Shown here piece by piece: positions 1 to 34,236 of a stretch of DNA of 34,236 bases (positions are counted from its first letter, which is position 1; each line of letters starts with the position of its first letter). Under the pieces are notes generated by a model. That model saw nothing but the letters and a program-made list of their open reading frames with translations, searched no databases and was not told the origin of the DNA. The translations under genes and the position numbers were made by a program. Where the stretch lies: NCBI RefSeq assembly GCF_018139625.1, contig NZ_JAGSOH010000079.1, forward strand, positions 1-34,236, given 5' to 3'. The DNA is from Actinospica acidithermotolerans (GTDB taxonomy: Bacteria; Actinomycetota; Actinomycetes; Streptomycetales; Catenulisporaceae).

Positions 1-16
1 GGCGGGCGGCGGCCGA

Positions 17-103
17 GGGAATGACCGGCCGGGGGGAATGACCGGCCCCCGGCCGGGGAACGCGAGGCCGGCGGGCCGGGAAACGTGAGGCCGGCGGCCG
101 GTC
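17..103. repeat. GC-rich short direct repeats upstream of the first gene
   Basis: The 14-mer GGGAATGACCGGCC occurs twice (17-30 and 34-47). It is followed by two diverged copies of a unit of about 22 bp built around GAGGCCGGCGG. The rest of the first 368 bases is GC-rich, and I see no convincing gene in it. The repeats are probably slippage products; no function can be assigned. Confidence 0.5.
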
Positions 104-368
104 GCAGCGGTCGGAACACGCTCGGACTGGTCTAGAGCGGTCGGTTCCGGTCATGATAGGCGGCGGCGGTCCGATCGTCCGACGACAGGTCCTCGACAAC
201 GATGTCGCGCGCGGCAGACGCTCGCGGCAGAAAGGTCTAGGGCGGCACAGAGCGGCGGCGATGCCGGGCGCGGCGGAAATGCCAGTCGTGGCGGCGATGC
301 CGGGTGTGGCAGCGCCGTCGGCGGCGGCGGACCGGTGAGCGCCGTACGACGACAGCGAAGGGAGCGAC

Positions 369-1400
369 GTGCTCAGCATCCTCGGCCTCGACGAACCCAC
401 CGAGCGCGTCTACCACGAGCTGGTGCTGACCGGCCCGGCCAGTGTCGAGGCGCTGGCGCTGCGGCTCGGCCTGGCGCGCGAGGCGGTGGCCGGGTCGGTC
501 GAGATCCTCGAGGCCAAGTCGCTGGCCAACCGGAACCCCGTCGGCCTGGTGCAGACCGCTCCCCCGCAGCTGGCGCTCGGCGCGCTGCTCACGGCGCAGC
601 GGCACGCCCTCGGCCAGGCCGAGCTGACCGCGGCGGCGCTGGACGAGGCGTACCACGCGGCCTCCGCGCAGAATGCGCACGACCTGGTCCAGATAGTCGT
701 CGGCGCCGAACAGGTGATGCAGCGGCTCGAACACCTGCAGCTCAACGCCGAGACCGAACTGCTCGCGCTGGTCCAGGCGCAGGTGGAGATCCCGGCGACG
801 TGCGAGGGCGAGGCCGAATCGCTGGCCATCCAGCGCGGCGTGAGCTACCGCGTCGTGATCGAGCGCGCGGGACTCAACGGCCCGACGTCCGCGAACGCAC
901 TCTCCAGCGCGGTCCCGGTCGGCGAGCAACTGCGCGTCATCGACGTCCTGCCGACGAAGATGGTCATCGCGGATCGCTGCACGGTGATGCTGCCGCTGAG
1001 CCTGCCGGGGTCGGCGGATCCGGACCCGGCCGGGTCGCATCCGCCGGCGTCGACCCAGCGCGCGGACGACGGCCCGGTGGCGCTGATCTCCCGTGCCCCC
1101 GCGCTGGTCAACGCCATGATCGGCTTGTTCGAGTCGATCTGGCAGCGGGCGCTGCCGGTGCGCAAGGACGGCGAGGAGGCCCTCGTCGTGGACGAGCCGG
1201 GGATCGCCCTGCCGACCGCGCTGGACCTGCGGATCCTCTCGCTGCTGCTGGTCGGCGCGACCGACGCGGCGATCGCCAAGCAGCTCGGCCTCGGCCTGCG
1301 CACCGTGCAGCGGCGGGTGGCGCACATGATGGAACTGGCCGAGGTGAGCACCCGGCTGCAGCTCGGCTGGCAGGCGCGCGAGCGCGGCTGGCTCAAGTAG
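369..1400 (+). CDS. TrmB/LuxR-type transcriptional regulator
   Basis: A 343-residue regulator with two DNA-binding segments. The N-terminal ~55 residues (LGLDEPTERVYHELV, then LRLGLAREAV) look like a TrmB/MarR-type winged helix. The C-terminal ~60 residues (ILSLLLVGATDAAIAKQLG then LRTVQRRV) form a LuxR/GerE helix-turn-helix. The ~200 residues between probably form a sensing or dimerisation domain. This two-HTH layout is common in Streptomyces-type genomes, often as orphan regulators of unknown signal. The GTG start is supported by AAGGGAG at 358-364. No obvious operon partner follows; the next gene starts about 225 bp downstream. Family assignment is fairly secure, the regulon is unknown. 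Confidence 0.8.
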   Translation: MLSILGLDEPTERVYHELVLTGPASVEALALRLGLAREAVAGSVEILEAKSLANRNPVGLVQTAPPQLALGALLTAQRHALGQAELTAAALDEAYHAASAQNAHDLVQIVVGAEQVMQRLEHLQLNAETELLALVQAQVEIPATCEGEAESLAIQRGVSYRVVIERAGLNGPTSANALSSAVPVGEQLRVIDVLPTKMVIADRCTVMLPLSLPGSADPDPAGSHPPASTQRADDGPVALISRAPALVNAMIGLFESIWQRALPVRKDGEEALVVDEPGIALPTALDLRILSLLLVGATDAAIAKQLGLGLRTVQRRVAHMMELAEVSTRLQLGWQARERGWLK

Positions 1401-1460
1401 CGGGTGGGGCGCGCGGCTCCCGCCGCTGATCCGGCTCGGGCAGTCCGTGGTCCGGCCGGG

Positions 1461-1514
1461 GCGATCCCGCTCCGGTCATCCGGCTCGGCGATCCCGCTCC
1501 GGCGATCCGGCTCG
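1461..1514. repeat. Two tandem copies of a 27-bp unit
   Basis: Positions 1461-1487 and 1488-1514 are adjacent 27-bp copies starting GCGATCCCGCTCCGG and differing at two bases, with a partial third copy after them. They lie in the gap (1401-1624) between the regulator and the globin gene. No hairpin or promoter is evident. Probably a slippage repeat. Confidence 0.55.
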
Positions 1515-1624
1515 GATTCCCCGGCTCGGGAAGGCCGCGCACGGTCGGATGCGACAATGGAGCCGACGCCGAATGGCCGAGCGGTGCGGTGCGCCGGGCG
1601 GCCGATGGGAGCGAAAGGACGCGC

Positions 1625-2023
1625 GTGGTCTCGATCTCGAAGTCGGGCGAGGCGGACAAGTCTCTGTACGAGCGGATCGGCGAGGAGCCGTTCCGCCGGA
1701 TCGTGCACGCCTTCTACGAGGGCGTGGCCGAGGACGCCGAACTGCGCGCCCTCTATCCGGAGGAGGACCTCGGGCCGGCCGAGGAGCGGCTGGCGCTGTT
1801 CCTGATCCAGTACTGGGGCGGGCCGTCGACGTACTCGCAGAAGCGCGGCCACCCGCGGCTGCGGATGCGCCACGCCGGCTTCCACATCGACGCCGCCGCG
1901 CGGGACCTGTGGCTCAAGCACATGCGCGCCGCGGTGGACGGCGCCGGACTGCAGGAGGCGGACCGCGCGGAGCTGTGGGCGTACCTCGAATACGCCGCGG
2001 GCTTCATGGTCAACGCCGCGTAG
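1625..2023 (+). CDS. glbO: Group II truncated hemoglobin (trHbO)
   Basis: A 132-residue 2-on-2 globin. It has the group II signature YWGGP, then STYS, RGHPRLRMRHAGF with the proximal haem-ligand His in RMRHAGF, and the FYEG segment of the B helix. The YWGGP Trp is the conserved G8 residue of this group. Known family roles are oxygen or peroxide chemistry and NO/ROS handling in the cytoplasm; the actual substrate here is unknown. I chose GTG 1625 because AAAGGAC lies about 8 bases upstream and the protein then matches family length. An in-frame GTG at 1589 lacks a ribosome site. It appears monocistronic. Confidence 0.9.
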   Translation: MVSISKSGEADKSLYERIGEEPFRRIVHAFYEGVAEDAELRALYPEEDLGPAEERLALFLIQYWGGPSTYSQKRGHPRLRMRHAGFHIDAAARDLWLKHMRAAVDGAGLQEADRAELWAYLEYAAGFMVNAA

Positions 2024-2221
2024 CCCACACCGGGTAACGATTGCCTGACACGGCGAACCCTGATACCTATTGATCCATGGCCATTCGCCGCGCGGGAGAC
2101 GTAGCGCTGGTCACGCGCGACCACATCGACCTCTGCCGGGTGTGGTCCTCTTCGTGTCGCCGACACCTCTGACGGCCCACGAATAGCAGTACCCTTCTTC
2201 ACATCAGAGGTGAACACGTCC

Positions 2222-2743
2222 ATGAGCACGATGACCCTGCCCGCCGCTGCCCTGACAGCGTCCGCGAACTTCGTCCACCTGGAGGCGGGCGACCCGCTCG
2301 CGGTGGAACTGGCCGCGTCCTTCCTGGCCGAGGAGTCGGCCCGCGGCGGAGCCGCCGCCGCCAGGTACCTGGAATCCGACCCGCGCGAGTACGAGACCTG
2401 GCTCGGCGGCGCCTGGATCGGCCTGCGCCAGCCCGACGGCTCCCCGGCCGCCGGCGCCGCCTACCGCCGCTACGACCCGACCACCGCCGAGCTCGCCCAG
2501 CTCTGGACCCGCCCCGAACTGCGCCGCAACGGCGTGGCCAGGAAGGTGCTGGCCCACCTCGAATTCCTCGCCGAACGCTCCGGCTACGACCGCCTCTACG
2601 CCGTCGCCGAACCGGGCCACGACGTGCTCCGCGAGTTCCTGCGCGCCGCCGGCTACCAGGCGCTCGGTGACGAGTCGCTGGAATACCTCGGCTTCGTCAA
2701 GGCTTTGCCACGTAGCGATTATCTGCCTCATCCGCTGAGTTAG
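2222..2743 (+). CDS. GNAT family N-acetyltransferase
   Basis: A protein of about 173 residues with the acetyl-CoA-binding motif A of GNAT enzymes: LAQLWTRPELRRNGVARKVL, where RRNGVA is the pyrophosphate loop. The C-terminal FLRAAGYQALG segment is the usual motif B region (substrate fold end). The acceptor substrate cannot be predicted. ATG 2222 follows AGAGG (2206-2210); an in-frame GTG at 2210 overlaps that ribosome site and is less likely. The 3' end overlaps the convergent GMC oxidoreductase gene by 47 bp, a tail-to-tail overlap. A possible promoter (TTGCCT, 17 bp, TACCTA) lies at about 2041-2069. Confidence 0.8.
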   Translation: MSTMTLPAAALTASANFVHLEAGDPLAVELAASFLAEESARGGAAAARYLESDPREYETWLGGAWIGLRQPDGSPAAGAAYRRYDPTTAELAQLWTRPELRRNGVARKVLAHLEFLAERSGYDRLYAVAEPGHDVLREFLRAAGYQALGDESLEYLGFVKALPRSDYLPHPLS

Positions 2744-4238
2744 GAGATCCGGCCTCCCCGATCACCGCCGCCAGATGCTCCGCGACCATCAGCGTCGGCA
2801 GATGCGTGTTCCCGCTGGGGATCACCGGCATGATCGAGGCGTCGGCGACGGAGAGGCCGGGCACGCCGTAGACCTCGCCACGGGCGTTGACGACGGCGCC
2901 CTGCTCCGGGTCGGGGCCCATGGCGCAGGTACCGCAGGCGTGGTGGTAGGTCCAGGCGGAGCGGCGGACGGCGTCGACCAGTTCGGCGCCTTCGTCCATT
3001 CCTGCGCCGAGCCACTGCTCGGGGCCGCCGGCGAGTTCGCGCAGGGGGCTGATGGCGCCCACCTGCCGGGCGGAGCGGACGCCGCGGATCATGGCGGCCA
3101 GGTCGGCCGGGTCCTCGAGCAGGTTGAGGCGGATCTTGGGCGCGGCCTCGGGGTCGAGGGTGGCCAGGCGCAGTCTGCCGCGGGACCTGGGCCGCATCAC
3201 GGTGGCCGAGATCCAGAAGAGCGTCGAGGTCGCGGCGGGGACGTGCTGCAGCCAGGGGGCGTCGTCCGTCCCGTCGGAGTCGGTGCGGGTGGCGACGATC
3301 TGGAAACGGGGGCCGTCCGGGAAGTCGGCTGCGGCCGGCCAGACGACCGAGATGCCGGGGTGCTCCTGGAGGTTGGCGCCGACGCCGGGCAGGTGCGAGC
3401 GGCAGGGCAGGCCGAGTACGGCGAGGTCCCGCGCGGGGCCGATGCCCGACCTCAGCAGGATCGCGGGTGAGCCGTAGGTGCCGGCGGCGAGGACGACGCG
3501 GGCCGCTCGCACTGCGCGTCCGTCGGCCAGTCTCACACCGGCGGCGCGGCCGTTCTCGATCAGCACCCTGTCGACGAGCGCGCCGGGCAGGATGCTGAGG
3601 TTCGCCCGGTCTCGCGCCGCGCGGAGGTAGGTCAACGCGGCGCTCATCCTCACGCCGCCGATCGTGTTGACCGGCGCGGCGCCGACGCCGGCCGCGCCGG
3701 GGCGGTTGTGGTCGACGACCTCGGGGAAGCCCGCCTCGACGAGTGCCTCGTACGCGGCGGCGCCTACCGGGGTGAGTTCCCTCGGCTCGTAGCGGCGGAT
3801 CGGGATCGGGCCGACCCGGCCGTGCCAGCCGTCGGCGAAGTCGAGGTCCGTCTCCAGCCTGCGGAAGTCCTCCAGCACCTCGGCGAAGGACCAGCCGGGG
3901 TTGCCGAGCCTGGCCCAGCCGTCGTAATCCGCGGGCGCGCCGCGCAGCGCGATGGTGCCGTTCGTGGCGCTGCAACCGCCGACGAGCTTCGCGCGGGCCA
4001 CGGCGCCGCCGGTCGCCTCGTCCGTGTAGCCCCAGTCGTGAGTGCCCGCCGAGCGCCAGCCGGAGCGCAGTTCCGCGGGCAGCGCATCGGGATCGGGGTA
4101 GTCGGGGCCCGCCTCGATCAGCAGCACGCGCGGGCCGCCCCGCTCCGAAAGCCGGGCCGCCAGGACGCAGCCTGCCGCCCCGCCCCCCACGATCGCTATG
4201 TCGGTCTCGATCCGGTCAGCCTCGGGCTGAAGGGACAT
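2697..4238 (-). CDS. GMC family FAD-dependent oxidoreductase (choline-dehydrogenase-like)
   Basis: A flavoprotein of about 513 residues. The N-terminus has the FAD dinucleotide-binding motif IAIVGGGAAGCVLAARL. GMC signature 1 follows (LVGGCSATNGTIALRG), signature 2 is near the middle (YGSPAILLRSGIGPA), and the C-terminal flavin/active-site region contains HHACGTCAMG and the closing SGNTHLPTLMVAEHLA. Family members oxidise alcohols or sugars using FAD; the substrate is not predictable. An upstream in-frame start exists, but the Met at 4238 fits the family N-terminus and has GAGG about 11 bases before it. The gene lies 114 bp downstream of a PhyH-type dioxygenase on the same strand, so the pair may be cotranscribed and act on one pathway (inference). 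Confidence 0.9.
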   Translation of the reverse strand: MSLQPEADRIETDIAIVGGGAAGCVLAARLSERGGPRVLLIEAGPDYPDPDALPAELRSGWRSAGTHDWGYTDEATGGAVARAKLVGGCSATNGTIALRGAPADYDGWARLGNPGWSFAEVLEDFRRLETDLDFADGWHGRVGPIPIRRYEPRELTPVGAAAYEALVEAGFPEVVDHNRPGAAGVGAAPVNTIGGVRMSAALTYLRAARDRANLSILPGALVDRVLIENGRAAGVRLADGRAVRAARVVLAAGTYGSPAILLRSGIGPARDLAVLGLPCRSHLPGVGANLQEHPGISVVWPAAADFPDGPRFQIVATRTDSDGTDDAPWLQHVPAATSTLFWISATVMRPRSRGRLRLATLDPEAAPKIRLNLLEDPADLAAMIRGVRSARQVGAISPLRELAGGPEQWLGAGMDEGAELVDAVRRSAWTYHHACGTCAMGPDPEQGAVVNARGEVYGVPGLSVADASIMPVIPSGNTHLPTLMVAEHLAAVIGEAGSPNSADEADNRYVAKP

Positions 4239-4352
4239 GGACTGCACCGCCTCACGAAGATCGGGGAGCTGTCCCTGACCACCCTCGGCGGATCCCGGCG
4301 GCGCGCACAAGGGCGTATCGGAGCACTGATGCCCCGATACGCCTCGGTGTTC

Positions 4353-5276
4353 CTAGCGGTTGTTGTTGACCTTCGGGTCGAGCAGGCCGCGGTCGCGCAG
4401 GTACTCGCGCAGCGGGTACTTGTCGCCGATACCCCAGTAGGACAGCGCGTCCTTGCCGCCGCCGAGCAGCTGCTGCTGGATCGGGGTCAGCTCGTTCCAC
4501 CACGGGTGCTCCGGGGTGATGACGCGGTCCTCGTGCGGGGCGATCCAGCGGTACGTCCAGCCGATGAACAGGCAGCGGCGGTCGATGTCCGAGTAGTTGT
4601 CCGAGCGGCCGTGGTAGAGGCGGCGGTCGAAGAGCACGACGTCGCCCTGGTTGGCGCAGACCTCGATGGCGCCCTCGGGCTGCTCGAAGTCGAGGCTCAG
4701 GTCCTCGGGCCGGGCCAGCCGGCTGGTCTTGTGCGAGCCGGGGATGCACATGAAGTTGCCGCGGCCCGGCTGCGAGAGGTCGGAGAGGTAGAAGGCGGTG
4801 CGGATCGACAGGAGCGGGCGGACCGGCTCGGTCTCGATCTCCAGGTTCTGCCGTCCGCCGTCCTGGTGCCAGCGCCACGTCTTGCGGGTGTCCGCGGGCA
4901 CGCCCGGGTGGATGTCGATGTGGTGGTGGTACGCGTGGATGTTCCAGCCGAGGATGCCCCACACGAGCGGGAAGACCGTGGGCAGCTCCAGCAGCTCCAG
5001 GAACACCTTGTCCCGGTGCAGGAAGCCCATCAGGTGCATGCTCTGGTCCTTCGGGTGCAGCAGGCCCTCGGCCTTCTGCTGCGCGTACACCCGGTCCTGC
5101 GCCTCGATCAGCCGCTCCAGCAGCTGCGCCGGGATGGCGTCGCGGATGATGAAGTACCCGTCGCGGTCGAAGTCGGCCCGCTGCTCATCCGTGATCTGGA
5201 TGCCGTCGTAGGGCACGAGCGGACGGTCGGCGGCCGAGGAGGCCGGGGCTATGGACTCGCCCATCATCATGGACAT
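4353..5276 (-). CDS. Phytanoyl-CoA dioxygenase (PhyH)-family Fe(II)/2-oxoglutarate oxygenase
   Basis: A non-haem iron oxygenase of about 307 residues. The iron-binding triad is visible as HQD in WRWHQDGG (near residue 137) and a distal His in RLYHGRSDN (near 221). An Arg after it (RRCLFIGWTYR) is placed to bind 2-oxoglutarate, and the PGSHK motif of the family lies between them. Opening text GYFIIRDAIP is typical of PhyH proteins. Enzymes of this family hydroxylate small molecules, lipids or ectoine; the substrate here is open. The start at Met 5276 is preceded by AAGGGGG with ~10 bp spacing, while an upstream in-frame start lacks support. The GMC oxidoreductase follows in the same orientation. 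Confidence 0.88.
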   Translation of the reverse strand: MSMMMGESIAPASSAADRPLVPYDGIQITDEQRADFDRDGYFIIRDAIPAQLLERLIEAQDRVYAQQKAEGLLHPKDQSMHLMGFLHRDKVFLELLELPTVFPLVWGILGWNIHAYHHHIDIHPGVPADTRKTWRWHQDGGRQNLEIETEPVRPLLSIRTAFYLSDLSQPGRGNFMCIPGSHKTSRLARPEDLSLDFEQPEGAIEVCANQGDVVLFDRRLYHGRSDNYSDIDRRCLFIGWTYRWIAPHEDRVITPEHPWWNELTPIQQQLLGGGKDALSYWGIGDKYPLREYLRDRGLLDPKVNNNR

Positions 5277-5429
5277 GGGTTCGCGACCCCCTTGTATCGA
5301 GGAACCTGGACGACCACGCCGATTCGCCCGCGAAGCGCGGTCCGCTCTTTCAGACGCCCGGTCCACCAGTACGGTTGCGGATTTACCGGCAGGTTACGAG
5401 CCGATTCTTTACGGACCCTGAGGCGTTCG

Positions 5430-6611
5430 TCAACGCTCGCTTACCCGGGCCAGTCCGGCCGACCACTTCTCCTCGACCCGGCCGAAGCGCCACACCGCCA
5501 TCGCGACCAGCCACGTCGCCACGAACAGGCCCACGATGAAGAATCCCGCGCGGTTGATGTCGAATGCCGACATGGCGTTCCAGAAACCGCCCGTGAGGTG
5601 CAGCTCGGTGGCGAGCAGTCCGAGTGCTTCGATTCCGCCGATGAACACGCAGATGCCGACGGACAGTCCGGTAATCGTCAGGTTGTAGTAGACCTTGCGC
5701 ACCGGGTTGAGGAACGCCCAGCCGTAGGCGAGGTTCATGAAGCAGCCGTCGATGGTGTCCAGCAGCGTCATCCCGGCGGTGAACAGCATCGGCAGCGCGA
5801 CGATCGCGTACCAGGGCACATGCTGGCTGGCCAGCACCGCGGTCGTGGCCAGCAGCGCGACCTCGGTGGCGGTGTCGAAGCCGAGCCCGAACACGACGCC
5901 GACCGGGTAGATCTGCCAGGGCTTGCGGATCGCGCGCATCCAGCGCCCGAAGAACCGGCTCATCAGGCCACGGTTCTGCAACTGCTCCTCGAGCGCCGCC
6001 TCGTCGAACTCGCCGCGCCGCATCGAGCGCCAGACCCGGGCGATTCCGGCCAGAATGACCAGGTTCAGCGCCGCGATGAGGAACAGGAAGCTCGCTGAGA
6101 CGACCGTGCCGAAGACGCCGCCGAACTGCTCCAGCGAGGAGTTCGGGTTGGAAACCTCGCCGAACACGGTCTTCTCGGCGACCACGATCCCGGCTCCGAT
6201 CGCGACGACGACCGTGGAGTGGCCGAGCGAGAAGAAGAAGCCGACGCTGAGCGGACGCTGGCCGTCGTGCATCAGCTTCCGCGTGGTGTTGTCGATCGCG
6301 GAGATGTGGTCGGCGTCGAAGGCGTGCCGCATGCCGAGCGTGTACGCGAGCACCGCCACGCCGATGCCGAGGCCCTTGTAGTGCTGCGGGACGACGAGGA
6401 CGGCGAAGATGCCGAAGCCGAGGACGTGCAGCAGCGCGATGAAGCCGAACATGAGCAGCGTGCGCCGCCACTCGGCCGGCGTGAGCATGGCCCGGACGCG
6501 GGCGATCCGGCCGACCCCTTCGGCGGCGCCGGGGACGGCGACGGGACTCGAGACGGTCACGGGTTCCTCGTTCTTCCGGCGGCTGGCGGGACTGCTGGGC
6601 TCACTATGCAT
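5430..6611 (-). CDS. NiCoT-family nickel/cobalt permease
   Basis: A membrane protein of about 393 residues with around eight hydrophobic segments. The second segment carries the NiCoT signature H-x4-D-H (RHAFDADHI), essential for metal transport in HoxN/NixA. Other family motifs follow: LGHSTVVV, LGFDTATEV, and GMTLLDTIDGCFM. A charged cytoplasmic loop (residues ~185-215) precedes the fourth conserved motif. It imports Ni2+ and/or Co2+ across the cytoplasmic membrane. A strong inverted repeat matching the Nur consensus lies 10 bp upstream of ATG 6611, suggesting nickel-dependent repression and arguing against the longer ORF that would run through it. GTG 6560, after GAGGA, is an alternative start. 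Confidence 0.92.
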   Translation of the reverse strand: MHSEPSSPASRRKNEEPVTVSSPVAVPGAAEGVGRIARVRAMLTPAEWRRTLLMFGFIALLHVLGFGIFAVLVVPQHYKGLGIGVAVLAYTLGMRHAFDADHISAIDNTTRKLMHDGQRPLSVGFFFSLGHSTVVVAIGAGIVVAEKTVFGEVSNPNSSLEQFGGVFGTVVSASFLFLIAALNLVILAGIARVWRSMRRGEFDEAALEEQLQNRGLMSRFFGRWMRAIRKPWQIYPVGVVFGLGFDTATEVALLATTAVLASQHVPWYAIVALPMLFTAGMTLLDTIDGCFMNLAYGWAFLNPVRKVYYNLTITGLSVGICVFIGGIEALGLLATELHLTGGFWNAMSAFDINRAGFFIVGLFVATWLVAMAVWRFGRVEEKWSAGLARVSER

Positions 6612-6620
6612 TCTTCCCGC

Positions 6621-6641
6621 ACTTGCAAATAGTTTGCAAGT
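6621..6641 (-). promoter_or_regulatory. Putative Nur (nickel-responsive Fur-family) operator
   Basis: A 9-bp perfect inverted repeat with a 3-bp centre. It contains TTGCAA-ATAGT-TTGCAA (6623-6639), an exact match to the Streptomyces Nur box tTGCaa-N5-ttGCAA as I know it. It lies just upstream of the nickel/cobalt permease start, where Nur bound to nickel would block transcription. The match of site type to transported metal makes this a strong assignment, though no Nur gene is in the window. Confidence 0.8.
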
Positions 6642-6736
6642 ACCGGCGGGTGGCGATCCCACCCAGGCCGTGCGATCGCCGCCGCCAGCCTCCACTGGCG
6701 CCTACGGCGCCCGGTCACCTCACCGGCCAGCACGCC

Positions 6737-6773
6737 GAGCTCGCGCGCGGAGCTCGCGCGACGAGCTCGCGCG
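6737..6773. repeat. Three GAGCTCGCGCG copies at 13-bp period
   Basis: GAGCTCGCGCG occurs at 6737-6747, 6750-6760 and 6763-6773 in the gap between the divergent nickel permease and aquaporin genes. Each copy contains a SacI-like GAGCTC palindrome. The spacing of a little more than one helical turn could suit a regulator, but low-complexity slippage is equally possible. Confidence 0.5.
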
Positions 6774-6864
6774 CCGCATCGCCCAGCGCCCGCTCGCCAC
6801 CCAACGCCCCGCCCCCGTCGGGCCGAGTCGGCTCGATCCCGTCGCCGCGACGCACGCGTGAACT

Positions 6865-6888
6865 GCCCTGAATGGCGTAGTTCAGGGC
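6865..6888. promoter_or_regulatory. Inverted repeat upstream of the aquaporin gene
   Basis: GCCCTGAA and TTCAGGGC form 8-bp perfect arms around the 8-nt centre TGGCGTAG, about 100 bp before the aquaporin start. It may be an operator for a dimeric regulator or a hairpin in the leader. I cannot match it to a known regulator. Confidence 0.4.
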
Positions 6889-6983
6889 GCTCGGCCGACC
6901 GCGGTGTGCCCGGGCGAACCTAGGCTGGCTCACGTTTGCGCCTCACCCGGACGGAGGCGGGGCGACTGAGTCGAGGAGGTCCC

Positions 6984-7802
6984 ATGAGCGCACCGCCGAC
7001 GACAGCCCCCCGCACGCCGCACGCCGCGGCTCAGCGGCGGCCCTCGCTGATCGGCCACGTCGAGAACGGCTGGGCGGCACTGATCGCCGAGTTCGTCGGC
7101 ACGGCCGCCTTGGTGTTCTTCGCGGTGGGCACCGCCGTGTACTCCGGCGTGACCGCCGGAACCGTGGGGATCGCGCTGGCGTTCGGCTTCGTGCTGGTCG
7201 CGCTCGTCTACGCGATCGGCTCCGTGTCGGGCTGCCACGTCAATCCCGCCGTCACCCTCGGCATGGTGCTCGCCAGGCGGATGAACCCGATCTGCGGCGG
7301 GCTCTACGCGATCGCGCAGTTCTGCGGCGGCATCGTCGGCGCGCTGCTGCTCTACTGGGTGTCGAACACCGTGCTGGCCCGGACCGGCGGCCCGTTCAAC
7401 CGCAAGTCCTTCGGCGCCAACGGCTACGGCAGCGACTCGGACCTGCATATCAGCGTCGGCGGCGCGTTCCTGGTCGAGATCATCCTGACCGCGCTGCTGA
7501 TCATCGTCGTCCTCGGCGTCACCCACGGCCCCGGCGTGAAGGGCTTGGAAGGCGTCGCCATCGGCACCGCGCTGACCGCCATCCACCTCGTCGGCATCCC
7601 GCTCACCGGCACCTCGGTCAACCCGGCCCGCTCGCTCGGCCCGGCGATCTTCGCCGAGACCAACGCCCTCAGCCAGGTCTGGCTCTTCATCGTCGCCCCG
7701 CTGTGCGGCGCGGTACTCGGCGTCCTCGTGCACACCGCCCTGCGCGGCTACAAGCGGAGCGTCGTGGAGAGCAAGCCCGTGGACCGCGCCTCCGCCGAGT
7801 GA
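6984..7802 (+). CDS. MIP-family aquaporin, AqpZ-like water channel
   Basis: A 272-residue channel with six hydrophobic segments and two half-helix NPA boxes: HVNPAVTLG near residue 82 and SVNPARSLGPA near residue 212. The selectivity filter reads as water-specific: Phe in ALAFGF (helix 2), His in AIHLVG (helix 5), Thr in TGTSVNPA and Arg after the second NPA. These match E. coli AqpZ positions as I know them, rather than the Gly/Asp pattern of glycerol facilitators. The ATG at 6984 follows GAGGAGG at an ideal distance; the longer ORF from 6936 has no such site. The N-terminal ~30 residues are Pro/Ala/Thr-rich. It appears to be a single-gene unit. Confidence 0.92.
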   Translation: MSAPPTTAPRTPHAAAQRRPSLIGHVENGWAALIAEFVGTAALVFFAVGTAVYSGVTAGTVGIALAFGFVLVALVYAIGSVSGCHVNPAVTLGMVLARRMNPICGGLYAIAQFCGGIVGALLLYWVSNTVLARTGGPFNRKSFGANGYGSDSDLHISVGGAFLVEIILTALLIIVVLGVTHGPGVKGLEGVAIGTALTAIHLVGIPLTGTSVNPARSLGPAIFAETNALSQVWLFIVAPLCGAVLGVLVHTALRGYKRSVVESKPVDRASAE

Positions 7803-7917
7803 CCGGACCGGCGCCCCCGATTTCTGTTGCGGTTCTGTGAAATCCGAGATACCCATAAGTGCTCTGCAGCGCATATGAAGGTACTGCTTGATAAATTCAC
7901 AGAAACTGGGGGGTCCG

Positions 7918-10761
7918 GTGTTCCGACACCGTTCGGCGACCGCAGCGGTCGCACTCGCGGCCGCGGTCGCGCTCATCCCCGGCACCGCCTTCGCGGCCGG
8001 AAGCACCACCGGCAAGGCGAAGGCCGTCCCGGAGACCACCGCAAGTCCATCCACGTCGAATTCGTCGGCATCGGCATGGGCATCGACGTCGGCATCGGCA
8101 TCGACATCGGCGTCCGGCTCCGCGAAGGCGCTGCGCACCTACGCCAGCCCAGCGAGCAAGTCGATCCGCTTGCAGAAGCCCGAGATCACCTCGTCCGCCG
8201 CGACCGGCGCCGGCAAGTCCGCGAAGGCGACCGCGTCCTCCGCGACGACGATCTATGTGGCCGCGTACAGCACCGCGACCTGCACGGACGGCACCGGCGC
8301 AGGCACCGCGGCCACTCCGTACTGCTCGATCCAGAGCGCCGTCGACGCCGCCGTGTCGGGCGACACCGTCGACGTCCTCGGCTCGCAGGGCTACTTCTCG
8401 ACGGAGTCCGTGACGGTCTCCACCTCGGGGATCTCGATCGTGGGCGTGGGCAACCAGGCCTGGGACATGGCGCAGAGCGGCTCGCCGGCCTTCATCCTCA
8501 ACGGCGTCAGCCACGTCACGATCTCCAACCTCATGCTCAACGGGGCCGGCACCGGCGTTCCGGCCGTCGAGATCCTCGGCTCCTCCAACGTGACCCTGGA
8601 CTCGGACTACATCCAGGGCGGATACGCCGGGGTGAATCCGAACGGCACCGGCATCGAGATCGACGGAGCCTCCGACAACGTCACGGTCAGCCGGACGTAC
8701 GTGAACACCGGCATGTCCGCGCCGAGCGACTCCGGCATCGCGATCGAATCCGGGGCGAGCGGCATCACCCTCGCCGGCGACATCCTGGCCTCCGCCGGCA
8801 TCGTCGCGACCGGCGTCACCGGCCTGGACGTGGCCGGCAACACCATCCAGCGCGGGTGCGACGCGGCGATCGACATCGAGGGCACGTCGACGAACGTGAG
8901 CCTCCAGAACAACCTCATCGAGGACGCCAACCCGAACACCGACTCGTACCTCGACGGCTACCAGTCGCAGTGCCAGGCGGACAGCGCGACGTGGGCACCG
9001 GACATCACGGTGGCGGCCCCCGCGACCGCGGGCACGACGACCAACTACAACGACTTCTACGTCTACGGCACGGACGGCACCGCCGAGTACGACTGGTCGG
9101 GCATGAACTACACGACCCTCGCGGCCTTCCGCACCGCCTCGGCCCAAGGCTCCGCGGACACGCTGGACACCGTCGAGGCCAACTCGGCGGGCTTCCGGCC
9201 CAACGCCATCTCGGACGTGGACGCGAACCTCGTCGGCGGTTCGCGCGCCATCGCGTCGGCGAACTCCTCCGCGCCCGGCGAACTGTCGACCGACTTCTAC
9301 GGCGACAGCCCGTACACGAGCCGCGGCGCCATCCAGTACAACAGCCACAACCCGACCCTCGCGGTGTCGCTGAAGGTCGTGGACACGAGCGCGAAGGGGA
9401 TCCAGCTCACCTCGACCGTCACCTCAGCCGCCGGCTACACGCTCGAACCGAAGGTGACGTGGGGCGACGGCAACTACGACTTCGAATCCTTCTACAACAA
9501 CAGCCTGGACCTCACGTACAACTACCTGAGTCTGGGCACTTACACCGTCAGCATCACCGTCACCGACGGCGAGGGTGACGCGGTGACCAACTCCGTGGTC
9601 GTGACGACGGCGGGCACCTCGTACACGGCGTACGGCCCCACACGCATCCTGGACACCCGCAAGGGCACCGGAACCGGCGGCGTGATCGCGCCGGTCGCCG
9701 CCAACGGGACCCTCAAGCTGAAGATCGCGGGCAACGGAAGCATCCCGGCCGACGCGTGGGCCGCGGCGCTGAACCTGACGGTGACCAACCCCAAGGCGGG
9801 CGGCAACCTGACGGCATACCCGGACGGCCTGAGCGCTCCGGTCACCTCGAATGTGAACTTCGGCCCCAAGCAGACCGTGGCGAACATGGCGGTCGTGGCG
9901 GTCGGCGGCGACGGGTACGTCGACCTGCGCAACAACAGCGGCGGCACCGTCGACCTGGTCGTGGACATCAGCGGCTACTACACACCGACGTCGGCGGGCA
10001 AGGGATACACGGCCATCACCCCGGCCCGCTTCCTGGACACCCGTAACGGCACCGGAGGCTACGCCTCCAAGACCGTCTCCCCCGGCCACCCCGTGACCCT
10101 GAAGATCGACGGCCGCTTCACGGTCCCGTCGAGCGCAGTCGCGGCCGTAGCCGTCAACATCACCGAAGCGAGCCCGTCCGGCAACGGCTACATCACCGCC
10201 TGGTCCGGCGGCACCGAGCCGACCGCCTCGAACCTGAACTTCACCACCGGCGAGACCCGCGCAGCCTCGGCGATCGTCCCGGTCAGCTCGTCGGGCACGA
10301 TCAACCTGGCCTACACCGGCACCGGCTCGGCCCGGCTGATCGTGGACGTGGACGGCTACTACAGCTCCACCGGCTCGTCCTACGTCCCCGTGGTCCCGTA
10401 CCGCTACCTGGACAGCCGGACCATCAAGAACGGCGCCCTGCCCTCCGGCTACTACTACGAACTCGGCCTCGGCAGCTACGGCACCCTCGGCCCCGACACC
10501 ATCACCGGCGTCATCGCCAACACGACCGTAACCTCCACGACCGGCGCCGGCGACCTCGTCGTCTTCCCGAACGCCAACTACTCAAGCGACCAGCCCGTCA
10601 CCGTTCCGACCACCTCGGCGCTGAACTTCACCAAGGGCACCACCGTGCCGAACCTCACCTTCGTCACCCCCGGCTACGGCGGCGACGAAGACTTCTACAA
10701 CCAGAGCACCGGCAGCCTGCAACTGATCGTCGACGTCATGGGCTACTTCATGGCGAGCTGA
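7918..10761 (+). CDS. Secreted beta-helix/PKD/triple 'LDTR' repeat protein, paralog A
   Basis: A 947-residue exported protein. GTG 7918 follows GGGGGG. Residues 1-~27 are a signal peptide (HRSATAAVALAAAVA, cleavage after AFA). A Ser/Ala/Thr-rich linker encoded by hexanucleotide-like repeats (8041-8135) comes next. Residues ~108-470 form a right-handed beta-helix with CSIQSAVDAA at its start and NSSAPGELSTDFYG at its end, the usual closing motif of such folds. A PKD-like domain (VTWGDGNYDF ... YTVSITVTDG, ~474-564) follows. Three ~120-residue modules then start at ~569, 696 and 821, each opening with LDTR/LDSR and closing with VDISGYY, VDVDGYY or VDVMGYF. No sortase motif is visible. A carbohydrate-binding or adhesive surface role is possible but unproven. 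Confidence 0.85.
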   Translation: MFRHRSATAAVALAAAVALIPGTAFAAGSTTGKAKAVPETTASPSTSNSSASAWASTSASASTSASGSAKALRTYASPASKSIRLQKPEITSSAATGAGKSAKATASSATTIYVAAYSTATCTDGTGAGTAATPYCSIQSAVDAAVSGDTVDVLGSQGYFSTESVTVSTSGISIVGVGNQAWDMAQSGSPAFILNGVSHVTISNLMLNGAGTGVPAVEILGSSNVTLDSDYIQGGYAGVNPNGTGIEIDGASDNVTVSRTYVNTGMSAPSDSGIAIESGASGITLAGDILASAGIVATGVTGLDVAGNTIQRGCDAAIDIEGTSTNVSLQNNLIEDANPNTDSYLDGYQSQCQADSATWAPDITVAAPATAGTTTNYNDFYVYGTDGTAEYDWSGMNYTTLAAFRTASAQGSADTLDTVEANSAGFRPNAISDVDANLVGGSRAIASANSSAPGELSTDFYGDSPYTSRGAIQYNSHNPTLAVSLKVVDTSAKGIQLTSTVTSAAGYTLEPKVTWGDGNYDFESFYNNSLDLTYNYLSLGTYTVSITVTDGEGDAVTNSVVVTTAGTSYTAYGPTRILDTRKGTGTGGVIAPVAANGTLKLKIAGNGSIPADAWAAALNLTVTNPKAGGNLTAYPDGLSAPVTSNVNFGPKQTVANMAVVAVGGDGYVDLRNNSGGTVDLVVDISGYYTPTSAGKGYTAITPARFLDTRNGTGGYASKTVSPGHPVTLKIDGRFTVPSSAVAAVAVNITEASPSGNGYITAWSGGTEPTASNLNFTTGETRAASAIVPVSSSGTINLAYTGTGSARLIVDVDGYYSSTGSSYVPVVPYRYLDSRTIKNGALPSGYYYELGLGSYGTLGPDTITGVIANTTVTSTTGAGDLVVFPNANYSSDQPVTVPTTSALNFTKGTTVPNLTFVTPGYGGDEDFYNQSTGSLQLIVDVMGYFMAS

Positions 10762-10867
10762 TGGTGTGAGCGGCGGGCGCGGGCGCGAGCCGATAGCTGC
10801 AGTGCCGAGCTGACCGGCGGGCGCGAACGCGGGCAGATGGACGCGAACGCGAAGTAGGACCCGAACG

Positions 10868-10921
10868 CGAACTAGGACGAGGACGCGAACTAGGACGAGG
10901 ACGCGAACTAGGACGAGGACC
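10868..10921. repeat. Three tandem copies of an 18-bp unit
   Basis: The unit CGAACTAGGACGAGGACG occurs at 10868-10885, 10886-10903 and 10904-10921 (last base changed), with degenerate partial copies on both sides. It lies in the gene-free stretch 10762-11122 after paralog A and ends 7 bp before a long hairpin. The + strand frames contain TAG stops within the unit, so it is not coding there. Confidence 0.75.
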
Positions 10922-10928
10922 CGAATGA

Positions 10929-10977
10929 GGACGGGGTCGTGTCCGATGGCACATCGCCATCGGACACGACCCCGTCC
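10929..10977. terminator. 22-bp perfect stem hairpin, probable transcription terminator
   Basis: Two 22-base arms (10929-10950 and 10956-10977) are exact reverse complements with the 5-nt loop ACATC. The stem is very GC-rich. No T-tract follows, which is common for actinobacterial terminators. It lies 168 bp after paralog A and immediately after the 18-bp tandem repeats. Its symmetry would also allow action on transcripts from the other strand, or extrusion as a cruciform. Confidence 0.6.
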
Positions 10978-11122
10978 CCGTTCCCGACGCCGTCTGCGAC
11001 CCCGTCCCCGACCCCATCGTCGTCTTCCAGCCAACGCAATTGCTGTTGCCAACAGGGTCACCGCAGCCGAGACTGACACAGACATCTGTGAACCACTACA
11101 CGAGGAAGGGGCGCCAGCTGCC

Positions 11123-11284
11123 ATGCCGGACCAGCCGAGGCCGACGCCGCCGTACCGACCCGGCGACCCGCCCCCGTCCGAGGACGAGCTCGCCGGCATC
11201 AACAACGGCCCCTGCCGCTCGTTCACGCCCATGGAGCCGCCATGGGAGTACATGTGCCGAAAGTGCGGCTACCCGCACAGCTGA
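11123..11284 (+). CDS. Small hypothetical protein with a CxxC motif
   Basis: A 53-residue ORF starting at ATG 11123, preceded by GGAAGGGG at a slightly long spacing. The N-terminal half is Pro-rich (TPPYRPGDPPPSEDEL) and the C-terminus ends in YMCRKCGYPHS, a single CxxC knuckle with a following His that could bind a metal. I do not recognise the family. The reading frame stays open upstream, but that part is arginine/proline junk from the repeat region, so the short start is preferred. The gene sits alone between two large surface-protein genes. Confidence 0.4.
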   Translation: MPDQPRPTPPYRPGDPPPSEDELAGINNGPCRSFTPMEPPWEYMCRKCGYPHS

Positions 11285-11532
11285 CCGCATGCGACGCTCG
11301 CCACTGCTGCTAGAAAGCAACTTCTGGCGGAACTGCTGATAAGCAGAGTCAATTCCGAGGGAGCCCACAGGCCCTCCTGGTCGTAGGGGAGCCATCCCTC
11401 GCGCGGAAAAAAGCGGAACCAGATCTTGACCCGGTCCGTTTCTGTCACGGCCGACGTTGCTGCGCGAGTGTCCACGGGCTACATCCTCCAGCATCCGCGC
11501 CCTCGCTGGCATCCTCCTGCCGAGTCCGCTCA

Positions 11533-11952
11533 TTAGGCCAGGCCCGCAGCTCCTTCATCCTCACAAGGAAACGCCTCATTGAGCGCAGCCGACACCGCAC
11601 GTTGTCTGCGATGGAAGTAAGGCAAGGCGGTCACGACGCTCTCTACGAACTCCCCTCGGGGCATGTCCGCATACCTCGGAGGCCGCGCCGGATGCTGCTG
11701 GTCGACGCTCTTCCTGACCTCGCCCGTGAACAGGTAGACGGCAGCCAGCACTTCGGACTCGAACATAACCTTGGCGACAGTGAGGTCGCCGGGGTCGGCT
11801 TCGTTGGTGACCATGCTCCCGATGGTGTTGCACAATGTGAGCAGAGTTGCGATCGCCGCCTCCGGATCGCCATCTGGCGACCACGCCGCTTGATCCAGCG
11901 CCTTCCGCATCACTGCGGCGATCCTCGACCTGGATGCCTGGCTCTTATCCAC
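11533..11952 (-). CDS. Hypothetical protein, 139 residues
   Basis: An ORF with a mixed, soluble-looking composition: a basic N-terminus (SQASRSRIAAVMRKALDQA), a hydrophobic middle (IATLLTLCNTIGSMV) and an acidic end. It was not recognised as a known family. Codon use is less GC-biased than the flanking surface-protein genes, which can mean acquired DNA or a non-gene. The start is GTG with only a weak ribosome site. The flanking gaps 11285-11532 and 11953-12226 show nothing I can support. Confidence 0.4.
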   Translation of the reverse strand: MDKSQASRSRIAAVMRKALDQAAWSPDGDPEAAIATLLTLCNTIGSMVTNEADPGDLTVAKVMFESEVLAAVYLFTGEVRKSVDQQHPARPPRYADMPRGEFVESVVTALPYFHRRQRAVSAALNEAFPCEDEGAAGLA

Positions 11953-12226
11953 CTACACATGCTGACACAGCACAGCGTGGGCAGGCCACAGCCTTCAGTA
12001 TCCGTAGTCCGGAAAAGGGGCGCGATCACCGTCGCCCCCATCACCTCGAACACCATATGTGTGCTCAGCTTTCAAGTCCTGGTGCCCGCCGGAGAGACCT
12101 CGGGACTGAAAAGCGACTCAAAAATCCAAGCCGAACAAATCCGATCCGTCTCCTTCGACATGATCGGCAACCGCATCGGCCACCTCGAGGCCCCGGCGTG
12201 GCGCGGCAGACCCGATCCCGATGGCC

Positions 12227-14788
12227 TCAGCTGCCGGCGAAGTAGCCGAAGACGTCGATGACGAGGTCGGTCGACCCGGCCGAGCCGTCGTACACGGCGA
12301 GGGTGTCGGCGGAGGAGGTCGTGGCGAACAGGCCGGAGTTGGCGATGTTCTGCCCCTTGCCGAAGTTGACGTCTGAGGCGTTGGGCAACGCGGTGCCGGC
12401 CGGGTAGGCGGTGAGGTGCCCGAACGAGGTCTCGTCGGTGGCCGTTAGGTTGGCCGACACCGTCACGTCTGCGGGAAAGCCCGCGCTCGCCCCGGCGAGC
12501 GTGGAGTCGAGGTTGAACGAACCCGCGCTGTTCGGCGCGATGGGATTCTTCGTCGTGCGAGTGTCCACCGCGCGGAACGGCGTGACCGGGACGAAGGCGT
12601 CCGGTGCCGAAAGCGAGAAGTAGCCGGAGACGTCGGCGATCAGATCCGTCGAGCCGCTTGACGCGCCGTTGTAGAGCTCGATCCTGCCGTCCGCTGCAAC
12701 CGGGACGATGACCGTGTTCGAGATCGTCTGCCCCGGCGCGTAGTTGAGACTCGACGTGGTCGGCACCCCGGCGCCGTCTGGCTCGGCAGCGATGAACCCG
12801 CCACCGGTGGCGTTCGTCTCCGTCACGTGCACGGCGACCGCTGTGACATGAGCCGGGATCGAATCCGTACCCGAGATCGGGACCGCGATGGCGTGCTTCG
12901 CGGCCACCTTCGCCTTCGGCGCCCCGGTGCCGTCACGCGTGTCGAGAACCCGGTCACGTGCCGTCGGGTGGTAGCCCGCGGCGGCGGTCTGGGTGAAGTA
13001 GCCGGTCGCATCGATGATCAAGTCTGTCGTCGTGCCACTGTCGCCGCTGACGCACACGATCAAAAAGCCCTCGGTGAGCGGCACGATGGCGCTGTTGGCC
13101 ACGGTCTGACCTGCCATGTAGTTCACGTCAGAGGCCTTGCTCAGCCCGAGGGTGACCAGGCCGTTCTGCACGGTGTCGGTAGCGGTGACGTTGACCGCGA
13201 CGGCGGTGGCATTCGCCGGGACGCCGTTCGTGCCCGCGACCTGTATGTCGGCGCACCCGTTGTACCCGACGGGATTGTCCACGCCGCCGATGCCCTTGCG
13301 GGTGTCGAAGATCCGCTTCGGGCCGATCGGAGTGTAGTCGGAACCAGCCGTGGTGACGGACGTGCTCGCCGAAACAGTTGCGCCGCTCGGGAGCTGCGCC
13401 GTGTCCGAGATCGAGTACGTCCCGGGCTTGGCGTAGGTGTGCGCCGTGACCGTCGCGGCGGTCGTGCTCGAGGCCGGGACCGTCTGAGACTGCCCGTCGC
13501 CCCAGCTGATCGTGTAAGACACCTCGGGCGTCGGGCCGGGCGTGAGGTAGTAGTGCGGATCGAGCGCGTCCGAGAAGTTCTGCGCGATGGTGCTGCTCAG
13601 ATCGGCGCTGAGCGCGGAATCCGCGGTCGCGGTCGCGGTCACGGAGGTGGCGTACTTCTCCTGGAGCACCCCGCGTGCGCAGTACGCCGGATTGCCCGCG
13701 CCCGTCACATCGACTACCGGGTCCTGGCTGCACGAGGTGTCGCCGTAGAAGTCGGTCGCGAGCATCCCGGGCGCGGAACTGTTCGCCGAGTTGATCTCCG
13801 GCGCCGTGGGCACGTCGTCGTAGATGTCGTTAAGCTGGGGATTCGCGTTGAGATCGTGCGCACCCTGCCCGGTGGCAGCGGCGAGGGCGGAAGCGGAGGC
13901 GTAGTCGGTTCCCGCCCACGAGTAAGGGGCCTGAGTCTGCGATGAATCCGGGTAGACGACGTTGTAGTCGAGCGTCGTCCCGGGTGCCGACGAGGCGTCC
14001 ACGGCGACGAGGGGCGCACTCGCCGTCGTACCGGCAGCGGACTCGACGATGTTGTTCTCAATCGACGTGCCGGTGGAGCCGTCGGAGACGCTGACGACGT
14101 TCTGACCGGCCGGACCGTAGTAGAAGTCGTTCGACGTGATGTCCGTGCCCGACGCGCCGGCGACCGAGATTCCCGGAAGAGTGGAGGCGAAACGCACGGC
14201 ATTCGTGCTGATGAGGTCTCCGGAGCTGCCCGCATCGATCTGCACGCTGCCGAGCCTGTTCCGCGTCAGCGCGATGTTCGACGAGGTCCCAGCGATGTGG
14301 ACCGCTATACCGTCGGTGGTCGCGTTACGAATCGCCATCCCGTTGATGACGATATTGGAGGACCCGTTCACCTCGATACCGGTTGCCAGGAACTCGTTCG
14401 TGACCTGCTTTCCCTCGAAGGACACGTACGAAGATCCGTCGAAGCTGATCACGGGCCCGGTCTGGTTCGCCGCATTCGTGATGAAGACGGGCCCGCCGGT
14501 CGCCTGGAGCACGATCGGCGCTGCCGCCGTGCCCCTGGACTTGATGTCCAACTGTCCCTCGTACGTGCCTGTCGCGACATCCACCGTGTCACCCGCCACC
14601 GCGGCATTCGCGGCAGCCTGGATCCCGCAGTACGGCTCTGCCGAGGTACCGGTACCCGCATCGCTGCAGCTCGCCGAGGACTCGTCCACGTACAGCACGG
14701 TCGTGGCATCCGCGTGCGCCGCGACAACCCCGGTCAATGCTAGCGAGACTGCGGCTATAGCCGTTGCGGCACGACGCGAAGTACACAT
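12227..14788 (-). CDS. Secreted beta-helix/PKD/triple 'LDTR' repeat protein, paralog B
   Basis: An 853-residue paralog of the proteins at 7918 and 15026. ATG 14788 follows a G6 ribosome site like that of paralog A. Residues 1-28 are a signal peptide (SRRAATAIAAVSLALTGVVA, ending AHADA). The beta-helix opens with CSDAGTGTSAEPYCGIQAAA and closes with NSSAPGMLATDFYGD near residue ~345. A PKD-like domain (YTISWGDGQSQTV ... TYSISDTAQL) lies around 420-475. Three modules begin near 483, 606 and 729 with FDTR, LDTR and VDTR, and end with DATGYF, DVSGYF and DVFGYF. Paired cysteines in the helix cap may form a disulphide. It is divergent from paralog C with a 237-bp shared upstream region. Confidence 0.85.
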   Translation of the reverse strand: MCTSRRAATAIAAVSLALTGVVAAHADATTVLYVDESSASCSDAGTGTSAEPYCGIQAAANAAVAGDTVDVATGTYEGQLDIKSRGTAAAPIVLQATGGPVFITNAANQTGPVISFDGSSYVSFEGKQVTNEFLATGIEVNGSSNIVINGMAIRNATTDGIAVHIAGTSSNIALTRNRLGSVQIDAGSSGDLISTNAVRFASTLPGISVAGASGTDITSNDFYYGPAGQNVVSVSDGSTGTSIENNIVESAAGTTASAPLVAVDASSAPGTTLDYNVVYPDSSQTQAPYSWAGTDYASASALAAATGQGAHDLNANPQLNDIYDDVPTAPEINSANSSAPGMLATDFYGDTSCSQDPVVDVTGAGNPAYCARGVLQEKYATSVTATATADSALSADLSSTIAQNFSDALDPHYYLTPGPTPEVSYTISWGDGQSQTVPASSTTAATVTAHTYAKPGTYSISDTAQLPSGATVSASTSVTTAGSDYTPIGPKRIFDTRKGIGGVDNPVGYNGCADIQVAGTNGVPANATAVAVNVTATDTVQNGLVTLGLSKASDVNYMAGQTVANSAIVPLTEGFLIVCVSGDSGTTTDLIIDATGYFTQTAAAGYHPTARDRVLDTRDGTGAPKAKVAAKHAIAVPISGTDSIPAHVTAVAVHVTETNATGGGFIAAEPDGAGVPTTSSLNYAPGQTISNTVIVPVAADGRIELYNGASSGSTDLIADVSGYFSLSAPDAFVPVTPFRAVDTRTTKNPIAPNSAGSFNLDSTLAGASAGFPADVTVSANLTATDETSFGHLTAYPAGTALPNASDVNFGKGQNIANSGLFATTSSADTLAVYDGSAGSTDLVIDVFGYFAGS

Positions 14789-15025
14789 CAGAACCCCCCA
14801 AGACCCCCAGATGGCGGCAACAGCCGTCCACGGAACTCTAGACCTTCGCCGCCCGCCCGAGATCCCCGACTCTTCCCGGTCGTGTAACAGATCTATCTCA
14901 ACACATGACCTGCGCTCGCAGCATGGTGTGGCGCGCATCGGTGCTTGTAAGCTCGCGTGCGCGGACCGGCTGTGGCCGGGATTCCGCGATGGGGTGGATC
15001 TCTTATTCCTGAATTGAGATGACAC
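14789..15025. other. Shared upstream region of divergent paralogs B and C
   Basis: This 237-bp gap must hold the promoters of both divergent surface-protein genes. The B side has a G-rich ribosome site (opposite strand of CCCCCC near 14794-14799). The C side has only GAGA before GTG 15026. I see no clear inverted repeat or consensus promoter that I would defend. Confidence 0.5.
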
Positions 15026-17584
15026 GTGCGCAAACGCATAGCGGCGGCCGTAACGGCGGCACTCCTTCCGATGGCGGGCGCGGTGACCGTGCCGATGACG
15101 GCGAGCGCCGCCGCCGGTGGCACGCTCTACGTCGACAAGATGTCGCCCTACTGCTCCGACACGGGAGCCGGCGCGGGAGCAGCCGCAACCCCGTACTGCA
15201 CGATCCAGGCTGCCGCCAACGCGGCGACGGCCGGGGACACGGTGCAGATCTTCGGTGGCGCGGCCAACGCCGTGGCCTACGGCGAGAACGTCACCATCAC
15301 GCACTCGGGCTCGGCCGGTGCGCCGATCACCTTCGAGTCGGTCGGCCTGCGCTCCATCGTCGGAGGGCTGGGCAAGTCGAACACACTGGCCGTCAAAGGG
15401 GCGAGCTACGTCAATCTCGTCGGATTCAACGCGGGGAGCGTCGATCTCCAGAACGCCTCGCATGTGATGTTGACCAAGTCTATCGTCCAGTCCCTGACCG
15501 TCGAGAAGGGCTCGAGCTCAGTCTCCATCGAGCGCGACGATCTGGCCTCGGTGACGGTCGCGTCAGGCGTTTCGGGGACGGACCTCGCCACGAACATCAT
15601 CCAGACCTCATCAGCATGCTGTGGCGTGTCCGTGGTCGGGGCGACCGGCACTGACATCGTGAACAACTCGATCGACGTCGTGAACTATCCGAGCGCGAGC
15701 TTCGCAGGCATTTCGGTGACCGGCGGTGCGAGCGGGACCAGCATCGAGAACAATGTCATCTGGGGCAACACGGAGGGTCTGCCCGAGCTTCTCGTAGATG
15801 CCTCGTCCGCGGCCGGGACCAACGAGGGCTATAACATCCTCGACCTGAACGGCACGAACAGCAGCGTCCCGTACTCGTGGGCCGGTACCACCTACACCAC
15901 GCTCGCGAGCTTCCAGGTCGCGAGCGCGCAGGGCACTGCGGACCTGGTCGAGGACGCGTTCACCGTGTCGTCGACCAGCGACCTGCTCACGTCCGACGAT
16001 CCCGCTGTCGGCTCGGCGAACTCGGCCGCTCCCGGTCTGCCCGCCACCGACTTCTACGGGAACACCTGGACCGACGACACGGCGGTCACCAGCACGGGCG
16101 CCGGACCGGAGACGTATTACGACCGCGGTGCGGTCAACCTCGCGGAATACAACAATGCGACGGTGAACGCGGCCATCGACGAGCAGTCGGTTGCGGCCGA
16201 CATCGACGTCTCGGGCCTGCTGCTGGGCAGCACGGGCACGATCACGCTCAACTGGGGCGACGGCAGTGCCGCGGTCACCGCGTTCACGAACAATGGAGCC
16301 ACCTACTTCACCGACTACTCGGATCTCGTCCAACTGCACGAGTACGCGTCCGTCGGCACGTATACGATCACTGCCACGATCGTTGACGTCTCCGGGACCA
16401 GGACGTTCACGACCCAGATCACGACCGGTGGCTCGACGTACGTCCCGGTCACCCCGAAGCGGGTCCTAGACACGCGTGCGCCAATCGGCGTCGCCACCGC
16501 CGGAAAGGTCATCGCCGGGCACTCGATCGCGGTCGACGTCGTCAGCGGCGTCTCGGGCGCACCGGCCGCGAGCACGATCACCGCGGTGGTGCTGAACGTG
16601 ACCGTGACGCAGCCGGTCGCGGGCGGGTTCGTCAGCGCCTATCCGGACGGCACGGCCGTGCCGAAGTCCAGCAACCTGAACTTCACCACGAACGAGACCG
16701 TGCCGAACCTGACGACCGTGATGATCGGCCTGGACGGCAAGGTGGACCTCTACGCCACCGCGACCACGCACCTCGTGGCCGATGTGGAGGGCTACTACGT
16801 GGCCTCGGCCGCCGGCGCCGGCTACCATCCGACCTCGCCGACCCGCGTGCTCGACACCCGCAAGGGGACCGGCGCCCCGGCTCAGGCCATCGGGCCCGGC
16901 AAGTCGATCACGCTGAAGCTGGCCGGCACCGGCCCCATCCCGGCGAGCGGAGTGACCGCGGTGGCCATGAACGTGACCGCGACCCAGCCGAGCACGGGCG
17001 GCGTGATCATCGCCTACCCGGCGGGCGGCAGCACGCCAAACGTCTCGAACGTCAACTACAGCACCGGTGAGACGGTGCCGAACATGGCGATCGTCAAGCT
17101 CGGCACCGGAGGCGCGGTCGAGTTCACGAACAGCTCCAAGGGCACCGTGCAGCTCGTTGTGGACGTGTCCGGCTACTACACCACGACCGGCGGCGATGCC
17201 TTCGTCCCGATGACCCCGTGGCGTGCCCTCGACACCCGCAACGGCACCGGCCAGGAGACGTCGAAGCCCATCGCGGCCGCCGCGAATGCGCAGGCCGTGT
17301 GGTGGTTCGACGACGAGTTCGACGCCTCGGGCTACTGGTCCGGAGGTCCCCAGGACGCCGCCGGCCTGGTCCTGAACGTCACCGTGACCCAGCCGACGGC
17401 CCCGGGGGTGCTCATCGCCTACGCCGGCTCCTCCGTGCCGACCGCGTCGAACATCAACTTCTCGGCCGGCGAGACCGTCCCCGCGATGGTAATGGTCGGA
17501 ACCATCGACGACGACACGTCGCTCTACAACCAGTCCAAGGGCACCACCCAGGTCGTCGCCGACGTGTTCGGCTATTTCAGCTAG
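15026..17584 (+). CDS. Secreted beta-helix/PKD/triple 'LDTR' repeat protein, paralog C
   Basis: An 852-residue paralog with the same order of parts. Residues 1-~29 are a signal peptide (RKRIAAAVTAALLPMAGAV, ending ASA). The beta-helix starts with CSDTGAGAGAAATPYCTIQA and ends with NSAAPGLPATDFYGNTW near residue ~350. A PKD-like domain (ITLNWGDGSAAV ... YTITATIVDVSG) lies around 400-455. Modules begin near 470, 598 and 725 with LDTR and end with DVEGYY, DVSGYY and DVFGYF; the last is also the C-terminus. The third module holds an insertion rich in Trp/Asp (VWWFDDEFDASGYW), unlike the others. GTG 15026 gives a proper signal peptide. No catalytic site was seen. Confidence 0.85.
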   Translation: MRKRIAAAVTAALLPMAGAVTVPMTASAAAGGTLYVDKMSPYCSDTGAGAGAAATPYCTIQAAANAATAGDTVQIFGGAANAVAYGENVTITHSGSAGAPITFESVGLRSIVGGLGKSNTLAVKGASYVNLVGFNAGSVDLQNASHVMLTKSIVQSLTVEKGSSSVSIERDDLASVTVASGVSGTDLATNIIQTSSACCGVSVVGATGTDIVNNSIDVVNYPSASFAGISVTGGASGTSIENNVIWGNTEGLPELLVDASSAAGTNEGYNILDLNGTNSSVPYSWAGTTYTTLASFQVASAQGTADLVEDAFTVSSTSDLLTSDDPAVGSANSAAPGLPATDFYGNTWTDDTAVTSTGAGPETYYDRGAVNLAEYNNATVNAAIDEQSVAADIDVSGLLLGSTGTITLNWGDGSAAVTAFTNNGATYFTDYSDLVQLHEYASVGTYTITATIVDVSGTRTFTTQITTGGSTYVPVTPKRVLDTRAPIGVATAGKVIAGHSIAVDVVSGVSGAPAASTITAVVLNVTVTQPVAGGFVSAYPDGTAVPKSSNLNFTTNETVPNLTTVMIGLDGKVDLYATATTHLVADVEGYYVASAAGAGYHPTSPTRVLDTRKGTGAPAQAIGPGKSITLKLAGTGPIPASGVTAVAMNVTATQPSTGGVIIAYPAGGSTPNVSNVNYSTGETVPNMAIVKLGTGGAVEFTNSSKGTVQLVVDVSGYYTTTGGDAFVPMTPWRALDTRNGTGQETSKPIAAAANAQAVWWFDDEFDASGYWSGGPQDAAGLVLNVTVTQPTAPGVLIAYAGSSVPTASNINFSAGETVPAMVMVGTIDDDTSLYNQSKGTTQVVADVFGYFS

Positions 17585-17826
17585 GTCCTCCCTCTCGGGT
17601 CGTGCGCCCTCAACACCGCCGATTTCGGAGAGCCACTATGATCCGAAACACGGGATGGCAGACCTCTGCCAGGGCAGGCGACATCGAAACAGGGGCTGAC
17701 GACCGCGGGGTTGCCGGCGCACGAGGGCGCGGACGAGGAAAGCCGGGTTTGCAGACCGAGGGGAAGATCCGACCAGCCTGCTTGTGGGCTGTGGCGCATC
17801 CCCGGCTACTGGGTCACACTACGTCA

Positions 17827-18621
17827 GTGAGGTCGACTACTCCTGAAGATGGCTGGGCCAATCTTAAGCACCCTGAGCTCTACGCCGACCTGCAAGCCGC
17901 GGGCAGCCTGGCGGCCGCTCTCGAGCAGACGGCTGCCGAACTACAGCTCGACGTCGGAGAGATCCGTCCGGGATCCTGGGGTCGACTCCTGTCTGCCCAC
18001 ATCGGGGCCGCGCCCGAGCTTCATCGTCGGCCTCTTGAAATCACCAGTGCAGCCAATACCCGATCGTTCGCATTCAGCGGGTGGAGCCGGGGAGCACGCT
18101 TGATCGATGGTTGGACCGCTGACCTTCGAGAGCTCGCCCGCAGCGCAGCGCTCTGGCGCTCGGGCGCAACCCTCACCGATATTCAGCGCGCCTGCCCGTG
18201 GACCAGAGCTAGCGACTTGGCGCTCGCCCATGAGCGCGGCCCGGCGGACGCGGTCACTGTCATGTGGGAACTGGTCCGCGCCCAGATGCACGAGCCGATA
18301 GACGATCAGCCATTCGAGCTCGGAATCCGCGCGGCGGACGCCGCCTATGCCGAGCCGCGACTGCGCGAGCTGTTCCCGTACACAAGTCACTGGGTGCTGT
18401 GCTTCAGCCGGTGCACTGGCTCCCCGCACACCTTCGATGTGCCCTGCATCGGATACCTTCTGCCAGAGTGGCGCTACCAGGTTCGGTGGCCCGGTTGGGA
18501 AGACATCGATCGCCTCGTGCTGGGAGAAGCCGACACCGCCGAGGAAGCCGTCGCCCTCGTTGTGGCGAACCTGCCTGAAGGATGCAGCGCAGCCGTCGCC
18601 GGTACTCGCGACGACCTCTGA
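17827..18621 (+). CDS. Probable DUF6193-family protein
   Basis: A protein of about 264 residues whose conserved core starts at HPELYADLQAAGSLAAALE. It resembles what I know as DUF6193 ('natural product biosynthesis' domain of unknown function): the core, a middle with DGWTADLRELARSAALWRSG, and an end with AVALVVANLPEGCSAAVAGT. No catalytic motif was identified. GTG 17827 was chosen because homologous text starts shortly after it. An in-frame ATG at 17638 gives an N-terminal extension rich in Gly/Arg with no family look. No ribosome site is strong at either. The gap 17585-17826 is otherwise empty. Confidence 0.5.
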   Translation: MRSTTPEDGWANLKHPELYADLQAAGSLAAALEQTAAELQLDVGEIRPGSWGRLLSAHIGAAPELHRRPLEITSAANTRSFAFSGWSRGARLIDGWTADLRELARSAALWRSGATLTDIQRACPWTRASDLALAHERGPADAVTVMWELVRAQMHEPIDDQPFELGIRAADAAYAEPRLRELFPYTSHWVLCFSRCTGSPHTFDVPCIGYLLPEWRYQVRWPGWEDIDRLVLGEADTAEEAVALVVANLPEGCSAAVAGTRDDL

Positions 18622-18827
18622 ATCGGGGTCGACCCCTTCTGTGCTGGACGCAGCCCCTTCAAAGCCAGTACCGCAGTGGAGTACAGCAACGGGCCTGACC
18701 TTCAGCGGTCCAGACTGACGCTCAGCAAGGTAGCCCGGCCGGGTATGACAAGCTTTGCGCGGGGGGGTGCCGCAAGTTCGGGACGAAGAGGTCACGCGCC
18801 CTCTTCTACCGGGGCCATCATGTGCTC

Positions 18828-19058
18828 ATGCACGACGACGGCAAGACCTCGTGGACAATCCGACATTTCTCCCAAGCCAACCCGAGTGGCGCTGCTCAAG
18901 CCGACGTCGCTGCGCTGCTTCGGCGGGTTGCTGATTCGCTGGACCGGCTCGGTGCCATCGAGGTGTCGGACATCGTGATGCACCACGAGGTGACCGAGGA
19001 CGGGATATGGCCGTCGCTTACGGTCTACTTCCACAAGACCGATGTCGACGAGGGCTGA
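18828..19058 (+). CDS. Small conserved hypothetical protein
   Basis: A 76-residue acidic protein with a predicted alpha/beta look: a helical middle (DVAALLRRVADSLDRLG) and a beta C-terminus (VEVSDIV-type strand and WPSLTVYFH). Similar short proteins with WTIRHFS...NPSG and EVTEDG.WPSLTVYFH are known to me from Streptomyces-like genomes, without assigned function. GTG 18822, two codons earlier, is an alternative start. It is convergent with the gene at 19207; a perfect hairpin lies between them. Confidence 0.6.
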   Translation: MHDDGKTSWTIRHFSQANPSGAAQADVAALLRRVADSLDRLGAIEVSDIVMHHEVTEDGIWPSLTVYFHKTDVDEG

Positions 19059-19137
19059 GCGTGCCCGATGCGTGCCCGTCGGAAGGTAGCCGAACGGTGA
19101 ATCACGGGGACTCACGGGAGATCAACTCCGTATCGAG

Positions 19138-19163
19138 CCTCTGACCTGGGCGCAGGTCAGAGG
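19138..19163. terminator. Bidirectional terminator hairpin
   Basis: CCTCTGACCTG and CAGGTCAGAGG form an 11-bp perfect stem with loop GGCG. It sits between convergent genes (18828-19058 on + and 19207-19743 on -), the usual place for a shared terminator. A G-run follows on the + strand and there is no T-tract. Confidence 0.75.
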
Positions 19164-19183
19164 GGGTGCAAATACTCTGCTTC

Positions 19184-19200
19184 CCAAGCTGACAGCTTGG
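19184..19200. terminator. Second short hairpin, probable terminator
   Basis: CCAAGCT and AGCTTGG pair around GAC, 21 bp after the first hairpin and directly beyond the 3' end of the minus-strand gene at 19207. It may back up termination from either side. Confidence 0.55.
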
Positions 19201-19206
19201 AGCGTT

Positions 19207-19743
19207 TCATGTTTGCGGAGCAATCGTGGCGACGTTCCAACTGGGCGGCAGATCGCTATCGCAGAAGGCGCACGCGAAGAACCCGTCCTTCACGACGTTC
19301 AGTTCTGCGCACGCTGGGCAGCGCCGAAACACGACCTGCTCGGTGAAGGCCGGCGGATGTGACAGGCCGATCCTGTCGAGAGCGCTAGCCACCGCATCCC
19401 AAGAGCTGAGATCCGGGCAGTACCCAGTCGACTGGTTGCTGACGCGGCTGACTGTCCAGCCTTCACTGCTCCGCTTGTCAAAGGCGATCTCACCAGCGGC
19501 CATCACGCGCTGGCCAGCGGCACACGCCACATGCTCACTGCGTCGCGCAGCCAGGCGAATATACCCACTCAGATCGACGACGTACGTGAACGGCTCGTCC
19601 AGCTCAACGGAAGGAGTGCGGGCAACCCAGGCCGTGAAGTCGGCGATCGACTCGACGACCTCGCCAACCGCTTCCGGGCGAACCAGCCTTAGCAGATCGC
19701 CTGGGCCGACGTACTCATACGACCTCTCCACGCGCGTCACCAT
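19207..19743 (-). CDS. Conserved hypothetical protein with C-terminal zinc ribbon
   Basis: A 178-residue protein. The last ~45 residues carry four cysteines in a ribbon-like spacing (RRCPACAELNVVKDGFFACAFCDSDLP), followed by SWN. The N-terminal part (DLLRLVRPEAVGEVV ... FTYVVDLSGYIRLAARRSEHV) has the look of an alpha/beta domain but no known motif. Similar actinobacterial proteins are annotated only as hypothetical. ATG 19743 has a weak GGTGG ribosome site. It is convergent with 18828-19058. It lies on the chromosome side of the integrated element. Confidence 0.6.
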   Translation of the reverse strand: MVTRVERSYEYVGPGDLLRLVRPEAVGEVVESIADFTAWVARTPSVELDEPFTYVVDLSGYIRLAARRSEHVACAAGQRVMAAGEIAFDKRSSEGWTVSRVSNQSTGYCPDLSSWDAVASALDRIGLSHPPAFTEQVVFRRCPACAELNVVKDGFFACAFCDSDLPPSWNVATIAPQT

Positions 19744-19800
19744 AGACCACCGACACGAATCCGCGTCGAGTTTTTGATCGCCAGCTCAGCACTCCAAGTG

Positions 19801-19971
19801 TCAACGCATGTAGTCAGCAGAAGGCTTGCGGTTGACACCAGCGACCGACACGAACGGCGCCATATGCCAGCGTTCAGCGTCGGCGGCGCGAAGCATCTGA
19901 GCGACTCGCATCTCCAGCGGGTAGCCCTGCTCCGACAACCATGACCTGACGCGATCTTCGAGACTCGTCAA
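19801..19971 (-). pseudogene. Short ORF resembling the N-terminus of a larger protein
   Basis: Translating the minus strand from TTG 19971 gives 56 residues with convincing protein character: WLSEQGYPLEMRVAQMLRAA. This resembles the opening of a family of hypothetical proteins, some nuclease-like, in which a 'W..eqGYPLEm.va' helix starts a longer fold. Here the reading frame stops after KPSADYMR. There is no clear ribosome site. It lies 160 bp outside the left end of the integrated element, so it may be a remnant of a gene lost with earlier rearrangement. It could also be a small protein of its own. Confidence 0.35.
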
Positions 19972-20082
19972 GGCGTTCAGTCACCGTCCGTGCGTAAGGC
20001 CGAACTATTTGCGTGCCAGTAGCGTGCCGGTAGCAGCGCTCCAACACGGTCACTCACGGTGACAGCTCAAGGATATAAATGT

Positions 20083-20118
20083 GGGCCCCTGTTCAGCGCT
20101 TCCGCTGTTCAGAGGCCC
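20083..20118 (-). terminator. Hairpin at the original 3' flank of the tRNA-Tyr locus
   Basis: On the minus strand the sequence forms an inner stem CAGCG-GAAG-CGCTG and an outer stem GGGCCTCTG pairing with CAGGGGCCC. It lies 12 bp beyond the displaced tRNA-Tyr 3' end (20131-20180), where the tRNA transcript would have ended before integration. The element carries a similarly built hairpin at 33994-34029. Confidence 0.65.
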
Positions 20119-20130
20119 TAGGCCTTTCAA

Positions 20131-20180
20131 GTGGCAGATCCAGGATTCGAACCTGGGTAGCTTGCGCGACGGATTTACAG
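20131..20180. repeat. Left attachment site (displaced tRNA-Tyr 3' part)
   Basis: A 50-bp copy, identical to 34042-34091, of the tRNA-Tyr segment from the anticodon loop to the 3' end plus one base. It continues into unrelated sequence after 20180, so it is not a functional tRNA. It is the chromosome/element junction on the side away from the intact tRNA. Confidence 0.93.
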
Positions 20181-20250
20181 AGGTGGCCCGAGCTCGCTCT
20201 GCACGGGCTTTGACCTGCACCAGAGGGCATCCGTCGCCCTGGAGAGCGAA

Positions 20251-20272
20251 TCTGTGTCACGTCTGTGTCACG
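20251..20272 (+). promoter_or_regulatory. Candidate integrase arm-type sites, left end
   Basis: TCTGTGTCACG is repeated back to back (20251-20261, 20262-20272), 70 bp inside the left attachment repeat. Closely related copies lie near the other end at 33923-33943. Paired short direct repeats on both sides of the att core are typical of arm sites bound by the N-terminal domain of tyrosine integrases or by excisionase (inference). Confidence 0.5.
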
Positions 20273-20363
20273 CAGCGCCGCAAGCGACTAGCCAGATCCG
20301 CCCTGTCGCCACGGTTCGCGGGCTACGATGGCGTCACGGAGCGGCGACAGGCGAGAGGGCACC

Positions 20364-20693
20364 GTGGAGGAAGTCGAGCTCGAGTTCAACAAGGCCATGC
20401 GACGCATCTATGCAGAGGCAAAGGCTGAGCTGGGATACAACGCGTCGCGCTTCCTTCAGATGGTGGAGCGCGACGGCGGCCTTACCACGGCCAGGCGGTT
20501 GCTCTGGAGCGCAGACCCCTCCGACGGATTCACGGTGCTGTGGGAGAAGTCGCGGCTCGACCTGAGCGTCGAGGCCCACGTGCTTCTCCCACAATTCGAG
20601 CCATTGTTCACCGACGAAGACCGTGAGCGGGCTCGCGAGCGGTTAGAGCAATACGAGTGGACGGCGCGGCGGAAGCGGCGGGAGGCCGGTTGA
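20364..20693 (+). CDS. Small conserved hypothetical protein (accessory-gene family)
   Basis: A 109-residue, charged, probably helical protein: FNKAMRRIYAEAKAELGY, then ASRFLQMVERDGGLTTARRLL, GFTVLWEKSRLDLSVEA, and a C-terminal RERARERLEQYEW. Proteins with this pattern occur widely in phages and genomic islands, but I know no established function. GTG 20364 follows GAGAGG at a good distance; the upstream in-frame ATG at 20328 lacks a site. It is convergent with the gene ending at 20702, with only 8 bp between them. It is the first gene inside the left end of the element, a position typical of cargo. Confidence 0.65.
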   Translation: MEEVELEFNKAMRRIYAEAKAELGYNASRFLQMVERDGGLTTARRLLWSADPSDGFTVLWEKSRLDLSVEAHVLLPQFEPLFTDEDRERARERLEQYEWTARRKRREAG

Positions 20694-20701
20694 CGCGCTG
20701 T

Positions 20702-21586
20702 CTACTTCTGACGAATCGCCCCGGCTTCAAGCCACTGAACGAGTGTCAGGGCCAGATGTACAGCGGCCTCGGCCGCTTCCTGCGTGATCGGCGCAGAGGT
20801 CGGTCCCCCAGCGTGCCGCTCACGCTGCCCGTGCCATAACAAGCCAATCATCGCGACAGCTGCATCGACAGGGGCGGGATTCGCATCGCGCCCTGAGATG
20901 ACTAGTTCGTACTTCGCGCTTGCCTGCTCGAGATGCGTTTTGACAGTGCCAAGGGTCGGCTGTTGGGCGTGCGGCAAGAAGAGCGGACATGCGAGCGCCT
21001 CCACCGCCTTCACCGCATCTGAGTAGGCCTCGCCAGGATCAGGGCGCATGCCGTAGACCTTTGCCCACGCGTCGCGCAGAAGGTCAGCGGCCCCTTCGCG
21101 GCCTGTCTTTGTGAGAGACTGGCGGATCGCGTGCATGGCGGCGCTTGCCGTCGGGTCGACTCGAGTCTCAAGCCCGTCTCTATCAGCGTTCACGCAGTAC
21201 GCCGATCCTCCCTCCTCGAGAATCTCTTGCAGCTCGTCAACCAAGTCCGCCGCATGAATAACGCCACGTGTCGCCCTAGGCGAGATCCTCTCACGCGATG
21301 GAACGGTCTCCAGGCCGATCCACAGCAAGGCATCGATGACGTCCAAGATAGTCGGTTCATCGACTCCCTGAGCGAGATCTCTGGCACTGAGGTGAGGAAG
21401 TCTGAGGCGGAGGCAGACTCGCCTTGCCATACGCTCCGTTGTGGCGGTGTAGATCCACTCGCGCAGCGCGATGTTGAGATGGTCTGGAACTCCCTCAAAG
21501 AGTGCCTCTTCGCGGACGAGCCCGCTCTGGCGTTGACTAAACGGCCGGAACGACGTCCTGCTGCCGAGTGCCTCATCTTCGCTCAC
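20702..21586 (-). CDS. Possible abortive-infection-like (Abi_C/HEPN-like) protein
   Basis: A 294-residue soluble protein. The C-terminal ~110 residues (LGTVKTHLEQASAKYELVISG ... AAVAMIGLLWHGQRERHAGG ... AAEAAVHLALTLVQWLEAG) have the helical plan of Abi C-terminal domains: a short R-x-R-H-x-G-G turn before a long helix. The R-E-R-H could act like the R-x4-6-H of HEPN RNases, but the spacing is not canonical. The N-terminal part (ALREWIYTATTERMARRVCLRL) is unassigned. GTG 21586 follows a G-rich ribosome site. It is downstream of the integrase on the same strand but separated by a strong hairpin. A defence cargo role is an inference. Confidence 0.5.
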   Translation of the reverse strand: MSEDEALGSRTSFRPFSQRQSGLVREEALFEGVPDHLNIALREWIYTATTERMARRVCLRLRLPHLSARDLAQGVDEPTILDVIDALLWIGLETVPSRERISPRATRGVIHAADLVDELQEILEEGGSAYCVNADRDGLETRVDPTASAAMHAIRQSLTKTGREGAADLLRDAWAKVYGMRPDPGEAYSDAVKAVEALACPLFLPHAQQPTLGTVKTHLEQASAKYELVISGRDANPAPVDAAVAMIGLLWHGQRERHAGGPTSAPITQEAAEAAVHLALTLVQWLEAGAIRQK

Positions 21587-21610
21587 GTACCCCGCCCTCT
21601 CCCTTGGCGA

Positions 21611-21650
21611 CGGCTCTGCTCCCTGCCCGTCAGGGCAGAGGGCAGAGCCG
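21611..21650 (-). terminator. Terminator hairpin after the integrase gene
   Basis: An 18-bp stem (9 perfect pairs, a 3-base stretch with two non-Watson-Crick positions, then 6 perfect pairs) with loop GTCA. The outer arm begins CGGCTCTGC. It lies 43 bp after the integrase stop and 24 bp before the start of the next minus-strand gene, so it probably isolates the cargo gene from integrase transcription. Confidence 0.7.
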
Positions 21651-21692
21651 CAGTGTCGCCGTCAAAGTTACCGCTCGCCGAAGCCTCTATCA

Positions 21693-23051
21693 TCACATTT
21701 CGTCATTGAGCGCCTGTTCGATCCTCTTGTTCATGGCCTCGTGCTGGCCGTCGATGCACTTGGCGTAGACACGCAGCAGGACTTCGACGCTGTGTCCAGC
21801 GCGCCGAGCCACCTCAGCGGGGTTCACACCGCTGCCGAGCCAGAGAGATACTCCCCCGTGGCGCAAGTCGTACGGCCGTTCTGCGAGTTTCGACACTGCC
21901 TGAGCTTCCGTCAGTGCGGCCGTGCGTGCCCGCTTCCAGGCTGGACCGTAGGTGGACTCCGAAAGAAGGCTCTCCTTGCGCTTGCCGCGGAAGAGTCGCC
22001 CGTCGGCCGCCGTGCCGTGCTCGGCGAGGTGGTGGCGGAGCATCTTCACCAACTCAGGCGGGATCGGCACCGGGCGCATGTCGCCGGCGGCGCGGTGCTT
22101 GAGCCCGCGCACGTCGTGCGCTTCCCCGGTGTCGGTCCACGCTCGTCCGGCCCTTGTTGCGGTCGCGGTTAGGTCCAGTCGTCCCCATCCCTTTGCGGGC
22201 AGGTGGCACTGACTTTGCGTCAGCGACACGGCCTCGGCCGGGCGCATTGCGGCGAAGTACAGGCAGGCGAAGAACGCGGCGAATTCGGGGCGGTGCTTCC
22301 GGACCTCGGCGAGGATCCTGCGTACTTGGGCGGGGTTGGCGACGACGCGCGGATCGACCACTTCGGCTTTCTTCGGCATCGTCCACTTCACGCGATCGAG
22401 CGCGTTGAAGTCGAGCAGTTCGAGCTCCACCGCATATTCAAGTGCGTTGTAGAAGGTCGCGCGCTTCCTGGTGAACGTCGCCGCGCTGGCCGCCCTTCCG
22501 TCCAGCTTCCTGGCGATCGCCTCAAGTCCGCGGCGGGCGGTCGCTGCCTTTTGCAGCGAGCGCAACGGAACGGATGCTCCCGTCGTCCATTCGAGAGCGG
22601 AATTCACGGCGCTAGCGGGCTCGTGCTGTCTGGCGGTCGCGTTGAACGCCCAGCCATAGAGTGCGGCCCTGAGAATGGCGTCGTCCGGCCGCCCCGGCTT
22701 GTCGTATACCAGCCCCATCGTCAGCACGGCCAACGCCTCGGCGATGCTGGTGCGGGTGTTCGCAGCGGCGTGCGGCCATTTCATGTCGAGGTACGAGACG
22801 GCGAATTCGTACCATGTCCTTTCATCGACGACCTCCTGACGCGCCCACGAGACAGGTTCGCCGGTCTCCGTGTCAAACGACTCGCCCGCGCGTGCCGCAG
22901 TAACGAGCTTGGACCGGTGGGTGTCGGCTTGTGCTTGGTACCTGAATGTCTGGCCGAACGATCGCCCCCCGACCTTCCAGCGCAGATAGAACGGTTTGGG
23001 TCGGTCGTACTTCTGAACCTTGTAGATTCGGACGTCAACGGATTCGGTCAT
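21693..23051 (-). CDS. int: Tyrosine site-specific recombinase (integrase)
   Basis: A protein of about 452 residues. The N-terminal ~200 residues carry an arm-binding-like domain (KYDRPKPFYLRWKVGGRSF) and a core-binding SAM-like domain. The catalytic domain has the first Arg in AAMRPAEAVSL (near 269), YDLRHGGVS with the second Arg (near 393), the His of RRAGHSVEVLLRVY and the nucleophile Tyr in RVYAKC (near 427). The usual His of the HxLR box is Tyr, as is common in actinomycete integrases. It should cut within the 50-bp tRNA-Tyr core. Met 23051 follows GAGG at 6 bp; the longer ORF lacks such a site. The excisionase gene lies 84 bp upstream on the same strand. Confidence 0.93.
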   Translation of the reverse strand: MTESVDVRIYKVQKYDRPKPFYLRWKVGGRSFGQTFRYQAQADTHRSKLVTAARAGESFDTETGEPVSWARQEVVDERTWYEFAVSYLDMKWPHAAANTRTSIAEALAVLTMGLVYDKPGRPDDAILRAALYGWAFNATARQHEPASAVNSALEWTTGASVPLRSLQKAATARRGLEAIARKLDGRAASAATFTRKRATFYNALEYAVELELLDFNALDRVKWTMPKKAEVVDPRVVANPAQVRRILAEVRKHRPEFAAFFACLYFAAMRPAEAVSLTQSQCHLPAKGWGRLDLTATATRAGRAWTDTGEAHDVRGLKHRAAGDMRPVPIPPELVKMLRHHLAEHGTAADGRLFRGKRKESLLSESTYGPAWKRARTAALTEAQAVSKLAERPYDLRHGGVSLWLGSGVNPAEVARRAGHSVEVLLRVYAKCIDGQHEAMNKRIEQALNDEM

Positions 23052-23135
23052 GATGGCCTCGCAGTCTCGAGAGACAGAAACGAACCGGGAGCCCGCAAGG
23101 CGGACTCCCGGCAAAGAGACTCGGAATGCTGTTTC

Positions 23136-23339
23136 TCAGGCGGCTTCGGTGCACTTGTCAAGGAATTCGTCCAACGCGGAGTCCCTCACTCGCAACTGCC
23201 CGTTCGGCAGTTTCAGGCATTGCGGCGCCCTACCGATGGTGCGCCACCGGTAGAACGTGGCTTTCGACAGCGGGCGGCCGTGGTCGTCGCGAAGGATCGC
23301 GCAGACCTCGGAGATAGTGAGCAGCCGTTCTTTGCCCAT
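23136..23339 (-). CDS. xis: Excisionase / helix-turn-helix recombination directionality factor
   Basis: A 67-residue winged-helix protein of the MerR-like excisionase group: LLTISEVCAILRD, then SKATFYRWRTIGRAPQCLKL, then NGQLRVRDSALDEFL. The pattern helix - 'YRWRTIGRAP' wing - 'lr...LdefL' is standard for Xis proteins of these elements. The ATG at 23339 follows a near-ideal GGAGG ribosome site. It is upstream of the integrase on the same strand and immediately downstream of the symmetric repeat array, which may hold its promoter. Confidence 0.88.
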   Translation of the reverse strand: MGKERLLTISEVCAILRDDHGRPLSKATFYRWRTIGRAPQCLKLPNGQLRVRDSALDEFLDKCTEAA

Positions 23340-23396
23340 GGTGATCCCTCCTGCCCCGGGGCTCGGTGGTGACGCGGTTCTAGAAGTGTGCGGATT

Positions 23397-23617
23397 CAAC
23401 CGTCCGAAGCGTCCCAACCGTCCGAAGCGGCTCCTGACGTGGGGTGTTGTTCGGACGGTTGGGGTGGACGGACCGTCCGAAGGGGTGGTGTCAACCGTCC
23501 GAAGGGGTGGCATCGGACGGTTGACTCCGGGCTTCGGACGGTTGAGGGTTCGCAACCGTCCGATCGTCAGCGCTGTTCAGCGGTGCCTTCGGACGGTTGG
23601 GACGCTTCGGACGGTTG
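23397..23617. repeat. Ten-copy mirror-symmetric array of a 12-bp motif (candidate origin/iterons)
   Basis: The motif CAACCGTCCGAA occurs on the + strand at 23397, 23415, 23470 (first bases GG), 23492 and 23553 (last base T). It occurs on the minus strand at 23450, 23512 (one end base changed), 23533, 23588 and 23606. Four of the five left/right pairs are exactly equidistant from 23507 and the fifth is off by one base; orientations mirror exactly. The outermost 31 bp (23397-23427 and 23587-23617) are perfect inverted repeats. The array lies between the replication ATPase and excisionase genes, and its right part encodes the QPSE repeats at the ATPase C-terminus. Known elements of this type have their origin next to the replication gene, so initiator binding is likely (inference). 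Confidence 0.85.
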
Positions 23618-25204
23618 CGCCCGGGTACCTTCTGCTGACAGGGCGATGAGCCGGGTGTGGTTCTGGTCGGGGCTTCGGGTGAAGGCGATCTGTACGCCGT
23701 TCTTGCGCAGGGCGGGGGCGACTCTCCGCAGGTGTCCGGAGACGCCTCGGGCGGTGCGTGGCCAGGATTTGAGTTGTCCGTCGGGGGCGGGCAGGTGTTC
23801 GAGTAGTACGCCGGCGGTGCCAGTCCAGTCACGCTTCTCGTGGACGAAGGTGCGGACCGCGTCGGCGAACGGGTCGTATTCGATGACTGCTTCGGTGATC
23901 TCTCGGGCGAGGGCGGTGAAGTCGGCGAAGGTGGTCCATTGGCGTCGGGTGTCGATGGCGGCGAGGATTTTCGCGAAGTCGGCGAGCCGGGGCAGTTCGG
24001 CGACGGCGACGCCCGGCAGTTCGGCGAGCACTTCGGCGGCGAGGTCGAGGACGGCGCCGAGTACGGCCGGGGCGGCTTTGTCGAACGCATCCTTGAGTTC
24101 GTCGTCGGTGCGCCGGTTCTCCGGGGGGATCGGGTCGAGTTCGACCATGAGCAGCCGTTCGGCGAGGTCTCCGCGCAGTGCGCCGGCGTCGATGGAGGTC
24201 ATGCCGATCACGCGGCGGAAGTTCAGGACGGATACGTCGTCGTCGGTGTACAGGGCGCGTTCGACGATGCCGTCTCCGGTCACGGCCTTGCACAGGGTGT
24301 CGGAGAACCAGGGTTGGATCGTGGAGAGGTTGTCGAGCATCACGGTCCAGGACGCGGCGGCCTGCACGGTCCAGGTGCGCGCGTCCTTCGGCCCGCCGCG
24401 CAGCGGGGCCGGTGACGGGTCGATGAGCATCACCATCATGCGGCCAGTGGTGGACTTTGCGGTGCCCTGCTCTCCGGTCAGCGACAGAATCGGATGGGGG
24501 ATGTCCGGGAACAGGGCGGCCACCAACCAGGCGACCAGCAGCCGGAATCCGGGCTCGGAGACGTTGAGCAGCGCTTGAAGCTGGTCGAGTCCGCTCGGGC
24601 CGTTCTTCGGCTCCCTGGTGGGGGTGGGCAGGGGCGAGGTCAGGCGGGTGCGGCGGAACAGGACAGGCGACTCGTCCACGATCTCCCACCCGTCCGGGCC
24701 GATGACCACGGCGCGCCCGTCCGGGGTGCCGAGGTCGAGCACCAGGGCGCCGTCGTGGCGCGCGACCCTTAGGGCGACTGGCTCCGGGTCGGTGTCCACG
24801 GCCTGTCCCTCCAGCACGGTCAGGGCGTCGGCGATGGCGGAGGCGCCGGCGGCGGACTGGTGCTCGTCGAAGAACGCCCGCGCGAGCCGGGTGCGCAGCC
24901 CGTTCTCCCCGCGCAGGGTCAGGGCCAGGCGCGGCCCCTCCAGCGGAACGGCGTAGCACTTGCCGTCGGTGCCCAGCACGGTGCGGAACGAGCGGCGGGC
25001 GAGTGCGACCAGTTTGGTCGCCTGGCTCGGTTTGCCGTCGCCGTAGTCGCCCTCTGTGTCCTCGCGCTCGGCGTCGAGGTGCTTGAGCCGTTCCTCGGCG
25101 CCGCTTGTGCGCAGGAACTCGGCGGCCAGCTCCTCCGGGCTGAGTGCGTCGTCGAGCTCGTCAGGCTCGGGGGTGTGGTTGCCGGGTTCGGGCGTCGCGG
25201 TCAT
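23567..25204 (-). CDS. Replication-associated ATPase/helicase-like protein
   Basis: A 545-residue protein with a P-loop near residues 242-250 (GEQGTAKSTTG, Walker A) and a Walker B-like strand WTVMLDNLS. A sensor-like segment RVIGMTSID and a trailing arginine-rich portion (GDLAERLLMVELD) follow. It resembles ATPases that accompany Prim-Pol proteins in actinomycete elements and phages, probably acting as a replicative helicase or initiator. The N-terminal ~130 residues are acidic and unassigned. ATG 25204 overlaps the Prim-Pol stop as ATGA and follows AAGGAG, so the two are translationally coupled. The last ~15 residues (QPSEASQPSEG) are read from the repeat array. Confidence 0.8.
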   Translation of the reverse strand: MTATPEPGNHTPEPDELDDALSPEELAAEFLRTSGAEERLKHLDAEREDTEGDYGDGKPSQATKLVALARRSFRTVLGTDGKCYAVPLEGPRLALTLRGENGLRTRLARAFFDEHQSAAGASAIADALTVLEGQAVDTDPEPVALRVARHDGALVLDLGTPDGRAVVIGPDGWEIVDESPVLFRRTRLTSPLPTPTREPKNGPSGLDQLQALLNVSEPGFRLLVAWLVAALFPDIPHPILSLTGEQGTAKSTTGRMMVMLIDPSPAPLRGGPKDARTWTVQAAASWTVMLDNLSTIQPWFSDTLCKAVTGDGIVERALYTDDDVSVLNFRRVIGMTSIDAGALRGDLAERLLMVELDPIPPENRRTDDELKDAFDKAAPAVLGAVLDLAAEVLAELPGVAVAELPRLADFAKILAAIDTRRQWTTFADFTALAREITEAVIEYDPFADAVRTFVHEKRDWTGTAGVLLEHLPAPDGQLKSWPRTARGVSGHLRRVAPALRKNGVQIAFTRSPDQNHTRLIALSAEGTRAQPSEASQPSEGTAEQR

Positions 25205-26115
25205 CGGGGTGCTGCTCCTTTCTGCAGCCCGTCCTCGAATGAGCGGCGGGCGGTTGCTTCGGACTTCGCGACGTCGCCGCTGAGATTGCCGACGGCGAAG
25301 TCGAGGGTGTCTCGGGCGAGGTCTTCGGGGACGGTGCCGCGGGCGGCGTGGGTGCCGAGGTTGAAGGCGACCTTGTTTAAGGTGTCGTTGCGGGTGCCGG
25401 GCTTCGCGGCGAGGATCGTGGCGAGCTCCTCGCGCAGCACCTTCGCCGCGTACGCGCCCGGCTGGCGCGGGCCGCCCGCGGGGCGGTTCGGCGGTCGCGT
25501 CGGTGCGACAGGGCGCTGCTTCGGCGCGGTCAGCAGCCGGGCAAGCCAACCGGGCAACGGCTCGGCGTAGGGCTCGCCGAAGGCGCGGTAGGGCTTGCCG
25601 TCCACGATCGATCCGGGGCCGACGACGTAGCCGCCCGCGCCGCGGGTGTCGATCAGCCAGCCGAGTCGCCCGGCGGTGTTGCGCAGCGCCGGGCCGTCGG
25701 GCTGGCGGAAGTACAGGTGCATCCCGCCCCGCCCGGTCACCACGTGGAAGTCGCCCCACGGGAACGGGGCGGCGTACCGCTCGGCGAGCATCACCAGCAC
25801 GTCCGCGCCCTCGTTCACGCCGGGGACGTTGAACGGGGCCGAGGGCGGCGGGGTTTCCGGTTTCGGGGTGTCGCAGTCCACGACCAGCAGCCCAGAGGGG
25901 CCGCAGGCAACGCCGATGTTGTACGGGCCACCCGACCAGCAGCGGCGGATCCGGGTCGGGTCGGTGGTTGCGCGCTGCTCCCACTCGCCGTATAGCGCGG
26001 GGACCTTGGTGCCGGGCTTGAGCGGGAAGACGTGCATACCCCGCTCAGCGAGCATCAGGGCGCTGGTAAGCAGCGTGGTCCGGTCCGCCGTGGCGGCGGT
26101 GGTGGTGACGGTCAC
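25201..26115 (-). CDS. Bifunctional DNA primase/polymerase (Prim-Pol)
   Basis: A 304-residue archaeo-eukaryotic primase-type protein. The N-terminal core shows GMHVFPLKPGTKVPA, NIGVACGPSGLLVVDCD with the metal-binding D-x-D near residue 80, the FHVVTGRGGMHLYFR motif and GWLIDTRGAGGYVVGPGS. The C-terminal part (TRNDTLNKVAFNLGTHAARG ... ARDTLDFA) is the linker/helical region common to RepSA-like proteins. It should make primers or extend DNA to replicate the excised element. GTG 26115 follows GGAGG; the ORF open further upstream is not family-like. It ends ATGA-overlapping with the ATPase gene. In pSAM2-type elements related functions are in one Rep protein; here they are split. Confidence 0.88.
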   Translation of the reverse strand: MTVTTTAATADRTTLLTSALMLAERGMHVFPLKPGTKVPALYGEWEQRATTDPTRIRRCWSGGPYNIGVACGPSGLLVVDCDTPKPETPPPSAPFNVPGVNEGADVLVMLAERYAAPFPWGDFHVVTGRGGMHLYFRQPDGPALRNTAGRLGWLIDTRGAGGYVVGPGSIVDGKPYRAFGEPYAEPLPGWLARLLTAPKQRPVAPTRPPNRPAGGPRQPGAYAAKVLREELATILAAKPGTRNDTLNKVAFNLGTHAARGTVPEDLARDTLDFAVGNLSGDVAKSEATARRSFEDGLQKGAAPR

Positions 26116-26242
26116 GGGAGCCTCCAGAGGGTGTGAACAGGCTGTGGAAGCCGCGCCGCAGTCCGGCCCGGCGCGTGAGCCGGATCGGACCGCGGGCGGG
26201 AAGTTGGCGAGGGTGTCGGTGCGGACGCCTACGCTGAGAGGC

Positions 26243-26743
26243 ATGTCGCATCCAGGAGATGGGTTGAACAACACCTGCCCGCGCAACTACAGCGAGGCAG
26301 TGCTTGTGCTTGAAGGTCGGCGCAGCGTGGTGGCGTGGTGGCCGGACACCGCCGTGTGCGAGAAGTGCCAGGCCGGGAAGACGGTCTCCGGCGGGTATGT
26401 CGGACCCGTCGTTGGGGACAAGGTGGTCTACCCGGACCCGGCGACCCGGTTCGTGTGCAGGACGTGCGCCAGGGCCATGGTTGGGCTGGGTGAGAACGAA
26501 TTGACTGGCCACATGTGCCAGACCTGCCCGAACGACACGCTGCACGTAGACCGCGGGTACCATCCCCGCGGCGCGATGGAAGATCTCACTGACGACCAGC
26601 GCGTTCAGTGGGTGACGGATACTTACGACTACCCCGACCGCGGATGGAGCGTGATCGCCGTCAAGCCCGCGTACGGCCTTCCGGCCACGACGGGGACGGC
26701 GTGGGAGGTCTGGTTCCATGCGGCTCGGGAGGCATTTCGGTAG
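26243..26743 (+). CDS. Cys-rich hypothetical protein, divergent from Prim-Pol
   Basis: A protein of about 166 residues with three CxxC pairs: CEKC (near residue 37), CRTC and CQTC, probably binding one or two zinc ions. The C-terminal part (DYPDRGWSVIAVKPAYGLPA ... AWEVWFHAAREAF) is a short alpha/beta segment. I do not recognise a named family. It is the only + strand gene in the middle of the element, divergent from Prim-Pol with 127 bp between starts. The ribosome site AGAGG is very close to ATG 26243; GTG 26219 is an alternative. The protein-like Cys pattern argues that it is real. Confidence 0.6.
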   Translation: MSHPGDGLNNTCPRNYSEAVLVLEGRRSVVAWWPDTAVCEKCQAGKTVSGGYVGPVVGDKVVYPDPATRFVCRTCARAMVGLGENELTGHMCQTCPNDTLHVDRGYHPRGAMEDLTDDQRVQWVTDTYDYPDRGWSVIAVKPAYGLPATTGTAWEVWFHAAREAFR

Positions 26744-26815
26744 CCGGTCTGCACCACGCCCGTGCGCCCTTCCGGCGAGGGTGTCCGGCGTGGTGTCCGC
26801 CGCATCTCATCGGGG

Positions 26816-27004
26816 TCAGAGCTTGCCGAGAGCGCGAGCGATGGCGCCGACGAATTCGCGGATGTACGGGGCCGCCGAGGTGGAGGCGACGAAGAACCCG
26901 GCGAGGAACGCGACGGCGGCGTGCAGGATCTTGTGCGTGGCGTACTTGATGGTCACGAAGGTGGCGAGCAGGAACAGGGCGGCGGCGGACAGTGCGAAGG
27001 TCAC
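26816..27004 (-). CDS. Small membrane protein
   Basis: A 62-residue protein with two hydrophobic segments: LSAAALFLLATFVTIKYA (about 5-22) and LHAAVAFLAGFFVASTSAA (about 27-45), and a basic C-terminus. GTG 27004 follows AAGGAA at good spacing. Small two-helix proteins are common between replication and transfer genes of actinomycete elements, and some have roles in spread (SpdB-type), but this one has no specific signature. It is 21 bp downstream of the PAPS-reductase-like gene on the same strand. Confidence 0.65.
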   Translation of the reverse strand: MTFALSAAALFLLATFVTIKYATHKILHAAVAFLAGFFVASTSAAPYIREFVGAIARALGKL

Positions 27005-27025
27005 GGTCGTTTCCTTCCGGGAGAT

Positions 27026-28246
27026 TCAGGCGTGGGCGGGTGCGCCGTTGCGGCAGGAGAAGGGCGAGCAGCCGTCGGGCTCGTCGTCGAGCTGCTCGTC
27101 GGCGGCGTGGTCGAACAGGTTGGCCTGTCGGGCCTTCCATTCGCCGCGGGTCACCTCGTCGATGGGCGCCCGCTCGAGCGGCAAACGGGAACGGTGCAGG
27201 AACGCTTCGCCGCGCAGAGCGCTGCCGTTGGCGTTCGCGCGGGCGGATCCGGCGCGAATGGCGTGGTCGAACTCGATGACGTCGTGCCATTCGGGATTGT
27301 GGAACTCGGTGCAGTCGCAGTGCTCGGCGACCGGCTCGGACTCGCCGGGCAGCACGATCGGATCCCAGTGCCGGCAGGCGACCGGACCGACGAGCAGCCG
27401 CAGACCGTGCTCGTTGCGGTGGTGCCCACAGGCGCACAGGTCGCGCAGGCGCCGCCAGGCGATGTTGTTGTGGAACGGGCAGCCCTTGCACGCGCTCTTG
27501 GGTGTCTTCCCGAATCCGCGGCTGCGCAGGTAGCGCTGGCAGTCGGTTACGGTCCACCCGGTGTGCCCGTCGGCGGCGCCGGGCAGCTCGAGCAGTGGGA
27601 AGGTGTTGCGGGCATAGTTGACATCTGAGTCTTTCGCGCGTTCGAACTCGTCGCGGCTGATCCCGATCCACTGCTCGACGAACACCCCCGCGGGGACCGG
27701 CGTCGGGTGCTCGTAGCCGAGCAGCTCGCGCACCTTCCGCTTGATCGGGGTGACCTTGTATTCGTTGGTGCACTGGCGCCGGGCGATGCCCTCGGGCCGC
27801 TCGATCCGCGGCTTGCCCCACTGCGTGACGATCACGCCGGTGTTCTCGCAGCGCGGGCAAGCCTGCGGCTCGGCGGTGTACCCGTCATCCCGGTAGCCGG
27901 TCCACGAGCAGCCGCACGGGTGTGAGGCGAGCACGTCGCGCACCGTGCGCGGTGCCCCGAGGATGTGCAGCGGCATCGAAGCGAAGTGGTGTTCGGGGTT
28001 GAGTGCGTCTTCGCGGATGTTGCCCGCCGACACCCGGTAGATCGGGATGCCCGCGGGCTCGGCGACCTCCCGCTCAATGCGGTCGAGGTGCTCGTAGACT
28101 GCGTCCGGCTCCCAGCCGGTGTCGGCGAAGATGGCGGCATCGAGCGGGCCGATGCGCCCCTCGGCGGCGAGCAGGAGCAGGGTCGTGGACTGCCTGCCCG
28201 CACCCAGCGACAGGATCCTGAGGGTCGGTTCACTCATCGGGCTCAT
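27026..28246 (-). CDS. PAPS-reductase-like PP-loop protein with two Cys-rich inserts
   Basis: A 406-residue protein. The N-terminus has a PP-loop-type ATP pyrophosphatase segment (ILSLGAGRQSTTLLLLAAEG) followed by AAIFADTGWEPDAVYEHLD, as in PAPS reductase/DndC-like proteins. A Cys-rich insert (HPCGC ... CPRCENTG) comes next. The element- and phage-type core follows: RRQCTNEYKVTPIKRKVRELLG, then SACKGCPFHNNIAW, whose cysteines may hold an Fe-S cluster. A second insert, CACGHHRNEHG ... CRHWD ... CDCTEFH, looks like a separate zinc module. Substrate is unknown; nucleic-acid or small-molecule sulfur chemistry is possible. ATG 28246 follows GGAGGAAGG and overlaps the upstream stop as ATGA. Confidence 0.72.
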   Translation of the reverse strand: MSPMSEPTLRILSLGAGRQSTTLLLLAAEGRIGPLDAAIFADTGWEPDAVYEHLDRIEREVAEPAGIPIYRVSAGNIREDALNPEHHFASMPLHILGAPRTVRDVLASHPCGCSWTGYRDDGYTAEPQACPRCENTGVIVTQWGKPRIERPEGIARRQCTNEYKVTPIKRKVRELLGYEHPTPVPAGVFVEQWIGISRDEFERAKDSDVNYARNTFPLLELPGAADGHTGWTVTDCQRYLRSRGFGKTPKSACKGCPFHNNIAWRRLRDLCACGHHRNEHGLRLLVGPVACRHWDPIVLPGESEPVAEHCDCTEFHNPEWHDVIEFDHAIRAGSARANANGSALRGEAFLHRSRLPLERAPIDEVTRGEWKARQANLFDHAADEQLDDEPDGCSPFSCRNGAPAHA

Positions 28247-28671
28247 GGCCTTCCTCCGGGCTTGGGGCTGGCGGTATTGGCGCGGGCCTTCTTCCACTGG
28301 TTGATCACGTGCGGGCAGGGCTTGGCCCCGGCGTACTTGCCGCCCTTGCGCAGCCGGATCACGCCGGTTCCGTTGCACCGCTTGCACGGCTTTCCGGCAC
28401 CGGGACGAGCGGCGGCGGTCTTCTTCGGCGCCGGGGGCTTGCTCGTGGTCTGCTTCGCGGCCAGCGCGGGGCCGATCAGGTTCGGGGCGGGGTTGGCGGC
28501 GAGGGTGCGGCGGCGTTCGATCTGCCGCTCGGCTCGGCGTGCGGCGGCGGCGTTGCGCCGCTTGCTCAGTGCTTTGAGGGTGCGGCGGGTGCGGCGGCGG
28601 ATCGCGCGCGTCAGGTGCCGCTTGAGCGCGCGCGGTCCGGGCCGGTGGATCGTACGGACGGTCGCAGACAT
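28243..28671 (-). CDS. Basic protein with DnaJ-type zinc knuckle
   Basis: A 142-residue protein. The first ~90 residues are strongly basic (HLTRAIRRRTRRTLKALSKR), suggesting nucleic-acid binding. The C-terminus has CKRCNGTGV with a later CPH, the CxxCxGxG pattern of DnaJ-like zinc fingers. ATG 28671 follows GGAGA; the long ORF upstream runs through palindromic DNA and is not protein-like. Its TGA overlaps the start of the PAPS-reductase-like gene as ATGA, so the two products are probably made together and may act together (inference). Confidence 0.65.
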   Translation of the reverse strand: MSATVRTIHRPGPRALKRHLTRAIRRRTRRTLKALSKRRNAAAARRAERQIERRRTLAANPAPNLIGPALAAKQTTSKPPAPKKTAAARPGAGKPCKRCNGTGVIRLRKGGKYAGAKPCPHVINQWKKARANTASPKPGGRP

Positions 28672-28927
28672 CGACTCTCCGATCGGGGTGTCACGGGGTG
28701 CGGGCAGGTGTGCCCTCACCCGGAAAACGCGGTGTTCCGAGGCTTCGGGCCGGGGGCGCGCCGAGCCCGTGACAGGCATGACATGCCTGATCACGGGCTC
28801 GGAGAGGCCATTACAGGGGCCGTGACAGCCGTAACGGCCCCCCGTGACGCGCGCGGCGCCGACACCCGGTCTCCCGACCCCCTCCCTGTGTAAAGGGGTT
28901 GTAAAGGGGGTGGGGTTTACAGCCGTT
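28672..28927. promoter_or_regulatory. Palindrome-rich intergenic region
   Basis: This 256-bp gap holds a near-perfect 40-bp palindrome (28762-28801; inner CAGGCATG-A-CATGCCTG, outer arms CGAGCCCGTGA, two-base bulge). A second stem, GGGGCCGT/ACGGCCCC (28816-28823 and 28834-28841), follows. Then TGTAAAGGGG occurs twice at an 11-bp period (28889, 28900). It lies just after the truncated FtsK/TraB-like gene and before the two-gene coupled unit. It may combine a terminator, a promoter and operator, or a transfer site; the sequence alone does not decide. Confidence 0.55.
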
Positions 28928-29672
28928 TCAGCCGTCCTGCTGCGGGCTCCAGCTCGCGGGCATCGCCGCTTCGAGGTCGGCGCGGCGGTACCCGGCGAGG
29001 TTCGCCTTGTCGGCCCCGGCACGCACTTGCTTGCTCGAGCGCACCACGCCCGCCGCCTCGAGCTTCGCCGCGAGGGTGTCCGCGGTCAGGTCGCCCCACG
29101 CGTCGTCGTCGAGTGTGGCAAGGCCGGTGAGCAGGTCGGTGGTGTGCATGGTCGGGGTGTGGCGCATCACCGTGAGGCAGTCGGTCAGGATCGCCGGGAC
29201 GGTGACCTGCGGCGCGGCGAGGTCGGCGAGCTTGCCGGCGGCGTCTCCGGTGAGGGTTCCGGCGGCCTGCCGCAGCGCGCGGCCCTTCTCGCAGATCACG
29301 GAGAACGCGGGAAGATCGAGGTAGTCGGTGCGGACGGTGTCAAACTCCGCGGGGCCGGTGACCAGCACGCCGACGCCCATGTGCTCGGCTGAGAGCAGCG
29401 AGGCGTCGGCGCCGATGGCGGCCTTGCCCTTGCCGAGCACCATGTCGGAGCTGGCCTTGTCCACGCAGCGCACCGAGAAGCGGATGGAGATGATCTCCCG
29501 GAGTTTCGTCGGCACCGAGTCCGAGTCGGGGCGCTGCGAGGCGAGGTCGGTGATGAACCCGGCCGCCGGACCACGGCGCGCCAGACGGCACAGCATCTCC
29601 AACGCCAGGTCGTAATCGGCCTTGTCGAGGGCGGAGAAGTACTCCTGAAGCTCGTCGAGCGAGCATCCCCAT
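28928..29672 (-). pseudogene. FtsK/TraB-type DNA translocase, C-terminal remnant
   Basis: The minus-strand frame reads SLDELQEYFSALDKAD, then LCRLARRGPAAGFITDLASQRPDSDS, SVRCVDKASSDMVLGKGKA and AGTLTGDAAGKL. These are the Walker B region (hydrophobics, DE, Q) and the ASQRP and DMVLG motifs of double-stranded DNA translocases used by AICEs for conjugation. Upstream the frame leaves the family at about 29670 without a start codon; TTG 29602 is the first possible. The Walker A half (GxxGSGKS) is absent from every ORF in the window. A deletion rather than a simple frameshift is therefore likely, and the product cannot hydrolyse ATP. Confidence 0.85.
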
Positions 29673-30143
29673 GAACGCCTTGAGCGCGTCGGACTCGGCG
29701 CCGGTGACGTACCGGTGCGCGATCCGGCTCACGGCCTTCCAGTCCCGGCCGCCCTTGCCGTCGGCGCAGTAGATCCGCGCGTACGGGTCCAGGGCCGCCG
29801 CGGCTGCGGGGGCGGCCTGCTTCGGCGCGCTGGCGAACGCCGCGCGGGCTGTACGGACCGTCCGCGTCGGGACCTGCCGGGCGCCGAGCTCGGCCCGGAC
29901 GGCGACGCGCCGCGCAGCGTGCTGAGCCGGAGTCAGGTCGAACTTGAGCGCCTGCGCCGAACCGGTGCAGCGGTGCCCGTCCGGCTTGTGCGTCTGGACC
30001 AGACCGCGCACCACTTCCACCCAGCGGTGGCACTCGGGGCACACCAGCCACGCCGAGCCGGTGGCGGGAAGGTCGAGGTCGAGAGCCGGAAGGGTGCTGA
30101 TTGCAATCGCCGGACGGCCGTTGGTGCGGGAGGTAGAAGACAT
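29340..30143 (-). CDS. Chimeric ORF: front part of an element gene fused out of frame to the FtsK remnant
   Basis: ATG 30143 follows AAGGAG. The first ~155 residues look native: VCPECHRWVEVVRGLVQTHK with HRCTG (probable zinc site), LTPAQHAARRVAVRAELGAR, then IYCADGKGGRDWKAVSRIAH and SDALKAFMGM. Such text is seen as a separate hypothetical protein upstream of transfer genes in related elements (family knowledge, not named). After about 29675 the frame enters the FtsK remnant out of register and becomes Arg/Pro/Gly-rich (GVLLRPRQGRLRPGVGD), ending at 29340. The original C-terminus is lost. The gene is divergent from the GntR regulator. Confidence 0.6.
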   Translation of the reverse strand: MSSTSRTNGRPAIAISTLPALDLDLPATGSAWLVCPECHRWVEVVRGLVQTHKPDGHRCTGSAQALKFDLTPAQHAARRVAVRAELGARQVPTRTVRTARAAFASAPKQAAPAAAAALDPYARIYCADGKGGRDWKAVSRIAHRYVTGAESDALKAFMGMLARRASGVLLRPRQGRLRPGVGDAVPSGAPWSGGRVHHRPRLAAPRLGLGADETPGDHLHPLLGALRGQGQLRHGARQGQGRHRRRRLAALSRAHGRRRAGHRPRGV

Positions 30144-30433
30144 GACGGGGCCACTCCTTCGTACGTGAAGGGACGGGGAAGCCTGAAAGGAAAGGTGATG
30201 CAGAGCCCTGGTTCTCCGCTGCCGACGGACCGCAGAGCGGCCGTAGACGGTGGACAGCGAGAGCGCTGTCTGCCCGCAACGCAGTCGGGAGCTGGCGGCC
30301 AACGCCGTGCCATCCCGGGACCTGGTGCCTGCGCGGCCTCGCGACCTGCGCCGTCATCCGGAAACCCCCGACCAAGCGGGCTATGGAGTTCTCAACGAGC
30401 GTGTGCGCAACAACCGGGCGCCACAAGTCCCTG

Positions 30434-30446
30434 TTGTTGGTACAAC
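30434..30446 (+). promoter_or_regulatory. GntR-type operator copy 1
   Basis: TTGTTGGTACAAC, a 13-bp sequence with TTGT/ACAA half-sites, identical to the copy at 30503. It lies in the 389-bp divergent region (30144-30532) between the chimeric gene and the GntR regulator. It is probably bound by that regulator and may control the leftward transcript (inference). Confidence 0.55.
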
Positions 30447-30502
30447 TGGTGCTAACTCGAGATTGGAGCATCACGGCTTCGCTGTCAAGGGACTTGGCGG
30501 TA

Positions 30503-30515
30503 TTGTTGGTACAAC
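30503..30515 (+). promoter_or_regulatory. GntR-type operator copy 2
   Basis: Second exact copy of TTGTTGGTACAAC, 69 bp after the first and 17 bp before the regulator's GTG start. The position fits autorepression by the GntR protein, as described for KorSA-type regulators of actinomycete elements. Confidence 0.6.
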
Positions 30516-30532
30516 ATCCTTTGGAGGTGGAC

Positions 30533-31303
30533 GTGCCCATCGATCCGCACAGCTCACGCGCGCTGTACCGGCAGCTTGCCGACGAATTGCGGTCCAAGAT
30601 CTACAGCGGGGAGCTCAAGCCTGGTGCGCAACTACCGACGGAGCGAGAGCTCATGGAGCAGTTCGATGCCTCGCGGAACACCGTGCGCCTCGCCCTGGGC
30701 CAACTCGCCAACGAGGGCTTGACTGTGAGCGGACGGGGCCGGGGGCATTTCGTGCGAGCAAGCGCCCCCTTGCTCTTCTTGGCCACGCGCTCCGAATCGC
30801 CGGACCGACGCGCCAACACGGCGAACGATGCTTGGACCACAGACGTAACCGCCCAGGGCAGAACCCCCGCTCAAACCATCGAAGTCTCCATCGTGCGCCC
30901 CCCACAGAACGTGGCGTCGCTCTTGGAGCTCGAGGAAGGCGAGACGACCGCCCTGCGCACGCGTCTCCGGACCGTGGACGGCGAAGCGAACTCGCTTTCA
31001 ATGAGCTACTTTCCGATGTCGATCGTGGCGACGACAGAGATCGTCCAGCCCGATGACATAGTCCGAGGCGCCAACCGGGTGTTGGCCGAGATCGGGCACG
31101 ACCAGGTGCGGTACTTGGACCAGATCACGGCGCGCATGCCGACGCCAGATGAGCGGGATGCACTCCGTATCGGCGCCGGCATCCCGGTCCACGAGCACGT
31201 TCGCGTTGGCTACGACGCTGACGACGTGCCGGTACGCGTCGCCGTGACGGTGCTACCCGCGGACAGGCACATCATCCAGTATGAGCTGGCCAATGCCCAA
31301 TAG
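30533..31303 (+). CDS. GntR/HutC-family transcriptional regulator (KorSA-like)
   Basis: A 256-residue regulator. The N-terminal winged helix reads YRQLADELRSKIYSGELKPG, LPTERELMEQFDASRNTVRLAL, then LTVSGRGRGHFV, the standard GntR domain. The remaining ~170 residues are a UTRA ligand-binding domain (LLELEEGETTALRTRLRTVDGE ... HEHVRVGYDADDVPVRVAVTVLP). In AICEs a GntR protein of this group represses excision and transfer genes. GTG 30533 follows GGAGG at 6 bp; the longer ORF reads through the operator. It overlaps the next gene by 23 bp. Two operator repeats lie upstream. Confidence 0.9.
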   Translation: MPIDPHSSRALYRQLADELRSKIYSGELKPGAQLPTERELMEQFDASRNTVRLALGQLANEGLTVSGRGRGHFVRASAPLLFLATRSESPDRRANTANDAWTTDVTAQGRTPAQTIEVSIVRPPQNVASLLELEEGETTALRTRLRTVDGEANSLSMSYFPMSIVATTEIVQPDDIVRGANRVLAEIGHDQVRYLDQITARMPTPDERDALRIGAGIPVHEHVRVGYDADDVPVRVAVTVLPADRHIIQYELANAQ

Positions 31304-31880
31304 AGCGAACCTGACCCTCCGTATAGCCGAGCCCAGTGACCTGGACCAGACCGTTGCCATCATCCGCGAGGCGACGGAATGGCTCGAAAGGCAAGGCATC
31401 TTGTGGCTGCGCGAGTTCCCTGGCGCAACTCCTCAGAGAGTCGCCAACGGCACGGCCTGGCTGGCGTACCTCGACGGCACTGCTGAGCCGGTTGCCACCG
31501 TGGCATTGGAAACTACGGCAGACCCTGAGTTCTGGACGCCTCAGGAATCAAACGCGCTGTTCGTGCATGGCCTAGCTGTGCGACGGAGCGCCGGCGGACT
31601 CGGAGTCGGAGGCAAGCTCCTCGAATTCGCCAGCGACCAGGCCGCACGACGCGCGCTTCCGTGGATTCGTCTGGATTGCAACAAAGCCAACAAGCAACTT
31701 CAGGAGTACTACCTGCGGCAGGGCTTTACCTATCTCCGGACCGTGAATCTGCCTCACCGGAACTCGGGAGCACTCTTCCAGAAGTCTGCTGAACGGAGCG
31801 CCGCAATCATCGCGGATCCGCGCAGCGGATGTATTGCTGTAAATCTGGCCGAAGGAGACGACAACCAGTTGCCGAGCTAG
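31281..31880 (+). CDS. GNAT-family N-acetyltransferase coupled to the GntR regulator
   Basis: A 199-residue acetyltransferase. Motif A is HGLAVRRSAGGLGVGGKLLEFA (R-x-x-G-G-L-G acetyl-CoA loop) and motif B is QEYYLRQGFTYLRTV. N-terminal RIAEPSDLDQTVAII is the usual first strand and helix of the family. The start ATG 31281 lies inside the GntR gene (23-bp overlap); ATG 31293 is an alternative. The pair GntR + GNAT recurs in actinomycete elements. The acceptor is unknown; it might modify the regulator, a host protein or an antibiotic. It ends before a 128-bp gap separating it from the convergent cargo. Confidence 0.85.
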   Translation: MSWPMPNRANLTLRIAEPSDLDQTVAIIREATEWLERQGILWLREFPGATPQRVANGTAWLAYLDGTAEPVATVALETTADPEFWTPQESNALFVHGLAVRRSAGGLGVGGKLLEFASDQAARRALPWIRLDCNKANKQLQEYYLRQGFTYLRTVNLPHRNSGALFQKSAERSAAIIADPRSGCIAVNLAEGDDNQLPS

Positions 31881-31923
31881 CTACATCCCCGTCCCGTCCC
31901 GGCTGCGCGACCACCCGAGCCGA

Positions 31924-31964
31924 GCGGCCTTTAGGCAGTCGATAATGGCCAATGGTTAGGCCGC
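31924..31964. terminator. Weak stem between convergent genes
   Basis: GCGGCCT (31924-31930) pairs with AGGCCGC (31958-31964) around a 27-nt loop in the gap 31881-32008 between the GNAT gene and the convergent cargo. The large loop makes this a modest terminator candidate. Confidence 0.3.
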
Positions 31965-32008
31965 CCGAGGGTCCCCTAAGTGCCCAACTATCAGCCCTTG
32001 TCCCGGCC

Positions 32009-33172
32009 TCACGCTGTGTGCCCCTCGACGTCAGGCAAGGTCATCTCGTCCAATGGGTGGAATCGCGTGGGGTTCGCGATTTCTGACTTCCGACGCGGAC
32101 CCCGCGCCACCGTGCCCTGAACAACTACCGCTCGACCTGCGCGATGCCATGTCCAGGCTTCCTCGTACGCGCTGATCGAAAGCCGCACATCGACCTCCGT
32201 CTGCCTGCCCCTGTAAACCGTGGAAACGGAGACAACCCCGTAGTCGTCGTTGTCACATCGAAACTGCACGATGGGACCGGAGAGCGTTCGAGGGATATTT
32301 CTTCGGTCGTGCTGAAGTTTGCGCGCAGTCAGATCGATAAGCTCGCTAGATTCCGAGGGAATGAGAATACTCTCTGGAATCCTTCCCGGAGGTTGGATTG
32401 CTGAGCCCCATTCGACTCTCGTCTCAACCTCCGCCACTGACCGTTGGCGCAATATGTTAGATAGCGCACTACAGAACTCCCGACTAACACCGCGATAAAC
32501 AAGCTCATGGACCTGTGTCGTCGTCGGTTCGACAGCGGCAGCTACAACGACTTCGCTCAGCGCTTGGAGAGACTGAGCAAAGGTACGCACCACTCGCCGC
32601 TCAAATGGCTCCGGTGGCGTCTGATAGAAAGGCGGAGCATCTAAGTCGTCACCAAGCTGCGGCTGATGTACATCGGGATCCCCTGGCTCTGCGATTGGGA
32701 CCATGACGGGAATGATGAAAGATCCGCGTTCAGTGTGGCCCATCAAGGTGTCACGAATGACGTCATCGCCAGCCTTCGCGTAGTTGCCAGCAATCTCCGC
32801 CCGCTCCCTCCGGGCCGTCGTCGCTGAAGCGCGGAGCATGTTCTTGGCGTCAGTGATGATGCGACTCGCATCATTGATGGGAATAGCGTCTACGATCTGC
32901 CCGTCATTCACCGCGCGAAAGTACGCGACATCATAGAGGCGGAATTTAATTGCGCGGAGCACTCTATCTTTCGGCCTGCACTCTACAGCCGCAATCCTCT
33001 TAAGTAGCCCTTCCGCTAGATCGTCCTCTAGCCCAAAAGGAACAGCTACCCTGTCTTCACCAAGGCCCCACATGCGCCCAACAGGGCCACTCCCTAGAAT
33101 TGTCCATCCAGTGTTCCGGAAGTAGGCTTCAATTTCAGATGCCCCGGGAAGCGAAATGATATTTTGGTTCAT
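32009..33172 (-). CDS. Hypothetical protein, partner of the DUF4365 gene
   Basis: A 387-residue soluble protein I do not recognise. Visible segments: IEAYFRNTGWTILGSGPVGR near the start, a charged stretch DVAYFRAVNDGQIVDAIPIND, a helical segment NMLRASATTARRERAEIAG, and a C-terminal beta-rich part (IVQFRCDNDDYGVVSVSTVY). No catalytic motif was identified. Its DNA is visibly lower in GC than the rest of the window (many A/T third positions), suggesting acquisition from another source. ATG 33172 overlaps the TGA of the DUF4365 gene as ATGA, so both products are probably made in fixed ratio. It lies in the cargo slot near the right end of the element. Confidence 0.75.
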   Translation of the reverse strand: MNQNIISLPGASEIEAYFRNTGWTILGSGPVGRMWGLGEDRVAVPFGLEDDLAEGLLKRIAAVECRPKDRVLRAIKFRLYDVAYFRAVNDGQIVDAIPINDASRIITDAKNMLRASATTARRERAEIAGNYAKAGDDVIRDTLMGHTERGSFIIPVMVPIAEPGDPDVHQPQLGDDLDAPPFYQTPPEPFERRVVRTFAQSLQALSEVVVAAAVEPTTTQVHELVYRGVSREFCSALSNILRQRSVAEVETRVEWGSAIQPPGRIPESILIPSESSELIDLTARKLQHDRRNIPRTLSGPIVQFRCDNDDYGVVSVSTVYRGRQTEVDVRLSISAYEEAWTWHRAGRAVVVQGTVARGPRRKSEIANPTRFHPLDEMTLPDVEGHTA

Positions 33173-33687
33173 ATCGATACACCTGACCCTGAGCTGAGGT
33201 GACCCGAGATGACGTCATCTCTCCACAGGGTAAGTGTTTCAGCATGCAGTCGCTGGCTCTTGGGGACGGTGACGCTTCCAGATTCACTCGTTTGATTGAC
33301 TCGCACCCAAAAAGCGGCCGCGGTCAGATGGGTTCCTGTATCGTGATGGCGAAGCCATGCAGCTTGCTCATCTGGATCTAGCATGACGATGACAAAATAT
33401 ACCGGCACGAGACACCTATTCCATTTCTCGCGCCATTCGGGTTTCGCTTCCCACGAAGCGGTTGTTCCGCCGTCTATCCGGAACTGACCCGTGCACTTCA
33501 GCTGGACCCGCACAGGTCCTTCTGCGAACCATATGGTGCCATCCACCGCCAGGACGTCTCCGTCTGGCTCCGTCTCATCAAAACCCACACCGGCCTGGCT
33601 GCATACTGCGCGCATATATGCCACCCCAAAGCGGCCTTTAGCGGCGGTCGCAGACAGCGTGGCTGTCTCGGTCCCCATGTGGTGCAT
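33169..33687 (-). CDS. DUF4365-family protein (PD-(D/E)xK-like)
   Basis: A protein of about 172 residues. The segment AKGRFGVAYMRAVCSQAGVGF, then D-G-D-V-L-A-V-D, then VRVQLKCTGQFRI matches what I know of DUF4365: a restriction-nuclease-like core with an acidic residue and a Q-x-K motif (V-Q-L-K). WFAEGPVRVQ precedes the Lys. The C-terminal half (VPVYFVIVMLDPDEQAAW) completes the beta-sheet core. I place the start at Met 33687, with Met 33678 as alternative; the ORF open to 33912 has no family-like text before that and the ribosome site is weak. It is the promoter-proximal gene of a two-gene unit. Nuclease or nucleic-acid-processing activity is an inference. Confidence 0.7.
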   Translation of the reverse strand: MHHMGTETATLSATAAKGRFGVAYMRAVCSQAGVGFDETEPDGDVLAVDGTIWFAEGPVRVQLKCTGQFRIDGGTTASWEAKPEWREKWNRCLVPVYFVIVMLDPDEQAAWLRHHDTGTHLTAAAFWVRVNQTSESGSVTVPKSQRLHAETLTLWRDDVISGHLSSGSGVSI

Positions 33688-33922
33688 CTTGGCAGAGGCC
33701 TGCCATACGCGAAAGGGCTGGTAGCCGAGCAAGTGCGCCGTTGCATGCGCCTGTGTACCAACGACGACGAGCGGTTCCAAAGTAACCGTTGATGCGTGCG
33801 AGACTCTTGCAGCGTTGTGTTGGCGCTCGTGAGACGTCAGCACGCCATTATGTCCGCACGGCCCATAGTCCCGCCGACGCTGCCAGTGCCAACCCATGCT
33901 GGGCCGATCCACCCCTCCAAGA

Positions 33923-33943
33923 TCGTGTCACGCCTGTGTCAGG
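33923..33943 (+). promoter_or_regulatory. Candidate integrase arm-type sites, right end
   Basis: TCGTGTCACG (33923-33932) and CCTGTGTCAGG (33933-33943) lie in tandem about 98 bp inside the right attachment repeat. They share TGTGTCA/CGTGTCA cores and orientation with the exact pair at 20251-20272. The ~10-bp spacing is one helical turn. Confidence 0.45.
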
Positions 33944-33993
33944 GCCGCTGATCGACGGTGCGATCTGATGCGCGCCAGTGATAGAAAGCAGTT

Positions 33994-34029
33994 GAGCCCC
34001 CGCTCTGCGTTTCCGCAGTTCGGAGGCTC
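33994..34029 (-). terminator. Hairpin supplied by the element downstream of tRNA-Tyr
   Basis: On the minus strand, an inner perfect stem CTGCG-GAAA-CGCAG lies inside outer arms GAGCC/GGCTC-type pairing. It begins 13 bp beyond the tRNA 3' end (34043) and shares plan and partial sequence with the hairpin at 20083-20118 at the original flank. Confidence 0.65.
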
Positions 34030-34041
34030 ATTCTTGCTGGT

Positions 34042-34091
34042 GTGGCAGATCCAGGATTCGAACCTGGGTAGCTTGCGCGACGGATTTACAG
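34042..34091. repeat. Right attachment site within tRNA-Tyr
   Basis: A 50-bp perfect copy of 20131-20180. It covers the tRNA from the anticodon loop to its 3' end, plus one base. The tRNA stays intact because the element side restores the same bases. Integration at the anticodon loop with the repeat running to the tRNA 3' end is the common pattern for this class of integrase. Confidence 0.93.
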
Positions 34092-34123
34092 TCCGCTCCC
34101 ATTGGCCGCTCGGGCAATCTGCC
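34043..34123 (-). tRNA. tRNA-Tyr (anticodon GUA)
   Basis: An 81-nt tRNA on the minus strand. The acceptor stem GGCAGAT pairs with ATCTGCC, with A as discriminator base. A D-arm CCC/GGG, an anticodon loop CTGTAAA with GTA at 34087-34089, a variable region of about 12 nt and a T-arm CCAGG-TTCGAAT-CCTGG are all present. It hosts the element's attachment site. The genomic CCA is not encoded. Confidence 0.96.
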
Positions 34124-34157
34124 TGGGATGACCACCCCTTGCGGGGCGACCTCGGAA

Positions 34158-34188
34158 AGATTACCTCATGGCGGGGGGTGCTTCGCAA
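34158..34188 (-). promoter_or_regulatory. Possible tRNA-Tyr promoter
   Basis: On the minus strand TTGCGA (34183-34188) is followed after 19 bp by TAATCT (34158-34163), about 35 bp before the tRNA 5' end. The spacing is longer than ideal, so only the -10-like box is reasonably supported. Confidence 0.3.
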
Positions 34189-34236
34189 CCGGCTTTGGGG
34201 TGGGGAGCACGGCGGAGGGTCTGGGCAGGTCAGGGG

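Follow-up and report, generated by a model that had tools for sequence, protein, structure and literature searches.

The closest described systems combine a replication protein gene with a region of short repeats. The minimal replicon of the Streptomyces plasmid pWTY27 is composed of a Prim-Pol protein (RepB), the protein RepA and a 300-bp iteron region; in the available part of that report, a footprint of RepA covers a long inverted repeat and the plasmid is reported to replicate bidirectionally (PMC3583192). A statement in the same source indicates that the RepA protein of the plasmid pFP11 was reported to bind iterons (PMC3583192). The staphylococcal pri-rep-ori module of SaPI and the protein Cch2 of SCCmec represent self-loading helicases with C-terminal origin recognition, for which two hexamers have been proposed; their iterons are located directly downstream of the helicase gene, the Cch2 site contains three of them, and a mirror layout is not described in the part of the text available (PMC7581432). 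Concerning the AICEs, the accessible part of the survey covering the SLP1 RepPP module describes no origin for Prim-Pol modules (PMC3218068).

The window analysed here is a stretch of 34,236 nucleotides from Actinospica acidithermotolerans (order Streptomycetales, class Actinomycetes; contig NZ_JAGSOH010000079.1). It contains an element of 14.0 kb between 50-bp direct repeats, at 20131-20180 (left end, attachment site) and at 34042-34091 (right end), the latter inside a tRNA-Tyr gene (34042-34123). The order of genes on the minus strand is a Prim-Pol primase/polymerase (25201-26118; PF09250, E 1.5e-43), a RepPP-like ATPase (23567-25204), a xis-like HTH protein (23136-23339; HTH_17, and PHROG excisionase family with E 6.4e-5) and a tyrosine integrase (21693-23051; PF00589 with 26.3 bits, just below the cut-off of 27.1 bits). 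The element thus displays features of the AICEs, namely a tyrosine integrase with attachment repeats at a tRNA gene, and a second replication gene after that of the Prim-Pol. No intact FtsK/SpoIIIE-type transfer gene was found in the element. The region 28928-29602 shows 59% identity over 99% to a gene annotated as FtsK/SpoIIIE, but only this later part is open in its frame, and the Pfam search of this region gave only a weak match to DUF3631; FtsK-like sequence was read upstream in another frame (28928-30302 overall), so that the transfer gene appears broken. The element may not be self-transferring. It also encodes a phosphoadenosine phosphosulfate reductase-like protein (27026-28387; PHROG 424, E 1.9e-45) and a GntR/UTRA regulator (30383-31303), and GntR-family genes are also found near Prim-Pol genes on the Streptomyces plasmids examined. 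A tRNA-Pro that ARAGORN predicts at 23751-23839, within the ATPase gene but on the other strand, is probably false.

Between the ATPase gene and xis is located an array of 221 bp (23397-23617) that contains ten copies of the 12-mer CAACCGTCCGAA, seven exact, two with one mismatch and one with two. With up to two mismatches, CAACCGTCCGAA has 12 matches across the window, 10 of them within the array; the number of matches over the whole window in 100 shuffles was 4.0 on average and 10 at maximum. The 7.9-Mb genome contains 8 exact copies, 7 of them in the array, and the lone copy outside (contig C403) is, by our estimate, about what chance would give. At either end of the array, three sites follow one another in 9-bp steps. 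The xis-side outer cluster (23397-23427, plus strand) contains the cores 23398-23405, 23407-23414 and 23416-23423, and the rep-side outer cluster (23587-23617, minus strand) the cores 23591-23598, 23600-23607 and 23609-23616; the middle core of each cluster is a weaker site, AAGCGTCC, detected with the 8-mer core AACCGTCC when one mismatch is allowed. Inward of the clusters, a single opposed iteron is found on each side, at 23450-23461 (minus strand, exact) and at 23553-23564 (plus strand, one mismatch). The inner iterons are at 23470-23481 (plus, two mismatches), 23492-23503 (plus, exact), 23512-23523 (minus, one mismatch) and 23533-23544 (minus, exact), which gives the site order +++-++--+---.

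The mirror arrangement claimed in the preliminary description was confirmed: the orientations form an exact mirror about the centre at 23507, and the midpoints of the pairs sum to 47014 for four pairs and to 47015 for the innermost one (23492 and 23512), which is off by one base. When ten 12-mers were placed at random positions in 221 bp, with random orientation, none of 20,000 trials produced ten symmetric sites and 41 produced eight or more. When the weaker sites are included, 12 of 12 sites are symmetric (gap-shuffle mean 5.2, p = 0.002, 1000 shuffles). The outer 31 bp on both sides are perfect inverted repeats, as had been described, and the spacers further inward agree at 13 of 44 positions, close to the chance level. 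The inner sites thus hold their position and orientation although the spacers between them are not alike, as the preliminary description had argued. One end of the array is 57 bases from the start codon of xis; the array is not purely intergenic, since 23588-23617 belongs to the ATPase coding sequence near its 3' end (stop codon at 23567-23569), where it encodes QPSEASQPSE. This overlap of end-run iterons with the 3' end of the Rep coding sequence, translated into C-terminal peptide repeats with a period of 9 bases (QPSEASQPSE, SATSATSAT), was also observed in several of the loci L026-L035 and L123-L135, and the C-terminal extensions of Streptomyces ATPase relatives and of RepAM proteins contain comparable encoded repeats. 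The origins of SaPI contain an AT-rich region. Unlike these, the window array has no AT-rich stretch, and no AT-rich unwinding region was found in or beside it; across 49 RepPP arrays, the sole departure in base composition is a drop to 58% GC over the 50 bp on the rep side.

The locus shares with pWTY27 a Prim-Pol, a second Rep and a repeat region (about 300 bp in pWTY27) with the repeat on both strands, although the motifs differ (GTGGGAA in pWTY27 and CCGTCC in the window, a comparison based on the published description; PMC3583192, available part). The ATPase of pFP11 (NC_006911) is homologous to that of the window (41.3% identity over 88%, E 6e-75), and in both cases an array is found 3' of the ATPase gene with sites on both strands, of TGCGTCCC in pFP11. 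The pFP11 array differs from that of the window in lying about 550-900 bp downstream, beyond an intervening small gene, and in having no opposed end runs by our criteria. Features of the pFP11/pWTY27 type are thus present (a repeat array on both strands by the rep genes, a Rep homologous to the pFP11 ATPase), together with features of the self-loading helicases of the SaPI/SCC type (a D5/SF3-like predicted fold, iterons directly downstream of the helicase gene; PMC7581432, as far as available).

No family match was obtained for the ATPase in Pfam, PHROG or NCBIfam, and no more than three weak matches (E 0.067-0.076) came from a profile search against PDB sequences. The AlphaFold model (mean pLDDT 82.6) contains, in our reading, a P-loop ATPase core and a C-terminal winged helix (residues 445-524 approximately). 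After VIA re-alignment, the best match of this model was the SaPI5 primase-helicase (7ola; Z 19.9, rmsd 6.3, 374 residues aligned), with Z values up to 18.0 for D5/E5; ranked by E-value in Foldseek, AsfvPrimPol came first and SaPI5 fifth. The predicted fold resembles that of a D5/SF3-like hexameric helicase, with the self-loading helicase of SaPI5 as the nearest structure in the re-alignment.

Of 391 genomes from the order, 150 contain relatives of the ATPase, as do 40 of 394 genomes drawn from the class (the two sets overlap); further relatives are found in 31 plasmid and 2 phage records. A subset of 97 RepPP loci was examined, composed of loci from the searches, 40 picked from the order list, four plasmid loci and the window. 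The main array count covers 93 of them, without the duplicate L011 and without L159-L163, to which L038, L149, L151 and L152 are added. The search for arrays began 60 bp ahead of the matched end of the ATPase gene and extended 1.1 kb beyond it; an array was called when its score exceeded the highest of 20 shuffles by 2 or more. An array was found within 1.1 kb 3' of the ATPase gene in 80 of the 97 loci, window included, 71 of which start within 320 bp of the matched end; control regions contained an array in 10 of 90 cases upstream and in 4 of 93 inside the gene. The remaining 17 loci have no array by this cut, 13 being below the score and four (L038, L149, L151 and L152) lacking any repeated 8-mer. 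The iteron motifs are clade-specific. The preliminary description, which would have been contradicted by a lack of copies next to the Prim-Pol modules of related elements, is upheld on this point by the arrays found. Six of the 80 counted arrays (L013, L014, L017, L019, L021 and L024, from elements of the order) consist of a different repeat of the CAGGGAGG type further downstream; these loci also have CGTCC-type sites near the gene end, and the second array (CAGGGAGG, GGGAGGCA or GCCTCCCC type) lies beyond the ATPase match on its 3' side, at a distance of about 550-1090 bp.

Opposed end runs are present in 55 of the 80 RepPP arrays, 44 of these spanning 204-234 bp, and are absent by our criteria from the other 25. 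The site order of the window is found outside the order in L136 and L137 (59-60% identity), and L138 has the same ends with two inner sites missing; in these three loci the gap of the right arm measures 47-49 bp, compared with 37 bp for the window. They therefore do not share the exact equidistance of the window, although L136 and L137 share its order of sites. The locus L009 of Catenulispora rubra (65% identity) has twelve sites in the order +++---+++---. Among 46 loci with end runs (the nine with ambiguous runs, L029, L031, L034, L036, L067, L090, L141, L150 and L157, being dropped from the 55), the arm gaps are equal within 1 bp in 10, differ by 9-14 bp in 30 and fall otherwise in 6; many of these loci are close relatives, and the gap is uncertain where only two of the three end sites were found. 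A phase test in this set gave no peak at 10.5, and helical phasing is not claimed. Exact mirroring reached p < 0.05 against gap shuffles in 9 of 72 RepPP arrays, where 3.6 are expected by chance, and 398 of 862 sites are mirror-symmetric for a null value of 333, a small excess; the loci of the survey are related, and the p-values per locus are not independent.

The motifs were compared with the ATPase sequences in 19 dereplicated RepPP loci. The distance between motifs correlates with the distance between C-terminal domains (r 0.49), and the partial Mantel correlation given the core is r = 0.40 (p = 0.0002); for the motif and the core given the C-terminal domain, it is r = -0.08, not significant. 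In these sequence comparisons, the iteron motif varies with the C-terminal domain of the ATPase and not with its core. The loci L031 and L144, which belong to different families of the class, have the common motif AGCACCCG and a similar sequence of the C-terminal wing.

The RepAM/DUF3631 replicons display a similar outer layout. Among 30 RepAM loci, an array was detected 3' of rep in 18 (4 in the upstream control) and opposed end runs in 14, the motif being mostly of the CCGCTACC or TCCGCCAC type and thus different from that of the window. These arrays are often exactly mirrored: 9 of 13 distinct arrays retained under a stricter cut have p < 0.05 against gap shuffles (the loci being related), 104 of 159 sites are mirror-symmetric for a null value of 59, a clear excess, and the arm gaps are equal within 1 bp in 9 of 14. 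The base-exact equidistance is found in the window element, in most testable RepAM arrays and in few RepPP arrays, and is not general in RepPP. The separation of the end runs is usually about 205-235 bp in RepPP and 130-250 bp in RepAM. On the plasmids L062 and L063, an array of the RepAM type is located between repAM and an HTH gene preceding the integrase. In another RepAM subgroup (L109, L119, L120 and L121), dense CGGTCCCC repeats on both strands were observed upstream of the DUF3631 match, and are perhaps the origin of this subgroup, on the other side of the gene.

In our reading, the RepAM consensus has a conserved P-loop and acidic motifs, and the model a C-terminal winged helix; the core is poorly predicted (pLDDT under 50 at residues 85-168), so that the Foldseek matches of RepAM to MCM and D5 proteins carry little weight. 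The comparison of the RepAM and RepPP profiles gave an hhalign probability of 3.6 (E 0.012), values that do not show the two to be homologous. We tentatively propose, with a confidence a little short of even, that a single layout (opposed end runs in 9-bp steps, with a lone opposed site inward on each side) is common to actinobacterial replicons with RepPP and with RepAM/DUF3631, initiators that are classified separately, the iteron word being rewritten with the initiator. If so, the RepAM elements, predicted to be rolling-circle in the available part of the AICE survey (PMC3218068), would be helicase-driven theta replicons that load two opposed hexamers.

The presence of related layouts with other motifs beside ATPase relatives and some RepAM replicons argues, at the level of sequence, for the iteron array of a replication initiator that the preliminary description had suggested. 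The same inverted repeats could act as a fold-back structure rather than as individual protein sites, forming either a cruciform in the DNA or, in the rep-xis-int transcript, a hairpin that limits read-through. The single-stranded array folds far more strongly than its shuffles (-93.6 versus -45.3 kcal/mol, z -14), a stem-loop recognised by RepA is proposed by the authors of pWTY27 (PMC3583192, available part), and pRN1 depends on a stem-loop of 100 nt located 3' of the replication gene (PMC4234260, available part). However, any mirror array folds well, so that the folding does not discriminate; the inner spacers match no better than chance, many relatives have unequal arms and inner sites lacking a mirror partner, and the motif co-varies with a protein domain, all of which makes this explanation improbable. 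The proximity of xis suggests instead an operator or binding region of the Xis-like HTH protein, or of another regulator, that would couple replication with excision, and tblastn with the xis of the window matches the downstream DNA in 22 of 99 RepPP loci, window included (the flanks are of unequal length). We consider this coupling, already put forward in the preliminary description, very unlikely, because the motif tracks the C-terminal domain of the ATPase, an outer cluster is inside the ATPase gene, and arrays are kept on plasmids with no xis or int seen alongside. In L040 (pFP11), L064 and L065, the array is 3' of a related ATPase and the adjacent gene table, which is incomplete, contains neither gene; L041, seen only to the end of the record, likewise shows neither. 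With the xis and int of the window, tblastn gave no match in the retrieved downstream DNA of these four loci; pFP11 carries an integrase gene elsewhere on the plasmid.

Short repeats are also contained in the clt loci of Streptomyces plasmids (PMC3583192, available part), but a conjugal clt locus bound by an FtsK/TraB-like translocase is an explanation to which we attach hardly any credence, the array being about 5 kb from the FtsK-like gene of the element, which appears broken, and the traB/FtsK genes being about 3 kb from the array in L062 and L063. A further explanation concerns only the geometry and overlaps the reading of the array as an origin: the exact mirror could be a by-product of an inverted duplication and not be selected. 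The outer 31 bp are still perfect and most RepPP arrays are only roughly mirrored, as this would predict, whereas the inner sites keep position and orientation with spacers diverged to chance, and exact mirroring recurs with a different motif in the related loci of RepAM; on balance we regard such a by-product as rather unlikely. The selection for geometry suggested in the preliminary description is retained in part, as there are signs of selection on the layout, and is limited by the small number of RepPP arrays with base-exact equidistance.

With high confidence, we interpret the array as the replication origin of the integrative element, composed of binding sites for the C-terminal winged helix of the adjacent RepPP ATPase, a self-loading helicase-initiator working with the Prim-Pol. 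According to this interpretation, RepPP is predicted to bind the array through its C-terminal winged-helix domain; each of the two mirror halves would assemble one hexamer, in opposite polarity, to form a head-to-head pair that would start bidirectional theta replication after excision, and the Prim-Pol would prime on the opened DNA. The parallels with SaPI and pWTY27 lead us to see in the array the site where the excised element would start to replicate, made of two half-origins for one helicase ring each; the loading of two hexamers is suggested by analogy only.

The array is real and probably functions as an origin of a type already known, that of self-loading helicases acting at iterons. 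Its distinctive feature is the unusually regular opposed layout, kept across motifs and seemingly across two initiator families. The statement that no described origin has such a geometry has to be softened, as both strands of the 300-bp origin of pWTY27 carry copies of one repeat, placed around a long inverted repeat that RepA binds (PMC3583192, available part); the openly licensed literature searched, as far as its text was available, does not describe this mirror layout, which is not proof of its absence. Mobile elements with a Prim-Pol are common among the actinobacterial genomes covered here, and the survey of AICE replication, in its available part, names genes and no origin for the Prim-Pol modules (PMC3218068). 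A layout that stays constant while the motif changes provides a way to find origins by sequence and to pair each of them with its initiator. It also lets the two-orientation placement of a self-loading helicase be tested, and makes the rolling-circle claim for the RepAM elements testable.
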